Shown here: in pieces, positions 1-64,000 of the stretch
How positions within the stretch are numbered: position 1 is the stretch's first letter
How the letters are laid out: the number at the start of each line of letters is the position of its first letter
From: Acidimicrobium ferrooxidans
GTDB lineage: Bacteria; Actinomycetota; Geothermincolia; Fen-727; Anoxymicrobiaceae
Assembly (NCBI GenBank): GCA_020723485.1
Contig: DYIU01000001.1
Location: forward strand, 941,779 to 1,005,778
Direction: 5' to 3'
DNA: 64,000 nucleotides
Notes under the pieces: model-generated
The model's input: only the letters and a program-made list of their open reading frames with translations
Database searches by the model: none
Told to the model about the DNA's origin: nothing
Made by a program: the position numbers and the translations under genes

Positions 1-2
1 CG

Positions 3-350
3 TGGCTCAGGGAGAAGAACCGGTGCCCCGGCTGCAGGGGCGACGACGCTGTCAAGGCCAGGTCATGCGTCAGCTGCATAATCAAGAACTGCGACGTCCT
101 CAGGGAATCCGGCGCGAAGTACTGCTCGACCAGGTGCGAGAAGTTCCCGTGCAAGAGACTGCGGGACCTGGACAAGAGATACAGAACGAAATACCACATG
201 AGCATGCTCGAGAACCTGGAAGACATCGAAGAGCTGGGCATAAGGGCATTCGTCAGGAATGAGAAGGAGAGGTGGGCCTGCCCGGAGTGCGGCGGGATCA
301 TCTGCGTCCACAGGGGCGCCTGCTCCAGTTGTGGACGCACGGCGTATTGA
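3..350 (+). CDS. DUF3795-type cysteine-rich protein, 5' partial
   Basis: The reading frame is open from the left window edge (first full codon at base 3) and ends at TGA 348-350, so only the last 115 residues are visible. They hold many paired cysteines: a CPGC pair near the start, then CVSC, CSTRC and FPC, and a C-terminal CPEC followed by CSSC. This spacing resembles the DUF3795 family of small cysteine-rich proteins, which presumably bind metal and whose function is not established. It ends directly against the stop codon of the arabinofuranosidase on the other strand, with no gap. A second DUF3795-like gene lies at 42760-43203. An ATG-initiated frame over the same bases is arginine-rich nonsense and was rejected. 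Confidence 0.75.
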   Translation, partial: WLREKNRCPGCRGDDAVKARSCVSCIIKNCDVLRESGAKYCSTRCEKFPCKRLRDLDKRYRTKYHMSMLENLEDIEELGIRAFVRNEKERWACPECGGIICVHRGACSSCGRTAY

Positions 351-1877
351 TCAGCCCTTGAGCACGAGTGCAGTTGCAGAGTGCGCGGGGAAGCGATAGC
401 GGGGCAGGACATCTCCGGCGTCGACCGTCGTCCGGCTCACGCTCACGACCTCGTCATCGTCAAAGGTGTTCTCGGCAAGGGCGTGAGGGCCGCGGAGGCA
501 GTGAAGGTCGACCTCGCCGGCGGGTTCGAACCCCTCCAGCGATATCTCAGCCTCGATGTCGTCGGTGAAATCCCTGTTTATCACAAAGACGGTCACGGTA
601 CTGCCGTCGGAACTCGACGTGGCGGAGCAATCGAGCAACGGCACCTCGTTCAGTGGAGGTATTCTGCCCAGCCTGGGAGTGTCGAAGGAGCCACAGGAGA
701 CATGTGAGCGGATGCTCCGCGGCCCGGCCAGGCGCCCGTACATCCAGAACGGGTAGTAGAGCGCGGTGCGGAAGACGCGGGGCCCCGAGACCCTTATCAG
801 GCCCAGCATGTTGACCAGCATCGACACGTTGGCCATCTTCAGGAAGTCGGCGCACCTGTGGAAGGCGTGGAACATCCCGCAGGTGAACAGCGCGTCTCGC
901 AGGGTCCAGCGGGCATTGAGGACCTGCGACGGCTTCCACCAGAGGTTCCATTCGTCGAGCGTGACCTTGACGTTACTGCCGGCCCCCATCACCGACTCGA
1001 TATCGGAGGCCGCGCTCCTCAGCACCCCCTCGCATTCAATCGGTGAAGCGACTACGGCCTTGAACATCCCTTCAGCCCCTGAAAGGCGCCGCTGCAGTGC
1101 GACGAGCGGAGCGGTCTCGATTGAAGGAAAGTATATGTGAATAGACAGCAGGTCTATCTCGGCACCGGCGACCTCCAGCACCTTACGGTTCCAGTTCTCA
1201 TCGAGAAAAGACGGGGCGCCGACGGCTACACACTCGAGGCCTCCGTCCACTTCAGCCATCGCCCGCCGGTATTCGAGGTACCTTGCCGCGTACTCACCGG
1301 CGCCGAGGTGGCCCGGGGCCCAGCCGCCGTACATCTCGTTCCCGATGCCCCATGTCCTGACCCCATAGGGCTGCTCCCGGCCATAAGAAGAGCGCAGCCC
1401 GCCCCCCACTGTCTCAGCCGGGCCGTTCATGTACTCAACCCAGGCGGCGGCCTCATCCGGGGTGCCCGTCCCCAGGTTGACGTTCACGTACGGTCTCGCG
1501 CCCACACTCTCGGCGAATGCCATGAACTCGTCGCTGCCGAAGGCGTGGGGGTCCAGCACGCGGGTCGCCGGGCCGAGGCGCGACCAGTAGCGGTTCCGGT
1601 TGAGCGGCCTCGAGCGCAAGGGGCCCACGCCGTCGCGCCAGTGGTAGGTATCGGCGTAGAGCCCGCCCGGCCACCTGACGACCGGAGGCTCCAGCTCGGA
1701 TACCAGCCGGACCACGTCTTCGTTGACGTGCCAGGGACCGCGCGGGTCCCCGGGCCTCTCGTTCCGGAGAAGCCCGCCGTAGATGCACCGGGCCATGTTC
1801 TCGATGAAGTGACCGTAAACAGCCGGGTCGATATCTCCGGTTACGTCTCGCGCGTCTACCTCGATCGCAGCTTTCAT
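351..1877 (-). CDS. abfA: Alpha-L-arabinofuranosidase, GH51 family
   Basis: The 508-residue product has the length and motifs of intracellular GH51 exo-arabinofuranosidases, which release terminal L-arabinose from plant polysaccharides and oligosaccharides. The predicted acid/base Glu is residue 181 in WGIGNEMYG, and the nucleophile Glu is residue 309 in LDEWNLW. The N-terminus runs straight into the TIM barrel (YGHFIENMARCIYGG) with no signal peptide, so it probably acts on imported oligosaccharides. The ATG is preceded by a GAGGAGG-type ribosome-binding site. No sugar transporter lies next to it; the gene is transcribed divergently from the FabH-like gene. Family assignment is firm, substrate is inferred. 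Confidence 0.92.
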   Translation of the reverse strand: MKAAIEVDARDVTGDIDPAVYGHFIENMARCIYGGLLRNERPGDPRGPWHVNEDVVRLVSELEPPVVRWPGGLYADTYHWRDGVGPLRSRPLNRNRYWSRLGPATRVLDPHAFGSDEFMAFAESVGARPYVNVNLGTGTPDEAAAWVEYMNGPAETVGGGLRSSYGREQPYGVRTWGIGNEMYGGWAPGHLGAGEYAARYLEYRRAMAEVDGGLECVAVGAPSFLDENWNRKVLEVAGAEIDLLSIHIYFPSIETAPLVALQRRLSGAEGMFKAVVASPIECEGVLRSAASDIESVMGAGSNVKVTLDEWNLWWKPSQVLNARWTLRDALFTCGMFHAFHRCADFLKMANVSMLVNMLGLIRVSGPRVFRTALYYPFWMYGRLAGPRSIRSHVSCGSFDTPRLGRIPPLNEVPLLDCSATSSSDGSTVTVFVINRDFTDDIEAEISLEGFEPAGEVDLHCLRGPHALAENTFDDDEVVSVSRTTVDAGDVLPRYRFPAHSATALVLKG

Positions 1878-2014
1878 TGCTGATAGTCCTCCTCAGGCCG
1901 GTCACCGATGCCGGCATCCCGTGCGTCAATTATCATCCGGCCGGGGACAGCGATACAAGGAGCCGCTCGTTTTTGCTATGGTTATGGTGCGCGCTAAACG
2001 GGGGAGGGGCGAAA

Positions 2015-3010
2015 ATGTCATATCCGCAGCCGTTGAAGATCGTCGGTGTAGGACATTATCTTCCGAAAAGGGTCGTTACCAGCGCCGAGATCGAGCGGGA
2101 GTACGGCTACGAGGAAGGCTGGATAGAGAGGAAGCAAGGCGTTACCGAGCGCCGGTGGGTCGTTGACGAGACGGCCTCCTTCATGGCCGCGGAGGCCGCG
2201 AAGGAAGCAGTCGCGGACGCCGGCATGGAGCTCGGCGACCTCGACCTGATAATGAACGCTTCAGGCACCCCCGATCAGCTCATTCCTGATGGCGCGTGCC
2301 TCATCCAGCGGGAGCTGGGCCTCGGCAGCTCCGGCAACGCCTGCATGTCGGTCCACACAACGTGTTTGAGCTTTCTCAACGGCCTCCACCTGAGCTCCAA
2401 CCTGATCGCGAGCGGAGACTACGAACGCGTCCTGCTTGTCTCTTCTGACATCACCTCGAGGAACCTCAATTTCGCGCACCCGGAGAGCAGCACCCTCTTC
2501 GGCGACCTGGCGGCGGCGGCCGTCCTGACCAGGACGCCAGAAGGCGAGGAGAGCTGCGTCCACGCAGCCAGTTTCGCGACGTACGGCGACGGGGCCGAGT
2601 ACACCCAGATACCGGGTGGCGGGACCCGTATGAATCCCATACTGCCGGAGAGGAAGAAAGAGGATTACTACTTCTTCATGGACGGCCCGGCGGTCCTCAA
2701 GTGGGCGCTCAAGTACGCGGCCGAGTTCATGGAGTCGCTGCGGCCCGGCCTCTCTCAAGGGCTGGGAGACATAAAGCTCGTCGTGCCACACCAGGCGAGC
2801 AAGGTGGCGCTCGACGCCCACAGCGCGTTCGGGATACCCCAGGAACAAGTCGTGAGGACCATCGACAAGGTCGGCAACTGCGTCGCCGCTTCACTGCCGT
2901 ACGCGCTATACACGGCGATCAAGACCGGGCGGCTGGTCCGAGGCGACAAGGTCCTTCTGGCGGGCACGGGCGCCGGCCTCAACTTCGGCGGGATGATCCT
3001 CACGTATTGA
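2015..3010 (+). CDS. 3-oxoacyl-ACP synthase III (FabH-like ketosynthase)
   Basis: This 331-residue protein is a type III ketoacyl synthase, the thiolase-fold family that condenses an acyl-CoA starter with malonyl-ACP. The catalytic triad is visible: Cys117 (VHTTCLSF), His259 (VVPHQASK) and Asn288 (KVGNCVAAS). The C-terminal GTGAGLNFGGMIL glycine motif is also present. I start it at ATG 2015 because GGGGAGGGGC lies just upstream; an upstream in-frame extension of 46 residues has no family similarity. It stands alone rather than in a fab cluster, so it may serve a specialised lipid or secondary product instead of housekeeping synthesis. It runs toward the toxin-antitoxin pair. Confidence 0.88.
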   Translation: MSYPQPLKIVGVGHYLPKRVVTSAEIEREYGYEEGWIERKQGVTERRWVVDETASFMAAEAAKEAVADAGMELGDLDLIMNASGTPDQLIPDGACLIQRELGLGSSGNACMSVHTTCLSFLNGLHLSSNLIASGDYERVLLVSSDITSRNLNFAHPESSTLFGDLAAAAVLTRTPEGEESCVHAASFATYGDGAEYTQIPGGGTRMNPILPERKKEDYYFFMDGPAVLKWALKYAAEFMESLRPGLSQGLGDIKLVVPHQASKVALDAHSAFGIPQEQVVRTIDKVGNCVAASLPYALYTAIKTGRLVRGDKVLLAGTGAGLNFGGMILTY

Positions 3011-3066
3011 GAGCGGCTGTTACCCGCACAGCTGCAGGGTCACTGATTCACTCGGCGAGTGCCTGC

Positions 3067-3522
3067 TCAGGATTTCCGCCGTTCGAGGATATCGAGTAGT
3101 TGAGCGGGGGAGCAGATACTCAAGCCTGACTTCAGAAGTGAGTCGTTCTTGAGGAAATGGCTGTCGCCCGTGACAAGGAAATCCGACTCAGCCCGTACCG
3201 CGGCAGCCATGATCGAAGCATCCCCCGTACTCAGAGCACCGGTCCACCTGCGGCAATCTCCAGGCTCTGGATCGCTGACCACGGACATGGGGGAGTTCAA
3301 CAGGAACTCACGGAGGGCGGGCAGCGCCTGCGGCAGCTTCTTGCTGAAGGTGCGGACGACTTCTTCGAGGATCTGCGAGGAGACCACCACTTCGATCCTG
3401 CCGTCCAGCATCAGCTCCAGGATTGTGCCGGGCGCGCCTCCGGGGGAGTGGAGACCGGAGAATATCACGTTGCTGTCAAGGAAGACGAGCGGAGGCCTAC
3501 CCTTGCTTGCCGCCGCGCCCAC
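3067..3522 (-). CDS. PIN-domain ribonuclease toxin (VapC-like)
   Basis: This 151-residue protein has the PIN-fold acidic residues expected of a metal-dependent RNase: Asp in LDSNVIF near the N-terminus, Glu in ILEEVVR, Asp in STGDASI and Asp in VTGDSHFL. Such proteins are usually the toxin half of type II toxin-antitoxin modules. Its GTG start overlaps the last 26 bases of the upstream AbrB-type gene, the usual sign of translational coupling in an antitoxin-toxin operon. The target RNA cannot be told from sequence. A start a few codons downstream is possible because there is no strong ribosome-binding site within the overlapping antitoxin gene. Confidence 0.85.
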   Translation of the reverse strand: MGAAASKGRPPLVFLDSNVIFSGLHSPGGAPGTILELMLDGRIEVVVSSQILEEVVRTFSKKLPQALPALREFLLNSPMSVVSDPEPGDCRRWTGALSTGDASIMAAAVRAESDFLVTGDSHFLKNDSLLKSGLSICSPAQLLDILERRKS

Positions 3523-3778
3523 GGGCGATCTCCTGCCTTGACCTGCGCGCTTCCTTCAGCATCTCTTCTTCCGTGACGCCGTAACGCTCGAATGTCTCGC
3601 GGATCTCGCTCAGCGCGTCCAGCGCTATTCGCTTCCGGGGTGTCGCCTTGAGCACCGAGCCCTCCACAACGAGTTCGAGCACATCGCCCGGACCTATCCC
3701 GAGCTGTTCGCAGACTTTGCTCGGAATCGTCAGCTGGCGCTTGGGGCGTACAACTACGCTTGTACTCTTTGAAGACAC
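3497..3778 (-). CDS. AbrB/MazE-type DNA-binding antitoxin
   Basis: The 93-residue product begins with a swapped-hairpin AbrB/SpoVT domain (VVVRPKRQLTIPSKVCEQLGIGPGDVLEL, residues about 8-36). A charged helical tail probably binds and neutralises the PIN toxin encoded next. It starts at GTG 3778, preceded by an AGGAGG ribosome-binding site that overlaps a palindrome at 3790-3817. That arrangement fits negative autoregulation by the antitoxin alone or with its toxin. Pairing of an AbrB-fold antitoxin with a PIN toxin is common in bacteria. Role inferred from fold and position. Confidence 0.87.
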   Translation of the reverse strand: MSSKSTSVVVRPKRQLTIPSKVCEQLGIGPGDVLELVVEGSVLKATPRKRIALDALSEIRETFERYGVTEEEMLKEARRSRQEIARGRGGKQG

Positions 3779-3789
3779 CGGGCTCGCCT

Positions 3790-3817
3790 CCTACGTAGGA
3801 CGTCGGATATCCTACGT
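3790..3817 (-). promoter_or_regulatory. Palindromic operator candidate of the toxin-antitoxin pair
   Basis: CCTACGTAGG (3790-3799) is a perfect 10-base palindrome, and CCTACGT recurs at 3811-3817 next to GGATATCC. Read on the minus strand, ACGTAGGA and TCCTACGT form an inverted repeat that runs into the AGGAGG ribosome-binding site of the antitoxin. AbrB-type antitoxins commonly bind such sites and repress their own operon. That link is inference. Confidence 0.55.
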
Positions 3818-3884
3818 CCCATGATGAGGTATCCACGCGCCGCCGTCAACATCGGTTATCCGCGAGGCGGGCTCCCGAAATGAT

Positions 3885-3910
3885 GAGCCGGGGCTCTCGG
3901 GCCCCGGCTC
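3885..3910 (-). terminator. Hairpin downstream of the SDR gene
   Basis: GAGCCGGGGC (3885-3894) and GCCCCGGCTC (3901-3910) form a perfect 10-bp stem with a 6-base loop, 44 bases past the stop of the minus-strand SDR gene. On the minus strand it is followed by ATCATTTCGG, a weak T tract, so termination is plausible but not classic. Confidence 0.55.
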
Positions 3911-3953
3911 AATGCGGCCTGGTGGGCCGCCGGCATGAAAGTCGCTTGAGGAA

Positions 3954-4865
3954 TCAGTCGAACTTCATCTTCGAGAACACGTAGGCCGACTGCTCGGTGA
4001 CGGACCCGTATTCCCTGCCTCCCTCGAGGCTCTTGATGGTCTCGATCTGGGCCGCCACGTCCTCCATGGAGGGGCTGGTCTCCGGGTCGAGGAAGATGCC
4101 GGGCCCCTCGACGATGGCCGAGCGGCTGAAGTAACCGGCCCCGGCCATGAACAACATGCCTGTGACGTCGCACCCCTCAGAGGCCATCCACCCGACGATA
4201 GGAGCAACGTACTCGGGCTTCAGCTTCTCGACCACGTTGGGCGGCAGGACCGTCGCTGTCATGCGGGTGCCCGCCTGCGGGACTATGACGTTTGCCAGGA
4301 TGTTGTACTTGAAACCCTCCTGCTTGACACAGTTGGTCAGGCCCACGATGCCCATCTTGGCCGCGCCGTAGTTTGTCTGACCGAAGTTGCCGTAGACGCC
4401 CGTGCCGGACGCCGTCGAGACTATCCTGCCGTAGGAGGCCTCGCGCATGTGCGGGAACGCCGCCTTGGTGCAGAAGAACGTGCCGTCGAGGTGCACCGAG
4501 CGCACCAGCTCGTAGTCCTCGATGCTCATCTTCTGGAGGCTCTTGTCGCGCAGGATGCCCGCGTTGTTTATCAGGATGTCGATCTTGCCGAAGCTGTCGA
4601 CAGCGGTCTGGACTATCTTCTGGGCGCTCTCCCAGTCGGAGACGCTGTCGTAGTTGGGGACCGCCTCGCCCCCGGCCGCTTTTATCTCGTCCACGACGCT
4701 CTGGGCGGGGGTGTTGTCGCCGCCTACACCGTCGACGGAACCTCCGAGGTCGTTCACTACCACCTTTGCACCCCGGCTGCCCAGCAGAAGGGCGTAAGCC
4801 CGCCCGAGCCCGCCGCCTGCCCCGGTGATCACCGCGACCCTGTCGTCAAACCTTATCTCCGCCAT
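3954..4865 (-). CDS. Short-chain dehydrogenase, HSD17B4/multifunctional-enzyme-2-like
   Basis: This 303-residue SDR has the nucleotide-binding TGAGGGLG (14-21), the NNAG motif (100-103) and the catalytic Ser150/Ser153, Tyr166 and Lys170. The sequence around VNDLGGSVDGVGGD resembles the dehydrogenase domain of peroxisomal multifunctional enzyme type 2, which oxidises 3-hydroxyacyl-CoA. A role in acyl-CoA beta-oxidation or a related hydroxyacyl conversion is therefore likely. The C-terminal part (after about residue 230) is longer than in minimal SDRs, as in that subgroup. The ATG has an AAGGAGAT ribosome-binding site. It is monocistronic, divergent from plsC and followed by a hairpin. Confidence 0.85.
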   Translation of the reverse strand: MAEIRFDDRVAVITGAGGGLGRAYALLLGSRGAKVVVNDLGGSVDGVGGDNTPAQSVVDEIKAAGGEAVPNYDSVSDWESAQKIVQTAVDSFGKIDILINNAGILRDKSLQKMSIEDYELVRSVHLDGTFFCTKAAFPHMREASYGRIVSTASGTGVYGNFGQTNYGAAKMGIVGLTNCVKQEGFKYNILANVIVPQAGTRMTATVLPPNVVEKLKPEYVAPIVGWMASEGCDVTGMLFMAGAGYFSRSAIVEGPGIFLDPETSPSMEDVAAQIETIKSLEGGREYGSVTEQSAYVFSKMKFD

Positions 4866-5033
4866 TTTGTATCTCCTTTCCCCTTAGAGACTGACGGTTC
4901 ACGCGTGAGAGCCACGCGTTGAGTGCCCCTGTATCCTATTACGTCCGCGCGTCAATATGAAGATGACGGTTCCAGAGCCCGCTTAGCTGTCGTAGAATCA
5001 TCATGTCGGCAGTGGCCCGGGGGAGGAAGAGCG

Positions 5034-5810
5034 GTGAAAGACCCTGCCGTAAAGGTGCCGAAAACGCACAGGATACTGCGGCTGCTGTACAAGCCATACA
5101 AGTACCTGGTGTACGCCCCGCTTCTAGGTCTCTCCACGTGCCTGTTCGTGGGGATGGGCGTAGTGATGCTGCCGTTCACCGGCGACCTGGTGGTGAACAG
5201 GACTGTGCTCGTCTGGTGGGCACGGTTCAACTGCTTCATGGTGCCGATGAGAGCAACTGTGATGGGTAGGGAGCATATCGAGAGGGGCCGGTCATACATA
5301 ATCGTCTCCAACCATCAGAGCCTCCTGGACAGCATCCTGCTGGTAGCCCAGCTGAAAACGGACATCAAGTGGGTCATGAAGAACGAGCTGCGGAAGGTGC
5401 CGGTGTTCGGTTACGCGGCCGAGAAGGGCGGCCAGATATTGATCGACCGGTCCAACCACAAAGCGGCGTACGAGTCACTCGAGCGGGCCCGGGACAAGCT
5501 CGCGGGTGGCACTTCGATAATGGTGCTTCCCGAGGGGACCAGGAGCCGTACGGGCCGGATGGGGGAGTTCAAAAAGGGCGCGTTCTGGCTTGCGTTGAAC
5601 CTCCGGCTCCCGGTACTGCCCGTCACCATCAGCGGGACCAGGGAGGTGCTGCCACCCGATACTCTCGACCTGTTCCCGGGAAGGGTTCGGATGGTGATTC
5701 ACGAACCGGTGGACATCGGGGCCTACGACGAGAGCTCGATGGACAGGCTTATCTCCGACGTAAGAGGCATCATCCAGCGCGGGCTGGGCGAGAGCGTGGG
5801 CTCGCGGTAA
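5034..5810 (+). CDS. plsC: 1-acyl-sn-glycerol-3-phosphate acyltransferase (PlsC family)
   Basis: The 258-residue membrane-associated enzyme carries the acyltransferase motifs NHQSLLD (His94, Asp99) and LPEGTRS (167-171), which define the glycerophosphate acyltransferase family. PlsC makes phosphatidic acid by acylating lysophosphatidate at the cytoplasmic membrane. A hydrophobic segment at about 25-48 would anchor it. I use GTG 5034, which follows GGGGGAGGAAGAGC; the 37-residue upstream extension in the same frame has no family character. The next gene, a DUF1295 membrane protein, starts 12 bases later and is probably co-transcribed, suggesting a lipid-related pair. Confidence 0.9.
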   Translation: MKDPAVKVPKTHRILRLLYKPYKYLVYAPLLGLSTCLFVGMGVVMLPFTGDLVVNRTVLVWWARFNCFMVPMRATVMGREHIERGRSYIIVSNHQSLLDSILLVAQLKTDIKWVMKNELRKVPVFGYAAEKGGQILIDRSNHKAAYESLERARDKLAGGTSIMVLPEGTRSRTGRMGEFKKGAFWLALNLRLPVLPVTISGTREVLPPDTLDLFPGRVRMVIHEPVDIGAYDESSMDRLISDVRGIIQRGLGESVGSR

Positions 5811-5822
5811 AGGGGAGGCGGA

Positions 5823-6602
5823 ATGGAGATCCTGCAGACAGTCGGCTGGTGCGCGCTGATAGCTTTCTGCTACATGACCGCGCTGTTCGTCATCGCGATG
5901 ATACGCAAGGACAACAGCGTGGCGGACGTGGCCTGGGGCCCCGGGTTCATAGTGGTGTCGTGGGGCGCGCTGGTCATCAACGGGAACTACAATCCCACCC
6001 AGTTCCTGGTCGCGGGCCTGGTGACCGTGTGGGGATTGAGGCTTGCCATACGCATCTTCCGTCGCAACCGCGGCAAGGGCGAGGACCCTCGCTACGCGAA
6101 GTGGCGGGAGGACTGGGGCAAGTGGTTCGTCCTTCGGAGCTACCTCCAGGTCTTCATAATCCAGGGCTTCGTACTGCTGCTGAACATCACTCCCGTAATG
6201 CTCATAATGGCCTCCACCGAGGAGGGGTTCGCCTGGATCGGGTATGTCGGCCTGGCGGTCTGGTGCGTGGGCTTCCTGTTCGAGTCGCTCGGAGATTACC
6301 AGCTCGACAGCTTCCTGAAGAAGCCCGAGAACCGTGGGACGATTATCGACGTTGGCCTCTGGAGATATACCAGGCACCCCAACTACTTCGGTGAGATAAC
6401 CATGTGGTGGGCGATATTCATCATCGCACTGGGAGTCCCGTGGGGCTGGGTAGGCGTCATTGGCCCAATCGCCATAACCAGCACCATCCTTTTCGTCTCG
6501 GGGATCCCGATGACCGAGAAGCTTATGGAAAAGACCCCCGGGTGGGACGAGTATAAGAGGAAGACCAGCGCGCTGATACCCTGGTTCCCTGAGAAGACCT
6601 GA
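5823..6602 (+). CDS. DUF1295 / steroid 5-alpha-reductase-fold membrane protein
   Basis: This 259-residue protein has about six hydrophobic helices and the DUF1295 signature: an N-terminal KDNSVADVAWGPGF and a C-terminal GLWRYTRHPNYFGEITMWW. The second motif is the conserved YTRHPNYFGE of the 5-alpha-reductase/isoprenylcysteine methyltransferase-like fold, which binds NADPH or S-adenosylmethionine in characterised relatives. The actual substrate of DUF1295 proteins is not known. It follows plsC by 12 bases, so a lipid-related reaction is a reasonable inference. The downstream DUF2177 gene converges on it with six bases between stops. Confidence 0.85.
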   Translation: MEILQTVGWCALIAFCYMTALFVIAMIRKDNSVADVAWGPGFIVVSWGALVINGNYNPTQFLVAGLVTVWGLRLAIRIFRRNRGKGEDPRYAKWREDWGKWFVLRSYLQVFIIQGFVLLLNITPVMLIMASTEEGFAWIGYVGLAVWCVGFLFESLGDYQLDSFLKKPENRGTIIDVGLWRYTRHPNYFGEITMWWAIFIIALGVPWGWVGVIGPIAITSTILFVSGIPMTEKLMEKTPGWDEYKRKTSALIPWFPEKT

Positions 6603-6608
6603 TCCCGG

Positions 6609-7013
6609 CTATACGATCAGGCGGGTCAGCGCGGTTGAAATGATGCAGACGACACCCGTGAGAAGCGAACCCCATGCCAGGTCCACCACGGTGAGCAGAG
6701 TGGGCCACGTCTTGAGCGACGCCTGGTTGGTGAGGTCGTACGTCCCGTAGGCGACCAGGCCGAGCAGCGCTCCCAGCAGGAACACCACCAGGTAGCCCTT
6801 GTCATCGTTCACCGCGGGCACGACTACGAGGAGCGATGCGCCGAGCGCGTATATGAGATAGAAGATGACGGCCGGCACCGCGCGGGGTGACTCGGCCATC
6901 AGTTCCCCGATTCGCGGCTTGTACAGGCGTTTCGACATCGTGACAAGCCAGACTGCGTCGATGGCGAGCATCGCTACCAGGAAAAATACGTACCCCAGGA
7001 TGAATGTCTTCAT
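6609..7013 (-). CDS. DUF2177 family membrane protein
   Basis: The 134-residue product is nearly all membrane: four predicted helices, starting with FILGYVFFLVAMLAIDAVWL. The motifs IDAVWL near the N-terminus and YGTYDLTNQA at about 94-103 are characteristic of DUF2177, a family of small integral membrane proteins with unknown function. Length fits the family. It is a single-gene unit transcribed divergently from the zinc-ribbon gene at 7070. Confidence 0.85.
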   Translation of the reverse strand: MKTFILGYVFFLVAMLAIDAVWLVTMSKRLYKPRIGELMAESPRAVPAVIFYLIYALGASLLVVVPAVNDDKGYLVVFLLGALLGLVAYGTYDLTNQASLKTWPTLLTVVDLAWGSLLTGVVCIISTALTRLIV

Positions 7014-7069
7014 ATGGGCGATTTTATTAGATAATCTTGTGCAATAACAGAACCGAGGAGGGAATCCAG

Positions 7070-7555
7070 ATGCCGGAGCATGAAACCTCTACAACCTACA
7101 TGGCGCCCGCGGGGGCCGTCTTCAACGCGGCGGCCCAGGCGGTGCAGAACCTGTCGGGCTGGAAGCTCAAGGAGGTCAACCAGCACGGTTGGTACATTAT
7201 CGCCGCGGTGAGCTTCAACTTCTGGTCGTATGGTGAGAACATCACTATCCAGGTGAGTGAGCCTTCGCCTGGGCGCCCCGCAGTCACCGCTTCGTCTTCA
7301 TCCGTCTTTGCGCTCATTGATTTCGGAAAGAACAAGCGCAACATCAACAGATTCTTCGCCGAGGTGCAGAACGTCCTCGCGCAGGCTGGCTATCCTCAGG
7401 CAGCCGCCCCACCGGAGGGACAGCCCCAACAGCAGGCCCAGGCGCCTGCTCGGGGGCAGGCGCCATCCGGCACCTTCTGCACCAACTGCGGTGTCGAGCT
7501 CAGGCCCGGCGCGAGGTTCTGCACCAACTGCGGACAACAGATGCCCGGCCAGTGA
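7070..7555 (+). CDS. Zinc-ribbon protein of unknown function
   Basis: This 161-residue protein has a compact N-terminal region (about 1-100), a Pro/Gln/Ala-rich linker (about 105-135) and a C-terminal double zinc ribbon with two FCTNCG motifs spaced by 12 residues. The N-terminal region (GWYIIAAVSFNFWSYGENITIQV) may be a small beta domain; I do not recognise it. The ATG is preceded by GAGGAGGG, which decides against an upstream in-frame ATG at 7037. Zinc ribbons of this type usually mediate protein contacts. A related ribbon is at the N-terminus of the protein at 56973-57875. Confidence 0.8.
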   Translation: MPEHETSTTYMAPAGAVFNAAAQAVQNLSGWKLKEVNQHGWYIIAAVSFNFWSYGENITIQVSEPSPGRPAVTASSSSVFALIDFGKNKRNINRFFAEVQNVLAQAGYPQAAAPPEGQPQQQAQAPARGQAPSGTFCTNCGVELRPGARFCTNCGQQMPGQ

Positions 7556-7577
7556 GCGCAACATCCGCTGTTGCGCT

Positions 7578-8183
7578 TCAAGCCTTCTGAAAGCCGCTTT
7601 TCAGCAGGGCGAAGATCGGCCTGCCTCTGGCAACAAGGTCGAACGCGCCGTTCGCAAGGCACCATTCGTAAACCAGGCCGCGCCAGCAGGCGATAACCGA
7701 ATCCGCGAGCTCCGCAGAGCTCATGTCGTCCCGTATATACTCACCCCGGCCGTCGGCGATGAGGCCTTCCACTATCCTGAAGACAGGCCTGGTCCTGGAG
7801 GAGATATAGGGCTCCTTTCTCGAAGGCCCTATCTCCGAGTGGAAAACGACCTTGACGACCTTTACGCCCATCCGCTCGATGTACTCGAGCGAGGAGACCC
7901 AGAATCTTTCAAGCCGTTCGACGCCTTGTTCGAGCGGCTCGATCTCAGTGAGCAATTCCGTGTAATGCTCGTCTATCTTGACGAACTCCTCGAGGAGCAC
8001 CTGGTCCTTTGACTTGAAGTGTGTGTAGAAGGCCCCCTTGGACATGCCGACCTCTCGGCAGATGTCGTCGACAGTCACGCTGTCGTATCCCTGCCTGTCG
8101 AACAGCGTTACGGCGGCCTCGAAAATCCTGTGTCGGGTCTCGAGCGCCTGTTCTTTCCGGGCGGTCAGCTTCACCTCGGTCAT
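7578..8183 (-). CDS. TetR/AcrR family transcriptional regulator
   Basis: The 201-residue protein has a TetR DNA-binding domain at about 12-60, with the recognition helix in VDDICREVGMSKGAFYTHFKSK, followed by a variable ligand-binding helical domain. ATG 8183 has a strong GGAGGATGGAG ribosome-binding site. It is divergent from the metallo-hydrolase gene at 8335. A 29-base imperfect palindrome (8242-8270) in the shared 150-base intergenic region is a natural operator. It may therefore control both itself and the metallo-hydrolase/selenoprotein pair. The effector is unknown. Confidence 0.9.
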   Translation of the reverse strand: MTEVKLTARKEQALETRHRIFEAAVTLFDRQGYDSVTVDDICREVGMSKGAFYTHFKSKDQVLLEEFVKIDEHYTELLTEIEPLEQGVERLERFWVSSLEYIERMGVKVVKVVFHSEIGPSRKEPYISSRTRPVFRIVEGLIADGRGEYIRDDMSSAELADSVIACWRGLVYEWCLANGAFDLVARGRPIFALLKSGFQKA

Positions 8184-8241
8184 TGAACTCCATCCTCCGT
8201 TGAGGTTGACTTCCGCATGCTCACCAGTCTATCATCCTTTC

Positions 8242-8270
8242 ACATACCAGAGTCGGTGACTAGAGTATGT
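8242..8270. promoter_or_regulatory. Operator-like palindrome between tetR and the metallo-hydrolase gene
   Basis: ACATACCAGAGTC (8242-8254) and GACTAGAGTATGT (8258-8270) form an inverted repeat with 10 of 13 positions matched around a 3-base centre. It lies between divergent start codons at 8183 and 8335, a usual place for TetR binding. Function inferred. Confidence 0.5.
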
Positions 8271-8334
8271 CAAATCTGAGCTGAGAATTCAAGTGCGTTC
8301 CGGCTGCGGAGAGCCGGGGCCGGGGGTGAAGAGT

Positions 8335-9549
8335 ATGGCCTACAGATTGACTTTCCCGGGGCAGGAAAAGGAGCTCGGGCGGTCGTTCGAACGGGAGCTC
8401 GCCGATGGTATCTGGATGTTGGAGGGCTATGTCAGCGACTACTTCCTTCTCAAGCCGGCCTCCTCCAACACCTATATCCTGAGGGATAAGGACACGCTGC
8501 TCATTGTGGACCCCGGTCTATACCCGTTCTACCGCAAGAGGATCATCGATATCGTCCGTCGGTTCAGGAGTAACGGGGTGAAAAGGGTCGTCCTCACGGT
8601 GACCCAGGGGCACTTCGACCACGTCGGGAACAATGACGTGATAATGGAGACCGGTGTCGACGATTGGAGCTTCATACTCCCCGAGCCGGAGCTCAAGGTC
8701 ATCGACATCCTCAACGACTTCATGGCGGACATCGATAACCTGGCGGGGCTGTACGACGTCTACTCGATGTTCGACGGGAGGATCACCACCGCGGTCAAGG
8801 CGGCTTCGAAGGTCTCACCCCGCCTGGCGCGGTCTCTGCTCAAGGCGCACTTCGCTGCTCTCTTCGGTGGCCTCGGCACGATGAGAGAGAACGCCTCGGT
8901 CCTGACGCTCGATGCGCGCGAGAAGCGCACTTTCGGGTCGGTCGAGCTGCAGGGCTGGGAATTCGGGCGGTTCTTCCTCATCCATGACGCCTCGCACAGC
9001 CCGGGACACATATCCATCTACGACCCGGAGACCAGGTTCCTGATGAGCGGGGACGTCACCGTCGAGATAAACCCGGCGTTCTACTACAGCTCCTTGGACC
9101 GCTGCATAGAGATGGCGGGCAAGTACCGGGTCATGGCCGAGGAGGGATTTGTCGAAATCGCCACCGACTCGCACCGAAGCCCCACGTTCCTGCCGGCCAG
9201 GTTCGAGCGCTGGGGGATCGACCCGCTCGATGAGGTCCAGCTCACAGACGCGGCGCGAGGCGCGAAGCAGTGTGAGGCTTTCTTCACCGTCTATGAGAAG
9301 TTGTTCTCGCAGCTCAAGGACGCTGCGCTCGACGCACACCTGAAGCTGGGCGAAGCCACCATCCCGCAGATAGTCGAGGGGATGCAGTCGGTGGACAACC
9401 CCGCGATGAGGTTCAAGAAGGCAATGAAGTTCGAGCGGTTTCCCTCGAGGATGGACGTGCTGGTAGCGACAGTCCTCCGGGAGGCGGGGGCTCGGAAAAC
9501 GCCGGGCGCCGGAGGAGCGGTGTTCACCCCCATGGAGGCCGGCGGATGA
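8335..9549 (+). CDS. Metallo-beta-lactamase-fold hydrolase with altered metal motif
   Basis: This 404-residue protein has an MBL fold in its first two thirds. Motif 1 is LIVDPG (57-62). Motif 2 is TQGHFDHVGNND, where the usual first metal-binding His is Gln91 while His93, Asp95 and His96 remain. HDASHSPGHISIY and LMSGDV supply the later metal ligands. Loss of one ligand suggests a changed metal site or substrate. A C-terminal helical region (about 300-370) resembles the winged-helix tail seen in many MBL hydrolases. ATG 8335 is used; an upstream GTG in the same frame adds 14 unconserved residues. The stop overlaps the next gene by four bases, so it is coupled to the selenoprotein. Confidence 0.82.
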   Translation: MAYRLTFPGQEKELGRSFERELADGIWMLEGYVSDYFLLKPASSNTYILRDKDTLLIVDPGLYPFYRKRIIDIVRRFRSNGVKRVVLTVTQGHFDHVGNNDVIMETGVDDWSFILPEPELKVIDILNDFMADIDNLAGLYDVYSMFDGRITTAVKAASKVSPRLARSLLKAHFAALFGGLGTMRENASVLTLDAREKRTFGSVELQGWEFGRFFLIHDASHSPGHISIYDPETRFLMSGDVTVEINPAFYYSSLDRCIEMAGKYRVMAEEGFVEIATDSHRSPTFLPARFERWGIDPLDEVQLTDAARGAKQCEAFFTVYEKLFSQLKDAALDAHLKLGEATIPQIVEGMQSVDNPAMRFKKAMKFERFPSRMDVLVATVLREAGARKTPGAGGAVFTPMEAGG

Positions 9550-10370
9550 GCCGGTTGTTCGAGAAGGTCGATGTCTGGAAGAGGTTCGGCCGCCTGACTA
9601 ACTCGAAGGTGGGGCTCGCTTTCCAGGACAGGTTCCGCCCGACCGTCGAGCGGATGATGCTGCCGATGGCTGAGTGTCAGGATGGCGATATCCCGCTGGC
9701 GCGGCTGGAGAAACCGCTCGATGAGGCAAGGATTGCACTGGTCACGACGACGGGGGTCTACGTCGAAGGCCAGCAGCCGTTCGATACCGCGGCCCAGCTG
9801 GGAGATCCCACTTTCCGGGTGATACCGTCGGACGTCGACGCCTCGAGGCTGAGGATCGCGCACACGCACTACGCCCATGAGCGCGCACTCGAGGACATCA
9901 ACGTCATCTTCCCGGTTGACAGGCTGCGGGCGCTCGCCTGGGAAGGGGCGATCGGTTCGCTCGCTCCGAGCTTCTACAGCTATGGTTTCGACCTGCATGT
10001 CGAAGAGCTGGTCGGCCCGGACGGCTCAGCCGGGGAGGTGGCCGAGCGGATGGTCGAGGAGGGCGTAGACGCCGCGCTGTTCACGCCCGGGTGACCGATG
10101 TGCAACAGGGCCGTGTGCCTCCTGTCGAGTGTCGTCGAGTCTTTCGGCGTCGCCACCGTGGGCCTCTCTCTCAACCGAGAGGTCTCCCAGAAGGTGGGAG
10201 CGCCCCGTACGCTGTACCTGAGGTACCCATACGGCGCGCCACTCGGCGAGCCGGGCAACGACAGCCAGCAGCGAGCCATCCTGAATGACATGTTCGAGGC
10301 CCTCTACTCGGTCGAGGAGCCCGGGACCATCATCGACCTGCCCTACAGGTGGCGCCGCGACAGCTTCTAG
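9546..10370 (+). CDS. Selenoprotein of the glycine/betaine/sarcosine/D-proline reductase B (GrdB/PrdB) family, in-frame TGA
   Basis: Translation of one continuous frame gives 274 residues if TGA 10092-10094 is read as selenocysteine (residue 183). The codons on both sides are in the same frame, and the protein similarity continues across the TGA: TPG-U-PMC-NRAVCLL before a VATVGLSL strand. In the family this position is a Cys or Sec in a (C/U)PxC redox motif just before the NRxVxLL helix. Such subunits reduce C-N bonds of amino acids and derivatives using the Sec selenol; many homologues have unknown substrates. No GrdA or GrdC/D subunit is nearby. A candidate SECIS hairpin follows the TGA. 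The ATG overlaps the metallo-hydrolase stop (ATGA). Read conventionally, the gene would split in two at 10094. Confidence 0.85.
10103..10127 (+). other. Candidate bacterial SECIS element of the GrdB-like gene
   Basis: Starting 11 bases after the UGA, ACAG (10105-10108) pairs with CUGU (10122-10125), and GGC (10109-10111) pairs with GCC (10117-10119). The apical loop is CGUGU (10112-10116), with U and C bulged on the 3' side. A small loop with G/U about 18-22 bases downstream, plus a bulged U, fits the bacterial SelB-binding layout. Manual folding only. Confidence 0.5.
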
Positions 10371-10375
10371 CTGCA

Positions 10376-10460
10376 CAGCGGGGTCAGGTCACTTTGTTGC
10401 ATTTTCTTAGTGGCAGCCGAGCATCCAGTTGGAATGCAACAAAGTGACCTGACCCCGCTG
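10376..10460. repeat. Inverted repeat element, GGGGTCAGGTCACTTTG family
   Basis: Arms 10376-10403 and 10433-10460 are perfect 28-base reverse complements around a 29-base centre. The element fills almost the whole space between two convergent genes (stops at 10370 and 10467). It could act as a two-way transcription terminator. The same core occurs at 36556, 44290 and 53521. Confidence 0.9.
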
Positions 10461-10466
10461 TTGCGC

Positions 10467-10955
10467 TCAGGGTTGGAGGCTGTCGAGGACGGCGAAGACA
10501 TCCTCGTCTGGAGGGAAGTCGGTCTGGATGCGGCCGATGTAGATGTACCTGATTATCCCTTCGGCGTCCAGCACGAACTCGGCGGGTCGGGAGATGTTGA
10601 CCGATTCGAAGTTGACCCGCACGTAGACCCCGTAAGCCTTCACCACTGTCCGCCGGACGTCGGACAGAAGGGGGAACGGGTATGAGTGCTTCTCGAGGAA
10701 CTCGCTGATCCGGGGCACGCTCTCAGCCATTATGACCGCGACGCGGGCCCCCCGCTTCTCGAACTCGCTATAGATCTCGCGTACATGACCCATGTACTGC
10801 CGGCAGTGCGGTCACCAGGTGCCCCTGCCGAAGATGAGGTACAGCGGTTGACCCAGCAGGTCGCCCAGGCTCACACTCTCACCGGTGGAGGCGTCTGTAA
10901 GAGTGAAATCAGGCGCCCTGTCGCCTATGCTCAGTACCCTGTTCTTTATCGGCAA
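10467..10955 (-). CDS. AhpC/TSA-type thioredoxin-fold selenoprotein (UPHC active site), in-frame TGA
   Basis: The frame runs from TTG 10955 to the stop at 10467, 162 residues with one internal TGA (complement of 10812-10814) at residue 48. Residues before the TGA (IGDRAPDFTLTD, then GQPLYLIFGRGTW) are the typical start of an AhpC/TSA redoxin; residues after it (PHCRQYMGHVREIYSEF) continue the same fold. The TGA therefore takes the place of the peroxidatic or attacking Cys in the TWCPHCR motif, giving TW-U-PHC with resolving Cys51. The likely role is thiol-dependent reduction of peroxide or another oxidant in the cytoplasm. TTG follows GGGGGTGAAG and an in-frame stop lies just before it, so no earlier start exists. 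A conventional call would start at ATG 10793 and lose the active site. Confidence 0.85.
10781..10797 (-). other. Candidate bacterial SECIS element of the redoxin gene
   Basis: On the minus strand, GUACAU (10797-10792) and AUGUAC (10786-10781) form a perfect 6-bp stem with loop GGGUC at 21-25 bases after the UGA. The well-studied fdhF SECIS of E. coli has a GGUCU loop at about the same distance, so both structure and loop sequence fit SelB recognition. Confidence 0.65.
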
Positions 10956-11031
10956 ACTTCACCCCCGGTGTTATCTCCTACGGCGTCATTCTATTGCATC
11001 GGAAGAATCAACGAAAAAACTGCACCGGACC

Positions 11032-11060
11032 TTGACACGACAAGTGCTGGATGATAAACA
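11032..11060 (+). promoter_or_regulatory. Promoter of the tetR gene at 11113
   Basis: TTGACA (11032-11037) and TAAACA (11055-11060) are separated by 17 bases, a good sigma-70-type -35 with a weaker -10. The operator-like palindrome begins at the next base, so repressor binding would block initiation. Confidence 0.6.
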
Positions 11061-11076
11061 GTAAGCGTTCACTTAC
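11061..11076 (+). promoter_or_regulatory. TetR operator candidate 1 (autoregulation)
   Basis: GTAAGCGTTCACTTAC matches the reverse complement of the site at 11781-11796 at 14 of 16 bases. It sits directly after the -10 box of the regulator gene. Two near-identical copies flanking one regulator strongly suggest its binding site. Confidence 0.65.
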
Positions 11077-11112
11077 CATAATGTAAGGCTATACTTAACA
11101 GGAATCAACGGC

Positions 11113-11721
11113 ATGACCATCGTCGAGAAGGCTCGCGACCGCTACGAGCACTACGAAGAACAGCGAAGGCGGATAATCCAGGCGGCCATCGACGTGTTCG
11201 GCGAGCACAATTACGACGTCGGCACGATGGCGATGATAGCGAAGGAAGCCGGCATCTCCGAGGCGATGCTCTACAAGCACTTCAGCAGCAAGAAGGAGCT
11301 GTTCATGAAGTGCTTCGAGGAGATAGTCGGCGACCTTATGTCACGATACGCGCAGTGCTACAAGAGCAATACCGATGACCCTCTCAAGTACCTTGAAGAC
11401 AGCGCGGTAACTTACCTGCGCTATATCAAGGAAAGCTCGACGGGCTCGAAGTTCCTCGTCCACCTCTTCAGCAGCACGTACGACCCGGAGCTCAAGGAAC
11501 CGCTGGTCGGGTTCTTCAAGGCCAGCCTCGAGACAGTGCAGAAAGCGCTCGACCTGGCAAAGAGCAAGGGCCAGTTGAGTAAGAAAGCGGACACGGAGCT
11601 TCTTGCCTGGGACTACGTCGGACATTACTACAGCCTTATGCTCGCCGCGGAGATCGGAATCGAGCCGATGATGGACGAGAAGCGGGTCCGCGCCTTCGTG
11701 CGGACCATATTCCAGCGTTAG
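11113..11721 (+). CDS. TetR family regulator of the acyl-CoA operon
   Basis: This 202-residue regulator has a TetR helix-turn-helix at about 18-62 (MAMIAKEAGISEAMLYKHFSSKKELF) and a long helical effector domain. Its promoter carries a 16-base operator-like site, and a near-copy lies between its stop codon and the nine-gene acyl-CoA operon that starts at 11842. By analogy with TetR-type controllers of fatty-acid and sterol breakdown (FadR, PsrA, KstR types), it probably represses the operon until an acyl-CoA ligand appears. That is inference. The start is ATG 11113 with AGGAA eight bases upstream. Confidence 0.9.
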   Translation: MTIVEKARDRYEHYEEQRRRIIQAAIDVFGEHNYDVGTMAMIAKEAGISEAMLYKHFSSKKELFMKCFEEIVGDLMSRYAQCYKSNTDDPLKYLEDSAVTYLRYIKESSTGSKFLVHLFSSTYDPELKEPLVGFFKASLETVQKALDLAKSKGQLSKKADTELLAWDYVGHYYSLMLAAEIGIEPMMDEKRVRAFVRTIFQR

Positions 11722-11780
11722 GGGAGAGGGCGCAAGAAACAATCCAGGTTCGACCAATACGGGATTAAGTGCAGGCAGCG

Positions 11781-11796
11781 GTAAGTGACCGCTCAC
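11781..11796 (-). promoter_or_regulatory. TetR operator candidate 2 (operon control)
   Basis: GTAAGTGACCGCTCAC is, in reverse, nearly identical to the site at 11061-11076. It lies 45 bases before the amidohydrolase start and next to an AT-rich stretch (CATAATTATG) that could hold the -10 box. Confidence 0.6.
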
Positions 11797-11841
11797 AAAT
11801 CATAATTATGTGGTTAATAAGAGCAGGAAGGGGTGGTGGCT

Positions 11842-12756
11842 ATGACGGTTGACGCGCACGTACACATCTTCATCCCCGGGATCATCCCGCAGCTCTACGT
11901 GGAGGGCTGCGGGAGGACTATGGCTCGGGCGGCCGGCAGGGCACTCGGGCTCAAGCTGAGCCTGGAGGACGCCTTGAACCTCTTCCCGGTGGACGAGAAG
12001 GGCGACAACTACATGCAGCTCATGGACGAGGCCGAGATCGACATGGCTGTCCTCTTCGGGGTGGACTTCGGGGAGGAGATCGGCGAGCCCGAGATTCCGA
12101 TCTTCGAGATGAACAGGCTCTACGCGGAGATGGTCAAGGCGCATCCGGACAGGTACGTCGCGCTTTGCGCCATCGACCCCCGGCGCAAGGGCGCGATGGA
12201 CCATATCACCCAGTGCATGGAGGAGTGGGGCATGAGGGGCATCAAGCTCCACCCCGCTGCGGGCTTCAACCCCATGGACGAGGTGATGTACCCGCTCTAC
12301 GAGAAGTGCGCCGAGTGGGACCTGCCGCTTGTCTTCCACTCCGGCGCTCAGCCAGCGGCCCCGGTCGTGCTCGAGACCTCACGACCCGTGTGGGTTGCCG
12401 AGGCGGCCAGCAAGTTCCCGGATACCAAGTTCGTCCTCGCCCACTTCTGCATGGAGTGGTGGCCGGAGGCACTGATGTTCGGGAGGCTGCTGCCAAACCT
12501 CTACTACGACTGCTCGTACTGGCAGTTTCTGTTCCGGGACCACGCCGAAGAGTACTACTCGATCCTGCGGAGGTTCATGGACGAGTGCGGCGCGGAGCAG
12601 GTGCTCTGGGGCACAGACACCCCTCTGCCAAACGTACTTGTGCCCCCGAAGGAGTGGGTCGATGTTCATGTCAATCCGACCTGTGACGTCTCGTTCAGCG
12701 CAGAGGAGCTCGACATGATAATGGACAGTAACTCCAGGACGCTTTTCAAGATGTGA
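11842..12756 (+). CDS. Amidohydrolase-2 family metal-dependent hydrolase
   Basis: This 304-residue TIM-barrel protein starts with the metal-binding DAHVHIF motif (4-10). It has GIKLHP (about 135), a third ligand in LVFHSG (about 163) and a terminal WGTDTPLP with the catalytic Asp. The amidohydrolase-2 group includes decarboxylases and C-C hydrolases of aromatic and cyclic acids as well as lactonases. As first gene of an acyl-CoA operon it may open a ring or hydrolyse a lactone intermediate, but this is inference. ATG 11842 is preferred; GTG 11833, closer to AGGAAGG, would add three residues. A related amidohydrolase is at 38178. Confidence 0.85.
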   Translation: MTVDAHVHIFIPGIIPQLYVEGCGRTMARAAGRALGLKLSLEDALNLFPVDEKGDNYMQLMDEAEIDMAVLFGVDFGEEIGEPEIPIFEMNRLYAEMVKAHPDRYVALCAIDPRRKGAMDHITQCMEEWGMRGIKLHPAAGFNPMDEVMYPLYEKCAEWDLPLVFHSGAQPAAPVVLETSRPVWVAEAASKFPDTKFVLAHFCMEWWPEALMFGRLLPNLYYDCSYWQFLFRDHAEEYYSILRRFMDECGAEQVLWGTDTPLPNVLVPPKEWVDVHVNPTCDVSFSAEELDMIMDSNSRTLFKM

Positions 12757-12768
12757 TGGTGGGAGGCG

Positions 12769-13242
12769 ATGACGTTGGTCAATGAAGCGATAGTCGGAAA
12801 GGAATTCCCGCCCTTCGAATTCCTCGTCGAGCGGGGAAAGATAAAGGAGTTCGCCCGCTCGCTGGGTGACAGGAATCCGCTCTACACCGACCTCGAGATT
12901 GCGAAGGAGGCGGGATTTGAGTCGGTGCCGGCGCCCCCGACATTCACGGCGTCGTTCCTCCACCAGGTCCCCGACGAGAACTTCCTTCTGAACCTCATGG
13001 CCGAGATGGAGATCGATGTGGCCAGGAGCGTTCACGGGGAGTCGGAGTTCGAGTACATCAAGCCCATAGTGGCCGGGGATGTCCTGACCGTACAGATGAC
13101 CGTCAAGGACATCGCCAGGAAGGAAGGCAAGCGTGGTGGGGTTATGAACCTCATTACCACCGAGGCGACATACACGAACCAGGCCGGCGAGGTCGTTCAG
13201 AAGGACCGCATGCTCTTCATCGAGCGGGCGTCCGTGACCTGA
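12769..13242 (+). CDS. MaoC-like hydratase, N-terminal (FAS1-like) subunit
   Basis: The 157-residue hot-dog protein matches the MaoC N-terminal dehydratase group (GKEFPPFEFLVERGKIKEFARSLGDRNPLYTD). The catalytic Asp/His dyad of enoyl-CoA hydratase 2 is not evident in this half. Such proteins work as a heterodimer or fusion with the catalytic MaoC half, encoded 11 bases downstream at 13254. In actinobacterial sterol side-chain degradation the same split arrangement (ChsH1/ChsH2-type) hydrates enoyl-CoA. GGGAGGCG precedes the ATG. Confidence 0.85.
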   Translation: MTLVNEAIVGKEFPPFEFLVERGKIKEFARSLGDRNPLYTDLEIAKEAGFESVPAPPTFTASFLHQVPDENFLLNLMAEMEIDVARSVHGESEFEYIKPIVAGDVLTVQMTVKDIARKEGKRGGVMNLITTEATYTNQAGEVVQKDRMLFIERASVT

Positions 13243-13253
13243 GGAGTCGTGAC

Positions 13254-13676
13254 ATGAGTGAGAAGAAGCTTGATTCCGCGAGCATCAGCGAGGGCGACGA
13301 AGCTCCGGAGCTCTCCCTCGAGGTGACCAGGACCCATATCGTGAGATACGCCGGCGCCGGTGGAGACTTCAACCCGATCCACACGGACGAGGCTTTCGCG
13401 AAGGCGGTAGGCCTGCCGTCCGTTTTCGCCATGGGACTCATGCAGGGAGGCTACCTCGCACGGATGCTTACAGACTGGGTGGGGGTCGGTAACCTGAAAC
13501 GCTACAAGATCCGCTTCACAGGCCAGGTCTGGCCGGGAGAGACCATCATCTGCAAAGGCAAGATAGTGAGGAAGTACGAGGGGGACGGCGAGAAGCTCGT
13601 TGACTGCGAGCTTGCCGTCGTCAACCAGGAAGGCGACAGCAAGATCGCGGGAGAGGCGACGGTCGCGCTTTCCTAG
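13254..13676 (+). CDS. MaoC-like (R)-specific enoyl-CoA hydratase, catalytic subunit
   Basis: The 140-residue hot-dog protein contains the hydratase-2 motif GAGGDFNPIHTDEAFA (about 35-50), which supplies the catalytic Asp and His. It adds water to trans-2-enoyl-CoA to give the 3-hydroxyacyl-CoA. With the preceding non-catalytic half it probably forms one enzyme. Spacing to both neighbours is about 12 bases, so translation is likely coupled in the operon. Confidence 0.88.
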   Translation: MSEKKLDSASISEGDEAPELSLEVTRTHIVRYAGAGGDFNPIHTDEAFAKAVGLPSVFAMGLMQGGYLARMLTDWVGVGNLKRYKIRFTGQVWPGETIICKGKIVRKYEGDGEKLVDCELAVVNQEGDSKIAGEATVALS

Positions 13677-13689
13677 AGGGAGGTGAGTC

Positions 13690-14835
13690 ATGGATTTCGA
13701 TTTTACCGATGAGCAGAAGGACTTCGCGAAGTCGATACAGGAGTTCGCGGAGAAGGAGATAGCACCCGGTGCGAGGGAGAGGGAGCAGACCGCTGAGTTC
13801 CCGCGCAACATATGGAAGAAGATGGCGGAATTCGGCCTGCTGGGCCTGCCCGTGCCGGAGGAATACGGAGGCAGCGGGGCGGACGCGGTGACCACCACCC
13901 TGGCCAATGAAGTGTTCGCCAGGCACTCCCGGGACATGGACCTGATGATCAAGTGGGGCTCCCACACGATGATATGCGCTATGCCCATCGCGGTGCTGGG
14001 GAACGAGGAGCAGAAGCAGAGGTACCTGCCCGGGCTGTGTGAAGGTACCCACATCGGCGCCTTCGCCCTCACCGAGCCGGAAGCCGGCTCCGACGCGACG
14101 GCACTGAGGAGCAGGGCGGTCCGCGAAGGTGACGTTTACATCCTCAACGGCAACAAGATGTACATCTCGAACGCGCCGCACGCCGACGTCTTCGTCACGT
14201 TCGCCAAGACGACGGACGAGGCCGGAAACGAGGGCATCTCGACCTTCATTGTCGAGAGCGGTTTCCAGGGGTTCGTGCGGGGGAAGCCGCTCGAACTCTA
14301 CACGCCCTCTGTCGGCTCGGACGTGGGCGAGATAGCGTTCGACGACTGCAGGGTCCCGGCTGAGAACCTACTAGGCGTGGAGGGGCAGGGGTTCTACGCG
14401 ATGCTCACTTCCCTCGGGTGGGAGCGGCTGGCCTTCGCAGGGTTCCTGGGGGGCATGGCGTCCAACCTCGATGACTGTATCGCCTACTCGAAAGAGCGCC
14501 AGGCTTTCGGCAAGCCGATCTCGAAGTTCCAGCTCATACAGGCGAAGCTCGCCGACATGGCCGTCGACCTCGAGGCCGCACGCCTGCTCACCTACAAGCT
14601 TGCCTGGATGTTCGATACGGACCAGGTGATACACCTCCAGGCTGCTTTCGCCAAGCTTTTCACGACAGAGGCCGCCCTTCGCAACGCCCTGGAAGGGATA
14701 CAGATATTCGGGGGATACGGCTGCATGACCGACGAGAACATCGGGCGCTCCCTCTGGCCCGCCAAGGCCTCGGTGATCGGGGGCGGGACCTCGGAGATAC
14801 AGCGGTTAACCATCGCGAGAATGCTTCTAAGGTAA
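13690..14835 (+). CDS. Acyl-CoA dehydrogenase
   Basis: The 381-residue flavoenzyme has full family length, with EEYGGSG (58-63), the FAD-contacting ALTEPEAGSD (126-135) and QIFGGYG near the C-terminus. The usual catalytic Glu before GTxxIQR is replaced by Gly (IGGGTSEIQR). A Glu at residue 245 in GWERLAFAG lies where isovaleryl-CoA and long-chain acyl-CoA dehydrogenases place theirs, so that residue is probably the base. It would make the 2-enoyl-CoA for the MaoC hydratase. No electron-transfer flavoprotein gene is in the window. GGGAGGTGAG precedes the ATG. Confidence 0.9.
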   Translation: MDFDFTDEQKDFAKSIQEFAEKEIAPGAREREQTAEFPRNIWKKMAEFGLLGLPVPEEYGGSGADAVTTTLANEVFARHSRDMDLMIKWGSHTMICAMPIAVLGNEEQKQRYLPGLCEGTHIGAFALTEPEAGSDATALRSRAVREGDVYILNGNKMYISNAPHADVFVTFAKTTDEAGNEGISTFIVESGFQGFVRGKPLELYTPSVGSDVGEIAFDDCRVPAENLLGVEGQGFYAMLTSLGWERLAFAGFLGGMASNLDDCIAYSKERQAFGKPISKFQLIQAKLADMAVDLEAARLLTYKLAWMFDTDQVIHLQAAFAKLFTTEAALRNALEGIQIFGGYGCMTDENIGRSLWPAKASVIGGGTSEIQRLTIARMLLR

Positions 14836-14850
14836 GAAAAGGAGTTCGCC

Positions 14851-16401
14851 ATGGACATGTGGAGCCTAGTGAGAATGGGGTTCATGCAGAACCCGGGCGG
14901 CGTAGCGGTGATCCACGGAGACACGAAGGTCACCTACCGCGAGCTCGAGAAGCGTATCGACAAGTTCGCCAACGTGTTGAACGGACTGGGTCTCGAGAAA
15001 GGCGACCGCGTATCCGTCGTCGGCGAGAACTGCCTGACGGTCCTGGAGGCGCAGTACGCGATCCTCAAGAGCGGAATGGTCTGGGTGCCCCTCAACTTCC
15101 GAAACCACCCCAACGAGCACGTGCACTACCTGAACAACGCGGGCTCGAAAGCACTGGTGATGCAGAACCAGTTCGCCGAGGGCATCGAGTCGGTGAAAGA
15201 CAGGATCGAGACGGTCGAGCACTTCATAGTTGACGGTGAGGGCTACCAGGGGATGGAGCGCTATGACGACCTCATGGACAAGGCGAGCGACAAGCCGTTC
15301 AGGGTCGATGTCGACGCGGAGGACATGATGGCCATCATGCACACCTCCGGCACGACGGGCGCGGCCAAGGGCGTGGTCCACACGCACATGAACTGGATGA
15401 TGATGACGCTCATGGCCGTGGCCGAGATGGACATCCGCACGACCGATACGGCGATGTACATCGCGCCCATCAACCACGGCTCGGGCATCCTCATCCCGCC
15501 GCACTTCATGAGGGGCGTACCGAACATCCTGGTAAGCCACCTCGACATCGACTTCGTACTGGACACCATCCAGAAGGAGAAGGTGACCACGATATGGCTG
15601 GCGCCGACCATCATCTACTTCCTGCTTGCGTTCCCGAACCTCTCCAACTACGACATCTCGAGCCTGCGCACGTGCCCGTATTCCTCGGCGCCCATGGCGG
15701 TGGAGAAGCTCAAGGAGGCGGTGGACGTGTTCGGGCAGGTCTTCCTCCAGGCGTACGGGCTGGTGGAGTGCCCCATCGTCACCTGGCTGAGCAAGCAGGA
15801 ACACACGGTCGACGGTACCGAGGACCAGACCAGGAGGCTGGGCTCGGCGGGACGCCAGGCCCTCATGACCGAGATGCTCGTGGTTGACGGCGACGGCAAC
15901 GAACTGCCCGCCGGGGAGGTGGGAGAGATCATCGTCCGCAGCCCCCTGGTCATGAAGGAGTACTGGAAGAACCCCGAGGCAACGGCCCAGGCGATACGGG
16001 ACGGCTGGTTCTACACCGGAGACCTCGGTTACATCGACGATGGAGGCTACCTGTTCGTAGCCGACCGGATGAAAGACATGATAATCACCGGCGGCTACAA
16101 CGTGTACCCGAAGGAGGTCGAGAACGTCATCTTCAAGAACGATGCCGTTTTCGAGACGGCGGTGATCGGGGTACCCGACGAGGTGTGGGGAGAATCGGTG
16201 AAGGCGTTCGTTGTGAAGAAGCCGGGGATGGATGTCACCGAGGAGGAGATAATCGAGCTCTGCAAGGACAACCTCGCTTCCTACAAAAAGCCGAAGTCCG
16301 TTGAGCTCGTGGACGCCCTGCCGAAGAACCTCGCCGGCAAGATACTGAAGAACGAGCTCCGCGCGCCTTACTGGGAAGGCCAGGAGCGCCAGGTCCACTG
16401 A
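14851..16401 (+). CDS. AMP-forming acyl-CoA ligase
   Basis: This 516-residue ANL-superfamily enzyme has the phosphate-binding HTSGTTGAAKG (164-174), GYNVYPKEVENV and the C-terminal catalytic Lys in NLAGKILKNELR. It activates a carboxylic acid to its CoA thioester using ATP, supplying the operon's substrate. The residue composition suits a fatty or alicyclic acid, but specificity cannot be read. It starts 15 bases after the dehydrogenase with AAAAGGAG as ribosome-binding site. Confidence 0.9.
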   Translation: MDMWSLVRMGFMQNPGGVAVIHGDTKVTYRELEKRIDKFANVLNGLGLEKGDRVSVVGENCLTVLEAQYAILKSGMVWVPLNFRNHPNEHVHYLNNAGSKALVMQNQFAEGIESVKDRIETVEHFIVDGEGYQGMERYDDLMDKASDKPFRVDVDAEDMMAIMHTSGTTGAAKGVVHTHMNWMMMTLMAVAEMDIRTTDTAMYIAPINHGSGILIPPHFMRGVPNILVSHLDIDFVLDTIQKEKVTTIWLAPTIIYFLLAFPNLSNYDISSLRTCPYSSAPMAVEKLKEAVDVFGQVFLQAYGLVECPIVTWLSKQEHTVDGTEDQTRRLGSAGRQALMTEMLVVDGDGNELPAGEVGEIIVRSPLVMKEYWKNPEATAQAIRDGWFYTGDLGYIDDGGYLFVADRMKDMIITGGYNVYPKEVENVIFKNDAVFETAVIGVPDEVWGESVKAFVVKKPGMDVTEEEIIELCKDNLASYKKPKSVELVDALPKNLAGKILKNELRAPYWEGQERQVH

Positions 16402-16409
16402 CTTGAATA

Positions 16410-16438
16410 CCAGGGTCAGGCCTCAATTTAAGCCCTGG
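16410..16438 (+). repeat. Degenerate GGGTCAGG repeat remnant
   Basis: CCAGGG (16410-16415) and CCCTGG (16433-16438) form a short stem, and CAGGGTCAGGCCTCAATT resembles the first arm of the GGGGTCAGG repeats elsewhere in the window. It lies just after the ligase stop codon and ahead of the next gene's ribosome-binding site. Confidence 0.35.
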
Positions 16439-16462
16439 CCCGGGGAGAAGGGGGAGATACGC

Positions 16463-17749
16463 TTGGCGAATCACGACGTGCTGTTCGAACCATTCATGCT
16501 GAAGAACGTCGAGGTCAAGAACCGCATAGCCATGGCCCCGATGAACGTCTGTTTCACGGCCCCAAACCACATCGTCAGCCGGCAGCAGATAGCTTACTAC
16601 GCGGCCAGGGCGATCGGCGGCACCGGGCTGATAATAATCGAAGCGGTTGGCGGCTCTGACCATGACACCATCAAGACCTACGAGGTCCATAACAACCTGA
16701 TGCTGTTCTACCCATACCAGATGTCAGGGATGGCGGAGCTCGCCGAGACCATACATACGTTCGGAGCGAAGACCATTCTCCAGATATCCCCGGGAGCAGG
16801 GAGACAGGGCAGCTCCGCCTACACCGGCATCCAGCCGGTTGCCCCCTCTGCGATTCCATGGGAACTGCACCCGGAAATGCTTCCTAGGAACTGCCAGGAC
16901 ATCCTGATGAAGCTCGCGGAGCTCATGGGACCCGCGCACCCGATGTCCGAGACGCCTCGCGAAATACGGCCCGACGAGCTCGAAGCGCTCGCTCACGACG
17001 TCGGCGAGTCCGCAAGGCTGGCCCGGATCGCGGGATATGACGGGGTAGAGCTGCACGCTCCGCACGGCTACCTGATCCACGAGTTCCTTTCTCCACGCTC
17101 GAACAAGCGCTCGGACCAGTACGGCGGTTCGCTCGAGAACCGGGCGAGGTTCATGCTCGAGTGCCTCAAGAGCATGAGGGCAGGCGTGGGGGACGACTTC
17201 CTTCTCACAGTGCGAATCAGCGCGGATGAACATATGCCGGACGGTTTTCACGTGGAGGACACCATCGAGTACTGCAAGCTCGCAGTCACAGAAGGTGGAG
17301 CGGATGCGATCCACCTCTCGGACGGGAGCTACGAAGCGATGAAGTACTTCCTCCCCGACACGGACGGCCAGGTCGTGGAGGAGTCGGCCCGGATAAGGAA
17401 AGGATTGAAAGAGGCGCTCGGCAGGGACATCCCGGTCATCTGCCCGTCCGTTCACGCCCCGGACCTTGCGGCCGAGAGCGTCGCCGCCGGAAAGATGGAC
17501 ATCATCTCCCAGGGTCGAGCGCTGATCGCCGATCCGGAGTGGGCAAACAAGGTCAGGGAAGGCCGGGTGAAAGACATCGTGAAGTGCACCCGCTGCCTCA
17601 AGGGCTGTATCGGTCGCTTCGTGATGGGCCTTCCATCGCGATGCCTCGTCAACCCCGAGATGGGGCAGGAGGAGTACATCGAGAAATACAACACCAGGCC
17701 GGTGCTTCCCCTTAAGAAGAGAGTCTGGTTTATCCCGAGCGAGGTTTGA
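16463..17749 (+). CDS. Old-yellow-enzyme/2,4-dienoyl-CoA reductase-like FMN protein, short form
   Basis: This 428-residue protein matches the FMN TIM-barrel half of the 2,4-dienoyl-CoA reductase/BaiCD family: LFEPFMLKNVEVKNRIAMAPM at the start, GYDGVELHAPHGYLIHEFLSPRSNKR, and a 4Fe-4S motif C375-x2-C378-x3-C382-x11-C394. Family members with that cluster usually continue for another 250 residues with an FAD/NAD(P)H domain. Here the frame stops about 35 residues after the cluster, so electrons must come from a separate partner. I start at TTG 16463 after GGGGGAG; an upstream TTG in frame would cross a repeat remnant. It probably reduces an unsaturated acyl-CoA in this operon. Confidence 0.83.
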   Translation: MANHDVLFEPFMLKNVEVKNRIAMAPMNVCFTAPNHIVSRQQIAYYAARAIGGTGLIIIEAVGGSDHDTIKTYEVHNNLMLFYPYQMSGMAELAETIHTFGAKTILQISPGAGRQGSSAYTGIQPVAPSAIPWELHPEMLPRNCQDILMKLAELMGPAHPMSETPREIRPDELEALAHDVGESARLARIAGYDGVELHAPHGYLIHEFLSPRSNKRSDQYGGSLENRARFMLECLKSMRAGVGDDFLLTVRISADEHMPDGFHVEDTIEYCKLAVTEGGADAIHLSDGSYEAMKYFLPDTDGQVVEESARIRKGLKEALGRDIPVICPSVHAPDLAAESVAAGKMDIISQGRALIADPEWANKVREGRVKDIVKCTRCLKGCIGRFVMGLPSRCLVNPEMGQEEYIEKYNTRPVLPLKKRVWFIPSEV

Positions 17750-17802
17750 ACCCGGCATCCAGAGAGTAATCGGAACATGTGCTTGAAAAGAGAGGAAAAG
17801 CG

Positions 17803-18987
17803 ATGGAGAGCATAAGGGGCAAGGCCGCGATCGTCGGCATCGGGGAGGTGCCGACCGGCATCTACCCGGAGAGGTCGCTCATCGAAGCCGCGGTCACGGC
17901 GGCCGAGATGGCGATCAGAGACGCCAATATCCCGAAGGAGGACGTGGACACCGTCATACCCATACTGGTGGTGGCTAATAACATCGACAACGCGAACATG
18001 ATCTGCTCGCAGATGGTCGAGGAGCTCGGCCTGGGCAGGACCGCGAAGGCCAACTTTCTGGTCGGCTCCGGCGGTTCGAGCTCGGCCAACGCTCTGAAGG
18101 TAGCGATGGGGCTTGTGACCACAGGGCTTTCGAAGGCTGTGCTCGTCATCCACTCCGACCGGATGGGAAGCGGTCTGGACCTGGCCCTCGCGATACAGCA
18201 GTTCGCCTCTGTGGCGATCAGCCCCGAGTATGAGTCGCCTTACGGTTTCAGCCAGCTGGGCCTCGCCGGCTTCCTCCAGCAGCGTTACATGTACGACACC
18301 GGGACCACCGAGAGGCAGATAGCTTCAGTGGTGGAGACACTGCGCAAGTGGGCGGCGCTGAACCCGAACGCGATGATGAAGACGCCCCGTACCGCCGACG
18401 AGGTGCTCGAGTCCAAGGTCATCTCAAGCCCGGTGCGAAAGCGGATGATGAACAAGCTGGGCGACGGCGCGGCGGCGTTCATCGTGACCACCGCGGAGAG
18501 GGCCCGGGAATACACGGATACCCCCGCCTACGTGCTCGGGGTGGCGTCGCGATGCACGAACTTCTCGGTCACGCAGGGCCAGTGGGACGGGTTTCAGCTG
18601 TGGAAAGGCGCCGCGAGGGACGCTTACGAGATGGCGGGAATCACCGTCGGCGACATCGACGTGGCAGAGATCTACGACGCCTTCCCCACTTTCATCCTCA
18701 TGTCGATGGAGCTGCTGGGGCTCTGCGGCCCCGGCGAGGCCGGCAAGTTCTTCGAGGAAGGGCATGCCGCGCCCGGTGGGAAACTCCCCATCTCGACCAA
18801 CGGCGCGATGATGGCGCAGGGGCATACCGGAGCCGGCGGCGGAGTCGCCATACTGGTGGAGGCAGCCAGGCAGGTGATGGGCAAGGCCGGAGAAAGACAG
18901 GTCGAGGATGCGAATATCGTAGTGGAGACCGCCTCGGGAGGAATCGGCATGGACTTCCACGTCGGGGTCCTGGGAAGGGAGGTGTAG
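17803..18987 (+). CDS. SCP2-type thiolase / lipid-transfer-protein aldolase
   Basis: The 394-residue protein has the thiolase fold of the SCP-x/Ltp group (KAAIVGIGEVPTG at the start, GHTGAGGG near the end). At the place of the nucleophilic Cys the sequence reads GSGGSSSANA, so the Claisen nucleophile is missing. This is typical of Ltp-type enzymes that, with a DUF35 partner, cleave side chains by retro-aldol chemistry rather than thiolysis. The DUF35 gene follows at once. ATG 17803 has AGAGGAAAAG before it; GTG 17779 is a less likely start. Function is inferred from the residue loss and the pairing. Confidence 0.83.
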   Translation: MESIRGKAAIVGIGEVPTGIYPERSLIEAAVTAAEMAIRDANIPKEDVDTVIPILVVANNIDNANMICSQMVEELGLGRTAKANFLVGSGGSSSANALKVAMGLVTTGLSKAVLVIHSDRMGSGLDLALAIQQFASVAISPEYESPYGFSQLGLAGFLQQRYMYDTGTTERQIASVVETLRKWAALNPNAMMKTPRTADEVLESKVISSPVRKRMMNKLGDGAAAFIVTTAERAREYTDTPAYVLGVASRCTNFSVTQGQWDGFQLWKGAARDAYEMAGITVGDIDVAEIYDAFPTFILMSMELLGLCGPGEAGKFFEEGHAAPGGKLPISTNGAMMAQGHTGAGGGVAILVEAARQVMGKAGERQVEDANIVVETASGGIGMDFHVGVLGREV

Positions 18988-18990
18988 GGC

Positions 18991-19404
18991 ATGAGCGAGT
19001 ACACCCTGCCGCTCCCGGTGATGACCACCTTGAGCAAGGAGTACTGGGACGGCTGCAAGGCCGAGAGGCTCCTCTACCAGCACTGCAGGAACTGCGACGA
19101 GGTCATCTTCTTCCCGAAGTACCTGTGCCCAAACTGCATGAGCCACGATCTCGAGTGGCTGCAGTCCTCGGGCAGGGGCAAGATACTCACATTCACGGTT
19201 ACATACGAGAGCGCCCCGCCGGCTTTCTACGCGGCCGTGCCGTACGCGGTCGCAATCATCGAGCTGGAAGAAGGTTTTCGGATGATGAGCAACCTGGTCG
19301 AGTGCGATTTCGAAGAGCTGGAGTGTGAGATGCCTGTCGAGGTCGTATTCGACGCTGTGACGGACGAGGTCACGCTTCCGAAGTTCCGGCCGGCGGCGAA
19401 ATAG
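18991..19404 (+). CDS. DUF35 OB-fold / zinc-ribbon acyl-CoA-associated protein
   Basis: This 137-residue protein has an N-terminal rubredoxin-like zinc ribbon (CRNC and CPNC, spaced about 15 residues) and a C-terminal OB fold (GRGKILTFTVTYE onward), the DUF35 architecture. In characterised actinobacterial sterol pathways a DUF35 domain binds the Ltp aldolase and is needed for its activity. The gene starts three bases after the thiolase stop, with GGAAGGAGGTG inside the thiolase end, so the two are translationally linked. It likely forms a complex with that thiolase. Confidence 0.88.
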   Translation: MSEYTLPLPVMTTLSKEYWDGCKAERLLYQHCRNCDEVIFFPKYLCPNCMSHDLEWLQSSGRGKILTFTVTYESAPPAFYAAVPYAVAIIELEEGFRMMSNLVECDFEELECEMPVEVVFDAVTDEVTLPKFRPAAK

Positions 19405-19426
19405 TCCCACCGGGAGGAGCCTTGAG

Positions 19427-20275
19427 ATGAAGGAGATAGGGGGTAGATCCGTGCTGGTCACCGGCGCCGCGAGCGGCATTGGAAGAGCCACCGCGGTCGA
19501 GTTCGCGAGAGAGGGCGCAGACCCTCTCATCCTGAACGACATCAACCAGGAAGGCCTTGAGAAGACGGCGGAGACGATACGGCAGATGGGGCGACGGGTT
19601 GTGGTGCTCCCCGCCGATGTATCGGACTACGACGCGGTGAAGGAGATGACGGAGAAAGCGCTCGATGAGTCGGGCGCGATAGACATACTGGTCAACGTGG
19701 CAGGGACCGCTATAGTCGCCCGGTTCGAGGACATGACAATGGAGGAGTGGAGGAAGGTGATCGGGGTAGACCTCCTGGGGGCTCTTCACACCGTACACTG
19801 TCTCTATCCCAGCATGCTGGCAAAAGGGAGCGGGCACATCGTCAACGTGGCTTCCGTCGCCGGTCTCGCCGCGCTTCACCCGTACAACGAGTCCTACTAC
19901 ATGTGCAAGTTCGGCGTGGTTGGGTTCAGCGAGGGACTGATGCTCGAGGCATCCGCCCAGGGTATCAATGTCACCTGCGTCTGCCCCGGGGGTGTGAAGA
20001 CCGCCATCTATGACGACTCTCCCTTCAAGGGCTTCAACGAGGAAGCGAGACAGAAGATCAAGAACCTCATGCTCAGAACCGGGCAGGAGCCCGAGGATAC
20101 GGCCCGCGATATCGTGGTCGGGGTGAAGAGGAACAGGTTCCTGGTCATCACCACGCCCGCCGCGAAAGGCATGTATTTCTTCCGCAGGCACTTCCCTTAC
20201 CTCTGGTTCCCGGTCTTCAAGGCGGTGGCCCGCTCGTTCATCAAGTTCCTGGAGAGATACCGTTCGCCTGACTGA
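19427..20275 (+). CDS. Short-chain dehydrogenase/reductase
   Basis: The 282-residue SDR has TGAASGIG (about 13-20), NVAG (about 92) and a YxxxK motif in SYYMCKFG. It likely oxidises a hydroxyacyl or other hydroxyl group with NAD(P). The C-terminal extension (RRHFPYLWFPVFKAVARSFIKFLERY) is shared in style with the SDRs at 24349 and 44354, so these are probably paralogues. It is the last gene of the acyl-CoA operon, with GGGAGGAG before its ATG. NVAG replaces the commoner NNAG. Confidence 0.87.
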   Translation: MKEIGGRSVLVTGAASGIGRATAVEFAREGADPLILNDINQEGLEKTAETIRQMGRRVVVLPADVSDYDAVKEMTEKALDESGAIDILVNVAGTAIVARFEDMTMEEWRKVIGVDLLGALHTVHCLYPSMLAKGSGHIVNVASVAGLAALHPYNESYYMCKFGVVGFSEGLMLEASAQGINVTCVCPGGVKTAIYDDSPFKGFNEEARQKIKNLMLRTGQEPEDTARDIVVGVKRNRFLVITTPAAKGMYFFRRHFPYLWFPVFKAVARSFIKFLERYRSPD

Positions 20276-20341
20276 ACCAAGACCTCCCCAGGTCATACGG
20301 GGCATTACAGGCCGAAACGCGGGCTCGAAGGAGGGGTGATT

Positions 20342-21475
20342 ATGGACCGCATGACCCCCAGGGAGCGTATAGAGGCCGCAGTATCACTACGTGTGCCGGA
20401 CAGGGTCCCGGTGGTGCCCAATTTCGACCTCTATATCGCCAGGCACGCGGGGATCACCATGCACGACCTGCTCTTCGATTTCGGAAAAGCTGAAGCGGCC
20501 TTTGAGCGCGCCTTCGCCGACTTCAGTTGGGACGGCAACCATCTCTTCATAGGGGGCTCAGGCCCCTATATGCAGCTCTTCTTCTGGCAGGACTTCAAGC
20601 TGCCGGGGGTGGACGGTCACGGGGAGGATGAGATGCCCCAGATGCTGGAGACCAGGGGAGAGGAGCCCGAGATCTACGAGGAGATCTGCCGCCGCGGATT
20701 TCTCCACGTCTACTGGCGCATGGTCAGGAAGTGCAACCCCTCGTTACGGAGATGGAAGACAGGGCTGCGGTTCACCCCGGGTCTACTGTCCTATCTCACC
20801 AGGTCCAGTCTCTTCGTGAGGAAATGGGAGAAAAAGGGAATCCCCTGCATGACGGGAGGCGCTCTGTCATTCGTGGCCTTCGACGTGCTCTCCATGCTGC
20901 GCTCTATGGCCGATTTCAGTCTGGACCTGCACCGCCATCCCGACGAGGTGCTGCGCGCCCTCGCGGTGACCAACCGTTTCCAGGTACAGCTGATGTTGAT
21001 GCAGACAAAGACCCCGTGGACGCGTTACTGCCACATAGGGTCGGCGCGGCCCTCGGGGAGCTTCATCTCCCCGCGCATGTTCGAGCGTTTCGCCCTGCCC
21101 CTCTTCGTGGAAGCTGCCCAGAGGCTCACGGATGAGGGGATCACCCCCTTCCTGCACTTCGACTCGGACTGGACCCTGATGCTCCCCTACCTGAAGGAGC
21201 TTCCCGTGCGCAGGTGCGTTCTTTACCTGGACGGGACCACGGATATCTTCAAGGCAAAGGAGATACTGGGGAACCACATGTGCATCTGCGGGGACGTCCC
21301 GGCGAGTCTGCTGACGCTGGGAACGCCGGAGGAGGTGGACGAGTACTGCCGCAGGCTGATCGAGGAGGTGGGCGCCGATGGTGGTTTCATCCTCTCGTCG
21401 GGGTGCTCGACCCCACCTGACGCCAGGCCGGAGAACGTACGGGCGATGGTCGAATCGGTCAGGAAATACGGGTAG
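20342..21475 (+). CDS. Uroporphyrinogen-decarboxylase-family methyltransferase
   Basis: This 377-residue protein belongs to the URO-D superfamily that includes the corrinoid:CoM methyltransferases MtaA/MtbA and many O-demethylation enzymes (MTPRERIEAAVSLRVPDRVPVVPN at the start). The zinc-binding H-x-C of MtaA reads FLHFDSDW here, so the first Cys is Asp. A Cys remains in the later GGFILSSGCSTPPDA motif. No heme pathway genes are nearby, which favours methyl transfer over uroporphyrinogen decarboxylation. ATG 20342 follows GAAGGAGGGG. It is the most divergent of four URO-D paralogues in the window. Confidence 0.83.
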   Translation: MDRMTPRERIEAAVSLRVPDRVPVVPNFDLYIARHAGITMHDLLFDFGKAEAAFERAFADFSWDGNHLFIGGSGPYMQLFFWQDFKLPGVDGHGEDEMPQMLETRGEEPEIYEEICRRGFLHVYWRMVRKCNPSLRRWKTGLRFTPGLLSYLTRSSLFVRKWEKKGIPCMTGGALSFVAFDVLSMLRSMADFSLDLHRHPDEVLRALAVTNRFQVQLMLMQTKTPWTRYCHIGSARPSGSFISPRMFERFALPLFVEAAQRLTDEGITPFLHFDSDWTLMLPYLKELPVRRCVLYLDGTTDIFKAKEILGNHMCICGDVPASLLTLGTPEEVDEYCRRLIEEVGADGGFILSSGCSTPPDARPENVRAMVESVRKYG

Positions 21476-21494
21476 TCGCGACGTGTAGCCTGCG

Positions 21495-22445
21495 CTACGG
21501 TCTCGGATGGTTCTTGAAGAACTCCCAGATGTACTCGCTCGCGACGAAGTCCCGAGAGACGAGGCCGATAATCCTCTTCGGGAGATACTGCGGGCCGCCG
21601 GGCCATGTGTGACCTCCGCCGTTGACAGCGCACAGTGTTACTGCCGTCCCTTCCAGGCCGCCGGTGTAGCTGGACTGGGTAACTGTGGTCCCATCGCCGG
21701 GGTCACCATCCGGCAACTCGGTTACTGCCGGTGTTGTACTGCAGCCGTCGAGGGCGACCCAGTAGTCGATGGTCGCCCCGGTGGAGATTGCCTCGCCCCG
21801 TCCGCCGAGCCTCCCTCCTATCTCTCCGCCGTCCCAGGGCACGAGGGGATCGTCCGTACCGTTGATGAGCAGGACCGAGACCGGGACGGTCGAGGTGTTG
21901 CTCTGCTCGAGAGGCACGCTCATGAGCGCCGCTACCGGGGCGATGCCCGCCACGAGATCGGGTGCGTCACAGGCGAGCCTGAACGACATGAAGCCGCCGT
22001 TCGAGATGCCGGTGGCGTATATCATCTTCGGATCTATCCGGTACTCCGACTCGATCTCCGAGACCAGGTCGCGGGTGAAGCTGACATCGTCGACCCCCTC
22101 GTTGATGCCGCGCCCGTCGTTCCAGCCGCGGTCGACGCCGTCCGGGTATGCGACTATGAATCCTTCACGGTCGGCTACCGCGTCCATCCCGGACATCTTC
22201 CTCTGATTGGCCCCCTGGCCACCGTGCCCGTGGAAACCGACGACAAGCGGGTAGGGCCTGGAGCCGTCGTAGGACTCAGGCACGTGGACCAGGTACGTCC
22301 TGGTCCGACCGCCCGACCGGACGGAGCGCTCCTGGACGGTGCCCGTATCGGCCTCGCGCCTTTGCCCGCAGCCGTTCAGCGGTGCAGCGAGTGCAACCGC
22401 CAGGCAGGTGACCGCACCTGTGAGGAATGCTCTTCGAGCCGTCAT
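21495..22445 (-). CDS. Secreted lipoprotein esterase, PHB-depolymerase/feruloyl-esterase-like
   Basis: The 316-residue product begins with RRAFLTGAVTCLAVALAAPLNGC, a signal peptide ending in a lipobox with Cys at about residue 26, so it is probably anchored outside the membrane. The mature part is an alpha/beta hydrolase of the LpqC/polyhydroxybutyrate depolymerase group. It has VGFHGHGG (oxyanion region), the nucleophile Ser in GISNGG and a C-terminal His in GGGHTWPGG. These cleave ester bonds in polyesters or plant-cell-wall aromatics. It converges with the URO-D gene, 19 bases between stops. Confidence 0.87.
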   Translation of the reverse strand: MTARRAFLTGAVTCLAVALAAPLNGCGQRREADTGTVQERSVRSGGRTRTYLVHVPESYDGSRPYPLVVGFHGHGGQGANQRKMSGMDAVADREGFIVAYPDGVDRGWNDGRGINEGVDDVSFTRDLVSEIESEYRIDPKMIYATGISNGGFMSFRLACDAPDLVAGIAPVAALMSVPLEQSNTSTVPVSVLLINGTDDPLVPWDGGEIGGRLGGRGEAISTGATIDYWVALDGCSTTPAVTELPDGDPGDGTTVTQSSYTGGLEGTAVTLCAVNGGGHTWPGGPQYLPKRIIGLVSRDFVASEYIWEFFKNHPRP

Positions 22446-22536
22446 ACCAGTCCCTTACACCCGGAAGCTTTCCATGTCCTGCAGTAAGTATCGGTCCGTG
22501 TGATGAAAGGGTGATTACATCGAGGTGAAAAGCCTG

Positions 22537-22830
22537 TTAAACGGTGCGTTGGGCACAGACGGCCGGTGGGGCACCAGGAGGAGTCGGCCCCACTGTACAC
22601 CCTTGTTCCATGGCTGCCGAGGCGTGATGAGTCACGCCAATAGCGGTCGCCTGGACGAAGACCTTCCACGGGCACGTGCAGACGAAGAGGACCGCGTATA
22701 CGATCCCGACCGCCACGGCCAGGCACAGGATGACCGCGCAGACCAGAGCCAGTGTCGTGAGCCACGGGGATAATGAATGCGAAAGCGAATCGCCTCGGTG
22801 AGTGATGTGCGGAACGTACTCCGAGGTCAC
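22537..22830 (-). CDS. Small predicted membrane protein, unknown
   Basis: A 97-residue frame starts at GTG 22830 with an excellent GAGGAGGGGG ribosome-binding site six bases upstream. It has one clear hydrophobic helix at about residues 24-50 (LTTLALVCAVILCLAVAVG) followed by a Cys-rich stretch (FVCTCPW) and a low-complexity tail. I know no family for it. If it is not real, 22446-23037 is a 592-base non-coding region in which I see nothing else. The good start site is the main support. Confidence 0.45.
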   Translation of the reverse strand: MTSEYVPHITHRGDSLSHSLSPWLTTLALVCAVILCLAVAVGIVYAVLFVCTCPWKVFVQATAIGVTHHASAAMEQGCTVGPTPPGAPPAVCAQRTV

Positions 22831-23037
22831 GACAGCCCCCTCCTCTCCCGCGCCGCTGCGGGAAACGCCCAGGCAGTGCTCCGTTGCACTCTCAAATACG
22901 GGTCCTGCGGTCCCGAATCCCGTGGTTTGCCGTTACCCGAAGCGTAAATCCGGTGCCGCGGGGGTGTCAATCGACGCCGGTTAATCGAATTTATTCCAAA
23001 ACAAGCGATAGAATCCCGGATTCAGCGCCCGGCAGGC

Positions 23038-24246
23038 TCAGCCCTTCGGGTAGGTGCCGTACTCCCGCGCCGCCTCCACCATCCATCGGAGGCGCTCGAT
23101 GGAGACTCTGCTGTGATTGTGAGCCGGCGAGAGTATGAAACCGCCTCCCCGGCCGGCGTCCTCGATAGACTGGCGCACGGCGTCGAACACCTGCTCGCGC
23201 GTGCCGCTGACCATGAGCTCGCTCACGTCGAGGTTGCCGATGAGGCAGATCCTGTCACCAACAAGGGCTTTAGCCTCTTTCAGGGAGACTCCAGCGGTCG
23301 GCTCGAGGGACTGCACCGCGTCGAAGCCGCAGTCCGCGAAGAACTCCAGCAGGGACGTGACGTTGCCGCAGGAGTGCATGACCAGCTTTATGCCGAGGGC
23401 ATGTGCCGTTTCGGTAAGGCGGCGGTAAGAGTCCTCGAACAGCTCCCTTATCATCTTCGGGCTGAGCATCGGTCCGGACTTGTAGGCGAGGTCGTCGGTA
23501 TAGACGACCGCGGGCATCCCCGCATCGGCCATGGCCTCGATGAGCATGCAGAACAGGTCCTCGTAAAACTTGATCATCCTTGCGATGAGCCGCTTTTCCT
23601 TACGCGTGGCGACTACGAACCGGTCGAATCCCATCGGCTGCCAGATGTTCTCGAAAATGCCGTAGGTCGCCATGCCGAAGAGGAATATCCTGCTGCCGTA
23701 CCCTTTCACGATCTCGCGGAAAGCCAGGTTCGCCTTCTCCGGGAGCGCGAGCAGCGGCCGCTTGTTCCAGGCGTTCCAGTCCGACTCACTCTTTATCAGC
23801 CCCTCACGGTAGACCGGATTCGCCTGGAAGCCGGACTCGCTGACCGCTACGTCCAGGAGCCGCCCATGGATGTCTGTCATGCTTCTGGAATCGCGGTTGC
23901 GCATTATGGGAGTGAACGCTATCCAGGCAGAGTCGTAACCCATCTCGATGGCTGCGCGGACGGCGTCGAGGTCGAACTTGAGGAGGTAGTCTCTTATCAG
24001 GGTGCTGACGATTGCCTCGAAGGTCTCTGGGAACCTGCGCAGGAAGCCGTAGGACCAGTCCATGAGTGCGGGCGCACGATCCGGGGCGAACAACCGGTCT
24101 GTCAGGCTCGGCTTCTTGCCCAGAATTGCACCTACTATATCAGGCTCGAGCATGAGGTCCATCGTCGGCACCCTGTCGGGCTCGCGGAGCTCGAGCGCTT
24201 CGAGGACCCTCTTGTGGCTGGCGGATGCGATTGCAAGGTCGCTCAT
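23038..24246 (-). CDS. Uroporphyrinogen-decarboxylase-family methyltransferase
   Basis: The 402-residue protein is a URO-D family member, close to the ones at 36693 and 41444: they share the LELREPDRVPT start, the QPMGFDRF..ATRKEK block and EAMADAGMPAVVYTDDLAYKSGPMLSPKM. The metal-binding H-x-C is intact (VMHSCGN), but the third Cys ligand of MtaA is not obvious in GGGFILSPAHNH. A methyl transfer role with a corrinoid protein is likely. No corrinoid protein gene is in the window. ATG 24246 has AGGAGAAATAT before it. An SDR lies upstream on the same strand, about 100 bases away. Confidence 0.85.
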   Translation of the reverse strand: MSDLAIASASHKRVLEALELREPDRVPTMDLMLEPDIVGAILGKKPSLTDRLFAPDRAPALMDWSYGFLRRFPETFEAIVSTLIRDYLLKFDLDAVRAAIEMGYDSAWIAFTPIMRNRDSRSMTDIHGRLLDVAVSESGFQANPVYREGLIKSESDWNAWNKRPLLALPEKANLAFREIVKGYGSRIFLFGMATYGIFENIWQPMGFDRFVVATRKEKRLIARMIKFYEDLFCMLIEAMADAGMPAVVYTDDLAYKSGPMLSPKMIRELFEDSYRRLTETAHALGIKLVMHSCGNVTSLLEFFADCGFDAVQSLEPTAGVSLKEAKALVGDRICLIGNLDVSELMVSGTREQVFDAVRQSIEDAGRGGGFILSPAHNHSRVSIERLRWMVEAAREYGTYPKG

Positions 24247-24348
24247 GCCGATATTTCTCCTTTCAGCGTGGCGGCGGGCTCCAACTCCTTGCCCGCGCGT
24301 CAATATCATATAGGAAGGGGAGACGTTATACCCGATTGCGACCGGCTG

Positions 24349-25200
24349 TTACTGCACCAGGCCCCGGCGCGCGAGCGCCGTCATAAGAGGCACGAGTACG
24401 CCGCGCCTGTTGAGGAACCCGAAGATCCTGGAGTTCGTTTCGGGCGACAGGCGTTTCAGCGACCAGAGCATCTTGACCGAGAACTGGGGCGTCGCGTAGA
24501 GCCGGTTTTTCTTCGCGGCCGCGATTATCCGCCGCGCGACCTCGTCGCTGGACATCCTGGCGTTGTCGAATGTTATGCGGGCGAAATCCCGCTCCCAGTC
24601 CTCCGTGCACCTCATCTCGTCCAGCAGGCCGGTCTTGAAGAAAGAAGGGCATGCCACTGTAATGCCGATGTTCTGGTCGGAGAGCTCCATCGCGAGCGTC
24701 TCAGAGAGCGAGACGACCGCCATCTTGGTGGTGTTATAGGGGGCCATGTGCATGAGGCTGACCAGCCCGCCCAGCGAAGCCACGTTGATTATGTGCCCGC
24801 CGCCCCGGGCCTTCATCCTGGGGACGAACTCGTGGCAGCCGTAGAGCATCCCGAGGAAGTTGACGCCTATCACCCAGTCCCAGTCCTCGAGCGGTATTTC
24901 GCCGACCGAGCCGGCGCACGCCACCCCGGCGTTGTTGATGAGCAGGTCGACTCCGCCCCAGGTCTCCCAGTAGTGGTCCGCGTAAGCCTTGACGCCCCCG
25001 GGTTCCGACACGTCTGCGTGGAACGTCTCTGCCGAGCCGCCGGCGCGCTCGACAATCGCCGCGGTCTCGGCGGCCCCGGAGTTGTCTATGTCGACTATGC
25101 CGACCTTCCAGCCCTCGGAGGCAAGTGCCTTCGCGAGCGACCTCCCGAGTCCCGACCCCGCCCCGGTTATTACGGCGCTGTTACCAGTGAGTCCCCGCAA
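24349..25200 (-). CDS. Short-chain dehydrogenase/reductase
   Basis: The 283-residue SDR has TGAGSGLG (about 12-19), NNAG (about 90) and the Tyr/Lys of APYNTTKMA. It is most like the SDRs at 19427 and 44354, including the tail after GITVACPSFFKTGLL. Start: TTG 25200, because AAGGAGG lies eight bases upstream. The longer in-frame extension to an ATG at 25359 overlaps the upstream gene and is Arg/Ser/Thr-rich nonsense. Substrate unknown. It may be co-transcribed with the URO-D gene downstream. Confidence 0.87.
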   Translation of the reverse strand: MRGLTGNSAVITGAGSGLGRSLAKALASEGWKVGIVDIDNSGAAETAAIVERAGGSAETFHADVSEPGGVKAYADHYWETWGGVDLLINNAGVACAGSVGEIPLEDWDWVIGVNFLGMLYGCHEFVPRMKARGGGHIINVASLGGLVSLMHMAPYNTTKMAVVSLSETLAMELSDQNIGITVACPSFFKTGLLDEMRCTEDWERDFARITFDNARMSSDEVARRIIAAAKKNRLYATPQFSVKMLWSLKRLSPETNSRIFGFLNRRGVLVPLMTALARRGLVQ

Positions 25201-25237
25201 CTTGAAACCTCCTTGCTCCGGATTGAGTGAGCTGGTA

Positions 25238-25687
25238 TCACATGCGCGGGTACCATGGGTCCCGGCGGCGGTCCGGGTTCTCCGGGTCGAGCTCGCAGAA
25301 GGCGAGGTCCTTCCCCTCGAGCCAGAGGAGGGCCCTGTGCGTGTCCTCCGGGGAGACAATTCCCAGGGCCTCGGTTATCTCCTCGTTGCCGGCGCCGGGG
25401 GCATCCTCGAGGTAAGAGAGGACCCTGGCCGCGTTCTCCCTTATCTTCTGGACCCGCTCCTTGCCTTTCTCAGTAAGCCCCATCCCCTCGGCCTTCCGCG
25501 CCCCCCTGCGCTTCCTGATGAACGCGTCCACGTCATCCGGCGTGATGACGTATGACCGCCCCACTCTTGCGGCAGGGAGCTCGCCCTTCCTGATGTACGC
25601 CCTCACCGTCTGGATGTTCACCTTCAGCATCCGCGCGACCTGGGGCACGTTCAGGTAATCACGGCTCTTGTGCTCTGGTGCCGGCAA
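25238..25687 (-). CDS. Excisionase-type helix-turn-helix DNA-binding protein
   Basis: This 149-residue protein has an N-terminal MerR/excisionase-type HTH (YLNVPQVARMLKVNIQTVRAYIRKGELPAARVGRSYVI, about 11-48) and a C-terminal helical region with a possible second winged helix (about 75-140). I choose TTG 25687, six bases after AGGAGG; GTG 25690 is equally in frame. The HTH is nearly the same as in the protein at 26145, so the two are paralogues. No integrase is nearby, so this is more likely a local regulator than a phage excision factor. Confidence 0.8.
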   Translation of the reverse strand: MPAPEHKSRDYLNVPQVARMLKVNIQTVRAYIRKGELPAARVGRSYVITPDDVDAFIRKRRGARKAEGMGLTEKGKERVQKIRENAARVLSYLEDAPGAGNEEITEALGIVSPEDTHRALLWLEGKDLAFCELDPENPDRRRDPWYPRM

Positions 25688-25716
25688 CACCCACCTCCTG
25701 AGTAACCGCTTCAGGC

Positions 25717-26148
25717 CTACCCGATAAGTATATAGGCATCCTGGTCGTCGAGATAACCGGCCGCGACTGCGCCCGGCGAGAGCGCTCCCGTCGCAGCGGG
25801 AAAGTCGAGTTCCGGTGCCGTTTCTTCGAGCAGGACCGGCGCCTCGATCTGCAGCGGGTCGTATACCCAGGTCCCGGCATAGGCGGGCCGGGGCGCCTGC
25901 GTTTCGAAGCCGATGCAGGGAGCGTAGTCGGGCATCGCGGTGGGCCTTGCCCACTCGAGCTCAGCTCCGGCTGCCGTGCCCTTGTGAAAAGCCCTTCGCC
26001 TCGAGAGCTCCCTGGCAATCGATTCCCCGGAAGCCAGGAGCGCGCCCCCCACCGCCGAGGTGGCGGCCGCCAGCACCATGAGCGCGGCGATACCGGCGAT
26101 GAATGCGAAAGCCAGAACGACCGGCAGCATCAGTATCATCGATATCAC
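25717..26148 (-). CDS. Predicted membrane protein, unknown
   Basis: The 143-residue protein has one long hydrophobic segment at the very N-terminus (MISMILMLPVVLAFAFIAGI to about residue 40) and a soluble, Ala/Pro-rich tail ending in DDQDAYILIG. No family recognised. It starts at ATG 26148 with GGAGGTGATATCG, overlapping the end of the upstream HTH gene by four bases, so it belongs to that operon, with the second HTH gene after it. Confidence 0.65.
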   Translation of the reverse strand: MISMILMLPVVLAFAFIAGIAALMVLAAATSAVGGALLASGESIARELSRRRAFHKGTAAGAELEWARPTAMPDYAPCIGFETQAPRPAYAGTWVYDPLQIEAPVLLEETAPELDFPAATGALSPGAVAAGYLDDQDAYILIG

Positions 26149-26384
26149 CTCCTGCGCGGGCGAGGCCTGCGGCTGCGGCGCCCGCTTCCTGGCACGCTTC
26201 CGCCCTCTTCAAGTTGAGCGGCTCTCCGGGCACAGACAAACGCGTCGATGTCGGCCCCGGAGATGACGTACGAACGCCCGATCCTGGCTGCGGGGAGCTC
26301 ACCGCTCCTGATATAGCGCCTCACCGTGGGTATCCCGACCCTGAACATCCTTGCCAGCTGCACCTGTGTTCTATAGGTTTCCAT
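26145..26384 (-). CDS. Excisionase-type helix-turn-helix protein
   Basis: This 79-residue protein is almost only an excisionase-like HTH (VQLARMFRVGIPTVRRYIRSGELPAARIGRSYVISGADIDAF, about 8-49) plus a basic Arg-rich tail that could add DNA contacts. It is the first gene of a three-gene unit with a strong promoter upstream at 26420-26449. The promoter is surrounded by three copies of ATATATCTnA, candidate binding sites for this or the related protein. The ATG has GGGAGGTAACAA. Confidence 0.82.
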   Translation of the reverse strand: METYRTQVQLARMFRVGIPTVRRYIRSGELPAARIGRSYVISGADIDAFVCARRAAQLEEGGSVPGSGRRSRRPRPRRR

Positions 26385-26396
26385 TTGTTACCTCCC

Positions 26397-26471
26397 ATAT
26401 ATCTCACATTGTTACAGAGTTTATAACATATATGTAAGATATATGTCAAGAACGATAAATGATATATCTAA
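26397..26471 (-). promoter_or_regulatory. Strong promoter with repeated ATATATCTnA boxes
   Basis: On the minus strand TTGACA (26449-26444) and TATAAA (26425-26420) are 18 bases apart. ATATATCTnA occurs at 26397-26406 and 26462-26471 and inverted at 26435-26444, flanking and overlapping the promoter. The region is very AT-rich against a GC-rich background. The boxes are probably operators. Confidence 0.7.
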
Positions 26472-26523
26472 GATTGCGCATTGAAACGGAGTCGGTGAGT
26501 CTGTCATTCCGGGCGGTTCGGGG

Positions 26524-27369
26524 CTAGAGGGTCCTCTCCACCCTGAAGGACGTGCTCCATGCGGGGGAGCCCCGTCTCACGTAGATCACGCCGCTGCCCC
26601 TCTTTCCGAGGCTCTTGGCGTCGCGATAGAGGTAGATGACCGCCTCGCGGGCGCGCTCCCCGAGTTCCGAGCCCGCGCGGTGCACCCGCAGTTCAAGGCC
26701 CTCCGAGTCAAGACCGGCCAGGCGGCCCACGCGCCGAGAGCGGGCGGTGCACTCCCTGGAGCGTAGCATCAACCAGTCGCCCGAGTCGCGGGCGCTCAAG
26801 GCCAGGCGCACCCCTTCTTCACCAAGGCACTGACCCGCTGTCCTCACGTCTATCGAGCAGTCCGCCGCCTGGCGCAGGCAGTAGTCGCCGATGGAATCGG
26901 CCTCAAAGTCCGCGAAGCGCGCCCTCAACCCGGTAAAGTCGCCGAGCTTCCTCGCACGGATCGCCAGTCGCCGTCCCGGTTCGCCCCGGGCCTCGAGCCC
27001 CACGAAATCGAGGCCGTCGGGCACCTCGATTGACGGGCGTCCGAGTTTCGACGACGCCTCGGCGCAGAGGCTGGTCAGGTAGCCGACCGCCTCTCGCTGC
27101 CACCGCAGGTACAGCCGCCCGTAGATGGAAGCGGCGTCCGCCACAAGCCTGCCGGCCAGCCGCGCCGTCTCCTCGCCGTCGTGAGATGGCAGCGCGGCCC
27201 GGACGAGCGGTTTGGACAGGGAGTCCCGTGAGCTCAGGTTGCAGAAGAGCTCCTCCAGGGTCATGTCCTCGAGCAGTCGCCGGCGGGCACCCTCCTCCCG
27301 CCTGTTGTCACCGGCGAGCGTGGGAAGCCGGTCGCCGCTGTCTTTGAATACCGGCCTGGGCAGCTTCAT
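26524..27369 (-). CDS. Hypothetical protein in the MoxR/VWA operon
   Basis: This 281-residue protein is not one I recognise. It is rich in Arg, Glu and Leu and mostly helical in character, without a signal peptide or membrane segment; the C-terminal 70 residues (EAVIYLYRDAKSLGKRGSGVIYVRRGSPAWSTSF) look more beta-rich. It is the third gene after the AAA ATPase and VWA protein on the same strand, 30 bases past the VWA stop, and is probably part of the same machine. It may be a substrate or adaptor of the ATPase-VWA pair. Confidence 0.7.
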   Translation of the reverse strand: MKLPRPVFKDSGDRLPTLAGDNRREEGARRRLLEDMTLEELFCNLSSRDSLSKPLVRAALPSHDGEETARLAGRLVADAASIYGRLYLRWQREAVGYLTSLCAEASSKLGRPSIEVPDGLDFVGLEARGEPGRRLAIRARKLGDFTGLRARFADFEADSIGDYCLRQAADCSIDVRTAGQCLGEEGVRLALSARDSGDWLMLRSRECTARSRRVGRLAGLDSEGLELRVHRAGSELGERAREAVIYLYRDAKSLGKRGSGVIYVRRGSPAWSTSFRVERTL

Positions 27370-27399
27370 CGCAAGCGCTCCCCGGGCCGTCCGGTCTTC

Positions 27400-28986
27400 C
27401 TACGCGTACAGCTCATGGGCCTTCCCCGCCACGATGGTCACCAGGTCCTCCCCCCGCGACACCGGGAAGATGTCATATCCCGCCTCGCGTATCACTTCGG
27501 CCTTCTCGCTGGAGGGCTGGTCTATCAGGAAGACCGAGCCCGAGTTCTCGGGGTGCCCCTCGAGCGCCTTCGCGAGGTGGAAGGAGGCCTCGACCACGTT
27601 CGTTATCTCGGTATCCGATATCAGGCAGAAGTGCTTCGGCCTGTGCAGCTCGAGCGCGGCAAGGCGCCTGAACTCCTGCACGGGGAACACCGTGCCTCCC
27701 CCGTAGTACGTGACCAGCGCGTCCTCCACCCTCCGGACGTCCCACACCGGCTCCACGGTGAGCGTGCGCCCCCTGTCAGAGTAGACGACGAGCCCCACCT
27801 TCGCCCCCAGGTTCACCGCGCTCCTGGCCATCACGAACCCCGCCAGCACGGCGTTCGCCACCTCGGTCACCGGGTTCGTCATCGAGCCGGAGGCGTCGAG
27901 GATGATCACCACGTCCGGGGGCGTTCTGCGGCGGGCCACCACGTCCATGCGGCTCCTGTCCCACTGCTTGGTGGTGAGGGTGGGGACCACTTTTCCGGAG
28001 GTGTACACGGAGTAGGGGAGGTCGAGGCGCTCGAAGGGATGTCCCATCCCCCAGGAGATGGGGGCGTTGGGCACCTCCTCGCCGTCTTCGCTCCGCACTG
28101 GCTGGAACCGTACCTCGTATCGCCTGGAAAGGTCGCGGTAGTACCACACCAGGGCCTGTGTCTGGGTCCCGGCGCCGGTACCGGCCACCAGTTCCTTGAA
28201 GTCCTTCATCCCCATCTCGCGCACGAGTGAGCTCAAGAGCTGCTCCGCGGTATCGGCGTTGAGCTCGTCGATCCCGTGGTCCATGATGCGGCTGTCGTCC
28301 ATCTCGGATGGGCTGTCGGCGTACTTGTGCAGCAGCCCCGCCAGGTAACGCACCTTGCGGTCCCACCCGGATGCGGCGTACGGGCGGTCGAGGAAACGGT
28401 CGGCGAGCCGACGGGCGTCCTCCCGGGTTTGGCGGCCCGCGTGCCCCGCCAGTGACCCCGGGCAATCCCAGAGCTCCTCGAAGCAGCAGAGCAGGAACTC
28501 CCAGAGCCTGCTCTTCTCCTCTCTTGCACGGTCCATGGCGCGGTATAGTGAGACCATCTGCTCGCGCATCCCGCCTCGGGCGGCGTACGTCACGTCGACC
28601 ATGTCGCAGAACAGCCGCTGTATGGAGAGCGCCTCCTCGAACGTCGCCCGGCGCCCCCTGTCGCGCACCTCCTCGAGGGCTAGCCTGGCGGATGCAGTGA
28701 GGCGCAGGGCGGTGCGCGCGTCGAACGGGGCCAGCGCGTAGTGCAGCATCTGGTAGACGAGGACGGCTTCGAGGTTCCCGGCGCCGAGGCTGCCCGCGAC
28801 CTGGGGCACGTTGATGAACACCCTGTTCTCGGAGGGCTCCCAGACGCCCAGCTGGCCGGCCAGGGCCGAGGCGTGCCTGTGGGAGGCGGGCTCGGTCACG
28901 AACTCCGGGTCGATAATCCGCGGGTAGCCGCAGAAAGCCGCGGCCTTCTCGCGTATCTCCTCGAGTTCCCTCTCGTCGGGGGCCAA
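27400..28986 (-). CDS. VWA-domain protein, MoxR partner
   Basis: The 528-residue protein has an N-terminal metallopeptidase-like helical region and a C-terminal von Willebrand A domain whose MIDAS motif DASGSMTNP lies at about 365-373, with a later conserved Asp in LISDTE. VWA proteins of this kind bind Mg2+ and work with MoxR AAA ATPases to insert metal or mature enzymes. The ATPase gene is just upstream, seven bases away. It starts at TTG 28986 after GGGGTGAGGGAG. The client enzyme is not identified; the nearby CO dehydrogenase is too far to claim. Confidence 0.83.
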   Translation of the reverse strand: MAPDERELEEIREKAAAFCGYPRIIDPEFVTEPASHRHASALAGQLGVWEPSENRVFINVPQVAGSLGAGNLEAVLVYQMLHYALAPFDARTALRLTASARLALEEVRDRGRRATFEEALSIQRLFCDMVDVTYAARGGMREQMVSLYRAMDRAREEKSRLWEFLLCCFEELWDCPGSLAGHAGRQTREDARRLADRFLDRPYAASGWDRKVRYLAGLLHKYADSPSEMDDSRIMDHGIDELNADTAEQLLSSLVREMGMKDFKELVAGTGAGTQTQALVWYYRDLSRRYEVRFQPVRSEDGEEVPNAPISWGMGHPFERLDLPYSVYTSGKVVPTLTTKQWDRSRMDVVARRRTPPDVVIILDASGSMTNPVTEVANAVLAGFVMARSAVNLGAKVGLVVYSDRGRTLTVEPVWDVRRVEDALVTYYGGGTVFPVQEFRRLAALELHRPKHFCLISDTEITNVVEASFHLAKALEGHPENSGSVFLIDQPSSEKAEVIREAGYDIFPVSRGEDLVTIVAGKAHELYA

Positions 28987-28993
28987 GACTCCC

Positions 28994-30481
28994 TCACCCC
29001 TGGTCTCTGGTTATCTCCAGGTACACCTGGCGGAGCATGGTGGCGATCGGGTACTTGGCGGGGGAGTCGTAGCGCTTGAGGGACTCGAGCGCGTCGATGA
29101 CGAGCCCGGGTTCCACTTTTTCATCCCGGAGGGAGCGCTCGTAGAGCTCGAGCACGCCGTCGAGGGTCTTGATGACCGAGCGGCTCTTGAGGTAGTGGTT
29201 GCGCGAGGTCGCGAACAGGTGGGCGACGAGCGCTATCCTGTCGTTCATGAACTCCGGGTGCTCCGCCCAGGCCCGGTCGGTGGGAATCAGCTTGAACCAG
29301 AGCACGTATGGGACCACCGCCTCGATCTCCTCCAGCCCGGCGGACCCGCGTCCCCTGAACCAGGCCAGGGCCCTGGCGTAGCGCTCGATCGTCTTACCGG
29401 CCCGCACGCTAACCTCGTTCTCGGTCATGTAGCAGATGTTCTCGGTGTTGTGGTAGTGGCAGCCGCCGAGGTGCCCTCCACCCGAGGAGGCGCCGTCGTT
29501 CACCTGCGCGCACAGCACCGGGGGCTTAACGAACCAGGCGTACCCCTTGCTCTTCCGTTCGATGTCGGTCGAGGCGAGCGCGCAGCCGTTGAGCTCCGAG
29601 ATGAAGTTGTAGAGTATGTAGAGCGCCTCGGGCTCCAGCTCGACCGCGGCTATCTCTCCGCGGATGGCCTCGAAATCGGCGGTGGTGAGCTCCACCCCGA
29701 TCTCGCCGCGGAGCTTGCTGACGTAGGCCTCTTCGTCGCCGGTGAGCTTGCGGTCGTCGCCACCGCCGGCCATGTCGAGGAAATACGGATTGAGCGTCGG
29801 GGCGAACACCCCGACGTCGATGCGGTCCAGGAACGGGGGAGTGAGCTCCGAGGAGGCCATGTCGCGGAAGTTCGCGGTGAGGAACGTCACGCCCTCGGCC
29901 GCGTATATCTTCGAGTCGCCGTAGACCGAGAAGCCGCGGTCCATCATCTCGAGCAGGTTGTTCGTGCGCCCCGGCGTGAGCCGGTTGACCTCGTCGACCA
30001 TGCGGAACGGCGAGAGCATGAACTTGCGCGGGATGACCTCCTCTTCCCCTTCGGTCATGAGCCTGCCCAGGTGGGGCCGGCCTATCATCTTCTCGTCGGT
30101 GAGCTCCTGGTGTCCGTGAATGGTCGCTTCGTGGATGGATTCCATGACGCGGAACCCGTCCTGCGCGTCCGCGAACGTCTCCTCTAGTAGCTTCCCGTGG
30201 ACGAACGCGCCCACGTACTCAGCAGAGGTGGTCTTTCCCGAGCCGGGCGACCCGTAGAGTATCATCGTGCCATTTCGGAGGACCGAGGTGAGGATGGCGA
30301 AGAGCAGCGGGGAGTTGTAGGACTCCTCCGCGAGCACGACCGACTCGCTTTCGTTCAGGTTGAGCGCCACAGACCGCTTTTCGCGGAAGCGGACGTCGTG
30401 GTTGAGGTTTATGTAGAGCCCGCTGTCCTCTACGGCGCGGTAGATGGACATGAGCTTCATATTGAGGCCGGATACGGGCAT
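28994..30481 (-). CDS. MoxR-type AAA+ ATPase
   Basis: This 495-residue ATPase has Walker A GSPGSGKTT (about 75-83), Walker B FRMVDEVNRL, and sensor sequence FLTANFRD. It has the early MoxR-type loop and a C-terminal extension of about 200 residues beyond the AAA core. MoxR ATPases act as chaperones for metal-cofactor enzymes together with a VWA protein, encoded next. I start at ATG 30481 (MPVSGLNMKL), since the upstream extension overlaps the divergent flavoprotein gene. A Cys/His-rich segment (SSGGGHLGGCHYHNTENICYM) is unusual and might bind metal. Confidence 0.85.
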   Translation of the reverse strand: MPVSGLNMKLMSIYRAVEDSGLYINLNHDVRFREKRSVALNLNESESVVLAEESYNSPLLFAILTSVLRNGTMILYGSPGSGKTTSAEYVGAFVHGKLLEETFADAQDGFRVMESIHEATIHGHQELTDEKMIGRPHLGRLMTEGEEEVIPRKFMLSPFRMVDEVNRLTPGRTNNLLEMMDRGFSVYGDSKIYAAEGVTFLTANFRDMASSELTPPFLDRIDVGVFAPTLNPYFLDMAGGGDDRKLTGDEEAYVSKLRGEIGVELTTADFEAIRGEIAAVELEPEALYILYNFISELNGCALASTDIERKSKGYAWFVKPPVLCAQVNDGASSGGGHLGGCHYHNTENICYMTENEVSVRAGKTIERYARALAWFRGRGSAGLEEIEAVVPYVLWFKLIPTDRAWAEHPEFMNDRIALVAHLFATSRNHYLKSRSVIKTLDGVLELYERSLRDEKVEPGLVIDALESLKRYDSPAKYPIATMLRQVYLEITRDQG

Positions 30482-30571
30482 TTTCGTGTTTCCTTCCCTC
30501 GCGCGCAGTCGCAACAAGGATATCAGTAATCTGATATCTTGGGGTATGTCCATCTGCGACGGGGGGTGCGG

Positions 30572-31201
30572 ATGAAGGTCCTCATTATCACCGGAAATCC
30601 CAGGAAGAAGGGCGCGCTCGCGACCCTGACGGACGAGGCCGGGCGGGGCGCCGAGGCGGGAGGAGCCGAGGTCGAGGCTATCAGGCTGGCCGACCTCGAC
30701 ATCGGCTACTGCCGCTTCTGCATGAAGTGCTGGGAGGACAAGACCTCGGATGCCGCGGAGTGCGCGCTGCGCGACGACATGGCGGGCGTCATCGAGAAGG
30801 TGCGGGAGGCGGACGGGCTGATCCTCGCGTGCCAGACCAGCGGCGGTCATCCGAACGCGGTCATGAAGACGTTCATCGAGCGCACCACCTGGACCATCGG
30901 CGGGCCGAACCGCGACATCCTCTGGGTCAAGGGCGCGCCCGGCCCCCGTGAGCCCGAAAGGCTCCGGCGGGCGGCCATAATCACTACCGCCGGGACGGTC
31001 CCCGGCTGGTCGCGCGTCGTCTGCAACGGCTCCACCAGGCAGATGGCTTCACACGCCGAGGGCGTCTTGAACGCCAGGGTGGTCGGACGGTTGTTCGCTG
31101 GGTGCATAAACTACCGCGGCCTGCGCCACGCGGACAGAAGGCGTGCGCGCAAGCTCGGCGCTCGCCTTGCAAAGAGTATCAAGGTCAGCCTTCGAGCTTG
31201 A
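30572..31201 (+). CDS. NADPH-dependent FMN reductase-like flavoprotein
   Basis: The 209-residue protein has the flavodoxin-like FMN phosphate loop ITGNPRKKGALATL (6-19) and ACQTSGGHPNAVMKTFIER, typical of the iron-sulfur-flavoprotein/FMN reductase group. A Cys cluster (YCRFCMKCW) after the first Rossmann unit resembles the site where Isf-type proteins bind a 4Fe-4S cluster. It probably transfers electrons between NAD(P)H or ferredoxin and an acceptor. ATG 30572 follows GGGGGGTGCGG. Its last 17 bases overlap the convergent PH-domain gene. Confidence 0.83.
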   Translation: MKVLIITGNPRKKGALATLTDEAGRGAEAGGAEVEAIRLADLDIGYCRFCMKCWEDKTSDAAECALRDDMAGVIEKVREADGLILACQTSGGHPNAVMKTFIERTTWTIGGPNRDILWVKGAPGPREPERLRRAAIITTAGTVPGWSRVVCNGSTRQMASHAEGVLNARVVGRLFAGCINYRGLRHADRRRARKLGARLAKSIKVSLRA

Positions 31202-31586
31202 GCGACTCCATGATGGTCACCGGCACCTGCTTGTTGTCCAGGCCCAGAATCTTGGGGAAGCGGAAGGCACGTTTCTTACCGCCCTTCGTCTTCACGTAGA
31301 GCGACGTCTCGGCTATCTGCGAGATGAGCGCGACGTCGGGTGGCGCGTACTTGTAGCCCTCGTAGATCGAGCAGGCCTCCAGCTCCGCCAGGGGGATGGA
31401 CTCCTCGCCCTTGACCTTGTAGAGGGTGGAGAGCCTGATGATGAGAAGGCGCCGGTTAGTGAGGCCGACGTAGTAGTACTTGACGCCCTTCTCCGAGGCC
31501 CAGCCCACCGTCACCAGCTCCTCTCCCTCGGCGAGGAACTTCGCGGCCGCCTCCTTCATGCCCTGCTCCGTCGGCTTCAGTGCCAT
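31185..31586 (-). CDS. PH-like (YokE-type) domain protein
   Basis: The 133-residue protein has the pattern of bacterial PH-like domains: [26 protein letters not shown] (the NRRL core) and a C-terminal helix. Such domains serve as small membrane- or protein-binding modules. No membrane segment or signal peptide is present. ATG 31586 is chosen because GGAGG lies five bases upstream; an in-frame ATG four codons earlier is less likely. The 3' end overlaps the FMN-reductase gene by 17 bases. Confidence 0.75.
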
Positions 31587-31765
31587 TTCGACCTCCACGG
31601 CATCCGTGTAGAAAAAAGGGACACAGTCTCCTCATCCCGATGTTTCGCGGTTGCGGTACTGGCTCCAACTCTGTATCTTATCCGTCGACTCGAGACGCGC
31701 GCAGCTTTAATGAATCCAACAAGAGCGAGCGTCAACTGATTAGTACTGAGCAAAAGGAGCTAATC

Positions 31766-33295
31766 GTGACGATAAAAGACCTCTACGTGAGAATAGCCGG
31801 TCTGGTCGGCCCGAAGGTCCTTTCACCGTTCGTCCGGGCGGCGGAGAGGATGCCGTTCGTCGGCAGGATGATCGAAAAAGAGTACGAGCAGCTGGCTCTG
31901 GACATGCGCTCATCGCTCAGGCCTTACGACGACCGCCTGGTCTCTTACACATCGCTTCCGGAACGCGGGAGAGCGAGGGACGAGGTGCTCGAGGAGATGG
32001 AGCGCCTGAGGGAAGAGGAGGACTCCCGCTGGGAGGAGGGGTTCGTGTCGGGCGCCGTGTACCACGGGGACCCGGAGCACGTGGATTTCCTCAACCGGGT
32101 CTATGCGGTCAACTCCCAGACGAACCCGCTGCACAGCGACCTCTGGCCCAGGGTGGTGAAGTACGAGTCGGAGATAGTCTCGATGACCGCGGACATGCTG
32201 GGCGCGCGGGTGGTGGAATCGCGGGGGAGCGACGGCGGCGTCTGCGGGGTGGTCACCTCCGGCGGGACCGAGAGCATAATGCTTGCGGTCAAGGCGTACC
32301 GCGACAGGGCCCGGAAGAAGAGAATAAGGCGGCCTGTCATCGTCGCGCCCTCATCTGCTCACGCCGCGTTCGACAAAGCCGCCGAGTGTTTCGGCATGGG
32401 CATCGAGCATGTCCCGGTCGGGCCGGACTTCAAGGCCGACGTGGAGGCGACGCGCAGGGCGCTCACCAGGGACACGGTCCTCCTGGTGGGCAGCGCGCCC
32501 GGGTTCCCGCACGGGGTCATCGACCCGATAGAAGAGCTCTCGGAGCTTGCGCGGGAGCGGGGCATAGGCTTTCACACCGACGCGTGCCTGGGGGGCTTCC
32601 TGCTGCCGTGGGCCGAGGAGCTCGGGTACGACGTGCCGCCGTTCGACTTCAGGCTGCCCGGCGTGACCTCGATGTCGGCGGACACCCACAAGTTCGGGTA
32701 CGCGGCCAAGGGGACGTCGGTGGTGTTGTACCGCGGGCACGACCTGAGGCATCACCAGTACTGCAAGTACACGGAGTGGCCGGGCGGCGTATACTTTACG
32801 CCCACCTTCGCGGGCAGCAGGCCCGGTGCGCTCGCGGCCACCTGCTGGGCGGCAATGGTCTCGATCGGACGGGACGGCTACACGGAGGCCGCGCGACGCA
32901 TCCTGGAGACCGCGGCCGAGATACGGGATGGAATCGAGCGGATACCGGGCATCCGCGTCTTCGGGGACCCGCTTTGGGTGATAGCCTTCGGTTCGGACGA
33001 GGTGGACATCCACAGCGTGCTAGACCATATGACCGAGAAGAGGTGGAACCTGAACGCCCTCCAGTTCCCGCCCGGCGCCCACATCTGTGTCACTCTTCGA
33101 CACACGCAACCCGGGGTGGCGGAGCGATTCGTCGCAGACCTGCGCGACGCGGTCCAGGTCGCCTCGCGGACGTTCCCTGGCGAGAAGCCCAAGGTGGCCC
33201 TGTACGGGATGGCGGCGTCGTTCCCGGACAAGCGGCTGGTGGACAGGGGGCTCGACCTCTACCTGGATACCTTGTACGACATCAAGCGCAGATAA
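31766..33295 (+). CDS. PLP-dependent lyase/decarboxylase, sphingosine-1-phosphate-lyase-like
   Basis: This 509-residue protein is a group II PLP enzyme closest in layout to sphingosine-1-phosphate lyase and glutamate decarboxylase. It has [20 protein letters not shown], the cofactor Asp in [10 protein letters not shown], and the Schiff-base Lys309 in [13 protein letters not shown]. It likely cleaves a phosphorylated long-chain base or decarboxylates an amino acid. I start at GTG 31766, with AAAAGGAG upstream; the longer frame to 31580 is Arg/Ser-rich and unlike the family. Its 3' end overlaps the convergent GH13 gene by 14 bases. Confidence 0.87.
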
Positions 33296-34904
33296 GGGCC
33301 TGGTCAGGCTGAAGGCGCAGCTTCCCGGGCTCGAGCTCATCGCCGCCCGGGCCGTGGGTGGAGAGGAGGACTTTCCAGGAGCCGCCGCCGGGCCTCGAGG
33401 GCACTTTCACCGACTGCGGCCGCGAAACGAAGTTGAGGAACACCGCGGCGCAGCTTTCCTCGAGCTCCCTCGTGTAGGCGAAGACCCCACCGGGCATGCC
33501 GTCCAGGGGACGATAGTTCCCGGCCAACAGCGCGGGGGTCTCCCTGCGGGCATGGATCAGTGAGCGGTACCAGCTCAGCAGTGACCGCGGCTCGTGCTCC
33601 TGGCGCTCGACGTTGACCGTCACGTAGGAGGGGTCCACCGGCAGCCACGGCCGGGCGCTCGAGAACCCCGCGTTCCCGGAGGCGCTCCACTGCATGGGGG
33701 TGCGCGAGCCGTCGCGCCCCACCGGAATGGGCCACCACTTGAGCCCGACCGGGTCGACCATGTCCGAGCGCTTTATCCTGCTGTTGGGCATCCCTATCTC
33801 CTCACCGTAGTAGAGGATGGGCGTGCCCCTGAGCGTCAGTATCATCGCGGCTGCGACCTTCGCGCGTGCCACGGCGTCGCCACCGCGCGCAAAGCGGGTT
33901 ATGTGACGGACCAGGTCGTGGTTGGAGAAGTAATAGCAGGGCCACGCCTTCTCCGGCAGGAGGTGCTCCAGGTGGTCCACCGAGGCGCGGAACTTCTCGG
34001 CCGACCAGCTCGTCATCGCAAAGTCCAGGTAGAAAGAGAGGTGGAGCGCGTTCTCCCCGTCGCCGGCGTACTTCGCCGCCTCCTCGGGCGTGTCGGTGTA
34101 GACCTCGCCCATCATCATCCGCTCCGAGTAGCTGTCGGTGATGCGCCTGAGCAGCTTGGTAGCCGCGACGCTCTCCGGGAGTGAGCGGTCATAGACGTGC
34201 TTCTGCCACTCGTACATGCGCACCCCCAGCTTGTGAGGATTGTCCCGCAGCTGCTCATCCTCGTAGAGGTAGTTGATGAGGTCCAGCCTGTAACCGTCGA
34301 CCCCCTTGTCCAGCCAGAACTTGAACGCGTCCAGCATTGCCTGACGCGCCTCGGTATTGCGCCAGTTGATGTCGGGCTGTTCGGGGAGGAACGCGTGGTA
34401 GTACCACTGCATGCTCGGCTCGTCGAGCACCCAGGCGCTGCCCTCGACCACGGCCTTCCACTTGTTGGGCGGCTTGCCCGGAGCCCTGCCGTCGCGCCAG
34501 ATGTACCAGTCGCGCTTGGGGTTATCGCGGGAAGAGCGCGACTCGGCGAACCACGGGTGGTCCTGGGAGGTGTGGTTGAGGACCATGTCCATGATGAGCT
34601 TCATGCCGCGGCGATGACACTCGGCGAGGAGCTCGTCGAAATCGGCCATTGTCCCGAACCGCGGGTCTATCGAGTAGTAATCGCTCACGTCGTAGCCGAA
34701 GTCTACGAACGGGGTCTTCATGACCGGGTTGAGCCATATCGCGTCGGCGCCGAGAGAGCGTGGGGTGCCGTCGTTGATGTAGTCGAGCGATTCTAAGAGG
34801 CCGCGCAGGTCACCGAAGCCGTCAGAGTTCGAGTCGCGGAAGCTCCCCACCGAGACCTGGTAGATGACGCTGCTCTTCCACCACGGGGACGTACTGTTGT
34901 CCAT
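33282..34904 (-). CDS. GH13 alpha-glucosidase / oligo-1,6-glucosidase-type enzyme
   Basis: The 540-residue enzyme has all GH13 conserved regions: DMVLNHTS (106-113), GYRLDLIN with nucleophile Asp208, GEVYTD with acid/base Glu267, and FSNHDLVRH with Asp330. The absence of a signal peptide and the overall length fit cytoplasmic alpha-glucosidases or trehalose-6-phosphate hydrolase-like enzymes that split short alpha-glucosides. I use ATG 34904, which has GGAGGGCGGT directly upstream; another ATG lies four codons earlier. It lies downstream of an acyl-CoA synthetase on the same strand, with a repeat arm between. Confidence 0.88.
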
Positions 34905-34952
34905 ACCGCCCTCCATCCCGGTTTGTTGGTGATGTTGCTGGTGTTGCTGATG

Positions 34953-34977
34953 GAACGAAAATGGTCTGACCCCTATC
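34953..34977. repeat. Single arm of the GGGGTCAGACCATTTTCG repeat
   Basis: GAACGAAAATGGTCTGACC and the following bases are one arm of the repeat seen complete at 51410 and 60307; no second arm is found within 100 bases. The outer end (CCCCTATC) includes the TAG stop codon of the minus-strand acyl-CoA synthetase at 34973-34975. Confidence 0.75.
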
Positions 34978-36499
34978 GTCCTTCGTTGAACATGCGCCTG
35001 AGCTCGCGCTTGCGGACCTTGCCGACCGACGAGCGGGGGAGCGCGTTGACAAGGAGTATCTCGCGGGGCCGGCGGAAGGTGGGGAGGCGCCCGGAGCAGA
35101 AGTCGCGGAGCTCGTCGGTCGACGCCGCGGCGCCGGGCCTGAGCACGACGTAGACGGCGACGTCCTCGCCGTAGACCTCGTCCGCCACGCCGATGGCCGC
35201 CGCCTCCATGACGGCCGGGTGCTCGCAGACCGCTTCCTCCACTATTGCGGGCACTATGTTCTCGCCGCCCTTTATTATCAGGTCCTTCTTCCTGTCCGTG
35301 ACGTAGAGGAATCCCTCCTCGTCTAGGTGGCCGACATCCCCGGTATGCAGCCAGCCGTCCCGGAGCACCTCGGCGGTCTCCCCGGGGAGGTTCCAGTACT
35401 CCTTCATCACGTGCGGGCCCCGGATGACAATCTCACCGGTCGTGCCGGGCTCCACCGGATCATCTCCGTCGTCGAAGACCGCGAGCTCGAGGTTCGGGTA
35501 AGCCTTGCCGGTCGCTCCCTCCCGGAACGGGTGGCTGGGCCTCGTCCCGGCGCCCATCCCGCACGTCTCGGTGAGCCCGTACATCTGGCGAATCCGCACG
35601 CCGAACCTCTCGAAGAACTCCGTTCCCAGCCCCTTCGGCAGGGAAGACGCGGCGGACACACAGTCCTCCAGCGAGCTCAGGTCGTAGTCGTCCACCGCGG
35701 GGTGGTGCAGCATCATCGCGAACATCGCCGGGACCCCCGGGAAGACGTTTATGCGGTGCTCCTCGATGAGCCGGAAGCACTGCTCGGGGTCGAACCACCG
35801 CATCAGCACTCCCTTGCCCTCTGTTGCGTCGGACATGGCGCCGGTGCTCATTGCCACCACGCCGTAGATGTGCGCGAGCGGCAGGCACAGGAACATGTTC
35901 TTAGGGCCCGAGAGCTCGTTCACCTCGTGGGAGCTCCTGGCGGTCTCGTAGAGGTTGTTGTGAGTGATGACGACGCCCTTGGGCCTGCCGGTGGTTCCCG
36001 AGGTGTACATTATCATCGCGTCGTCGCCGGGCTCCTTGTCCGCGATGGCGAGGTCGGGCGAGGAGACCTTGAGCAGGCCGTCGTAGTCGAGAGCCCCGGG
36101 CGTGCCCGCGGAGCCCACCACGATGACCCGGCGTACGGACTCCACCTGCGAGGCCGCCTCGAGCACCTTTTGTTCCTGGGTGAAATCGGTGATGACGGCG
36201 GCAGCCCCGGCGTCCTCCAGCATGAAGCGGCACTCCTCGGCCGACAGTATGAAGAGGATGGGAAGGACCACCGCTCCAATTCGGAAGATGCCGCTGAACG
36301 CTTCGAGGACCTCGGGGCAGTTGGACATGGTGACAGCGACGACCTCGCCCGGTTCGATTCCGAGCCCGAGGAGGGCGTTCCCCAGCCTCCCTCCGCGCTC
36401 CCGGACATGCCCGTGGCCGATCCGGCGGCCTTCGAACTCGAGTGTGACGCGCTCGCCGGTTTTGTAGATCCTGTCTTCGAAAAGCTGGGAGATGTTCAC
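34973..36499 (-). CDS. AMP-forming acyl-CoA synthetase
   Basis: The 508-residue ANL enzyme has YTSGTTGRPKGVV (about 165-177), the linker motif TGDVGHLDEEGFLYVTDRKKDLIIKGGENI, and a C-terminal SVGKVRKRELR with the catalytic Lys. It activates a fatty or related carboxylic acid. It is distinct from the operon ligase at 14851. The start is GTG 36499 with only a weak ribosome-binding site. Its stop codon lies within the outer end of a dispersed repeat arm, so the C-terminus may have been set by that repeat. Confidence 0.88.
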   Translation of the reverse strand: MNISQLFEDRIYKTGERVTLEFEGRRIGHGHVRERGGRLGNALLGLGIEPGEVVAVTMSNCPEVLEAFSGIFRIGAVVLPILFILSAEECRFMLEDAGAAAVITDFTQEQKVLEAASQVESVRRVIVVGSAGTPGALDYDGLLKVSSPDLAIADKEPGDDAMIMYTSGTTGRPKGVVITHNNLYETARSSHEVNELSGPKNMFLCLPLAHIYGVVAMSTGAMSDATEGKGVLMRWFDPEQCFRLIEEHRINVFPGVPAMFAMMLHHPAVDDYDLSSLEDCVSAASSLPKGLGTEFFERFGVRIRQMYGLTETCGMGAGTRPSHPFREGATGKAYPNLELAVFDDGDDPVEPGTTGEIVIRGPHVMKEYWNLPGETAEVLRDGWLHTGDVGHLDEEGFLYVTDRKKDLIIKGGENIVPAIVEEAVCEHPAVMEAAAIGVADEVYGEDVAVYVVLRPGAAASTDELRDFCSGRLPTFRRPREILLVNALPRSSVGKVRKRELRRMFNEGR

Positions 36500-36555
36500 G
36501 GCGCCCCGTTTCCCATGGGCCGCGGGTTCGCTGCCCGAATTATAGCACCCGAAAC

Positions 36556-36649
36556 CGCAACATAGGGGTCAGGTCGTTTTGTTGCATATGAGCTCTACGC
36601 TGAGAATGGTTCTGGAAACGCAACAAAACGACCTGACCCCTATGTTGCG
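36556..36649. repeat. Inverted repeat element, GGGGTCAGGTCGTTTTG variant
   Basis: Arms 36556-36585 and 36620-36649 are perfect 30-base reverse complements around a 34-base centre. It lies between the start of the acyl-CoA synthetase (minus) and that of the URO-D gene (plus), so unlike its relatives it is between divergent genes and could affect their promoters. Core GGGGTCAGGTC is shared with 10376. Confidence 0.9.
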
Positions 36650-36692
36650 TGATAGTATCGGAGCAGGCAACCGATGAAAGGCGGTGGTAGCG

Positions 36693-37856
36693 TTGGGTCC
36701 TGTGGAGAGGGTGACAGCAGCGCTGGAGCTCCGGGAGCCGGACCGCGTGCCGACGCTCGACGTGATGGAGGAGCTGACCAACATCTATGACGTCCTGGGC
36801 AAGAGGCCCATCCCGATATCCTTCCTCTTCCGCAACCCTGTGACCGGGTGGGTGGTGGACAAGGCCTCCGGACTGGTCAACCGGTTCGTTATCGACGGAG
36901 AGATGGATGAGATGTCCTACGACCGCACAATGGCGGCGGTCAAACTGGGGTACGACTCCGCATGGGTGATGCACGTCCCCATCTGGCGGTTCCACGACAC
37001 GAAGACGACCCACGACATCTACGGCCGTTTTTACGACGTGGTCTTCGACTCGAGGGGCAACCTGGGGACCCCGATGTACAAGGGGGGCCTCATCTCCTCG
37101 CCCGACGACTGGAAGGCGTGGGACAAACGCGACATCATGAAGCTACCGGAGCGGGCCAACAAGGTCTGGAAGCACATACAGGCCGACATGGGCGACCGCA
37201 TCTTCATCTTCGCGAGCTTCCTCTACGGTGTGTTCGAGAACTCTTGGCAGCCGATGGGCTTCGACCGCTGGGCCGTGGCGATGAGGCGCGAGAAGGAGTT
37301 CATGCGGCGGTTCATCAAGTTCTGGGAGGACTTCTACTGCATGATGGTAGAGGCCATCGCGGACGCCGGCGTGCCCGGCATCATCTACTCCGACGACCAG
37401 GCGTACCGCTCCGGCCCGATGCTCAACCCGAAGATGATGGACGAGTGGTACGGCGAGGCTTTCCGGCGCATAGTGGAGACCTCGCACAAGCTGGGGATGA
37501 AGGCCGTGGTCCACACCGACGGGAACGTCTATCCCCTCCTCGAGTGGTTCGCCTCCTGCGGGTTTGACGGGGTCCACGCGCTCGAGCCCACTGCGGGGGT
37601 CGAACTGGCTAAGGTGAAGGAGATGGTGGGGGACAGGATGTGCCTGCTCGGGAACATGGACGTGACGCACATCCTGGTGGACGCCTCGAAGGAGGAGGTC
37701 TACGAGGCGGTCCGCAGGTCCATCGCCGACGCCGGGGCTGGCGGCGGCTACATAATCGCACCGACCAACAGCCACCCCGGGATGTCGCCGCGAAACATCC
37801 GCTGGATGCTCGAGGCGACCGAGAAGTATGGCGGGTACCCGCTCGACCTCGGCTGA
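36693..37856 (+). CDS. Uroporphyrinogen-decarboxylase-family methyltransferase, H-x-C site altered
   Basis: The 387-residue protein aligns end to end with the paralogue at 41444, and that alignment fixes the start at TTG 36693 (LGPVERVTAALELREPDRVPT against MTPHERVIAALELREPDRVPT). The motif that holds zinc in MtaA-type enzymes is VVHTDGN here, with the Cys changed to Asp, while its paralogues at 23038 and 41444 keep HSCGN and HTCGN. This suggests a changed metal site or a different methyl acceptor. GGCGGTGG precedes the start. It is followed after about 110 bases by tatA on the same strand. Confidence 0.85.
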   Translation: MGPVERVTAALELREPDRVPTLDVMEELTNIYDVLGKRPIPISFLFRNPVTGWVVDKASGLVNRFVIDGEMDEMSYDRTMAAVKLGYDSAWVMHVPIWRFHDTKTTHDIYGRFYDVVFDSRGNLGTPMYKGGLISSPDDWKAWDKRDIMKLPERANKVWKHIQADMGDRIFIFASFLYGVFENSWQPMGFDRWAVAMRREKEFMRRFIKFWEDFYCMMVEAIADAGVPGIIYSDDQAYRSGPMLNPKMMDEWYGEAFRRIVETSHKLGMKAVVHTDGNVYPLLEWFASCGFDGVHALEPTAGVELAKVKEMVGDRMCLLGNMDVTHILVDASKEEVYEAVRRSIADAGAGGGYIIAPTNSHPGMSPRNIRWMLEATEKYGGYPLDLG

Positions 37857-37965
37857 CCAGGGATCGGCGCGGTCCGCTCCCGCGCCCCGAGCAGGACATC
37901 CGTCAAGGCGCGAACCGGCCTTTTCGCCTATAATCTCTTCCTGACAAACAATGAACGGAGTATAG

Positions 37966-38181
37966 ATGTTCGGACTCGGACCGACAGAGCTCGTAATAAT
38001 ACTGGTCCTCGCGCTGGTCGTATTCGGCCCCTCGAGGCTGCCCAAGGTAGGCCAGTCAGTAGGAGAGATGTTCCGCAACTTCCGGCACGTCAAGGATACA
38101 ACCGGCAAGCTCCAGGACGACTTGAAGAAAGAGGTCGAGGACATGGTCCTCGGCCCCTCCGACAGCGAAGTGCGCGGTTAA
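37966..38181 (+). CDS. tatA: Twin-arginine translocase subunit TatA
   Basis: This 71-residue protein is a typical TatA/E: a short periplasmic start, a single transmembrane helix (ELVIILVLALVVF, about 8-20), the FGPSRLPKVG hinge and an amphipathic helix, then a charged tail. It would form the Tat pore that exports folded, cofactor-loaded proteins. No tatC is near, so this is an isolated or additional copy. Its last four bases overlap the convergent amidohydrolase gene. Confidence 0.92.
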   Translation: MFGLGPTELVIILVLALVVFGPSRLPKVGQSVGEMFRNFRHVKDTTGKLQDDLKKEVEDMVLGPSDSEVRG

Positions 38182-39050
38182 GGCACCAGGGCTAGGATGT
38201 TCCCGCTCAGCAGCTTCTCCTCGAGACCGCGGTCGCCGCGGGCCGCTTTCCGCGCGATGCCGAGCGCGAACCTCTGGTTGCTCTCCGGCCAGTCCGAGCC
38301 GAAGAGGACCCTGTCCTCGCCCGCGGCCCTGAGAGCCTCTCTCACCACCCTCAGCGGCTGGAACGAGGTGTCGAGGTAGACCGAGTCGTGACGCCTTGCT
38401 AGCTCGATGGCCTTATCCGGGAAGTAGAGCCCCGAGTGCCCCAGGATGAACGGGACGTCCGGGAAGGCGGTGATGAGCCCCTCGAAGCGCGCGGTGTCGC
38501 CGTACGCCGAGCATGGATCCGGGGTCACGAAGTAGTGGAACTCACCCGTGTGCGCGATGACCGGGCGCCCGTATCCGCGGAACGCCTCGAGCAGGTCGAA
38601 GTAGAAGGCGTCCTCCGGCGGGATGCGCTGGAGTATGGGGTGTATCTTGAGGCCCCTGCACCCGCCTTTCATATCCCGGTGGAGCTTACCCTCCCAACCA
38701 TCGCCGGGGCAGCTGGTGGTGAAAGGTATCAGCCTCTCTTCGCCCGCGCACTGCTCGAGGTAGTCGCTACCGGTCGAGAAGGGCGCGACCGGAAGGACGA
38801 CGCTCCTGTCGATGCCGGCGCGGTCCATCCTTTCGAGGAGGTGCTTCTTCGAACCCATCGACAGGCGGAGCTGGTTCTCGGCTGATATGAGCACGCGGGC
38901 CCACTCGGGCGGCGCTCCTCTCCACAGGGGATTCCTGAAGCCCAGCACCTGGTAGGTATACATGAGTCCCAGGGGCTCGCGCCGCCGCTCGGGGCGGGGT
39001 ATGACACCCGGGATGGGGAGCTCCAGGTGGGAGTGCGCGTCGACTATCAT
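38178..39050 (-). CDS. Amidohydrolase-2 family hydrolase
   Basis: This 290-residue TIM-barrel protein starts VDAHSHLELP with the HxH metal site (6-8 region). It has GLKIHP, VIAHTGE, ILGHSG and the terminal FGSDWPES with the catalytic Asp. It is in the same superfamily as the protein at 11842. Likely a hydrolase or decarboxylase of a carboxylated or cyclic compound. ATG 39050 is chosen because the metal-binding motif begins right there; a longer frame to 39119 adds a Ser/Gly-rich stretch. The flavodoxin gene lies 11 bases upstream on the same strand, so they are probably co-transcribed. Confidence 0.84.
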   Translation of the reverse strand: MIVDAHSHLELPIPGVIPRPERRREPLGLMYTYQVLGFRNPLWRGAPPEWARVLISAENQLRLSMGSKKHLLERMDRAGIDRSVVLPVAPFSTGSDYLEQCAGEERLIPFTTSCPGDGWEGKLHRDMKGGCRGLKIHPILQRIPPEDAFYFDLLEAFRGYGRPVIAHTGEFHYFVTPDPCSAYGDTARFEGLITAFPDVPFILGHSGLYFPDKAIELARRHDSVYLDTSFQPLRVVREALRAAGEDRVLFGSDWPESNQRFALGIARKAARGDRGLEEKLLSGNILALVP

Positions 39051-39060
39051 GCGGCCGCCC

Positions 39061-39555
39061 CTAGAACTTCGATACGGCTCCCCTGGCCCACTGGCGCGCG
39101 CGCTCGAGCCTGGAGGCATCCGGCTGGCCCTTCGTCTCAGGCTGGCGCCTTCCGAACTCCTCGAACATCGGGTTGCCGCTCTTCAGCAGGGCCTCGGCGA
39201 CGGGCTCGGCCAGCTCTCCCTGGCAGTCGAAGAAATCCACCAGTTCCGCCGTAGACGCCGCGTCCTTGCAGTTCTGCAGCCAGCCCTCCTGCTCTGCTTC
39301 CTCCTCCGGGGCGGCGTGCGTCACGAAGAGCGCTATCTTTTTGCCTTCGGCGTTGCTTTCGAGGAACTCCTTGGCGGGTGGGGCCGCACCGAACGCGACC
39401 ACCGGGAACCCGATGAACAGGGCGTCGTAGCCCTCGAGGTCGGAGAGTTCGGTGATGTCTTTCAGTTCCTTCTCGTCCGGGAGCTCATCGAAAATCGCCT
39501 CGGCGACCTTCTTCGTGTTGCCGGTCTGGGAGAAATATGCGACGAGAGCCTTCAT
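39061..39555 (-). CDS. Flavodoxin
   Basis: The 164-residue protein has the FMN phosphate loop YFSQTGNTKKVA (8-19) and the expected flavodoxin fold (ALFIGFPVVAFGAAPPAKEF). It would carry electrons at low potential in the cytoplasm. The C-terminal 30 residues are charged and low in complexity. It is followed by the amidohydrolase on the same strand. A T-rich terminator of the upstream gene ends just before it at 39583-39628. Confidence 0.87.
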   Translation of the reverse strand: MKALVAYFSQTGNTKKVAEAIFDELPDEKELKDITELSDLEGYDALFIGFPVVAFGAAPPAKEFLESNAEGKKIALFVTHAAPEEEAEQEGWLQNCKDAASTAELVDFFDCQGELAEPVAEALLKSGNPMFEEFGRRQPETKGQPDASRLERARQWARGAVSKF

Positions 39556-39582
39556 GAGCGTCCTCCTTTGGAAGTTCGAGTA

Positions 39583-39628
39583 GCATTATATAAAAGAAAA
39601 GGCAGGGGCGGGATGTTCCGCCCCTGCC
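39583..39628 (-). terminator. Rho-independent terminator of the gene at 39650
   Basis: On the minus strand an 11-bp stem (39628-39618 with 39611-39601, GGCAGGGGCGG arm) has a 6-base loop and is followed by TTTTCTTTTATATAA. This is a classic terminator, 22 bases after the stop of the membrane protein gene. Confidence 0.88.
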
Positions 39629-39649
39629 GGTCCAGTCGCAGTCACACTG

Positions 39650-40621
39650 CTAGGCGCTCGCGCCGATGAGCTCCTTGACCTCTTCGACCTTCTCGGCGGA
39701 GAGCTCCCAGACCGCCGGGCCGTTCATAGAGTCGACCTTGAGTATCTTCTTGAGGAGCCATGGGCCGACACTGCTCGCCCCCGTACCGTAGATGGCCGCG
39801 AAGGCAGCGAGGCCCTTGATCCAGCCGAACCACCTGATGAGAAGGTGCGCCACGACCGCCCCGCCGAGGCCTGCGCCGAACACCGCTCCCAGCAGATAGG
39901 AATCGACCTTCGCATGCTCCACCAGCTGCTCCATCATGTCTTCGGGCATCTGGAAGTCGACCTGCTCGTCCATCTCATACCCCTCGAGCAGCCACGTGCC
40001 TATCCAGTAGAGCATCAGCGGGATGAAGAACGCCCCGTAGGCGAGCAGTATCCGCACAACGTCGCTCGTGAGCCACCCGAACACGTTGGTCCACTTCCAG
40101 TTGTCGAATGCCTCGCGGTTGCGCGAGAAGAACCGCTGGTAGCCGGTCTTGTCCCAGCCGTTTACCAGGATGAACCAGAAGCCGAGGTACGACATCATAG
40201 TGTGGAGCGCCGCGTTGAAGTACTTGCCCTTCATCAGGCTGTTGTAGGTCGCCCAGTAGCCCAGTATGCCCTGCGTCACGTTGGTGATAGAGAAAGCGCT
40301 CACCAGCCAGCCCGGTATGGTCTCGTACGAGCCGACCTGCATGGTCTCCCAGTTGGGGTTGGACCATAACAGGTTGGCCCCGGACGGGACGAACAGGAGC
40401 GCCAGGAACAGCACGGTCTTCAGGAAGTACTGGTTGTCGAACGCCGGGCTGTCGCCCTTCTCGATCTCCTGGATGACCCTGCGCAGGCTCAGGACCTCCT
40501 GCGCGCCGAACCTTTTCTCGCCCGGGTCGCGCTCTTTCTGCGCCTTGCGCAGCTGACGGAACGCTCCCAGCGCGAAGCTCGCCCCGATCCCATAGGACCA
40601 GAACACGTCAACTTCTACCAT
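39650..40621 (-). CDS. Polytopic membrane protein, unknown
   Basis: The 323-residue protein has about five to six hydrophobic helices (for example FLKTVLFLALLFVPSGANLL, ALHTMMSYLGFWFILVNGW, RILLAYGAFFIPLMLYWIG, LGAVFGAGLGGAVVAHLLI). It also carries charged loops and a C-terminal soluble helix. The family is not known to me. ATG 40621 has AAAGGAGGTAG. It is transcribed downstream of a TetR gene on the same strand, with a 27-base gap, and ends at a strong terminator, so the two form one unit. The regulator may respond to what this protein transports or senses. Confidence 0.8.
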   Translation of the reverse strand: MVEVDVFWSYGIGASFALGAFRQLRKAQKERDPGEKRFGAQEVLSLRRVIQEIEKGDSPAFDNQYFLKTVLFLALLFVPSGANLLWSNPNWETMQVGSYETIPGWLVSAFSITNVTQGILGYWATYNSLMKGKYFNAALHTMMSYLGFWFILVNGWDKTGYQRFFSRNREAFDNWKWTNVFGWLTSDVVRILLAYGAFFIPLMLYWIGTWLLEGYEMDEQVDFQMPEDMMEQLVEHAKVDSYLLGAVFGAGLGGAVVAHLLIRWFGWIKGLAAFAAIYGTGASSVGPWLLKKILKVDSMNGPAVWELSAEKVEEVKELIGASA

Positions 40622-40648
40622 CTGACTACCTCCTTTGCCGCCCGTCCC

Positions 40649-41263
40649 TCACGGCCTCGCGGCCATTCCTTCGAGCATCAGACCTATGATGGTGTCGAAC
40701 CATACCTTCTTCGCCTCGTCGAACGGCTCGGGCTCCTTCGCGAGCTGCTTCGCCGCCTCGAAGAGCATCGCGTTCAGCGCCTGCGCGGTCTCCCAGGTGT
40801 GGATGTCGCTCCTCAGGAATCCTTTCTCCACACCGTTCTTCAGGTACCCCTCCGTGTAGGACGCGAAGAGGTTGAACGCGGCGTCTATCTTGCCGATTAT
40901 CTCCGACGGGATGCCGAGCTTCTCGTAGTAGATCCAGCTCGCGAGCATGGGGTCGTCCATCATGGCCCCGACGAGCCCCTCGCCTATCTGGTAGAGGCGC
41001 TCGCGGTATTCCTCGAGGGTGTTTATCTCCCTGGCGGGGATGTCGAGCACGACGCGCGTTATCCTGGTGATGACCTCGTCGAGCACCGCGGCGGCTATGT
41101 CCTGCTTGTTCTTGAAGTAGCGGTAGATGGTGCCGTGGCCCATCTCGAGCTCGGCGGCAATATCGGCGACGGAGGTGTTATGGTAGCCCTTCTCGGAGAC
41201 TACCTTGAGCGCGGCTTCGAGGATCTCCTGTCGCCTGATATCGGAGATGCTGACCTTCGCCAT
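40649..41263 (-). CDS. TetR family transcriptional regulator
   Basis: The 204-residue regulator has a TetR HTH at about 10-55 (VADIAAELEMGHGTIYRYFKNKQDI) and an effector domain with a long helix bundle. ATG 41263 has GGAGGCTCG just upstream; the longer in-frame start at 41296 is less likely. It is divergent from the URO-D gene at 41444 with 180 bases between, and co-directional with the membrane protein downstream. It may control either. No clear palindrome was found in the shared intergenic region. Confidence 0.9.
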   Translation of the reverse strand: MAKVSISDIRRQEILEAALKVVSEKGYHNTSVADIAAELEMGHGTIYRYFKNKQDIAAAVLDEVITRITRVVLDIPAREINTLEEYRERLYQIGEGLVGAMMDDPMLASWIYYEKLGIPSEIIGKIDAAFNLFASYTEGYLKNGVEKGFLRSDIHTWETAQALNAMLFEAAKQLAKEPEPFDEAKKVWFDTIIGLMLEGMAARP

Positions 41264-41443
41264 CGAGCCTCCCGGGTTGCCGGAACCGGACGTCACAGAA
41301 CTGAACCAATTGTCAGCTTACGGAATGATATATCAGTCCAGTAGCCGATTTCAATACCAGGATGTTGTTTTTTCGCTGGTCAGGATTGTGTTTCGCGGAT
41401 AATATGGCGGCAGAAATTCCACCGAGTCGGAAAGGCAGCCGCC

Positions 41444-42595
41444 ATGACTCCGCACGAGAGGGTGATTGCCGCGCTCGAGCTCCGCGAGCCGGACCGCGTC
41501 CCGACATTCGACATGATGTACGAGCTTTCCAACATCGCGGAAATACTCGGCAAGAGACCGGATCCTTACGGCTTTGTTTTCACCAACAAGTACGCGAGCA
41601 AGGCCTTCGACTTCGCGGCAGCTCACCTCGACCTGAGCCGCATGGTCGAGAAGGGCATGGACGACTTCGCCTACGACAACACCGCTGCCGCGGTGAATCT
41701 CGGGTACGACTCGGCGTGGATAATCCATACCCCGACCTGGATATACCAGAGCGCGAAGAAGATACACGACATCTATGGGCGGGCATGGGACGTGCTGGTA
41801 GATTCGCAGGGCAACCTGCAGTCCCCGATGTACAGCGGCGGGCTCATAAAGAGCGCGTCCGACTGGGAGGCCTGGGACAGGAGCCGCGTCTTCCGCATGC
41901 CGGAGCTCACCCGGCGCATCTACTCGAAGATACAGAGGGATTTCGGGGACCGGATATTCATCTTCGGGTGCTTTCACGGCGGCCTGTTCGAGCTGAGCTG
42001 GCAGAGCATGGGTTTCGAGGAGTTCGTCAGGGCCACCCGCAGGGAGAGGGACCATGTCCAGCGGGTCATACGGTTTCTGACCGACCTCTACTGCATGATG
42101 CTCGAGGCGATGGCGGACGCCGGCCTGCCCGGGGTCATCTACCCGGACGACCTCGCGTACCGCTCCGGCCCGATGCTGAGTCCGAAGATGCTCGAGGAGC
42201 TGTACGGCGACTCGTTCCGGCGCATCACCTCCACCGCTCACCTGTACGGCATGAAAGTCGTGGTGCACACATGCGGCAACGTGTACTCACTGCTCGACTG
42301 GCTCGCCGACTGCGGCTTTGACGGCATCCACGGGCTCGAGCCTACGGCCGGCGTCGAGCTGGCGAAAGCCAAGGAGATGATCGGCGACAGGATGTGCCTG
42401 GTCGGCAACATCGACGTCACCCACGTGCTCGTGGACGCGGGCAGGGAGGAGGTCTTCGACGCGGTCAGGCGCGCCATCGAGGATGCGGGCGCCGGAGGCG
42501 GCTACATCGTCGCGAACACCAACACCCACCCCGACATCAAGGTGCGGAACCTGCGCTGGATGCTCGAGGCCGTCGAGGAGTACGGCCGCTACTAG
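41444..42595 (+). CDS. Uroporphyrinogen-decarboxylase-family methyltransferase
   Basis: The 383-residue protein is close to the paralogues at 36693 and 23038 and keeps the H-x-C metal motif (VVHTCGN). It shares EAMADAGLPGVIYPDDLAYRSGPMLSPKM with 23038. It is probably a methyltransferase of the MtaA/MtbA type acting on a methyl-corrinoid protein; that partner is not in the window. ATG 41444 follows GGAAAGGCAGCC. Its TAG stop (42593-42595) is the first three bases of an inverted repeat. Confidence 0.87.
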   Translation: MTPHERVIAALELREPDRVPTFDMMYELSNIAEILGKRPDPYGFVFTNKYASKAFDFAAAHLDLSRMVEKGMDDFAYDNTAAAVNLGYDSAWIIHTPTWIYQSAKKIHDIYGRAWDVLVDSQGNLQSPMYSGGLIKSASDWEAWDRSRVFRMPELTRRIYSKIQRDFGDRIFIFGCFHGGLFELSWQSMGFEEFVRATRRERDHVQRVIRFLTDLYCMMLEAMADAGLPGVIYPDDLAYRSGPMLSPKMLEELYGDSFRRITSTAHLYGMKVVVHTCGNVYSLLDWLADCGFDGIHGLEPTAGVELAKAKEMIGDRMCLVGNIDVTHVLVDAGREEVFDAVRRAIEDAGAGGGYIVANTNTHPDIKVRNLRWMLEAVEEYGRY

Positions 42596-42759
42596 TGTCG
42601 GACATTTGCATCACAGAAAGCGTCTCTCTTACATACAAGCAACACAAGCAACATGAATAACGGCTTGGGTGGCTCTGGAACCCTCAAAGACGTGATTCCC
42701 GTTGAAGATGAGTCATCGTTCAGCTTCTGTTGCTGCTGTTATGCAAATGTCCGACACTA
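42593..42759. repeat. Inverted repeat element, TAGTGTCGGACATTTGCAT family
   Basis: Arms TAGTGTCGGACATTTGCAT (42593-42611) and its exact complement (42741-42759) enclose 129 bases; with one mismatch the arms extend five more bases inward. The left arm begins at the stop codon of the URO-D gene and the right arm touches the stop codon (42760-42762) of the convergent DUF3795 gene. The interior has short CAAGCAACA repeats and no gene. Different sequence from the GGGGTCAG family, same placement. Confidence 0.85.
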
Positions 42760-43203
42760 TCATTTTTTCGAGTACCACCAGCGCTTGCCCTCGGCCCAGG
42801 CGTCGACGCCGTCCTTGCGGATCTTGCGCAGGTTCTTCAGGTGGCCGTCCCCGTGCACCGGGACGAGGAACTCGAGCTTCTCACAGGAGGCGAAATCCTC
42901 GCACTCCCAGCACCCCTCGAGCTCGTTCTTCTGCGCGCACTGGGCGATGTGGCAGAACTTTGAGCGCGAACCGCCGCGGCACCCCTTGCAGCGCATCTTC
43001 ACCATCTGGCCCATGAACTCGTAGGCGGTCTGGTACGCCTCGAGGTCCATGAACGGGATGACCTCGGCGACCTTCTCAAAGCGCGAATCCCGCAGTTCCT
43101 TCCGCAGGTCGCGGGCCAGGTCAGGAACGGTCCCCTTGCCGAAAACGCAGTCGCCGCAGTAGAGGCCGCAGTACGATGTGAGCGCAGCGTGATCGCCTTC
43201 CAT
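42760..43203 (-). CDS. DUF3795 cysteine-rich protein
   Basis: The 147-residue protein begins with SYCGLYCGDC, the conserved DUF3795 start, followed by a Cys cluster CKGCRGG, FCHIAQC, GCWECEDFASC. These probably bind metal; no function is established for the family. It is intact, unlike the partial relative at the left window edge. It follows the FkbM methyltransferase gene on the same strand with a 12-base gap and ends exactly at a repeat arm. Confidence 0.85.
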   Translation of the reverse strand: MEGDHAALTSYCGLYCGDCVFGKGTVPDLARDLRKELRDSRFEKVAEVIPFMDLEAYQTAYEFMGQMVKMRCKGCRGGSRSKFCHIAQCAQKNELEGCWECEDFASCEKLEFLVPVHGDGHLKNLRKIRKDGVDAWAEGKRWWYSKK

Positions 43204-43215
43204 CTTGAGCCCCTT

Positions 43216-44211
43216 TCACTCGAATCGGGTCTTGCGGAGGAACAGGTCCACGTGCTCATCGCCGGATTTCATGCCCGCGCAGAGCTCGATGACGTCCGCA
43301 GCTTCTACGGCACGCGCTTCCTCCCCGGACTTGTCGATCACCTTGAAGAAATAACCGAGGCGCTCGAGGTTGACCACCAGGGTAGCCGGGTCGTAACCAG
43401 CGTTCCGGAGCCCGAACGGCCAGAGCTCCATCAGTATAGCGGGGTCGTTCTCCTCGAGGAGCCGCTGAGCCCCTTCGACAATGAAGCCCTCCGCGCCCTG
43501 GGTGTCCATCTTTATAAGGTCGACGCCGCCGCGGCCGCCACCCTTGTTGAAGAAGTCGTCGAGTGTGACGGTTCCGACCTCGACCTCGCCCGCGGCGATG
43601 AGCACGTTCTCAGAGGACATCGAGTGGCCGCCGAGGTTGTACTTGTCCAGGTACAGGGTCATCGAGCCCTTCTTATTGGACACCGCCATGTTCATCGCCG
43701 TCACATTGGAGAAGCTGTTCAGCTCGATGTTCCTGGTGAGCAGGTCGTAGTTGTGCGGGTCGGGCTCGAACGAGTAGACGTGCCCGGCATCGCTGACCAG
43801 CCGCGCCGCGATGAGCGAGTAGTGCCCGATGTTGGCGCCGATGTCGACGACCACCATGCCCGGTTCGAGCAGCGACTTGAAGAGCCCGGTCTCGTACTCC
43901 TCGTAGACTCCGCCCGCCTGCAGCAGCGGGAGCACGCCCTCGTCCTTCGAGTCCGCGTACATCATGTTACCGTGGGACTCGATGAAGACGGTCCCAGGGG
44001 GCCTGAGCTTCCTCTTGAGGAACACGTAGACGCGGTCGGCGCCGGGGACCTTCTTGAAGCCCGCGCGCGCCAGGAGGTTCTTCGTCTTCTGGAATGCGCC
44101 CCAGGCGAAGCCGCCTATCCCGTGCCGGTCGCCGGGGGTTTCACCGCTGGAGTTCTCGAGTTCTTCCACTTCCGCTTCGCACCTTCTTGTCATAAACCGA
44201 TTAGGAGGCAT
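43216..44211 (-). CDS. FkbM-family SAM-dependent methyltransferase
   Basis: The 331-residue protein has the FkbM core: VDIGANIGHYSLIAA (motif I, about 125-139), YSFEPDPHNYDLL, KMDTQGAEGFIVEGA and MELWPFGLR. Such enzymes O-methylate sugars or polyketide-type hydroxyls. The N-terminal 90 residues are variable. ATG 44211 is used, but no good ribosome-binding site is present and an ATG at 44193 is possible. A 7-bp inverted repeat (44226-44246) lies just upstream. It is co-directional with the DUF3795 gene. Confidence 0.85.
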   Translation of the reverse strand: MPPNRFMTRRCEAEVEELENSSGETPGDRHGIGGFAWGAFQKTKNLLARAGFKKVPGADRVYVFLKRKLRPPGTVFIESHGNMMYADSKDEGVLPLLQAGGVYEEYETGLFKSLLEPGMVVVDIGANIGHYSLIAARLVSDAGHVYSFEPDPHNYDLLTRNIELNSFSNVTAMNMAVSNKKGSMTLYLDKYNLGGHSMSSENVLIAAGEVEVGTVTLDDFFNKGGGRGGVDLIKMDTQGAEGFIVEGAQRLLEENDPAILMELWPFGLRNAGYDPATLVVNLERLGYFFKVIDKSGEEARAVEAADVIELCAGMKSGDEHVDLFLRKTRFE

Positions 44212-44289
44212 TATATATGCGGGGTCTCCGGCGCGCCATGCCGGAGCGCTTCACCCGGAAGGACCGTTAGCCGAACCATACTGAGTAAA

Positions 44290-44315
44290 ATGCAACAAGT
44301 GACCTGACCCCGCTG
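44290..44315. repeat. Single degenerate arm of the GGGGTCAGGTCACTTG repeat
   Basis: AATGCAACAAGTGACCTGAC and the following bases match the right arm of the element at 10376, with one A missing in the run. No left arm is found within 100 bases. It lies upstream of the SDR start at 44354. Confidence 0.7.
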
Positions 44316-44353
44316 TGCCGCCGGGGCCGGGGAAGCGACAGGGGGTTCGAGGG

Positions 44354-45211
44354 TTGAGAGACTTGAGAGGCCGCACGGCGATTGTAACCGGCGCGGCGGG
44401 CGGCCTGGGAGCTGCGTTCTCCGCCGCACTCGCCGGGGAGGGCGTGAGCCGGCAGGCGCTCGTTGATACAGACGAGGTGGGTCTGGGTAGAGTCGCCGAC
44501 ACCCTGGAGGGCCTCGGGTGTTCGGTGATGAGGCTCGCGGTGGATGTCGCGGACCGGGAGTCCGTCCTCGGGATGGTCGGTTCGGTAATCGAGGAGTTCG
44601 GCGGAGTGGACCTGCTCCTGAACGTAGCCGGGGTGGGGGTGATGGCTCCCGTGGAGGCGCTCGACCCCGCCGATTGGGACACCGTGCTGGGAACAGACCT
44701 GCTGGGGACCATCAACACGACCTCGGCGGTATACTCCCACATGGTCTCGAGGCGGGGCGGTCACATCGTTAACGTCTCGTCGTCGAGCGGCCTGTTCATC
44801 CCGGTGCTCTATCTCTCGCCGTACGCGGCGGCCAAGTTCGCGGTGGTCGGGTTCTCCGAGGCGCTGATGCTGGAGGCTGCGGTCCACGGCATTAATGTCA
44901 CCTGCGTGTGCCCGGGCAATGTCAGGACAGGCATACACTCGACGACGCCGATAAAAGGTTTCAGCGAAGGCGCAAGGGACCTCGTGCTCAAGTCACTGGC
45001 GATAGCCGAGCGGCCCGAGTCCACCGCCCGGAGCATGGTCAAGGCGGTGAAGAAAGGGCGTTTCCTCGTGGTGACAACGCCCTTCGCGCGTTCCGCTTAC
45101 TTTGTGAGGAGGCACGCGCCCGGCCTCTACTTCGCGGTGATGCGGCGCTTCGCCCCGGCGCAAGCGAAGGCCTTCGACGAGTTCAGGCAGGGCCCGGATA
45201 CAGGACTTTAA
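44354..45211 (+). CDS. Short-chain dehydrogenase/reductase
   Basis: This 285-residue SDR has TGAAGGLG (about 11-18), NVAG (about 92) and the Tyr/Lys of SPYAAAKFA. NVAG, ITCVCPGN-type middle region and the RRHAPGLYF tail make it a close paralogue of the SDR at 19427. I start at TTG 44354 with AGGGGG eight bases before. An ATG-like extension to 44315 would run into the repeat arm. Substrate unknown. It converges with the acyl-CoA synthetase gene. Confidence 0.86.
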   Translation: MRDLRGRTAIVTGAAGGLGAAFSAALAGEGVSRQALVDTDEVGLGRVADTLEGLGCSVMRLAVDVADRESVLGMVGSVIEEFGGVDLLLNVAGVGVMAPVEALDPADWDTVLGTDLLGTINTTSAVYSHMVSRRGGHIVNVSSSSGLFIPVLYLSPYAAAKFAVVGFSEALMLEAAVHGINVTCVCPGNVRTGIHSTTPIKGFSEGARDLVLKSLAIAERPESTARSMVKAVKKGRFLVVTTPFARSAYFVRRHAPGLYFAVMRRFAPAQAKAFDEFRQGPDTGL

Positions 45212-45213
45212 TC

Positions 45214-45230
45214 CCGGCCTGACCCCTTTA
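45214..45230. repeat. Short GGGGTCAGGCC remnant at a stop codon
   Basis: CCGGCCTGACCCCTTTA holds, on the minus strand, the TAA stop of the acyl-CoA synthetase at 45230-45228 followed by AGGGGTCAGGCC. It is the shortest copy of the GGGGTCAG core in the window. By itself it could be chance, but its placement matches the others. Confidence 0.4.
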
Positions 45231-46697
45231 TCTGAGCCCTTCCAGGTACTCGTAGTGCTTCGCCATCGCGCTTATGGAGGAACAGGCGGACTCGACTTCC
45301 TTGAAGACCATCGGGTGGCCTTCGCGGTCCTCAAGCGCGGCCCCGAGCTTTCCCTCCTGCAGGTTGGCCACTACGTAGAGAGGGATGCCGATCTCCTTTG
45401 CGAGCTCCCCGAGCTCGATGACACCCTTGCGGGCGTTCTGCATCGCGCCGTCCCAGAGCGCCCCCATTTCGATGCCCCGGCCGCCGTACTCCTGTATGCC
45501 GGGGCCCTTGTGGCGCTGCGCCTCCACGAACATGAACATGACCGAGTCGACCTCTCCGCTCCTCATAACCGTCTCGATGACAGGCTTGACCACTGAGAGG
45601 TCCAGTCCCGCCACGAGGTCTATCGGGTTTCCGGGAACGAAGTATTCCGGCAGCAGGGCCTGTACGCTGTCGAGGGTCCTCTTCGACAGCGGCGCGACCT
45701 CGAGGCCGAAGTCTGTGCATGCGTCAGCGGCAAGGACACCCAGGCCCCCGCCGCCGGTCACTATCCCGACCCGGTTGCCATGGGGCAGGGGCCGGTTGAG
45801 GAAGGCGGAGGCGGTGACGCCCGCCTCCTGTATGGTGCCGGCCGTCACGATGCCGGCCTGCCTGCAGGCGGACTCGAACATCCGGTCGGAGACCGCCATC
45901 GCGCCGGTGTGCGACCTCGCGGCCTCCATCCCGGAGCTGGTGCGCCCGCCCTTGAGCATCACCACCGGCTTGCGGGCGGTCGCGTACCGCGCGAGCTCGA
46001 AGAAGCGGCGGCCGTCCTCCACGCCCTCGACGTAGGAGATCATCACCTCGGTATCGGGGTCGTCCGCAAAGTACGCCAGGTAATCCTCGGTCTTGAGCTG
46101 GGCCTCATTCCCGCTCGAGACCGCCTTTGAGACTCCGAACCCCGCGTCGAGCACGTGACCGATAAGCATGTTCAGGATGTTGCCGCTCTGCGCGACGACG
46201 CTCACCTTTCCGGGCCGCGGGTAGAAGATCGGCATCCACGAGTAGAAATGCGCCTCGGGGCAGCAGATGCCCTGCCCGTTCGGCCCGGCCAGGACCATGC
46301 CGGCCTCCGTCGCCCTGCGGACCATCTCCTCCTGGAGCGCCGCGCCCTCCTCGCCCAGCTCTTTGAACCCGGCGGTAATGACCAGCGCCGCCTTCACCCC
46401 TTTCGCCGCGCAGTCGTCCAGGGCGCTCAGGACCTGCCGCGCGGGCACAGTGAACACGGCGAGGTCTACCTGTCCCGGTATGTCCCGCACGGAGGGGTAG
46501 CACTTGATGCCCATCACCGTCTCTTTGCCGGGATTCACGGGGTAGATCTCGCCCTCGAACGCGCCTGAGAGCAGGTTGTTGAATATGACGAAGCCCCACT
46601 TGACCTTGCCTTCGGTGGCGCCGACGAAGGCGACCGACCGGGGTTTGAACAGCAGGTCGAGGTTCACTGGGCGTATGCTCGATGCGCTTTCTTTCAT
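45228..46697 (-). CDS. NDP-forming acyl-CoA synthetase, alpha-type subunit
   Basis: The 489-residue protein has the CoA-binding domain (LFKPRSVAFVGATEGKVKWG), two succinyl-CoA-ligase-like domains (VLAGPNGQGI, VAQSGNILNML) and the phosphorylated His in ARSHTGAMA (about 258). This is the alpha half of ADP-forming acyl-CoA synthetases, which conserve thioester energy as ATP. No ATP-grasp beta half is fused or adjacent, so the partner is elsewhere or the protein works differently. It converges with the SDR at 44354; its TAA stop is followed by a short GGGGTCAG sequence. Confidence 0.87.
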   Translation of the reverse strand: MKESASSIRPVNLDLLFKPRSVAFVGATEGKVKWGFVIFNNLLSGAFEGEIYPVNPGKETVMGIKCYPSVRDIPGQVDLAVFTVPARQVLSALDDCAAKGVKAALVITAGFKELGEEGAALQEEMVRRATEAGMVLAGPNGQGICCPEAHFYSWMPIFYPRPGKVSVVAQSGNILNMLIGHVLDAGFGVSKAVSSGNEAQLKTEDYLAYFADDPDTEVMISYVEGVEDGRRFFELARYATARKPVVMLKGGRTSSGMEAARSHTGAMAVSDRMFESACRQAGIVTAGTIQEAGVTASAFLNRPLPHGNRVGIVTGGGGLGVLAADACTDFGLEVAPLSKRTLDSVQALLPEYFVPGNPIDLVAGLDLSVVKPVIETVMRSGEVDSVMFMFVEAQRHKGPGIQEYGGRGIEMGALWDGAMQNARKGVIELGELAKEIGIPLYVVANLQEGKLGAALEDREGHPMVFKEVESACSSISAMAKHYEYLEGLR

Positions 46698-46815
46698 TGT
46701 TGTTCCGGTTGACCGTACGTTCCGGGCCCGCCTGCGGGCACAATACAGGCCGGAAACGAGGTAACCGGCCAGAGACGATTATACAACTTATGCGGCCTGG
46801 CGGGTGCGCGCGGGA

Positions 46816-47310
46816 CTACTGGCCCGCCTGGCGTATCATCTCCTCGATCTGGGCCCGGTCGGGGTGGTTCGGGTACACCTCGAGGGCCTGCTGGAGGAAC
46901 TGGGCGCCCTCGACCCTGTCGCCCTGGTCGTACAGCGTTGCCCCCAGGTTCACCAGGGCCGCGTAGTTCCGAGGGTCGAGCTCGATGGCTTTGCGGAACG
47001 CCTCGATCTCCTTCTCCCTGTAGCCGGTGTTCCTCGTCTGCAGGTAGAGGAACCTGTAACCCATGCCGAGCAGGTTGTATCCGACGGAGGACTCAGGCTC
47101 CTTTTCGAGGGCTTCCTTGTAGAGGTCAATGGCGTCGTCATACCTGCCTTCTTCGAACGCCTCGGCGCCCCGTTCGAAGAGTTCCGCCGCCGACTCCTCC
47201 TCACCGAGGGCCAGGAAGAGCCCGACCGCCGTGCCTGCGGCCACCAGCCCCACGACCACGAGGGCCACCAGGGCGAACAGCCTGCCGCGCCCTTTCTTCG
47301 AAGGATTCAT
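46816..47310 (-). CDS. Membrane-anchored tetratricopeptide-repeat protein
   Basis: The 164-residue product has an N-terminal transmembrane helix (LFALVALVVVGLVAAGTAVGLFLAL, about 12-36) and then three or so TPR units, such as AEAFEEGRYDDAIDLYKEALEKEP and AFRKAIELDPRNYAALVNLGATLYDQG. TPRs mediate protein contacts, here outside the membrane. ATG 47310 is preferred because CAGGAGAG lies upstream and MNPSKKGRGR is a normal positive-inside start; earlier ATGs at 47370 and 47331 are possible. It is divergent from the large secreted protein gene. Confidence 0.82.
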   Translation of the reverse strand: MNPSKKGRGRLFALVALVVVGLVAAGTAVGLFLALGEEESAAELFERGAEAFEEGRYDDAIDLYKEALEKEPESSVGYNLLGMGYRFLYLQTRNTGYREKEIEAFRKAIELDPRNYAALVNLGATLYDQGDRVEGAQFLQQALEVYPNHPDRAQIEEMIRQAGQ

Positions 47311-47534
47311 CAGGTATCGGCTCTCCTGCATCCGGCTCCGTGCCTCGACCATACTATATTCCGAAATCACGCTCTGACCAACTCGTAAGGAAATGCAGCG
47401 GTCCGGCGTCTCGTATTGCGGGAGGGAAAAACCCTACTCGCGCCGGGTGAGCAATCCCCCGAACGACTGTGTGCGGGAAGCATGTCCGCTCCGACAATCA
47501 GGGTAGGGACATGCGTCCAGCGAAAGGCGGTCGC

Positions 47535-50500
47535 ATGAGTGTTCATGAAAAGAGCCGGGCGGCGCTCTTCAAGAAGCCCGCCTGCTGGCTGACCGTGTTG
47601 TTGTTGCTCGCGGGCGCCGTCGCGCTCGGCGGCTCGGCGACGAGGTGCGCGAAGCAGGGTGGGGGGCTCTCCGTGGAGCTCACCGTCTGGGAGCGCGCCG
47701 GGGCGGCCCGCCGTTCCGAGCCGGTGACCTCCGGGGTGCCGGTCGCGCAGTCGCGCGGCCTCATGGCCACCGACAAGCTCGGGCTTTTCGACGCCGGCGG
47801 CCGGCAGGTTCCGGCCCAGTTCACGGTCACTTCCCGCTGGGGTGGCGCACCCTCTAATGGAGCGCACCCGATACGCTGGCTCCTGGTCGATTTCCAGGCG
47901 ACGGTGCCCGCGCATGGCTCCGCCGTCTTCACCCTCCGGGAGGGTGGGACGGGGAATGCGCATGACACGGGGCTCGAGGTCACCCGGAACGACGGAGAAT
48001 CGCTCGATGTCTCTACAGGGGCCGCCCAGTTCGCATTCAGCAAGCGCGCTTTCCGGTTGTTCGAGTCCGTCCGGGTGGCAGGGCGCCAGGTCGTGGCCCC
48101 GGGCGGCGCCTCGGGGATAACGGCGGTCGACGCCTCGGGCAGGAGCTATTCCTCCGCCGCGTCTGCGCCGTCCCAGGTCGCCCTGGAGACCGACGGCCCG
48201 ATGCGCAAAACGGTGAGGGTCCGCGGGGTACTCTCCGGAGCCTCCGGAGTGCTCCTGGACTACACAGCCCGGATCTCGCTCTTCGCCGGGAGTACGGACA
48301 CGCACGTATCGATAACCGTCAACAACCGGCGGGAGCCGCAGGTGAGCGAGGGCCAGCCCCAGCTGCACCACATCGGGTGCCCCAACAGCGCGGTCTTCAG
48401 GGACCTGACCGCAAGGCTCGACTGCGCGCCCGGAGGGTTCACGCTCGGCGACGTGGAGGGCGGGCCGGTGCAGGCAGGCGCGCTCAAGGTCTACCAGGAC
48501 TCGAGCGGCACACCGAGCTGGGACCGGCACCGTGGAAACCACCCGCGCCCACAGAGCTACGTGGCGTTCCGCGGGTACAGGACGTACGTCGACGGGACTC
48601 CGGCGTCCTCGGGGAACCAGGCGGAGCCGTGGATGGACTGCTCGGGCGAAGCCGGGGGTGCCATGTTGTCCGTGCGCGACTTCTGGCAGAACTTCCCCAA
48701 GGCGCTCAGGGCGGGGGGCGCGGTCCTGGAGGCCTCCCTCTTCCCAGACGAATACGCGGGGGACTATTCGTTCAGGCCGCTCGAGCAGAAGACGCACGAG
48801 CTGCTGTTCGCATTCCACGGGCCGGGGGTCGCTCCCGGGGACCTCTCGGGACGCGCGAGGTCGTTCCAGTCCCCGCTCTTCGCGGCCGCGTCGCCGGGCT
48901 ACTACCTCTCGACGGGCGCGCTCGGGCGGGCAGCCGGCCTCACGGGCGACGCCTTCTTCGACGCGTACGAAGGGCTCAACCGCTCGACGCTGGAAGGCGA
49001 GCCGGCGAACCTCTACCGCGTCGTAGAGGATGCGGACTTCTACTCTTGGCAGGACTTCGGTGACGTGCCGGTGGACTACGAGGACGGCGGCACAGGCACG
49101 CTCAACGTAAAATACAACTTCGATCTCGGGATGCTCCTGCAGTTCGCCCGCACCGGGGACGCGAGGTGGCTCGAGCTCGCGCGGGCGGCGGGCAGGCACG
49201 CTGCCGACCTGGACGTCCTGCACTGCGAGGGACAGCCTGACGTCTGGTGGGAGGGCGGCTTCATAGGCCACAGCTACCACGACGAAACGAGCAACACCAA
49301 CCCGAACAGGAACGAAGGCGGCCCACACCCAGACCTCGCGTTCGGAGCGCCGGGGCTCTTCATGCTCTACTACTTGACCGGCTACCGGCCCGGATACGAC
49401 GCCGCCGTCGAGATAAGCAGGAACATCCGCTACCGTTTCGATAACTCCTTCGGGCGCGGCAACGACCAGGGATACGCGAACGCCTACGACTACGAGAACG
49501 ACTGTGAGAGCGCCAGGCCGTTCGCACATGGGCTCTGGGTGCTGGTGGACGCTTTCAGGGCCACCGGTGACGAGTCCTACATGGAGACCGCCGCGTGGCT
49601 CATCGAGAACGCCCACCTCGCGACCGACTTGTTCATCACGCAGCCTGTGTCCGGCGACAGGCGCTACACCAAGCTCTTCTGCTGGGACCTGCTGGAGTTC
49701 GCCCTGGGCAGGTACCTGGACCTCTGCGGTGAATCGGGCAGGAGCGACGACGCCGGAGCGCGCGAACTGCTGCTGTCGATGGCGAGGCAGGAGGCGGAGG
49801 TGATGTGGCAGGAGGACGGGGCCGGCAACCGGGGTGTGCCTTACGCGTGGATGCGGGACGGGACACCCTGGGGCTGGGAAGATAGCGAGGTGGCGGTCAA
49901 CGTCTGTAACTGGCACCTGCTGACCGCCGACGCCCTGGCCTACGCGGTGATATACGGGGCGGACGGTGGGATACTGGACCGGGCCAGGGAGGCCTTCAAG
50001 ACGGGGTCGAACCCCGTCCTCGAATACTACCGGCCCGAGTACACGGCCACCAAGGAGGCCACCAACAGCGCCAACTTCGGGCTGGTCTACATGTCGGTTG
50101 TACACCCGCCGGACGACGCCTGCCCAGTGAGCGAGCAGTTCCACGAATGGCTGTGCCTCGAGAACCCCGGGGACCGCGACGCGGACGTGAGGGTGGAGTA
50201 CTTCCTCGATGGCGGTGGCGAAGATTCGCAGGCGGTGGTGGTCCCTGCCGCGAGCCGCCGGACCGTGAGCGTCAACGACGCTGTCGGCGGGGGGAGGGAC
50301 GTCGCGGCTGTAATCACGAGCGACCGGCCGGTCGTGGCAGAGCGCCCGATGTACTTCGATTACCACGGGGTGACGCGGGGCGGGCACTGTGCCCTGGGAG
50401 CGAACCAGGCGGGGACGGACTGGTATTTCGCGGAAGGGTGCACCAGGCCCGGCTTCGAGCAGTGGATGACCGTGGAGAATCCGGGAGAGGATGCTGCAAG

Positions 50501-51410
50501 CGTTACCCTCTCCTACATGCTCGAAGGTGGGGGCTCCAGGCAGCAGCGCGTGAGCGTGCCCGGCTCGAGCAGGACCACCATAGACGTGAACGGCTTCCTG
50601 GGGCCGGGCCAGGACGTGTCAACGAGGCTCCACAGCGGCCTGCCGGTCATCGCCGAGCGCCCGATGTATTTCTCGTACCGGGACGGGATAAGCGGGGGCC
50701 ACATCTCGCCCGGGGCGCCCGCGCCGGCGACCTCCTGGTACTTCGCCGAGGGCACGACGAGGTCGAACCCCGACGACGGGAGCTACGACGAGTGGCTCTG
50801 CATGCAGAACCCGGGAAGTGGGGAGGCGCACGTCACGGCCTCGTTCATGCTCGGCTCCGGCGCCGAGGTGAGGAGGGAGTACGTGCTGGCGCCCGCCAGC
50901 AGGCAGACGGTCTCGGTCGACCTCGCCGTGGGGGAAGGCCACGATGTGAGCACGGCTCTTTCCTCGGACGCACCGATAGTGGCCGAGCGCCCGATGTATT
51001 TCTCCTACCGAGGCGCTCTCACAGGCGGCCACGATGCGGCCGGCGTCACTACGCCGGGGACCGAGTGGCATTTCGCCGAGGGGTGCACCCGCGACGGGTT
51101 CCAGACCTGGATATGCCTGGCAAACCCTCAGTCGCGGCGCGCCGGGGTCACGGTGGAGTACTTCACCGCGGGAGGCAGGCGCGTCTCGCGTGAGCTCGAG
51201 CTAGCGCCCAGAAGCCGGTCGACGCTCGATGTGAACCGGGACGTCGGGCCCGGCGAGGACGTGAGCGCGCGTGTTACATCGGACGTGCCAATCGCGGCCG
51301 AGAGGCCTACGTACTTCAACTATCAGGGGTCGTGGGACGGGGGAGACGTCATCGTGGGCGCCCGCGCGCCCGGGACTACCTGGTACTTCGCCGAGGGCTG
51401 CACCCGATAG
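47535..51410 (+). CDS. Very large secreted protein: exo-rhamnogalacturonan-lyase-like region plus YFAEG repeats, C-terminus cut by a repeat
   Basis: The 1291-residue protein starts with a signal peptide (CWLTVLLLLAGAVALGGSATRC, about 15-36, perhaps a lipoprotein). Residues about 45-860 look like the RIFT-barrel plus alpha/alpha-toroid architecture of PcRGLX/YetA-type exo-rhamnogalacturonan lyases (GGAPSNGAHPIRWLLVDFQA; RHAADLDVLHCEGQPDVWWEGG). From about 860 it has four full modules of about 105 residues, each with WYFAEGxTRxGF, NPG, VAERPMYFxY. A fifth module stops after YFAEGCTR at the TAG that is also the edge of an inverted repeat. The same module builds the protein at 57964. The function of the modules is unknown; they may be adhesive or wall-binding. 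Lyase assignment is tentative. Confidence 0.75.
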   Translation: MSVHEKSRAALFKKPACWLTVLLLLAGAVALGGSATRCAKQGGGLSVELTVWERAGAARRSEPVTSGVPVAQSRGLMATDKLGLFDAGGRQVPAQFTVTSRWGGAPSNGAHPIRWLLVDFQATVPAHGSAVFTLREGGTGNAHDTGLEVTRNDGESLDVSTGAAQFAFSKRAFRLFESVRVAGRQVVAPGGASGITAVDASGRSYSSAASAPSQVALETDGPMRKTVRVRGVLSGASGVLLDYTARISLFAGSTDTHVSITVNNRREPQVSEGQPQLHHIGCPNSAVFRDLTARLDCAPGGFTLGDVEGGPVQAGALKVYQDSSGTPSWDRHRGNHPRPQSYVAFRGYRTYVDGTPASSGNQAEPWMDCSGEAGGAMLSVRDFWQNFPKALRAGGAVLEASLFPDEYAGDYSFRPLEQKTHELLFAFHGPGVAPGDLSGRARSFQSPLFAAASPGYYLSTGALGRAAGLTGDAFFDAYEGLNRSTLEGEPANLYRVVEDADFYSWQDFGDVPVDYEDGGTGTLNVKYNFDLGMLLQFARTGDARWLELARAAGRHAADLDVLHCEGQPDVWWEGGFIGHSYHDETSNTNPNRNEGGPHPDLAFGAPGLFMLYYLTGYRPGYDAAVEISRNIRYRFDNSFGRGNDQGYANAYDYENDCESARPFAHGLWVLVDAFRATGDESYMETAAWLIENAHLATDLFITQPVSGDRRYTKLFCWDLLEFALGRYLDLCGESGRSDDAGARELLLSMARQEAEVMWQEDGAGNRGVPYAWMRDGTPWGWEDSEVAVNVCNWHLLTADALAYAVIYGADGGILDRAREAFKTGSNPVLEYYRPEYTATKEATNSANFGLVYMSVVHPPDDACPVSEQFHEWLCLENPGDRDADVRVEYFLDGGGEDSQAVVVPAASRRTVSVNDAVGGGRDVAAVITSDRPVVAERPMYFDYHGVTRGGHCALGANQAGTDWYFAEGCTRPGFEQWMTVENPGEDAASVTLSYMLEGGGSRQQRVSVPGSSRTTIDVNGFLGPGQDVSTRLHSGLPVIAERPMYFSYRDGISGGHISPGAPAPATSWYFAEGTTRSNPDDGSYDEWLCMQNPGSGEAHVTASFMLGSGAEVRREYVLAPASRQTVSVDLAVGEGHDVSTALSSDAPIVAERPMYFSYRGALTGGHDAAGVTTPGTEWHFAEGCTRDGFQTWICLANPQSRRAGVTVEYFTAGGRRVSRELELAPRSRSTLDVNRDVGPGEDVSARVTSDVPIAAERPTYFNYQGSWDGGDVIVGARAPGTTWYFAEGCTR

Positions 51411-51492
51411 GGGTCAGACCATTTTCGTTGTATCAGGCACTCTTCTTTACATGTTGAACATGTTGACAACGCAACGAAAATGGTCTGACCCC
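51410..51492. repeat. Inverted repeat element, GGGGTCAGACCATTTTCG family
   Basis: Arms 51410-51430 and 51472-51492 are perfect 21-base complements around a 41-base centre that has its own short palindrome (ATGTTGAACAT region). The first base is the last base of the TAG stop of the large secreted protein, and the right end is three bases from the stop of the convergent permease gene. Possible two-way terminator. Confidence 0.9.
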
Positions 51493-51494
51493 AT

Positions 51495-52109
51495 TCAGGG
51501 CTCGCGGGCGAGCTCGCTGTAGCCGGCGTGCTCCTCCCACTTGTGATACAGGAACTCGGCGACAAGGCCCATAGGGATGACCAGGGCGATGGTGAGGGCA
51601 AGACGCGTAAGCGTGAACTTCCAGCCCAGGAACTGCATCTCCATGAGCTCGAGTGGAAGCTTGATGCACGCCCAGGCGCTGAGGAAGACCATGACGTTGG
51701 CTACGCGCGCGCCCTTCTTGAGCAGCATCAGCGCGAGGGGAAATGCTATGTAGAGCGGACCGGTCGGAAGCGTCCCCAGGACGATCGCCAATACGAGGCC
51801 CTTGAACCCGGACTCCCGACCCAGGTACTTCACAACCAGCGACCGGTCGACCCAGACGGCGAACAGGCCCATCATGACCATCACCGCCGGCAGAACGAAG
51901 ACCAGCTCCTTGAAGTACTCCCACGAGGCCCTAGCGGTGCGGGCGCCGTTCTCGGGCCACACGAGTGACATAGTCACGGCCGCTGAGGCGGCAACGGCCA
52001 GGAAGGCCCAGTCCCACCGGATGCGCTTCCTGAGCGGGGGCCTGGCCGGCGCCTGCGGGGTCTGCTCGTTCGCGGTCATATCTTTCACCTTCTTCAGAAG
52101 CGGATTCAT
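51495..52109 (-). CDS. UPF0718/ArsP-type permease, second half
   Basis: This 204-residue membrane protein has four or so helices with FAVWVDRSLVVKYLGRESGFKG and LGTLPTGPLYIAFPLALMLLKKGA, the permease repeat of the UPF0718 (DUF318) family, whose best known members export arsenical or related compounds. In that family one chain of about 320 residues carries two such repeats; here each repeat is a separate gene. Its ATG overlaps the stop of the first-half gene (ATGA), so the two are co-translated and likely assemble as a heterodimer. A PadR regulator precedes both. Substrate unknown. Confidence 0.82.
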   Translation of the reverse strand: MNPLLKKVKDMTANEQTPQAPARPPLRKRIRWDWAFLAVAASAAVTMSLVWPENGARTARASWEYFKELVFVLPAVMVMMGLFAVWVDRSLVVKYLGRESGFKGLVLAIVLGTLPTGPLYIAFPLALMLLKKGARVANVMVFLSAWACIKLPLELMEMQFLGWKFTLTRLALTIALVIPMGLVAEFLYHKWEEHAGYSELAREP

Positions 52110-52600
52110 GCGAGTATCAGCCCCATCAACAGGGCGATGATTATCGCTACTATGAAGCTGAGCCCGTTCCGCAGTATCGCGAACTTCTTGCCGAGCTCCT
52201 TTATCTCGAGAGGCAGGAAGACGAACCCGATCATGGTCAGCGTCGTTATGAAGGCTGCCATCGCCGTGACGCCGGCGCCCATGGCGAGCAGTGACTTGGC
52301 CAGGGGGAAAGCGATTATCGCGGGGATGAACAGCACCGCGCCGAGGAATGCCGCGATGAGTATCCCCACGATGCCCTTGTCCCCGCCGATCGCGGAGGCT
52401 ATCCACTCAGGAGGGATGAAACCTACGATGATGCCGATGACAGCGATTATGGCGAGCACGCTCGGCCCCATCCTCTTCGTCGCGTTGAACGCGATAAGGA
52501 GGGCCTGCTTCGTCTTCTCCCGGCTCTTGACGAGCGAGGCGACCAGGCACGCCGCCACCAGTGCGTCTATGACAATCGCGGTTACCGACACCTCAAACAC
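52106..52600 (-). CDS. UPF0718/ArsP-type permease, first half
   Basis: The 164-residue protein has four hydrophobic helices, with FIPPEWIASAIGGDKGIVGILIAAFLGAVLFIPAIIAFPLAKSLLAMGAG matching the permease repeat of the same family as the next gene. Both halves carry the P-x-I-A-F-P-L motif between helices, showing their common origin. It starts within the last bases of the PadR gene (overlap of eight bases), so regulator and both permease halves form one operon. Confidence 0.82.
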   Translation of the reverse strand: MFEVSVTAIVIDALVAACLVASLVKSREKTKQALLIAFNATKRMGPSVLAIIAVIGIIVGFIPPEWIASAIGGDKGIVGILIAAFLGAVLFIPAIIAFPLAKSLLAMGAGVTAMAAFITTLTMIGFVFLPLEIKELGKKFAILRNGLSFIVAIIIALLMGLILA

Positions 52601-53015
52601 CCCGCTTCTCGCACGCGGCGATGAAGTCGTTGAGCATCTTCACGCGGTCCTTGAAGGCGGCGACCCAGGCGTCGAGCCTCTTCCGCCCTGCGGGAGTTAT
52701 CGAGTACACCCTCTTGGAGGGCCCGGATTCGCCGGGCTTCCACTCGGAGCGCACGAGCCCCTGGCGCTCGAGTTCGCGCAGCATCCTGTAGACCGCCGCT
52801 GAGTCCGGGTCGGGCCCTGGGAACGGCAGGTCACCCATCTCCTCGAGGAGCTGGTAGCCGTAGCCGGGCTTCTGGCGCAGCAGGTACAGGAGCCTCGGCT
52901 CGATGAACCGCTTCTGCGGCCCCTCCCGCACGAAACTCTGGTGGTCGATGGCCGCGGCTGCGGCGCGCCCGGGCTTTTTAGCGCTTCCCGACCTCACTGC
53001 ACTCATTCCTACCAC
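52593..53015 (-). CDS. PadR family transcriptional regulator
   Basis: The 140-residue protein has a PadR winged helix (FIEPRLLYLLRQKPGYGYQLLEEM, AAVYRMLRELERQGLVRSEW, KRVYSITPAGRKRL) and the C-terminal dimerisation helix (VAAFKDRVKMLNDFIAACEK). It is first in the operon with the split permease and probably controls it in response to the exported compound. A palindrome (53027-53045) lies a few bases upstream of its start. The start could also be the ATG at 53006. Confidence 0.9.
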   Translation of the reverse strand: MVGMSAVRSGSAKKPGRAAAAAIDHQSFVREGPQKRFIEPRLLYLLRQKPGYGYQLLEEMGDLPFPGPDPDSAAVYRMLRELERQGLVRSEWKPGESGPSKRVYSITPAGRKRLDAWVAAFKDRVKMLNDFIAACEKRGV

Positions 53016-53026
53016 TCCCGTTCAAC

Positions 53027-53045
53027 TAGATGTAATCTACATCTA
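53027..53045 (-). promoter_or_regulatory. PadR operator candidate
   Basis: TAGATGTA and TACATCTA form a perfect 8-base inverted repeat with a 3-base centre; TGTAATATACA follows at 53049-53059 as a second, weaker palindrome. PadR regulators often bind ATGT...ACAT sites in their own promoter, so this is the likely operator. Confidence 0.65.
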
Positions 53046-53098
53046 ACTGTAATATACATATAGTTCCATGTCAAGGGGCCACGCGCGTGAAGCCTCAA

Positions 53099-53124
53099 GG
53101 AAAAGCCGGCCCTTTCGGGCCGGC
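53099..53124 (-). terminator. Terminator of the small membrane protein gene
   Basis: GCCGGCCC (53105-53112) and GGGCCGGC (53117-53124) form an 8-bp stem with a TTTC/GAAA tetraloop; on the minus strand it is followed by TTTTCCTT. It lies 55 bases after the gene at 53179. Confidence 0.75.
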
Positions 53125-53178
53125 CGTTGGTCAAGTCAAATCCGGGGCTCCCGAGCCCTGCGTGGTATGCAGTACGCT

Positions 53179-53448
53179 TTAGGCCGCATCCGGGTAGTGA
53201 CGGCGGAACGCCCGCTTCGTGGGCTTCTTCAAAAGCGCTCTCAAAGAGCACCACTGGAGGAGTCCCCCGACGACGATGAGGTAAGCGCCGAATCCGACAA
53301 GTAGCGGGTTAGGCCCTTTTTCCTTGTTCTGCATAGCCAGGTATATGATGGCTACTCCGGCCACGAGCCGGTTGAGGCGGCCGAGGCCGTCCACGTTCTT
53401 CCAGAACAGCTTCCACCTGGGCTTCTCCGCGTCGCTCTTCTTGCGCAC
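53179..53448 (-). CDS. DUF2892-like small membrane protein
   Basis: The 89-residue protein has NVDGLGRLNRLVAGVAIIYLAM followed by a second hydrophobic stretch LLVGFGAYLIVVGGLLQWCSL, the two-helix hairpin of the YgaP-type DUF2892 family. Those usually sit next to a rhodanese or redox protein, absent here. A Cys at about residue 67 and a basic tail (KKPTKRAFRRHYP) follow. Monocistronic, with a clear terminator. The family assignment is moderate. Confidence 0.7.
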   Translation of the reverse strand: MRKKSDAEKPRWKLFWKNVDGLGRLNRLVAGVAIIYLAMQNKEKGPNPLLVGFGAYLIVVGGLLQWCSLRALLKKPTKRAFRRHYPDAA

Positions 53449-53520
53449 TGCGATCCCTCCTTGTCATCCGGCCGCTTCTCGAGGTGGGACAACCCTGCCG
53501 CCTTGTGGTCGTCGAACTGA

Positions 53521-53545
53521 AATGCAACAAAGTGACCTGACCCCG
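53521..53545. repeat. Single arm of the GGGGTCAGGTCACTTTG repeat
   Basis: AATGCAACAAAGTGACCTGA and the following CCCCG are identical to the right arm at 10433-10457. The left arm is missing. It lies in the 238-base space between divergent genes (53448 and 53687). Confidence 0.8.
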
Positions 53546-53634
53546 ATTTTGCGTTTCATTATAACCGGCGCCCGGGATGCGCTGTACAGTTTAATGAGGG
53601 AGGGGCCGATGAAATAACTGCCGGATCAATATAT

Positions 53635-53668
53635 TGTCATTGACAGAACTGTTGTGAATTCATAATAT
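53635..53668 (+). promoter_or_regulatory. Promoter with MarR operator candidate
   Basis: TTGACA (53640-53645) and TAATAT (53663-53668) are 17 bases apart, an excellent sigma-70-type promoter. TGTCATTGACA (53635-53645) is a perfect palindrome overlapping the -35, and CAATATATTG (53628-53637) another, so the MarR product encoded next likely represses here. The first transcribed base would be about 12 bases before ATG 53687, leaving a very short leader. Confidence 0.72.
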
Positions 53669-53686
53669 TTATCAATACTAAAATAA

Positions 53687-54151
53687 ATGGACGGGGAACA
53701 CAGCTTGAAGGAAAAGAAAGTAGACTCTGATGAGCTCCTGCGCCAGGCGGCAATGCTCATCATGCACATAATAAGGAACCTGCGGGGCACACCCCTCGAC
53801 TCGGAGCTCGACATCGAGCTCACCCTCCCCCAGAACCTCTGCCTCCAGGCGCTCGTCGAGAAGAGCCCCTCGACCATGAGCGAGCTCGCTAACTGGCTCA
53901 AGATATCCCACGGCATGGCGACCAGGACGGTCGACCGACTCGTGGAAAAAGGGCTGGTTGAAAGGCGGCACGACGACGCCGACCGGCGGGTGGTCCTGGT
54001 GTCCCTGTCCGACGGCGGCAAGGTCTACACGGAGAAGATCATCGAGGCTCACCTCGGGAAGCTCTACGACGTCTTCGAGTCGGTGAGCGACGGGCAGAAG
54101 CGGGCGTTCATCGACATGCTGGAGCAGATCGACCGGCAGCTGGAAGAGTAA
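53687..54151 (+). CDS. MarR family transcriptional regulator
   Basis: The 154-residue protein has the MarR winged helix (STMSELANWLKISHGMATRTVDRLVEKGLVERRHDDADRRVVLVSLSDGG, about 60-110) between dimerisation helices. MarR proteins often control efflux pumps and release DNA on binding a small molecule. An RND-type exporter gene follows after 16 bases, so this is very likely its regulator. ATG 53687 has no Shine-Dalgarno sequence and the leader from the promoter is very short; a TTG 18 bases on is an alternative start. Confidence 0.9.
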   Translation: MDGEHSLKEKKVDSDELLRQAAMLIMHIIRNLRGTPLDSELDIELTLPQNLCLQALVEKSPSTMSELANWLKISHGMATRTVDRLVEKGLVERRHDDADRRVVLVSLSDGGKVYTEKIIEAHLGKLYDVFESVSDGQKRAFIDMLEQIDRQLEE

Positions 54152-54167
54152 ACGGAGGTACCGGACA

Positions 54168-56549
54168 TTGACTAGGTTTTTCGCTTTCCTGGCCGCTTCT
54201 TCAGAAAAGAGGCCCTGGCTTGTCGTCGGTTGCGTCGCCCTTGTGACCATCTTTCTGGTAGCCGGCATGGGCATGCTGAAGACGGAGTTCAGCCAGGAGG
54301 GCATGATGCCCGAGAAGTACGAGTCCGTAAAGGCGCTGGACACGGTCCAGGAACAGTTCGGCGGGCTCAGCTTCGAGAACGTCCTGGTCGTCGCCGACGA
54401 CGTCTCCGCCTACAGGGTGGCCGGCGCTTTGATGGGGCTGTCACCCGAGAGCCTCGAGGAGGACGCTGGCATCGAGAAGGGCCGGGTGCTCAAGGTCGAG
54501 ACTTACCTCGACGGCCTCAAGAAGATGGCGGAGCTGCAGGGGATGCCGGTCCCCTCGGGATTCATGCTCGGCGCCGCGATACAGCAGTTCCTCGCCACCC
54601 CGTACGCGCAGGAACAGATAGTCGGCAAGAGTGTCACCGAGGACAGGAAGGCCACCATCGTCAAGCTCCAGCTCGATTCGGACATGACCCAGAGTGAGGA
54701 AGTCAAGCTCGGCGAGCAGCTCAAGGAGTACTTCCCCGAGAAGTTCGAGGATGTGGGCGCGAAGGCATACCTGTCGGGCACGGCCTCGGTTCAGAAGGAA
54801 GCCCAGGAGTTCATGCGAAAAGAGACGAACATCCTCTTTCTCGCCGCGATACTGTTCATAATGCTGATACTGTACATGACGTTCCGCCGCGTTTCTGACG
54901 TGTTCCTGCTCATGTTCGTCATCGTGGTCGCCATATTCTGGCTCATGGGCCTCATGGGATGGGTGGGGATACCCTACACGACGATGTCAGTCGCCATCAT
55001 GCCCCTGATGCTGGGCATCAACATCGCTTACGTCATCCACATACTGAGCCGCTACTACGAGGAGCGCGAAGCCGGAGGCGATATCTTCTACTCGGCCACC
55101 ACCTCGGTCAAGACAGTGGGGGTGGCGGTGTTCCTGACCGCTATAACGACCGTGTTCGGCTTCAGCTCGTTCACTATAACGGACATCAAACCGATGCAGC
55201 AGTTCGGCATAGTCTGCATGATAGGAATCGCGTTCAGCTTCCTGCTTTCCCTGACACTCCTCCCGGCGGTCGTCGTCATCCGGGACCGACGCAAGAAGGC
55301 CGAGAAGCTCGATGCCCACCTCGAGAAGATGCGCAAGCGCCGCAGGGATTCGCGCTACGGTGCGATAGTGGACCGCTCGCTCGTCGGTGCCTCGATGACC
55401 GCGTACCACCACCACTGGGTGGTGACCATCGCGGTGCTTGCGCTCGTTGCCTTCGCTGTATTCTCCATCTTCAACCTGGAGACCGGGGCCGACATCAGGT
55501 CGATGATGGGCGGGGACATGCCTAGCGTCAAAGCCGGGAACATGATCTCGAGCTATTTCGGTGCGCAGGACGCTGACGTCATCCTGGTGAAGGGCGCCGT
55601 CCTCGACCCCGCAAGCCTGAAAGCTTTCGTGGAGGCCGAGGACGCGATTGCTGAGGACGGGCGCAACAAGCCGGGAAACAAGGGGTATTTCTCACGCGAG
55701 GGTAACATCTCTATCGCCGACATCATCGCCAACGCCAATGGGGGCAGCCTCCCGGAATCACCGGAGGCGGTAAAGGCCCTGGTCGCGGAGTTGGGTAAGC
55801 AGATGGACGTGGGTTCCCTGGTGTCCGAGGACGGAAAGTACGCGATGCTGATGATACGGTCCGAGGCCCCCGAGACGCAAGCCGAGACGGAGACCAAGGT
55901 CGACATCATAAGGGACGCGGCCTCCAGGCTCGAATCGGAGACGGAGCTGGAGACCCAGGTGACCGGCCTGAGCGTCCTCATATCCGATCTGATGGGGAAC
56001 ATCGTCCCGACTCAGCTCGAGACCTCGGGCCTCGCACTGCTCCTTTGCCTTCTAATACTCATCTTAGTATTCAAGTCGTTCAAGTACGGCGTGGTGACGC
56101 TCATCGTCGTGATTTGCGGCATGTCGGCCGAAATGGTGTTCCTCTATGTGATGAGGTGGCCGCTCGATATCATGACTGTCACCGTCGCGTCCCTCGTCAT
56201 CGGCGCGGGCATCGACTTCGGGATACACGTGACCCACCGCTTCAGGGAGCAGCGCCATGACAAGGGGCTCCCGCTCGACGAATCGGTCAAGACCACGGTC
56301 CTCCACGTGGGCCGCGCGCTCGTGGCGGGAGGGCTCACCACAGCGGGCGTGTTCGGGATACTGGGTATCTCCAGCATGGTGCCGCTCAGGCATTTCGGGT
56401 GGACGACCGCGGTAGGCCTCCTGGCGGCGTTGCTCGGCGCGCTCTTCGTGCTGCCAAGCCTGCTGGTGATACTCTCCAAGAGGTCTGAAGGCAACAACGT
56501 CAAGGCTGCCGCCGAGGCAGAGGAGACGGTCGGCGAAGCGGAGGCCTGA
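54168..56549 (+). CDS. MMPL/RND superfamily exporter
   Basis: This 793-residue protein has the layout of MMPL/HpnN-type RND transporters: one N-terminal helix, a large external loop (about 40-220), five helices with a sterol-sensing-like segment (LLMFVIVVAIFWLMG, PLMLGINIAYVIHILSRYYEE), a second external loop (about 440-600) and a final five-helix block (LVIGAGIDFGIHVTHRFREQ). The GIxxAYxIH and GIDFGIH motifs are the paired cores of helix 4 and 10. It likely exports lipids or hydrophobic compounds using the proton gradient. TTG 54168 follows GGAGGT. MarR-controlled operon. Confidence 0.88.
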   Translation: MTRFFAFLAASSEKRPWLVVGCVALVTIFLVAGMGMLKTEFSQEGMMPEKYESVKALDTVQEQFGGLSFENVLVVADDVSAYRVAGALMGLSPESLEEDAGIEKGRVLKVETYLDGLKKMAELQGMPVPSGFMLGAAIQQFLATPYAQEQIVGKSVTEDRKATIVKLQLDSDMTQSEEVKLGEQLKEYFPEKFEDVGAKAYLSGTASVQKEAQEFMRKETNILFLAAILFIMLILYMTFRRVSDVFLLMFVIVVAIFWLMGLMGWVGIPYTTMSVAIMPLMLGINIAYVIHILSRYYEEREAGGDIFYSATTSVKTVGVAVFLTAITTVFGFSSFTITDIKPMQQFGIVCMIGIAFSFLLSLTLLPAVVVIRDRRKKAEKLDAHLEKMRKRRRDSRYGAIVDRSLVGASMTAYHHHWVVTIAVLALVAFAVFSIFNLETGADIRSMMGGDMPSVKAGNMISSYFGAQDADVILVKGAVLDPASLKAFVEAEDAIAEDGRNKPGNKGYFSREGNISIADIIANANGGSLPESPEAVKALVAELGKQMDVGSLVSEDGKYAMLMIRSEAPETQAETETKVDIIRDAASRLESETELETQVTGLSVLISDLMGNIVPTQLETSGLALLLCLLILILVFKSFKYGVVTLIVVICGMSAEMVFLYVMRWPLDIMTVTVASLVIGAGIDFGIHVTHRFREQRHDKGLPLDESVKTTVLHVGRALVAGGLTTAGVFGILGISSMVPLRHFGWTTAVGLLAALLGALFVLPSLLVILSKRSEGNNVKAAAEAEETVGEAEA

Positions 56550-56554
56550 GCCCC

Positions 56555-56959
56555 TCAGCGCGCGGCCGGGAAGATGAAGAAGGTGCCGGTGGCCCTGGCC
56601 ACCTGCTCGCCCCCCGCCGTTATTTCCGACTCGAGGGAGGCGAGGCTTCTCGTCTTGTTGACGACCCTGGTCTCGCACTTCAGCAGACCTGAGGCAACCG
56701 GCCTGAAGTAGGAGATTTTTATCTCGACCGTCGAGCACAGCTCGTCGGGCTCGAGCCGGGTGTAGAGCGCTCCTCCCATGCCGGTGTCGGCCATGGAGTA
56801 CATCACGCCGCCGTGGACCACCCTGTGGGGATTCAGAAGGGTCTCCTTGACCTCCAGCTCACACGTGCTGCGCCCGTCTGCGCAGCAGGTGAACTCGAGC
56901 CCGATGAGCTCCCCGAACGGATGAAAGCCGGCCTCCTGGTGGTTGAACTCTTTCGGCAT
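56555..56959 (-). CDS. PaaI-type hot-dog thioesterase
   Basis: The 134-residue protein has the PaaI thioesterase core NPHRVVHGGVMYSMADTGMGGAL (about 43-65), with the His-Gly-Gly motif and the Asp that positions water, and VEIKISYFRPV. It hydrolyses acyl- or aryl-CoA thioesters in the cytoplasm. It converges with the RND gene, five bases between stops, and follows the zinc-ribbon/proline-rich protein by 13 bases, with which it is probably co-transcribed. Confidence 0.88.
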   Translation of the reverse strand: MPKEFNHQEAGFHPFGELIGLEFTCCADGRSTCELEVKETLLNPHRVVHGGVMYSMADTGMGGALYTRLEPDELCSTVEIKISYFRPVASGLLKCETRVVNKTRSLASLESEITAGGEQVARATGTFFIFPAAR

Positions 56960-56972
56960 TCAGTCCAGCCTG

Positions 56973-57875
56973 TCAGAGGTTGTTGTCGGCCTTTATCTTG
57001 GCGGCCTTATCCTTGGCGGCATCCACTTCGCTGCTGAGCTCTTCCAGCTTGTCGATGAAGGCGGACGTCCTGTTGGAGATGGCCGTGACGTCAACGGTCT
57101 GACCCGAGGCCTCGAGCGCGAACTGGCGGCTTATGTAGTCGAGGAACTGGTCGACCTCCGCGACCTGGGCCAGGTCCAGGTCGACGACGTCGAGGACGGC
57201 GTTCGCGTACTCCTTGTACTTCTCGACACCGTCCAGGGCGAGTATCTGCTTGTAGAGGTTCTGTGCCCTCTCGAGCTCCGCGCGGGCTTTCTTCGTATCA
57301 GCGCGTATCGGGTCCGCCGCAGCCTCGAAGTCCTCCGCGGTGGCGAGGTCGTCGGCGCTCGTGAGCAGGTCGTTGACACCTTCGCCGACCTGGTCGCCCG
57401 TGGTGCTGACGGCCTCCATTATCCTGTCGGCCCTTGTCATGAGGTCCTTCGCCTTGCCGGAGTCGTCGCCGCCGAAGACGAATACGACCAGCACGACGAC
57501 TATCGCGGCCACGACGAGGAGCGCCAGGAGACTGCCGATCACCGCCCACAGGGCCTTCTTGGACTTCTTGCCGGCAGGGGTGGCTCCGGCCATCGGGCCA
57601 GCGGCAGGCGGGGGCGCTACCGGCGCCGGCGCTACGGGCGGAGGCGCTGCGGGAGGCGGCGCCTGAGCCGCGGGGCCCGGCGGGGGCGGCGGCGGTGCCT
57701 GCGCGGGGGGCGGAGGCGGAGCCGCTGCCTGGGTCGGTGGCGGCGGTGAGGGCGCTTGTGCCGGCGGTACCGGTGGGGGCGCAGGAGCTTCCGGCGGCTT
57801 TTCCAGCTGCGCGCCGCAGTTTGTGCAGAACTGGCTGTCATCGGGCACTTCGGTGCCGCACTGGGTGCATTCCAT
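56973..57875 (-). CDS. Zinc-ribbon, proline-rich, single-pass membrane protein
   Basis: The 300-residue protein has an N-terminal zinc ribbon (CTQCG at 3-7 and CTNCG at about 17-21), a Pro/Ala-rich linker of about 75 residues, and a transmembrane helix (ALWAVIGSLLALLVVAAIVVVLVVFVFGG, about 110-138). A soluble helical domain follows (about 145-300). The topology suggests a ribbon inside the cell and a helical sensor outside. ATG 57875 follows GGAGGGGTC; a frame extended to 58187 has no such start. The ribbon resembles that at 7070. No family name can be given for the outer domain. Confidence 0.83.
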   Translation of the reverse strand: MECTQCGTEVPDDSQFCTNCGAQLEKPPEAPAPPPVPPAQAPSPPPPTQAAAPPPPPAQAPPPPPPGPAAQAPPPAAPPPVAPAPVAPPPAAGPMAGATPAGKKSKKALWAVIGSLLALLVVAAIVVVLVVFVFGGDDSGKAKDLMTRADRIMEAVSTTGDQVGEGVNDLLTSADDLATAEDFEAAADPIRADTKKARAELERAQNLYKQILALDGVEKYKEYANAVLDVVDLDLAQVAEVDQFLDYISRQFALEASGQTVDVTAISNRTSAFIDKLEELSSEVDAAKDKAAKIKADNNL

Positions 57876-57963
57876 GACCCCTCCAGGATGTTGGCCGACT
57901 TCTGGGACAATGTTATCGTGATATCGCACCTGAAAGCCAGAGGAACGCTCGGACGGAGGCTCG

Positions 57964-60309
57964 ATGAAACGTTCAAGGAAGCTGCAGGCCGCGGCTCTGC
58001 TCGCACTATTGCTCGCTGCCGCCATCGCGCCGGAGGCGCTCGCGTCGTGGAACGGCGGCCATGACGTCCTGGGGAGCACCGGGGCCGGCACGACGTGGTA
58101 CTTCGCCGAAGGGAACACCCGCAGCGGATTCAACGAGTGGGTATGCCTGCTCAACCCCAACGCTTCGCCCACGACCGCGGCGTTCACCTACATGCTGGGC
58201 ACGGGGGAGAACATCGAAAGGTCGTACAACCTCCCCGCGGAGAGCCGGACCACCGTGGACGTCGGCAACGAGGTCCCTGCGGGTAACGACGTCTCAATCA
58301 GGGTCAGCGCAGGAGCGCCTGTCGTCGCGGAGCGGCCCATGTACTTCCGCTACAACGGTGCCTGGACCGGCGGGCACGACGTGATGGGCGCGGCGGGCCC
58401 ACTGACTGAATGGTACTTCGCCGAGGGCACCTGCCGTCCGGGCTTCGATTCTTACATCTGCCTCCAGAACCCCTCCGGGACCGATTCCCAGGTGACGATA
58501 ACGTACATGCTCGGCAGCGGCGGGACGAAGGAGCAGTCGCTCACCGTCGGGAGGAACTCGCGCTCCACGGTGACGGTAAAGCAGCACCTCGGGGAGGGGG
58601 ACGACCCGGCCCACGACTTCTCGGCGAAGGTCCTGTCGACCAACGGGGTGCCGGTGGTCGCCGAGAGACCGATGTACTTCGCCTACAGGGGGGCCTGGAC
58701 CGGCGGCCACGACGTGCTGGGCGCGCCGGGGCCCGCGCCCGAGTTCTACTTCGCGGAAGGGACGTGCCGGCCGGGGTTCGACCCCTACATCTGCATACAG
58801 AACCCCGGCGGCGCCGCGGCTAAGGTCAGGGTGACCTACATGCTCGGGACCGGCGAGGTGAAGGCCCAGTCGCTGACGGTTGGAGCCCGTTCTCGCGCAA
58901 CCGCAGTGGTCAAGCAGGTGCTCGGGGAGTACGACAACCCCGAGCACGACTTCTCCGCGAAGGTGGAGACGACGAACGGCACGCAGATAATAGCCGAGAG
59001 GCCGATGTACTTCGCCTACAGGGGCGCCTGGACCGGCGGGCACGACATCGTGGGAGCGACCGCCCCGGCGGGTTCATTCTTCTTCGCGGAGGGCAACTGC
59101 CGTCCCGGGTTCGACCCCTATATATGCATCCAGAACCCGAACCCGGCGGACGTCCAGGTGAATATCACGTACATGCTCGGGGGCGGAGGCAGGAAGGAGC
59201 AGGCGCTCACCGTGGGGAAGAACTCGCGGTCCACCGTCGAGGTGAAGCAGCAGCTCGGGGAGGGGAACGACGCCGCGCACGACTTCTCGGCGAGGGTGGA
59301 GGCGGCAGGGGGGGCCGCGATCGTGGCCGAGAGGTCGATGTACTTCGATTACTACAGCACCGCCCGGTGGTCCCTGACCGCGGTCGGGGACACGAACCTC
59401 GGCGGCGACATGTCCCCGATACTAGCGGCCAACGGCTTCGCCTGGCCGTGGTCCGCGGTGGGAGAACTCCTGCGCTCGACCACGCTGACCTTCGCCAACC
59501 TGGAGTGCACGATGTCCTATACCGGCTCGCCCGTGCCCGGCAAGACTTTCACTTTCAGGGGCGACCCGGCGGCGCTTCCGTTCATGAGGGACAACGGCGG
59601 GGTGGACGTGGTCTCGCAGGCCAACAACCACGCCCGGGACTACGGCGCCCAGTCGCTGGTCGACAGCCTGGGCTACCTCGACTCATACGGGATAAAGCGC
59701 TGCGGGGCGGGAGCCGATTACTCCTCGGCGCACGTCCCGGCCTACCTTGACGCGAACGGCCTCCGAATCGCTTTCCTCGCCTACGACGACATAGGCTATG
59801 CCGGGTGGTACGCGGACACGGGCTGGCCCGGGGTGTGCGACGCCACCGACACGGCCCGTCTGGCCGCCGACGTCAACGCCGCGAGGGCGGGGGCCGACCT
59901 GGTCGTGGTCTCGTTCCACTGGGGGACAGAGCGGCAGTACAACCCGGACCCCAGCCAGACCACGTTCGCGCGCTTCGCGATAGACTGCGGGGCCGACCTG
60001 GTGCTGGGGCATCACCCGCACGTCGTGCAGGGGTTCGAGTTCTACAAGGGGAAGCTCATAGCGAACTCGCTGGGTAACTTCGTCTTCAGCCCGGGAAGCG
60101 AAGCTGGGCGCTACACGGTGCTGACACAGCTCGACATGGACTCGCGCGGGTTCCTGGGGGCGACGGTGCGGCCGGTCTACATCAGCAACGGGAGGCCCCA
60201 GCTGATGGGCGGCTCGGAGGGCAACGCCTGGATATCCCAGGTCGCTGCCCTCACGCAGGGGCGGGGCACGCCGGCGCGGCTGGGCGACTCCGTTATGTAC
60301 ATCCCGTAA
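57964..60309 (+). CDS. Secreted protein: four YFAEG repeats and a CapA-type metallophosphatase-like domain
   Basis: The 781-residue protein has a signal peptide (KLQAAALLALLLAAAIAPEALA, about 6-28), then four modules of about 105-115 residues with YFAEGxxRxGF, ICxQNP, YMLG and VAERPMYF. The C-terminal domain (about 460-780) is of the CapA/PGA_cap family: GDTNLGGD, ANLECTMS, SQANNHARDYG, SFHWGTE, LGHHPHVVQG. CapA enzymes act in poly-gamma-glutamate or related wall polymer work and have a metallophosphatase-like fold. The modules match those at the end of the protein at 47535. The TAA stop is part of an inverted repeat arm. Confidence 0.86.
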   Translation: MKRSRKLQAAALLALLLAAAIAPEALASWNGGHDVLGSTGAGTTWYFAEGNTRSGFNEWVCLLNPNASPTTAAFTYMLGTGENIERSYNLPAESRTTVDVGNEVPAGNDVSIRVSAGAPVVAERPMYFRYNGAWTGGHDVMGAAGPLTEWYFAEGTCRPGFDSYICLQNPSGTDSQVTITYMLGSGGTKEQSLTVGRNSRSTVTVKQHLGEGDDPAHDFSAKVLSTNGVPVVAERPMYFAYRGAWTGGHDVLGAPGPAPEFYFAEGTCRPGFDPYICIQNPGGAAAKVRVTYMLGTGEVKAQSLTVGARSRATAVVKQVLGEYDNPEHDFSAKVETTNGTQIIAERPMYFAYRGAWTGGHDIVGATAPAGSFFFAEGNCRPGFDPYICIQNPNPADVQVNITYMLGGGGRKEQALTVGKNSRSTVEVKQQLGEGNDAAHDFSARVEAAGGAAIVAERSMYFDYYSTARWSLTAVGDTNLGGDMSPILAANGFAWPWSAVGELLRSTTLTFANLECTMSYTGSPVPGKTFTFRGDPAALPFMRDNGGVDVVSQANNHARDYGAQSLVDSLGYLDSYGIKRCGAGADYSSAHVPAYLDANGLRIAFLAYDDIGYAGWYADTGWPGVCDATDTARLAADVNAARAGADLVVVSFHWGTERQYNPDPSQTTFARFAIDCGADLVLGHHPHVVQGFEFYKGKLIANSLGNFVFSPGSEAGRYTVLTQLDMDSRGFLGATVRPVYISNGRPQLMGGSEGNAWISQVAALTQGRGTPARLGDSVMYIP

Positions 60310-60421
60310 TGGGGTCAGACCATTTTCGTTGCACTGGCCACGGTGGTTATCCCAGGCAACATCCACCAGCGGCGGATGTTGAAGATGTTGCTTATGCAAC
60401 GAAAATGGTCTGACCCCATTA
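60307..60421. repeat. Inverted repeat element whose ends are the stop codons of both flanking genes
   Basis: Arms 60307-60333 and 60395-60421 are perfect 27-base complements around a 61-base centre. TAA at 60307-60309 stops the CapA-type gene, and the complementary TTA at 60419-60421 stops the convergent zinc-ribbon gene. The core GGGGTCAGACCATTTTCG is that of the element at 51410. Confidence 0.92.
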
Positions 60422-60808
60422 TGGTATGATGGGGCCCCAGCCGCCGGCGATGGGCCTTCCGTGCGAGTCCCTCGCGACGCCTCTGTTCCTGAACTTCTCG
60501 AGGTCCGCCTGGCGCCACTCGTCCTCCCGGCCTGGGACGACCCAGCCGCACTTCACGCACTCGTAAGCCGACTGGATGAGCGGCTCACCGCACTTACCGC
60601 AGTTCGCGCGGTCGAGGTCCGAACCCCTGACCCTGACCCTGATGCCCAGGGCTGGACAGAAGACGACGTACTTGAAACCGGGACGCTCAGGGTCCGGGTC
60701 TATGGCCAGGACCTCGACCTCGTCCCCGCGGTCGAACGCGGGCTTCCCCTCGACTGTCAGTCTCTTGGAGAGCCGGCACGCGTCGCCCGGTTTCAGCTCG
60801 AACGCCAT
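60419..60808 (-). CDS. Zinc-ribbon protein, unknown
   Basis: The 129-residue protein begins with a small beta-rich region (GDACRLSKRLTVEGKPAFDRGDEVEVLAI, SH3-like in pattern), then a zinc ribbon CGKCGEPL..YECVKCGW (about 74-95) and a charged tail. I do not know a family. ATG 60808 follows GGAGGAGACG; longer in-frame starts at 60823 and 60895 are less likely. The stop codon is within the inverted repeat arm. It lies downstream of the carbonic-anhydrase-like gene on the same strand. Confidence 0.75.
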   Translation of the reverse strand: MAFELKPGDACRLSKRLTVEGKPAFDRGDEVEVLAIDPDPERPGFKYVVFCPALGIRVRVRGSDLDRANCGKCGEPLIQSAYECVKCGWVVPGREDEWRQADLEKFRNRGVARDSHGRPIAGGWGPIIP

Positions 60809-60876
60809 CGTCTCCTCCGACATGCTGCACGGACCCGGAGCGGCCCTGTCAGTCTTTCTATCGGCTGCTCGAGACC

Positions 60877-61425
60877 TCAGTCTGAGCCCCGGCACTCCTC
60901 GATGTCCACCGTCTTGAGGGTCTCTGAGTATCTCTTGGGCAGGGTCTGGTAGAGGTGGGTGCCCATGAGCGTGAACTTGGCCATCTCATCGCCCACGTCA
61001 CGGACGACCCTGGCAGGGACGCCGACGATCAGCTTGCCGGGGGGCACGTTGGTCCTCGGCGCCACCAGTGCGCCTGAGGCGATCACCGAGTTAGCGCCTA
61101 TGTGCGAGGCGTCGTTGACGATGGCGCCCATGCCAACCATGACGTGCTCGTCGAGCACGCACCCGTGGAGGATGGCGCCGTGACCGACGTGGGAGTCCGG
61201 GCCGAGGCTTGTGGTGGACTGAGGGCCGGCGTGGATGACCGCGTTCTCCTGGACGTTCGAGCCGTTCCCGATGATTATCGTGCCCCAGTCCCCGCGGAGC
61301 ACCGCCCCCGCGCCGATGAAGCACGTCTCCCCGATGCGGACGTCGCCGATGACAACGGCGGTCTCGTGGATGAATGAGGTCCCGCCGACCTTCGGACGGC
61401 GGCCTTCGAACTCGTAAAGCGGCAT
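60877..61425 (-). CDS. Gamma-class carbonic anhydrase-like left-handed beta-helix protein
   Basis: The 182-residue protein is built of hexapeptide repeats (AVVIGDVRIGETCFIGAGAVLRGDWGTIIIGNGSNVQENAVIHAG), with the metal-binding His residues in VIHAG and GHGAILHGC typical of the gamma-carbonic anhydrase/PaaY/CaiE group. It may interconvert CO2 and bicarbonate or act in CoA-ester metabolism. CO2 handling would fit the CO dehydrogenase gene 1.2 kb away, but that is inference. The zinc-ribbon gene lies just downstream. Confidence 0.87.
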   Translation of the reverse strand: MPLYEFEGRRPKVGGTSFIHETAVVIGDVRIGETCFIGAGAVLRGDWGTIIIGNGSNVQENAVIHAGPQSTTSLGPDSHVGHGAILHGCVLDEHVMVGMGAIVNDASHIGANSVIASGALVAPRTNVPPGKLIVGVPARVVRDVGDEMAKFTLMGTHLYQTLPKRYSETLKTVDIEECRGSD

Positions 61426-61535
61426 GGTGCCTCCTAGAAAAACGACTTTCGGACCCGGCTGTCGAGGCCGGGCGGCTACACGTCATAGTAGACTAAAGGG
61501 CGTCCGCTGGAAACACAGGGAGGGGAGGCGCGGTC

Positions 61536-62645
61536 ATGATAGAGCCGTTCCGCCTGGAGCGACGCTTCGCCTCGCACGAGTACACGGCGAGGTCCACGCT
61601 GACCGCCTCGGACTGCGAGCCGCTGGCCCAGTCGGAGGTCGTAGCGCTCGCCGACGACGAGGCCCGGGGCATGTGGGAGGACCTGAAGCTCGCCTACACC
61701 GAGTACCGCGGCCTCGGCCTGCTGCGCGAGGAGATATCGGGCCTGTATGAGAGCGTCTCACCGGACGAGGTGCTGGTGGCCGCGCCGGAAGAGTGCATCT
61801 TCCTGGCCATGAACTGCCTGCTGGAGAAGGGCGATAACGTCGTCTGCACCTGGCCCGGGTATCAATCGCTCTACGAACTCGCCCGCTCGATGGGGTGCGA
61901 GGTCGAGCTGTGGGAGCCGGACGAGGCGTCGGGGTGGCGATTCGACCCGGCGCGCCTGCGAGGGCTGGCCAGGCCGGACACGAAGCTCATCGTCGTCAAT
62001 TTCCCCCACAACCCGACAGGCTTTCTTCCCGAACGGACGGAGTTCGAGGAGATGGTCGGGATCGCCCGGGGGTGCGGGGCCCACCTCTTCTCAGACGAGA
62101 TGTACAGGCTGCTCGAGCTCGACCCGGCGGCGCGCCCGCCGGCGGCCTGCGACCTCTACGACAGGGGCATCAGCCTCTTCGGGATGTCGAAGTCGTTCGG
62201 GATGGCGGGTGTGCGGATAGGTTGGCTGGCGGCCAGGGACCAGGCTCTCTACCGCAGGATGGCTGCGTTCAAGGACTACACGACCATCTGCTCCAGCGCC
62301 CCGAGCGAGGTGCTCTCGCTCATCGGCCTGCGAGCACGGGATACCATCGTCGGCCGGAACCTCGAGCGGATACGGCGCAACCTGGCGCTGCTGGACTCTT
62401 TCTTCGAGCAGAGAGCGGAGCTGTTCGAGTGGGTGAGACCCGCGTGCGGGACCATCGCCTTCCCGAGGCTGCTCAACGGCCCGGATACCCCGGAGCTGTG
62501 CAGGGAACTCCTTGAGAGGACCGGCCTTCTACTGCTCGATTCCACCCTTTTCGACTACGGCAGGCGCCACCTCAGGATCGGCTTCGGCAGGGAGGACATG
62601 CCTGAAGCCCTGGCTCTCTTCGAGGAGAACCTCGACGGCATCTAG
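61536..62645 (+). CDS. Class I/II PLP-dependent aminotransferase
   Basis: This 369-residue fold-type I aminotransferase has the NFPHNPTGF motif (about 153-161), SDEMYRLLE, and the Schiff-base Lys in GMSKSFGMAGVRIGW (about 220). It transfers amino groups from an unidentified amino acid. ATG 61536 follows GGGAGGGGAGGCG. Its stop overlaps the CooS gene's stop on the other strand by four bases. No biosynthetic partners nearby point to a substrate. Confidence 0.88.
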   Translation: MIEPFRLERRFASHEYTARSTLTASDCEPLAQSEVVALADDEARGMWEDLKLAYTEYRGLGLLREEISGLYESVSPDEVLVAAPEECIFLAMNCLLEKGDNVVCTWPGYQSLYELARSMGCEVELWEPDEASGWRFDPARLRGLARPDTKLIVVNFPHNPTGFLPERTEFEEMVGIARGCGAHLFSDEMYRLLELDPAARPPAACDLYDRGISLFGMSKSFGMAGVRIGWLAARDQALYRRMAAFKDYTTICSSAPSEVLSLIGLRARDTIVGRNLERIRRNLALLDSFFEQRAELFEWVRPACGTIAFPRLLNGPDTPELCRELLERTGLLLLDSTLFDYGRRHLRIGFGREDMPEALALFEENLDGI

Positions 62646-64000
62646 AGGCCGAGCTTGGTCCGGTTGGCCTCGATGTGGGCGAGCATGTTGTCCGCCGCCT
62701 CGGCCGCGTCGGTCTCGATGTGCAGCACGCCGCCCGTCACCCCGGGGAGGTCCGCGGTCAGCAGCTGCACCAGGTCCGGCGCCCCGGTGACGAAGGGCAC
62801 CGGGTTGACGTAGGTGTACAGGCCGAACGCCAGCGCGAATATGGCGTCGATTGTCGCTTTCTGCTCCATGTACTCGGGAGCGCAAGCCACGAGCGGGAGG
62901 TCCGGGACGGGGACGTCCCCCAGCGCGGCGGATATCGCGGCGATGAGGTCGGCGACACGGCCGGTGTCGGTGCACGTGCCGTAGCTCAGCACCGGCGGCA
63001 CGCCCAGGCTCTCGCAGAGCCCTTTCAAGCCCGGCCCGGCGAGCTCCGCGGCCTCCGGCAGGCACAGGCCGGCGACCTGGAGGGCGCCGTTCCCGCAGCC
63101 CATCGAGAGAACAAGGATGTCTCGCTTGATGAGCTCCTTCGCGACCGCGACGGTATGCACGTCCTGGCCGCTATCCCTGAGCGAAGTGCAGGATACGAGC
63201 CCGGCGACTCCCCTGATGGTGCCGCCCTTGATGGCGTCGAGCAGCGGGTCTAGAGTCCCGCCCAGGGCATCGAGGATGCTCTCGGCGCAGAAGCCTACGA
63301 CGGCCTCGCTCATGGGCAGCCCGGTCACCGGCTCGACCGCCTTGCTCCGGGTCTTGTAGTTCTCGATGGCCATGTCCAGTAGCCGGGCCGCCTGCTCGGC
63401 TGCTTTCTCCGGGATGTAATCGAGCCTGTCGGTGACTCCCTCGAAGGCTACCAGGTCGCTCACCGGAATCAGCTTGACGCTGTACTTCTCGGCGTAGATG
63501 GGGTCTATCGGCATGGAGCAGTTCATGTCGCAGGCGAAAAGGTCGACACACCCGGAGGCGAGGACCGCCTCCTGCATTATCCAGTTGCCGGTGAAGCCGT
63601 AGAACGCGTCGTCCATCTCCCAGCGCTGTATCATCTCCTGCCCGGTCTCTATGTTGGCGATGACCCGAAGGCCCTTCGCGCCCGCGGCCTTAGCTTTCTC
63701 CTGCCACTCGGGAAGGCGCGCGAGCTGTACCATGGCGAAGCCCAGGAACGGCTCGTGCCCGTTGGGAAGGGCGTTGACGTAGTCGCCGTCGAGCACGCCC
63801 AGGTCCACCCGCATCCTGTGGGGACGCGGCAGGCCGTAGAGGATGTCCATTCCGAACTCGTTCACTATCTGGCTCTGGTAGGCCATTGCCACCGACATGC
63901 GCATCGCCTTGAGCGCGAGGCTCTGGTAGAAGCCGTCCACGTTGGTCAGGCACGAGCTGGTGGCGCGCATCATCTCCCCGTAGATCCCCCCCGGGAAGAT
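62642..64000 (-). CDS. cooS: Ni-Fe carbon monoxide dehydrogenase catalytic subunit (CooS type), 5' partial
   Basis: The frame is open to the right window edge; 452 C-terminal residues are visible of an expected 630 or so. Family features in order: GGIYGEMMRATSSCLTN, NGHEP (the cluster C His), ASGCVDLFACDMNC, GLVSCTSLRD, LSMGCGNGALQ and YGTCTDTGR, which supply Cys ligands of the Ni-Fe-S cluster C. The enzyme interconverts CO and CO2 and, with acetyl-CoA synthase, drives the Wood-Ljungdahl pathway. The N-terminal clusters B and D lie outside the window. Some motifs (CTSLRD, TCTDTGR) differ from the best-known enzymes, so it may be a distinct clade. Confidence 0.88.
   Translation of the reverse strand: MFPGGIYGEMMRATSSCLTNVDGFYQSLALKAMRMSVAMAYQSQIVNEFGMDILYGLPRPHRMRVDLGVLDGDYVNALPNGHEPFLGFAMVQLARLPEWQEKAKAAGAKGLRVIANIETGQEMIQRWEMDDAFYGFTGNWIMQEAVLASGCVDLFACDMNCSMPIDPIYAEKYSVKLIPVSDLVAFEGVTDRLDYIPEKAAEQAARLLDMAIENYKTRSKAVEPVTGLPMSEAVVGFCAESILDALGGTLDPLLDAIKGGTIRGVAGLVSCTSLRDSGQDVHTVAVAKELIKRDILVLSMGCGNGALQVAGLCLPEAAELAGPGLKGLCESLGVPPVLSYGTCTDTGRVADLIAAISAALGDVPVPDLPLVACAPEYMEQKATIDAIFALAFGLYTYVNPVPFVTGAPDLVQLLTADLPGVTGGVLHIETDAAEAADNMLAHIEANRTKLGL

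Follow-up and report, generated by a model that had tools for sequence, protein, structure and literature searches.

A Prx-like redoxin gene of Candidatus Geothermincolia with a probable active-site selenocysteine, and a relative carrying cysteine in its place

The redoxin gene at 10467-10955 of the 64,000-nucleotide stretch of DNA analysed here (the window) is very probably a genuine selenoprotein gene, since the evidence as a whole is best explained by a Prx-like redoxin in which selenocysteine 48 (Sec48) acts as the attacking selenolate. Comparison at the level of sequence establishes the Sec site and the frame read through it, the SECIS hairpin, the decoding machinery and the predicted fold. 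The most unusual part is a relative that appears to have reverted to Cys in a genome where the selenium machinery was not found.

Reading frame and relatives of the redoxin gene

The features discussed below are as follows.
10467-10955, minus strand: redoxin gene with selenocysteine, coding for 162 aa from a TTG start to a TGA stop, with Pfam AhpC-TSA across the UGA
10953-10955, minus strand: TTG start codon, aligned with ATG/GTG in relatives
10812-10814, minus strand: in-frame UGA, U48, first position of UxxC; UGA in 22 of 23 class genes and TGT in the other
10803-10805, minus strand: Cys51, the presumed resolving residue, in the column of the peroxidatic Cys of TxxC peroxiredoxins
10781-10797, minus strand: predicted SECIS hairpin, 7-bp stem GUACAUG/CAUGUAC, all seven pairs present in 22 of 22 UGA sequences
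9546-10370, plus strand: neighbouring PrdB/GrdB-like selenoprotein gene, TPG-U-PMC, UGA at 10092-10094; TIGR04483 150.9 bits, below the cut-off of 300

Standard ORF calling yielded only 10467-10793, a 108-residue fragment beginning at ATG 10793. Reading through the single internal TGA (10814-10812) gave a 162-residue frame with U48 and C51 in the motif FGRGTW-U-PHCRQYM, which ended at the TGA stop codon 10469-10467 on the minus strand, a strand not given in the preliminary description. The Pfam AhpC-TSA domain extended over residues 10-138 in one piece spanning the UGA (2.9e-31), and the whole domain was matched (PF00578, 108.4 bits versus a cut-off of 26, model positions 1-124 of 124), in agreement with the earlier claim that UGA read-through restores a full redoxin with Sec at 48 and Cys at 51. 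An in-frame TGA (10961-10959) one codon 5' of the TTG likewise bore out the stop placed earlier just before the start. The TTG start was considered sound because relatives begin in the corresponding alignment column with ATG or GTG (M/VPKENK or MSRESK); a GGGGG 6 nt 5' of it is a possible, weak ribosome-binding site. Because ORF calling cuts the gene to the 108-residue fragment, annotation has likely overlooked or mislabelled the redoxin throughout the class.

The window's class was represented by 31 genomes, the relatives being MAGs of Candidatus Geothermincolia. In these, another 22 redoxin copies aligned over the active site, 21 with UGA and one with TGT (Cys). With the window gene included, the residue-48 codon specified Sec in 22 genes and Cys in one, the copies being orthologues or paralogues with 40-75% protein identity to the window's redoxin. 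As in other bacterial selenoproteins, the in-frame UGA thus stands where homologues have UGA (22) or a redox Cys (1), and the Cys orthologue that was to be looked for at the Sec column was found with the motif TWCPTC (L112, the same gene as L027). The Cys51 column was nearly invariant (22 of 24 aligned rows). Two members keep Sec and have lost the second Cys: L120 reads UPNW, with Trp in its place and no Cys anywhere in the protein, and L021 reads UPNA, with Ala. Three of these redoxin genes were also present in named records, those of Actinomycetota fen_727, Candidatus Solincola sediminis and Candidatus Geothermincola secundus; Geothermincola is a member of the class Candidatus Geothermincolia, Actinomycetota. 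In a literature search of limited scope, no paper was found that connects Geothermincolia with selenocysteine.

Several further sequences were observed alongside these copies. A fragment at G008:C15:22934-23110, which matches redoxin residues 102-160 only and is separated by 2 kb from the complete copy with UPNA, is the remains of a tandem duplicate. Distant relatives from Myxococcales (L032, UPYC), Desulfobacteraceae (L063, UPYA) and Acidobacteriales (L028, UPNC) have UGA at the same column and were weakly placed beside the class clade in the redoxin tree. A separate redoxin branch from other Actinomycetota (L175, L177, L180), with YRGDW-U-PYC among YRGDW-C-PYC relatives, is another Cys/Sec exchange. 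Class members also contain a second UGA-containing peroxiredoxin family (L121, L124-L128; FYPGDFTFV-U-PTE), with Sec at the peroxidatic position.

The genetic context analysis of 20 redoxin loci showed that only the redoxin and its overlapping ORFs recur widely and, with no conserved gene neighbour, neither a partner nor a substrate is indicated. The PrdB/GrdB-like gene has UGA-containing relatives with 61-65% identity in four genomes (G020, G022, G029 and G030). Another copy of it lies at C5:569473-570219. The preliminary description had taken the redoxin to be independent of this gene, each supporting the other. The PrdB/GrdB-like gene proved not to be a conserved neighbour: it is present in few class members and does not recur beside the redoxin, and a link between the two was rejected. 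Between these two convergent selenoprotein genes lies a perfect 29-bp inverted repeat with a 29-nt spacer (10375-10461), whose arm had 92 and 81 genome matches (up to 2 mismatches), many of them inverted pairs about 50 bp apart. By its sequence it belongs to a REP- or MITE-like palindrome family and possibly acts as a terminator. On the other side of the redoxin, two near-identical operator-like palindromes, GTAAGTGAACGCTTAC (11061-11076) and GTAAGTGACCGCTCAC (11781-11796), flank a TetR-like gene (11113-11721), the former in the divergent gap toward the redoxin and the latter ahead of 11833.

Selenocysteine machinery and the hairpin after the UGA

The genome of the window contains selD, selA, selB and a tRNA-Sec with the anticodon TCA, clustered at C5:592965-598104. 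The earlier proposal, under which a genome lacking such machinery (selB included) would speak against the selenoprotein, was thereby answered in favour of the gene. The selD gene carries a UGA at its own active site, and the formate dehydrogenase FdhA contains Sec as well (CARL-U-HAP). Among the class genomes, selA scored over its cut-off in all 19 that have a UGA redoxin, and none of the four without selA (G001, G009, G012 and G014) has one. G014, the genome with the Cys redoxin, had neither selA nor selD over cut-off, and its FdhA has Cys (CARL-C-HAP). Real loss of Sec decoding in G014 is likely because it has two formate-dehydrogenase-type genes without UGA, the absence of the sel genes alone being weak evidence in a genome that is 82% complete.

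The hairpin had been described as a 6-bp stem with GGGUC 21-25 bases after the UGA. Its geometry was reproduced: when the last pair of the 7-bp stem opens, GGGUC (10791-10787) forms a 5-nt loop (GUACAU / GGGUC / AUGUAC) at that distance, with 20 nt between the UGA and the loop. The weight given to the single sequence did not hold up, as the folding energy of the window hairpin was no better than that of shuffles (z 0.27) and a perfect stem of at least 6 bp arose by chance in about 19% of synonymous recodings of the same peptide. It is the comparative evidence, rather than single-sequence folding, that makes the predicted SECIS convincing. In the related genomes, where conservation of the hairpin was to be looked for, all seven pairs (GUAYRUG/CAYRUAC) formed in the 22 UGA genes, with 100% of cells paired. 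Two pairs changed on both sides, from U-A to C-G in four sequences and from A-U to G-C in two, giving six double-change cells. None of 500 shuffles reached the hairpin's paired percentage, double-change cells or covariation score. Controls in which the hairpin was slid had 0-73% paired cells; the +2 control had a covariation of 0.167 versus 0.139 for the hairpin, but with 73% paired and no double change. The covariation is clean but shallow, because five of the seven pairs never vary and overlap codons of conserved residues, and the double changes could represent few events.

Published bSECIS rules specify a stem of 4-16 bp, a loop of 3-9 nt with G in its first two positions, a distance of 16-37 nt to the UGA and an MFE of at most -7.5 (PMC13188914). 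The window hairpin conformed to this model with the loop GGGUC and an MFE of -10.0, and the loop pattern N1-G-[G/U]-N-N2 was present in all 22 sequences. In the Cys gene the corresponding stretch, GTATATGGCCCATCTGC, has lost its continuous pairing, while retaining part of the sequence of the Sec members (GTATATGG..CAT). Taken over two varying pairs and one Cys gene, the pattern argues that the hairpin is kept by selection and is lost when Cys replaces Sec. With Rfam at a relaxed threshold, the palindrome 10375-10461 had only chance matches of microRNA- or sRNA-like type, none of which reached its gathering score.

Active-site chemistry, the cysteine member and competing readings

The AlphaFold2 model (pLDDT 94) showed a redoxin fold in which helix 49-60 directly follows U48, and its best PDB fold matches were Bcp/PrxQ, AhpE and ResA, including a CPHC variant of ResA. 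In the alignment with TxxC peroxiredoxins, U48 falls in the column of the Thr and C51 in the peroxidatic one. In the mechanism we propose, SelB and tRNA-Sec, together with the downstream hairpin, would insert selenocysteine at UGA 10814-10812, and the product would be a Prx-like thiol/disulfide redoxin, small and apparently cytosolic. Placed where the first long helix begins, Sec48 would attack a peroxide or a disulfide as a selenolate. Cys51 would then join Sec48 in a selenenylsulfide, and this Sec48-Cys51 bond would be reduced by a donor of the thioredoxin type. The bond, the donor and the substrate are parts of the scheme that we infer, and sequence data do not distinguish a peroxide from a disulfide as the substrate. 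Because L120 and L021 have lost the second Cys and kept Sec, Sec48 is probably the essential nucleophile in all members, with Cys51 as the resolving residue in most; for the same reason, a disulfide-type UxxC cycle cannot hold for every member.

These two members also lend some weight to a one-Sec peroxidase, in which Sec48 reduces hydroperoxides, an external thiol recycles it directly and Cys51 is an accessory. Sec has been retained although it is the second Cys that shares a column with the peroxidatic residue of TxxC peroxiredoxins, and the one-Cys AhpE was among the top fold matches. Conservation of Cys51 in 22 of 24 rows indicates, on the other side, that this residue matters in most members, and we regard the one-Sec peroxidase as rather unlikely. 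The members lacking the second Cys make the sufficiency of Sec alone testable.

A phylogenetic tree of 52 redoxins placed the class genes in a 23-row clade (98/88). The Cys gene of G014 was nested inside the Sec clade, within a 10-row clade (96/98) and a 13-row clade (100/98), and a grouping of the 22 Sec genes without it was rejected (p-AU 0.0044). A tighter AU test, with the Cys gene just outside a 12-gene subclade, did not reach significance (p 0.114), and the branch to which the reversion is assigned is therefore tentative. The simplest reading of the tree is a Sec-to-Cys reversion in the G014 redoxin. Gene transfer may also have been involved, since G013, the nearest genome relative of G014, carries a different redoxin branch. 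An ancestral Cys gene in G014, with Sec gained later one or more times by the other redoxins, would follow the usual bacterial direction of Cys-to-Sec change (PMC1794560). It is nevertheless improbable in view of the nesting on the 96/98 and 100/98 branches, the rejected grouping of the 22 Sec rows, and the part of the Sec-type sequence (GTATATGG..CAT) still present in the broken hairpin.

Sec-to-Cys replacement has been reported as a rare event in bacteria, confined for the most part to FdhA and SelD (PMC1794560, PMC13188914), which is why the apparent reversion in the redoxin is a useful case. It offers a natural experiment, with 22 Sec genes and a covarying SECIS on one side and, on the other, one Cys gene with a broken SECIS in a genome where Sec machinery was undetected. 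Tentatively, and at somewhat less than even probability, the class genes may form a redoxin subfamily of their own, dominated by Sec, where the chemistry is done by Sec and not by a Cys pair, with Cys appearing only after Sec decoding is lost. If true, this would document a Sec-to-Cys reversion outside FdhA and SelD and provide a natural test of what Sec buys an enzyme.

Two further readings deny the selenocysteine itself. The frame is open under any meaning of UGA, and the codon might be read as another residue such as Trp, through a reassigned code or near-cognate suppression. This is very improbable, as TGA ends 9 of the 23 long window genes checked and the redoxin itself, the relative that lacks the UGA has Cys in this column, and a complete Sec machinery accompanies UGA codons in SelD and FdhA. 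A pseudogene, in which the UGA would be a nonsense mutation and the 108-residue ORF from ATG 10793 the sole product, if any, agrees with the 10467-10793 call of standard ORF finding, but it is refuted by the comparative data (a UGA codon shared in position by 22 genes of one class, selection upstream of the UGA, a covarying hairpin) and has a negligible probability, the short ORF also being without the first strands and the active site. Homologues starting at ATG 10793, which had been named as evidence against the selenoprotein, were not seen among the class relatives compared; residues 1-47 were conserved, and dN/dS before the UGA was like that after it, well below 1 in nearly all comparisons.

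Relation to known selenocysteine redoxins

The selenoprotein reading places the window redoxin near several described families, although no NCBIfam model reached its own cut-off. The Sec peroxiredoxin PrxU (NF040737, TxxU) shares the redoxin fold, but the window protein scored 37.5 bits against a cut-off of 270, and its Sec lies at the Thr position of TxxC instead of the peroxidatic position. The window protein is therefore not a peroxiredoxin proper (TxxC/TxxU): U48 occupies the Thr column, and the C51 that stands in the peroxidatic column is not shared by all members. The SelL-related redox protein (NF040769), also a Sec redoxin with a Prx-like fold, gave 58.1 bits, below its cut-off of 120; the SelL motif is UxxU, in contrast to UxxC in the window redoxin. 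ResA/StoA/TlpA provided the best NCBIfam profile (ResA NF002854, 66.8 bits, below the cut-off of 170) and the best PDB sequence match. The ResA variant 3c71 has the motif WCPHC, in which the window redoxin has Sec for the first Cys, and no membrane anchor or signal sequence was seen in the window protein in comparison with ResA/StoA/TlpA.

In kind, the window redoxin corresponds to the 'Prx-like thiol:disulfide oxidoreductase' (PF00578, UxxC/UxxU, representative WP_010940744.1; PMC13188914 Table 1, PMC9312934). A 'Prx-like' UXXC selenoprotein has also been listed (PMC1088965), as has 'Prx-like 1' (PMC2398784). The window redoxin shares with the oxidoreductase PF00578, a UxxC motif with Sec first (UPHC) and the SECIS type; two class members differ in lacking the second Cys. 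The initial assignment as an AhpC/TSA selenocysteine redoxin is thus retained and refined to a Prx-like protein with a thioredoxin-type UxxC, not a TxxU peroxiredoxin, of a kind already published (PMC13188914, PMC1088965). In ocean data, 'Prx-like 1' comprised 225 Sec and 2,740 Cys sequences (PMC2398784), whereas Sec was found in 22 of 23 genes of the present clade from uncultured Actinomycetota. By domain, motif and SECIS type, the window redoxin adds an Actinomycetota lineage to this known kind of selenoprotein.
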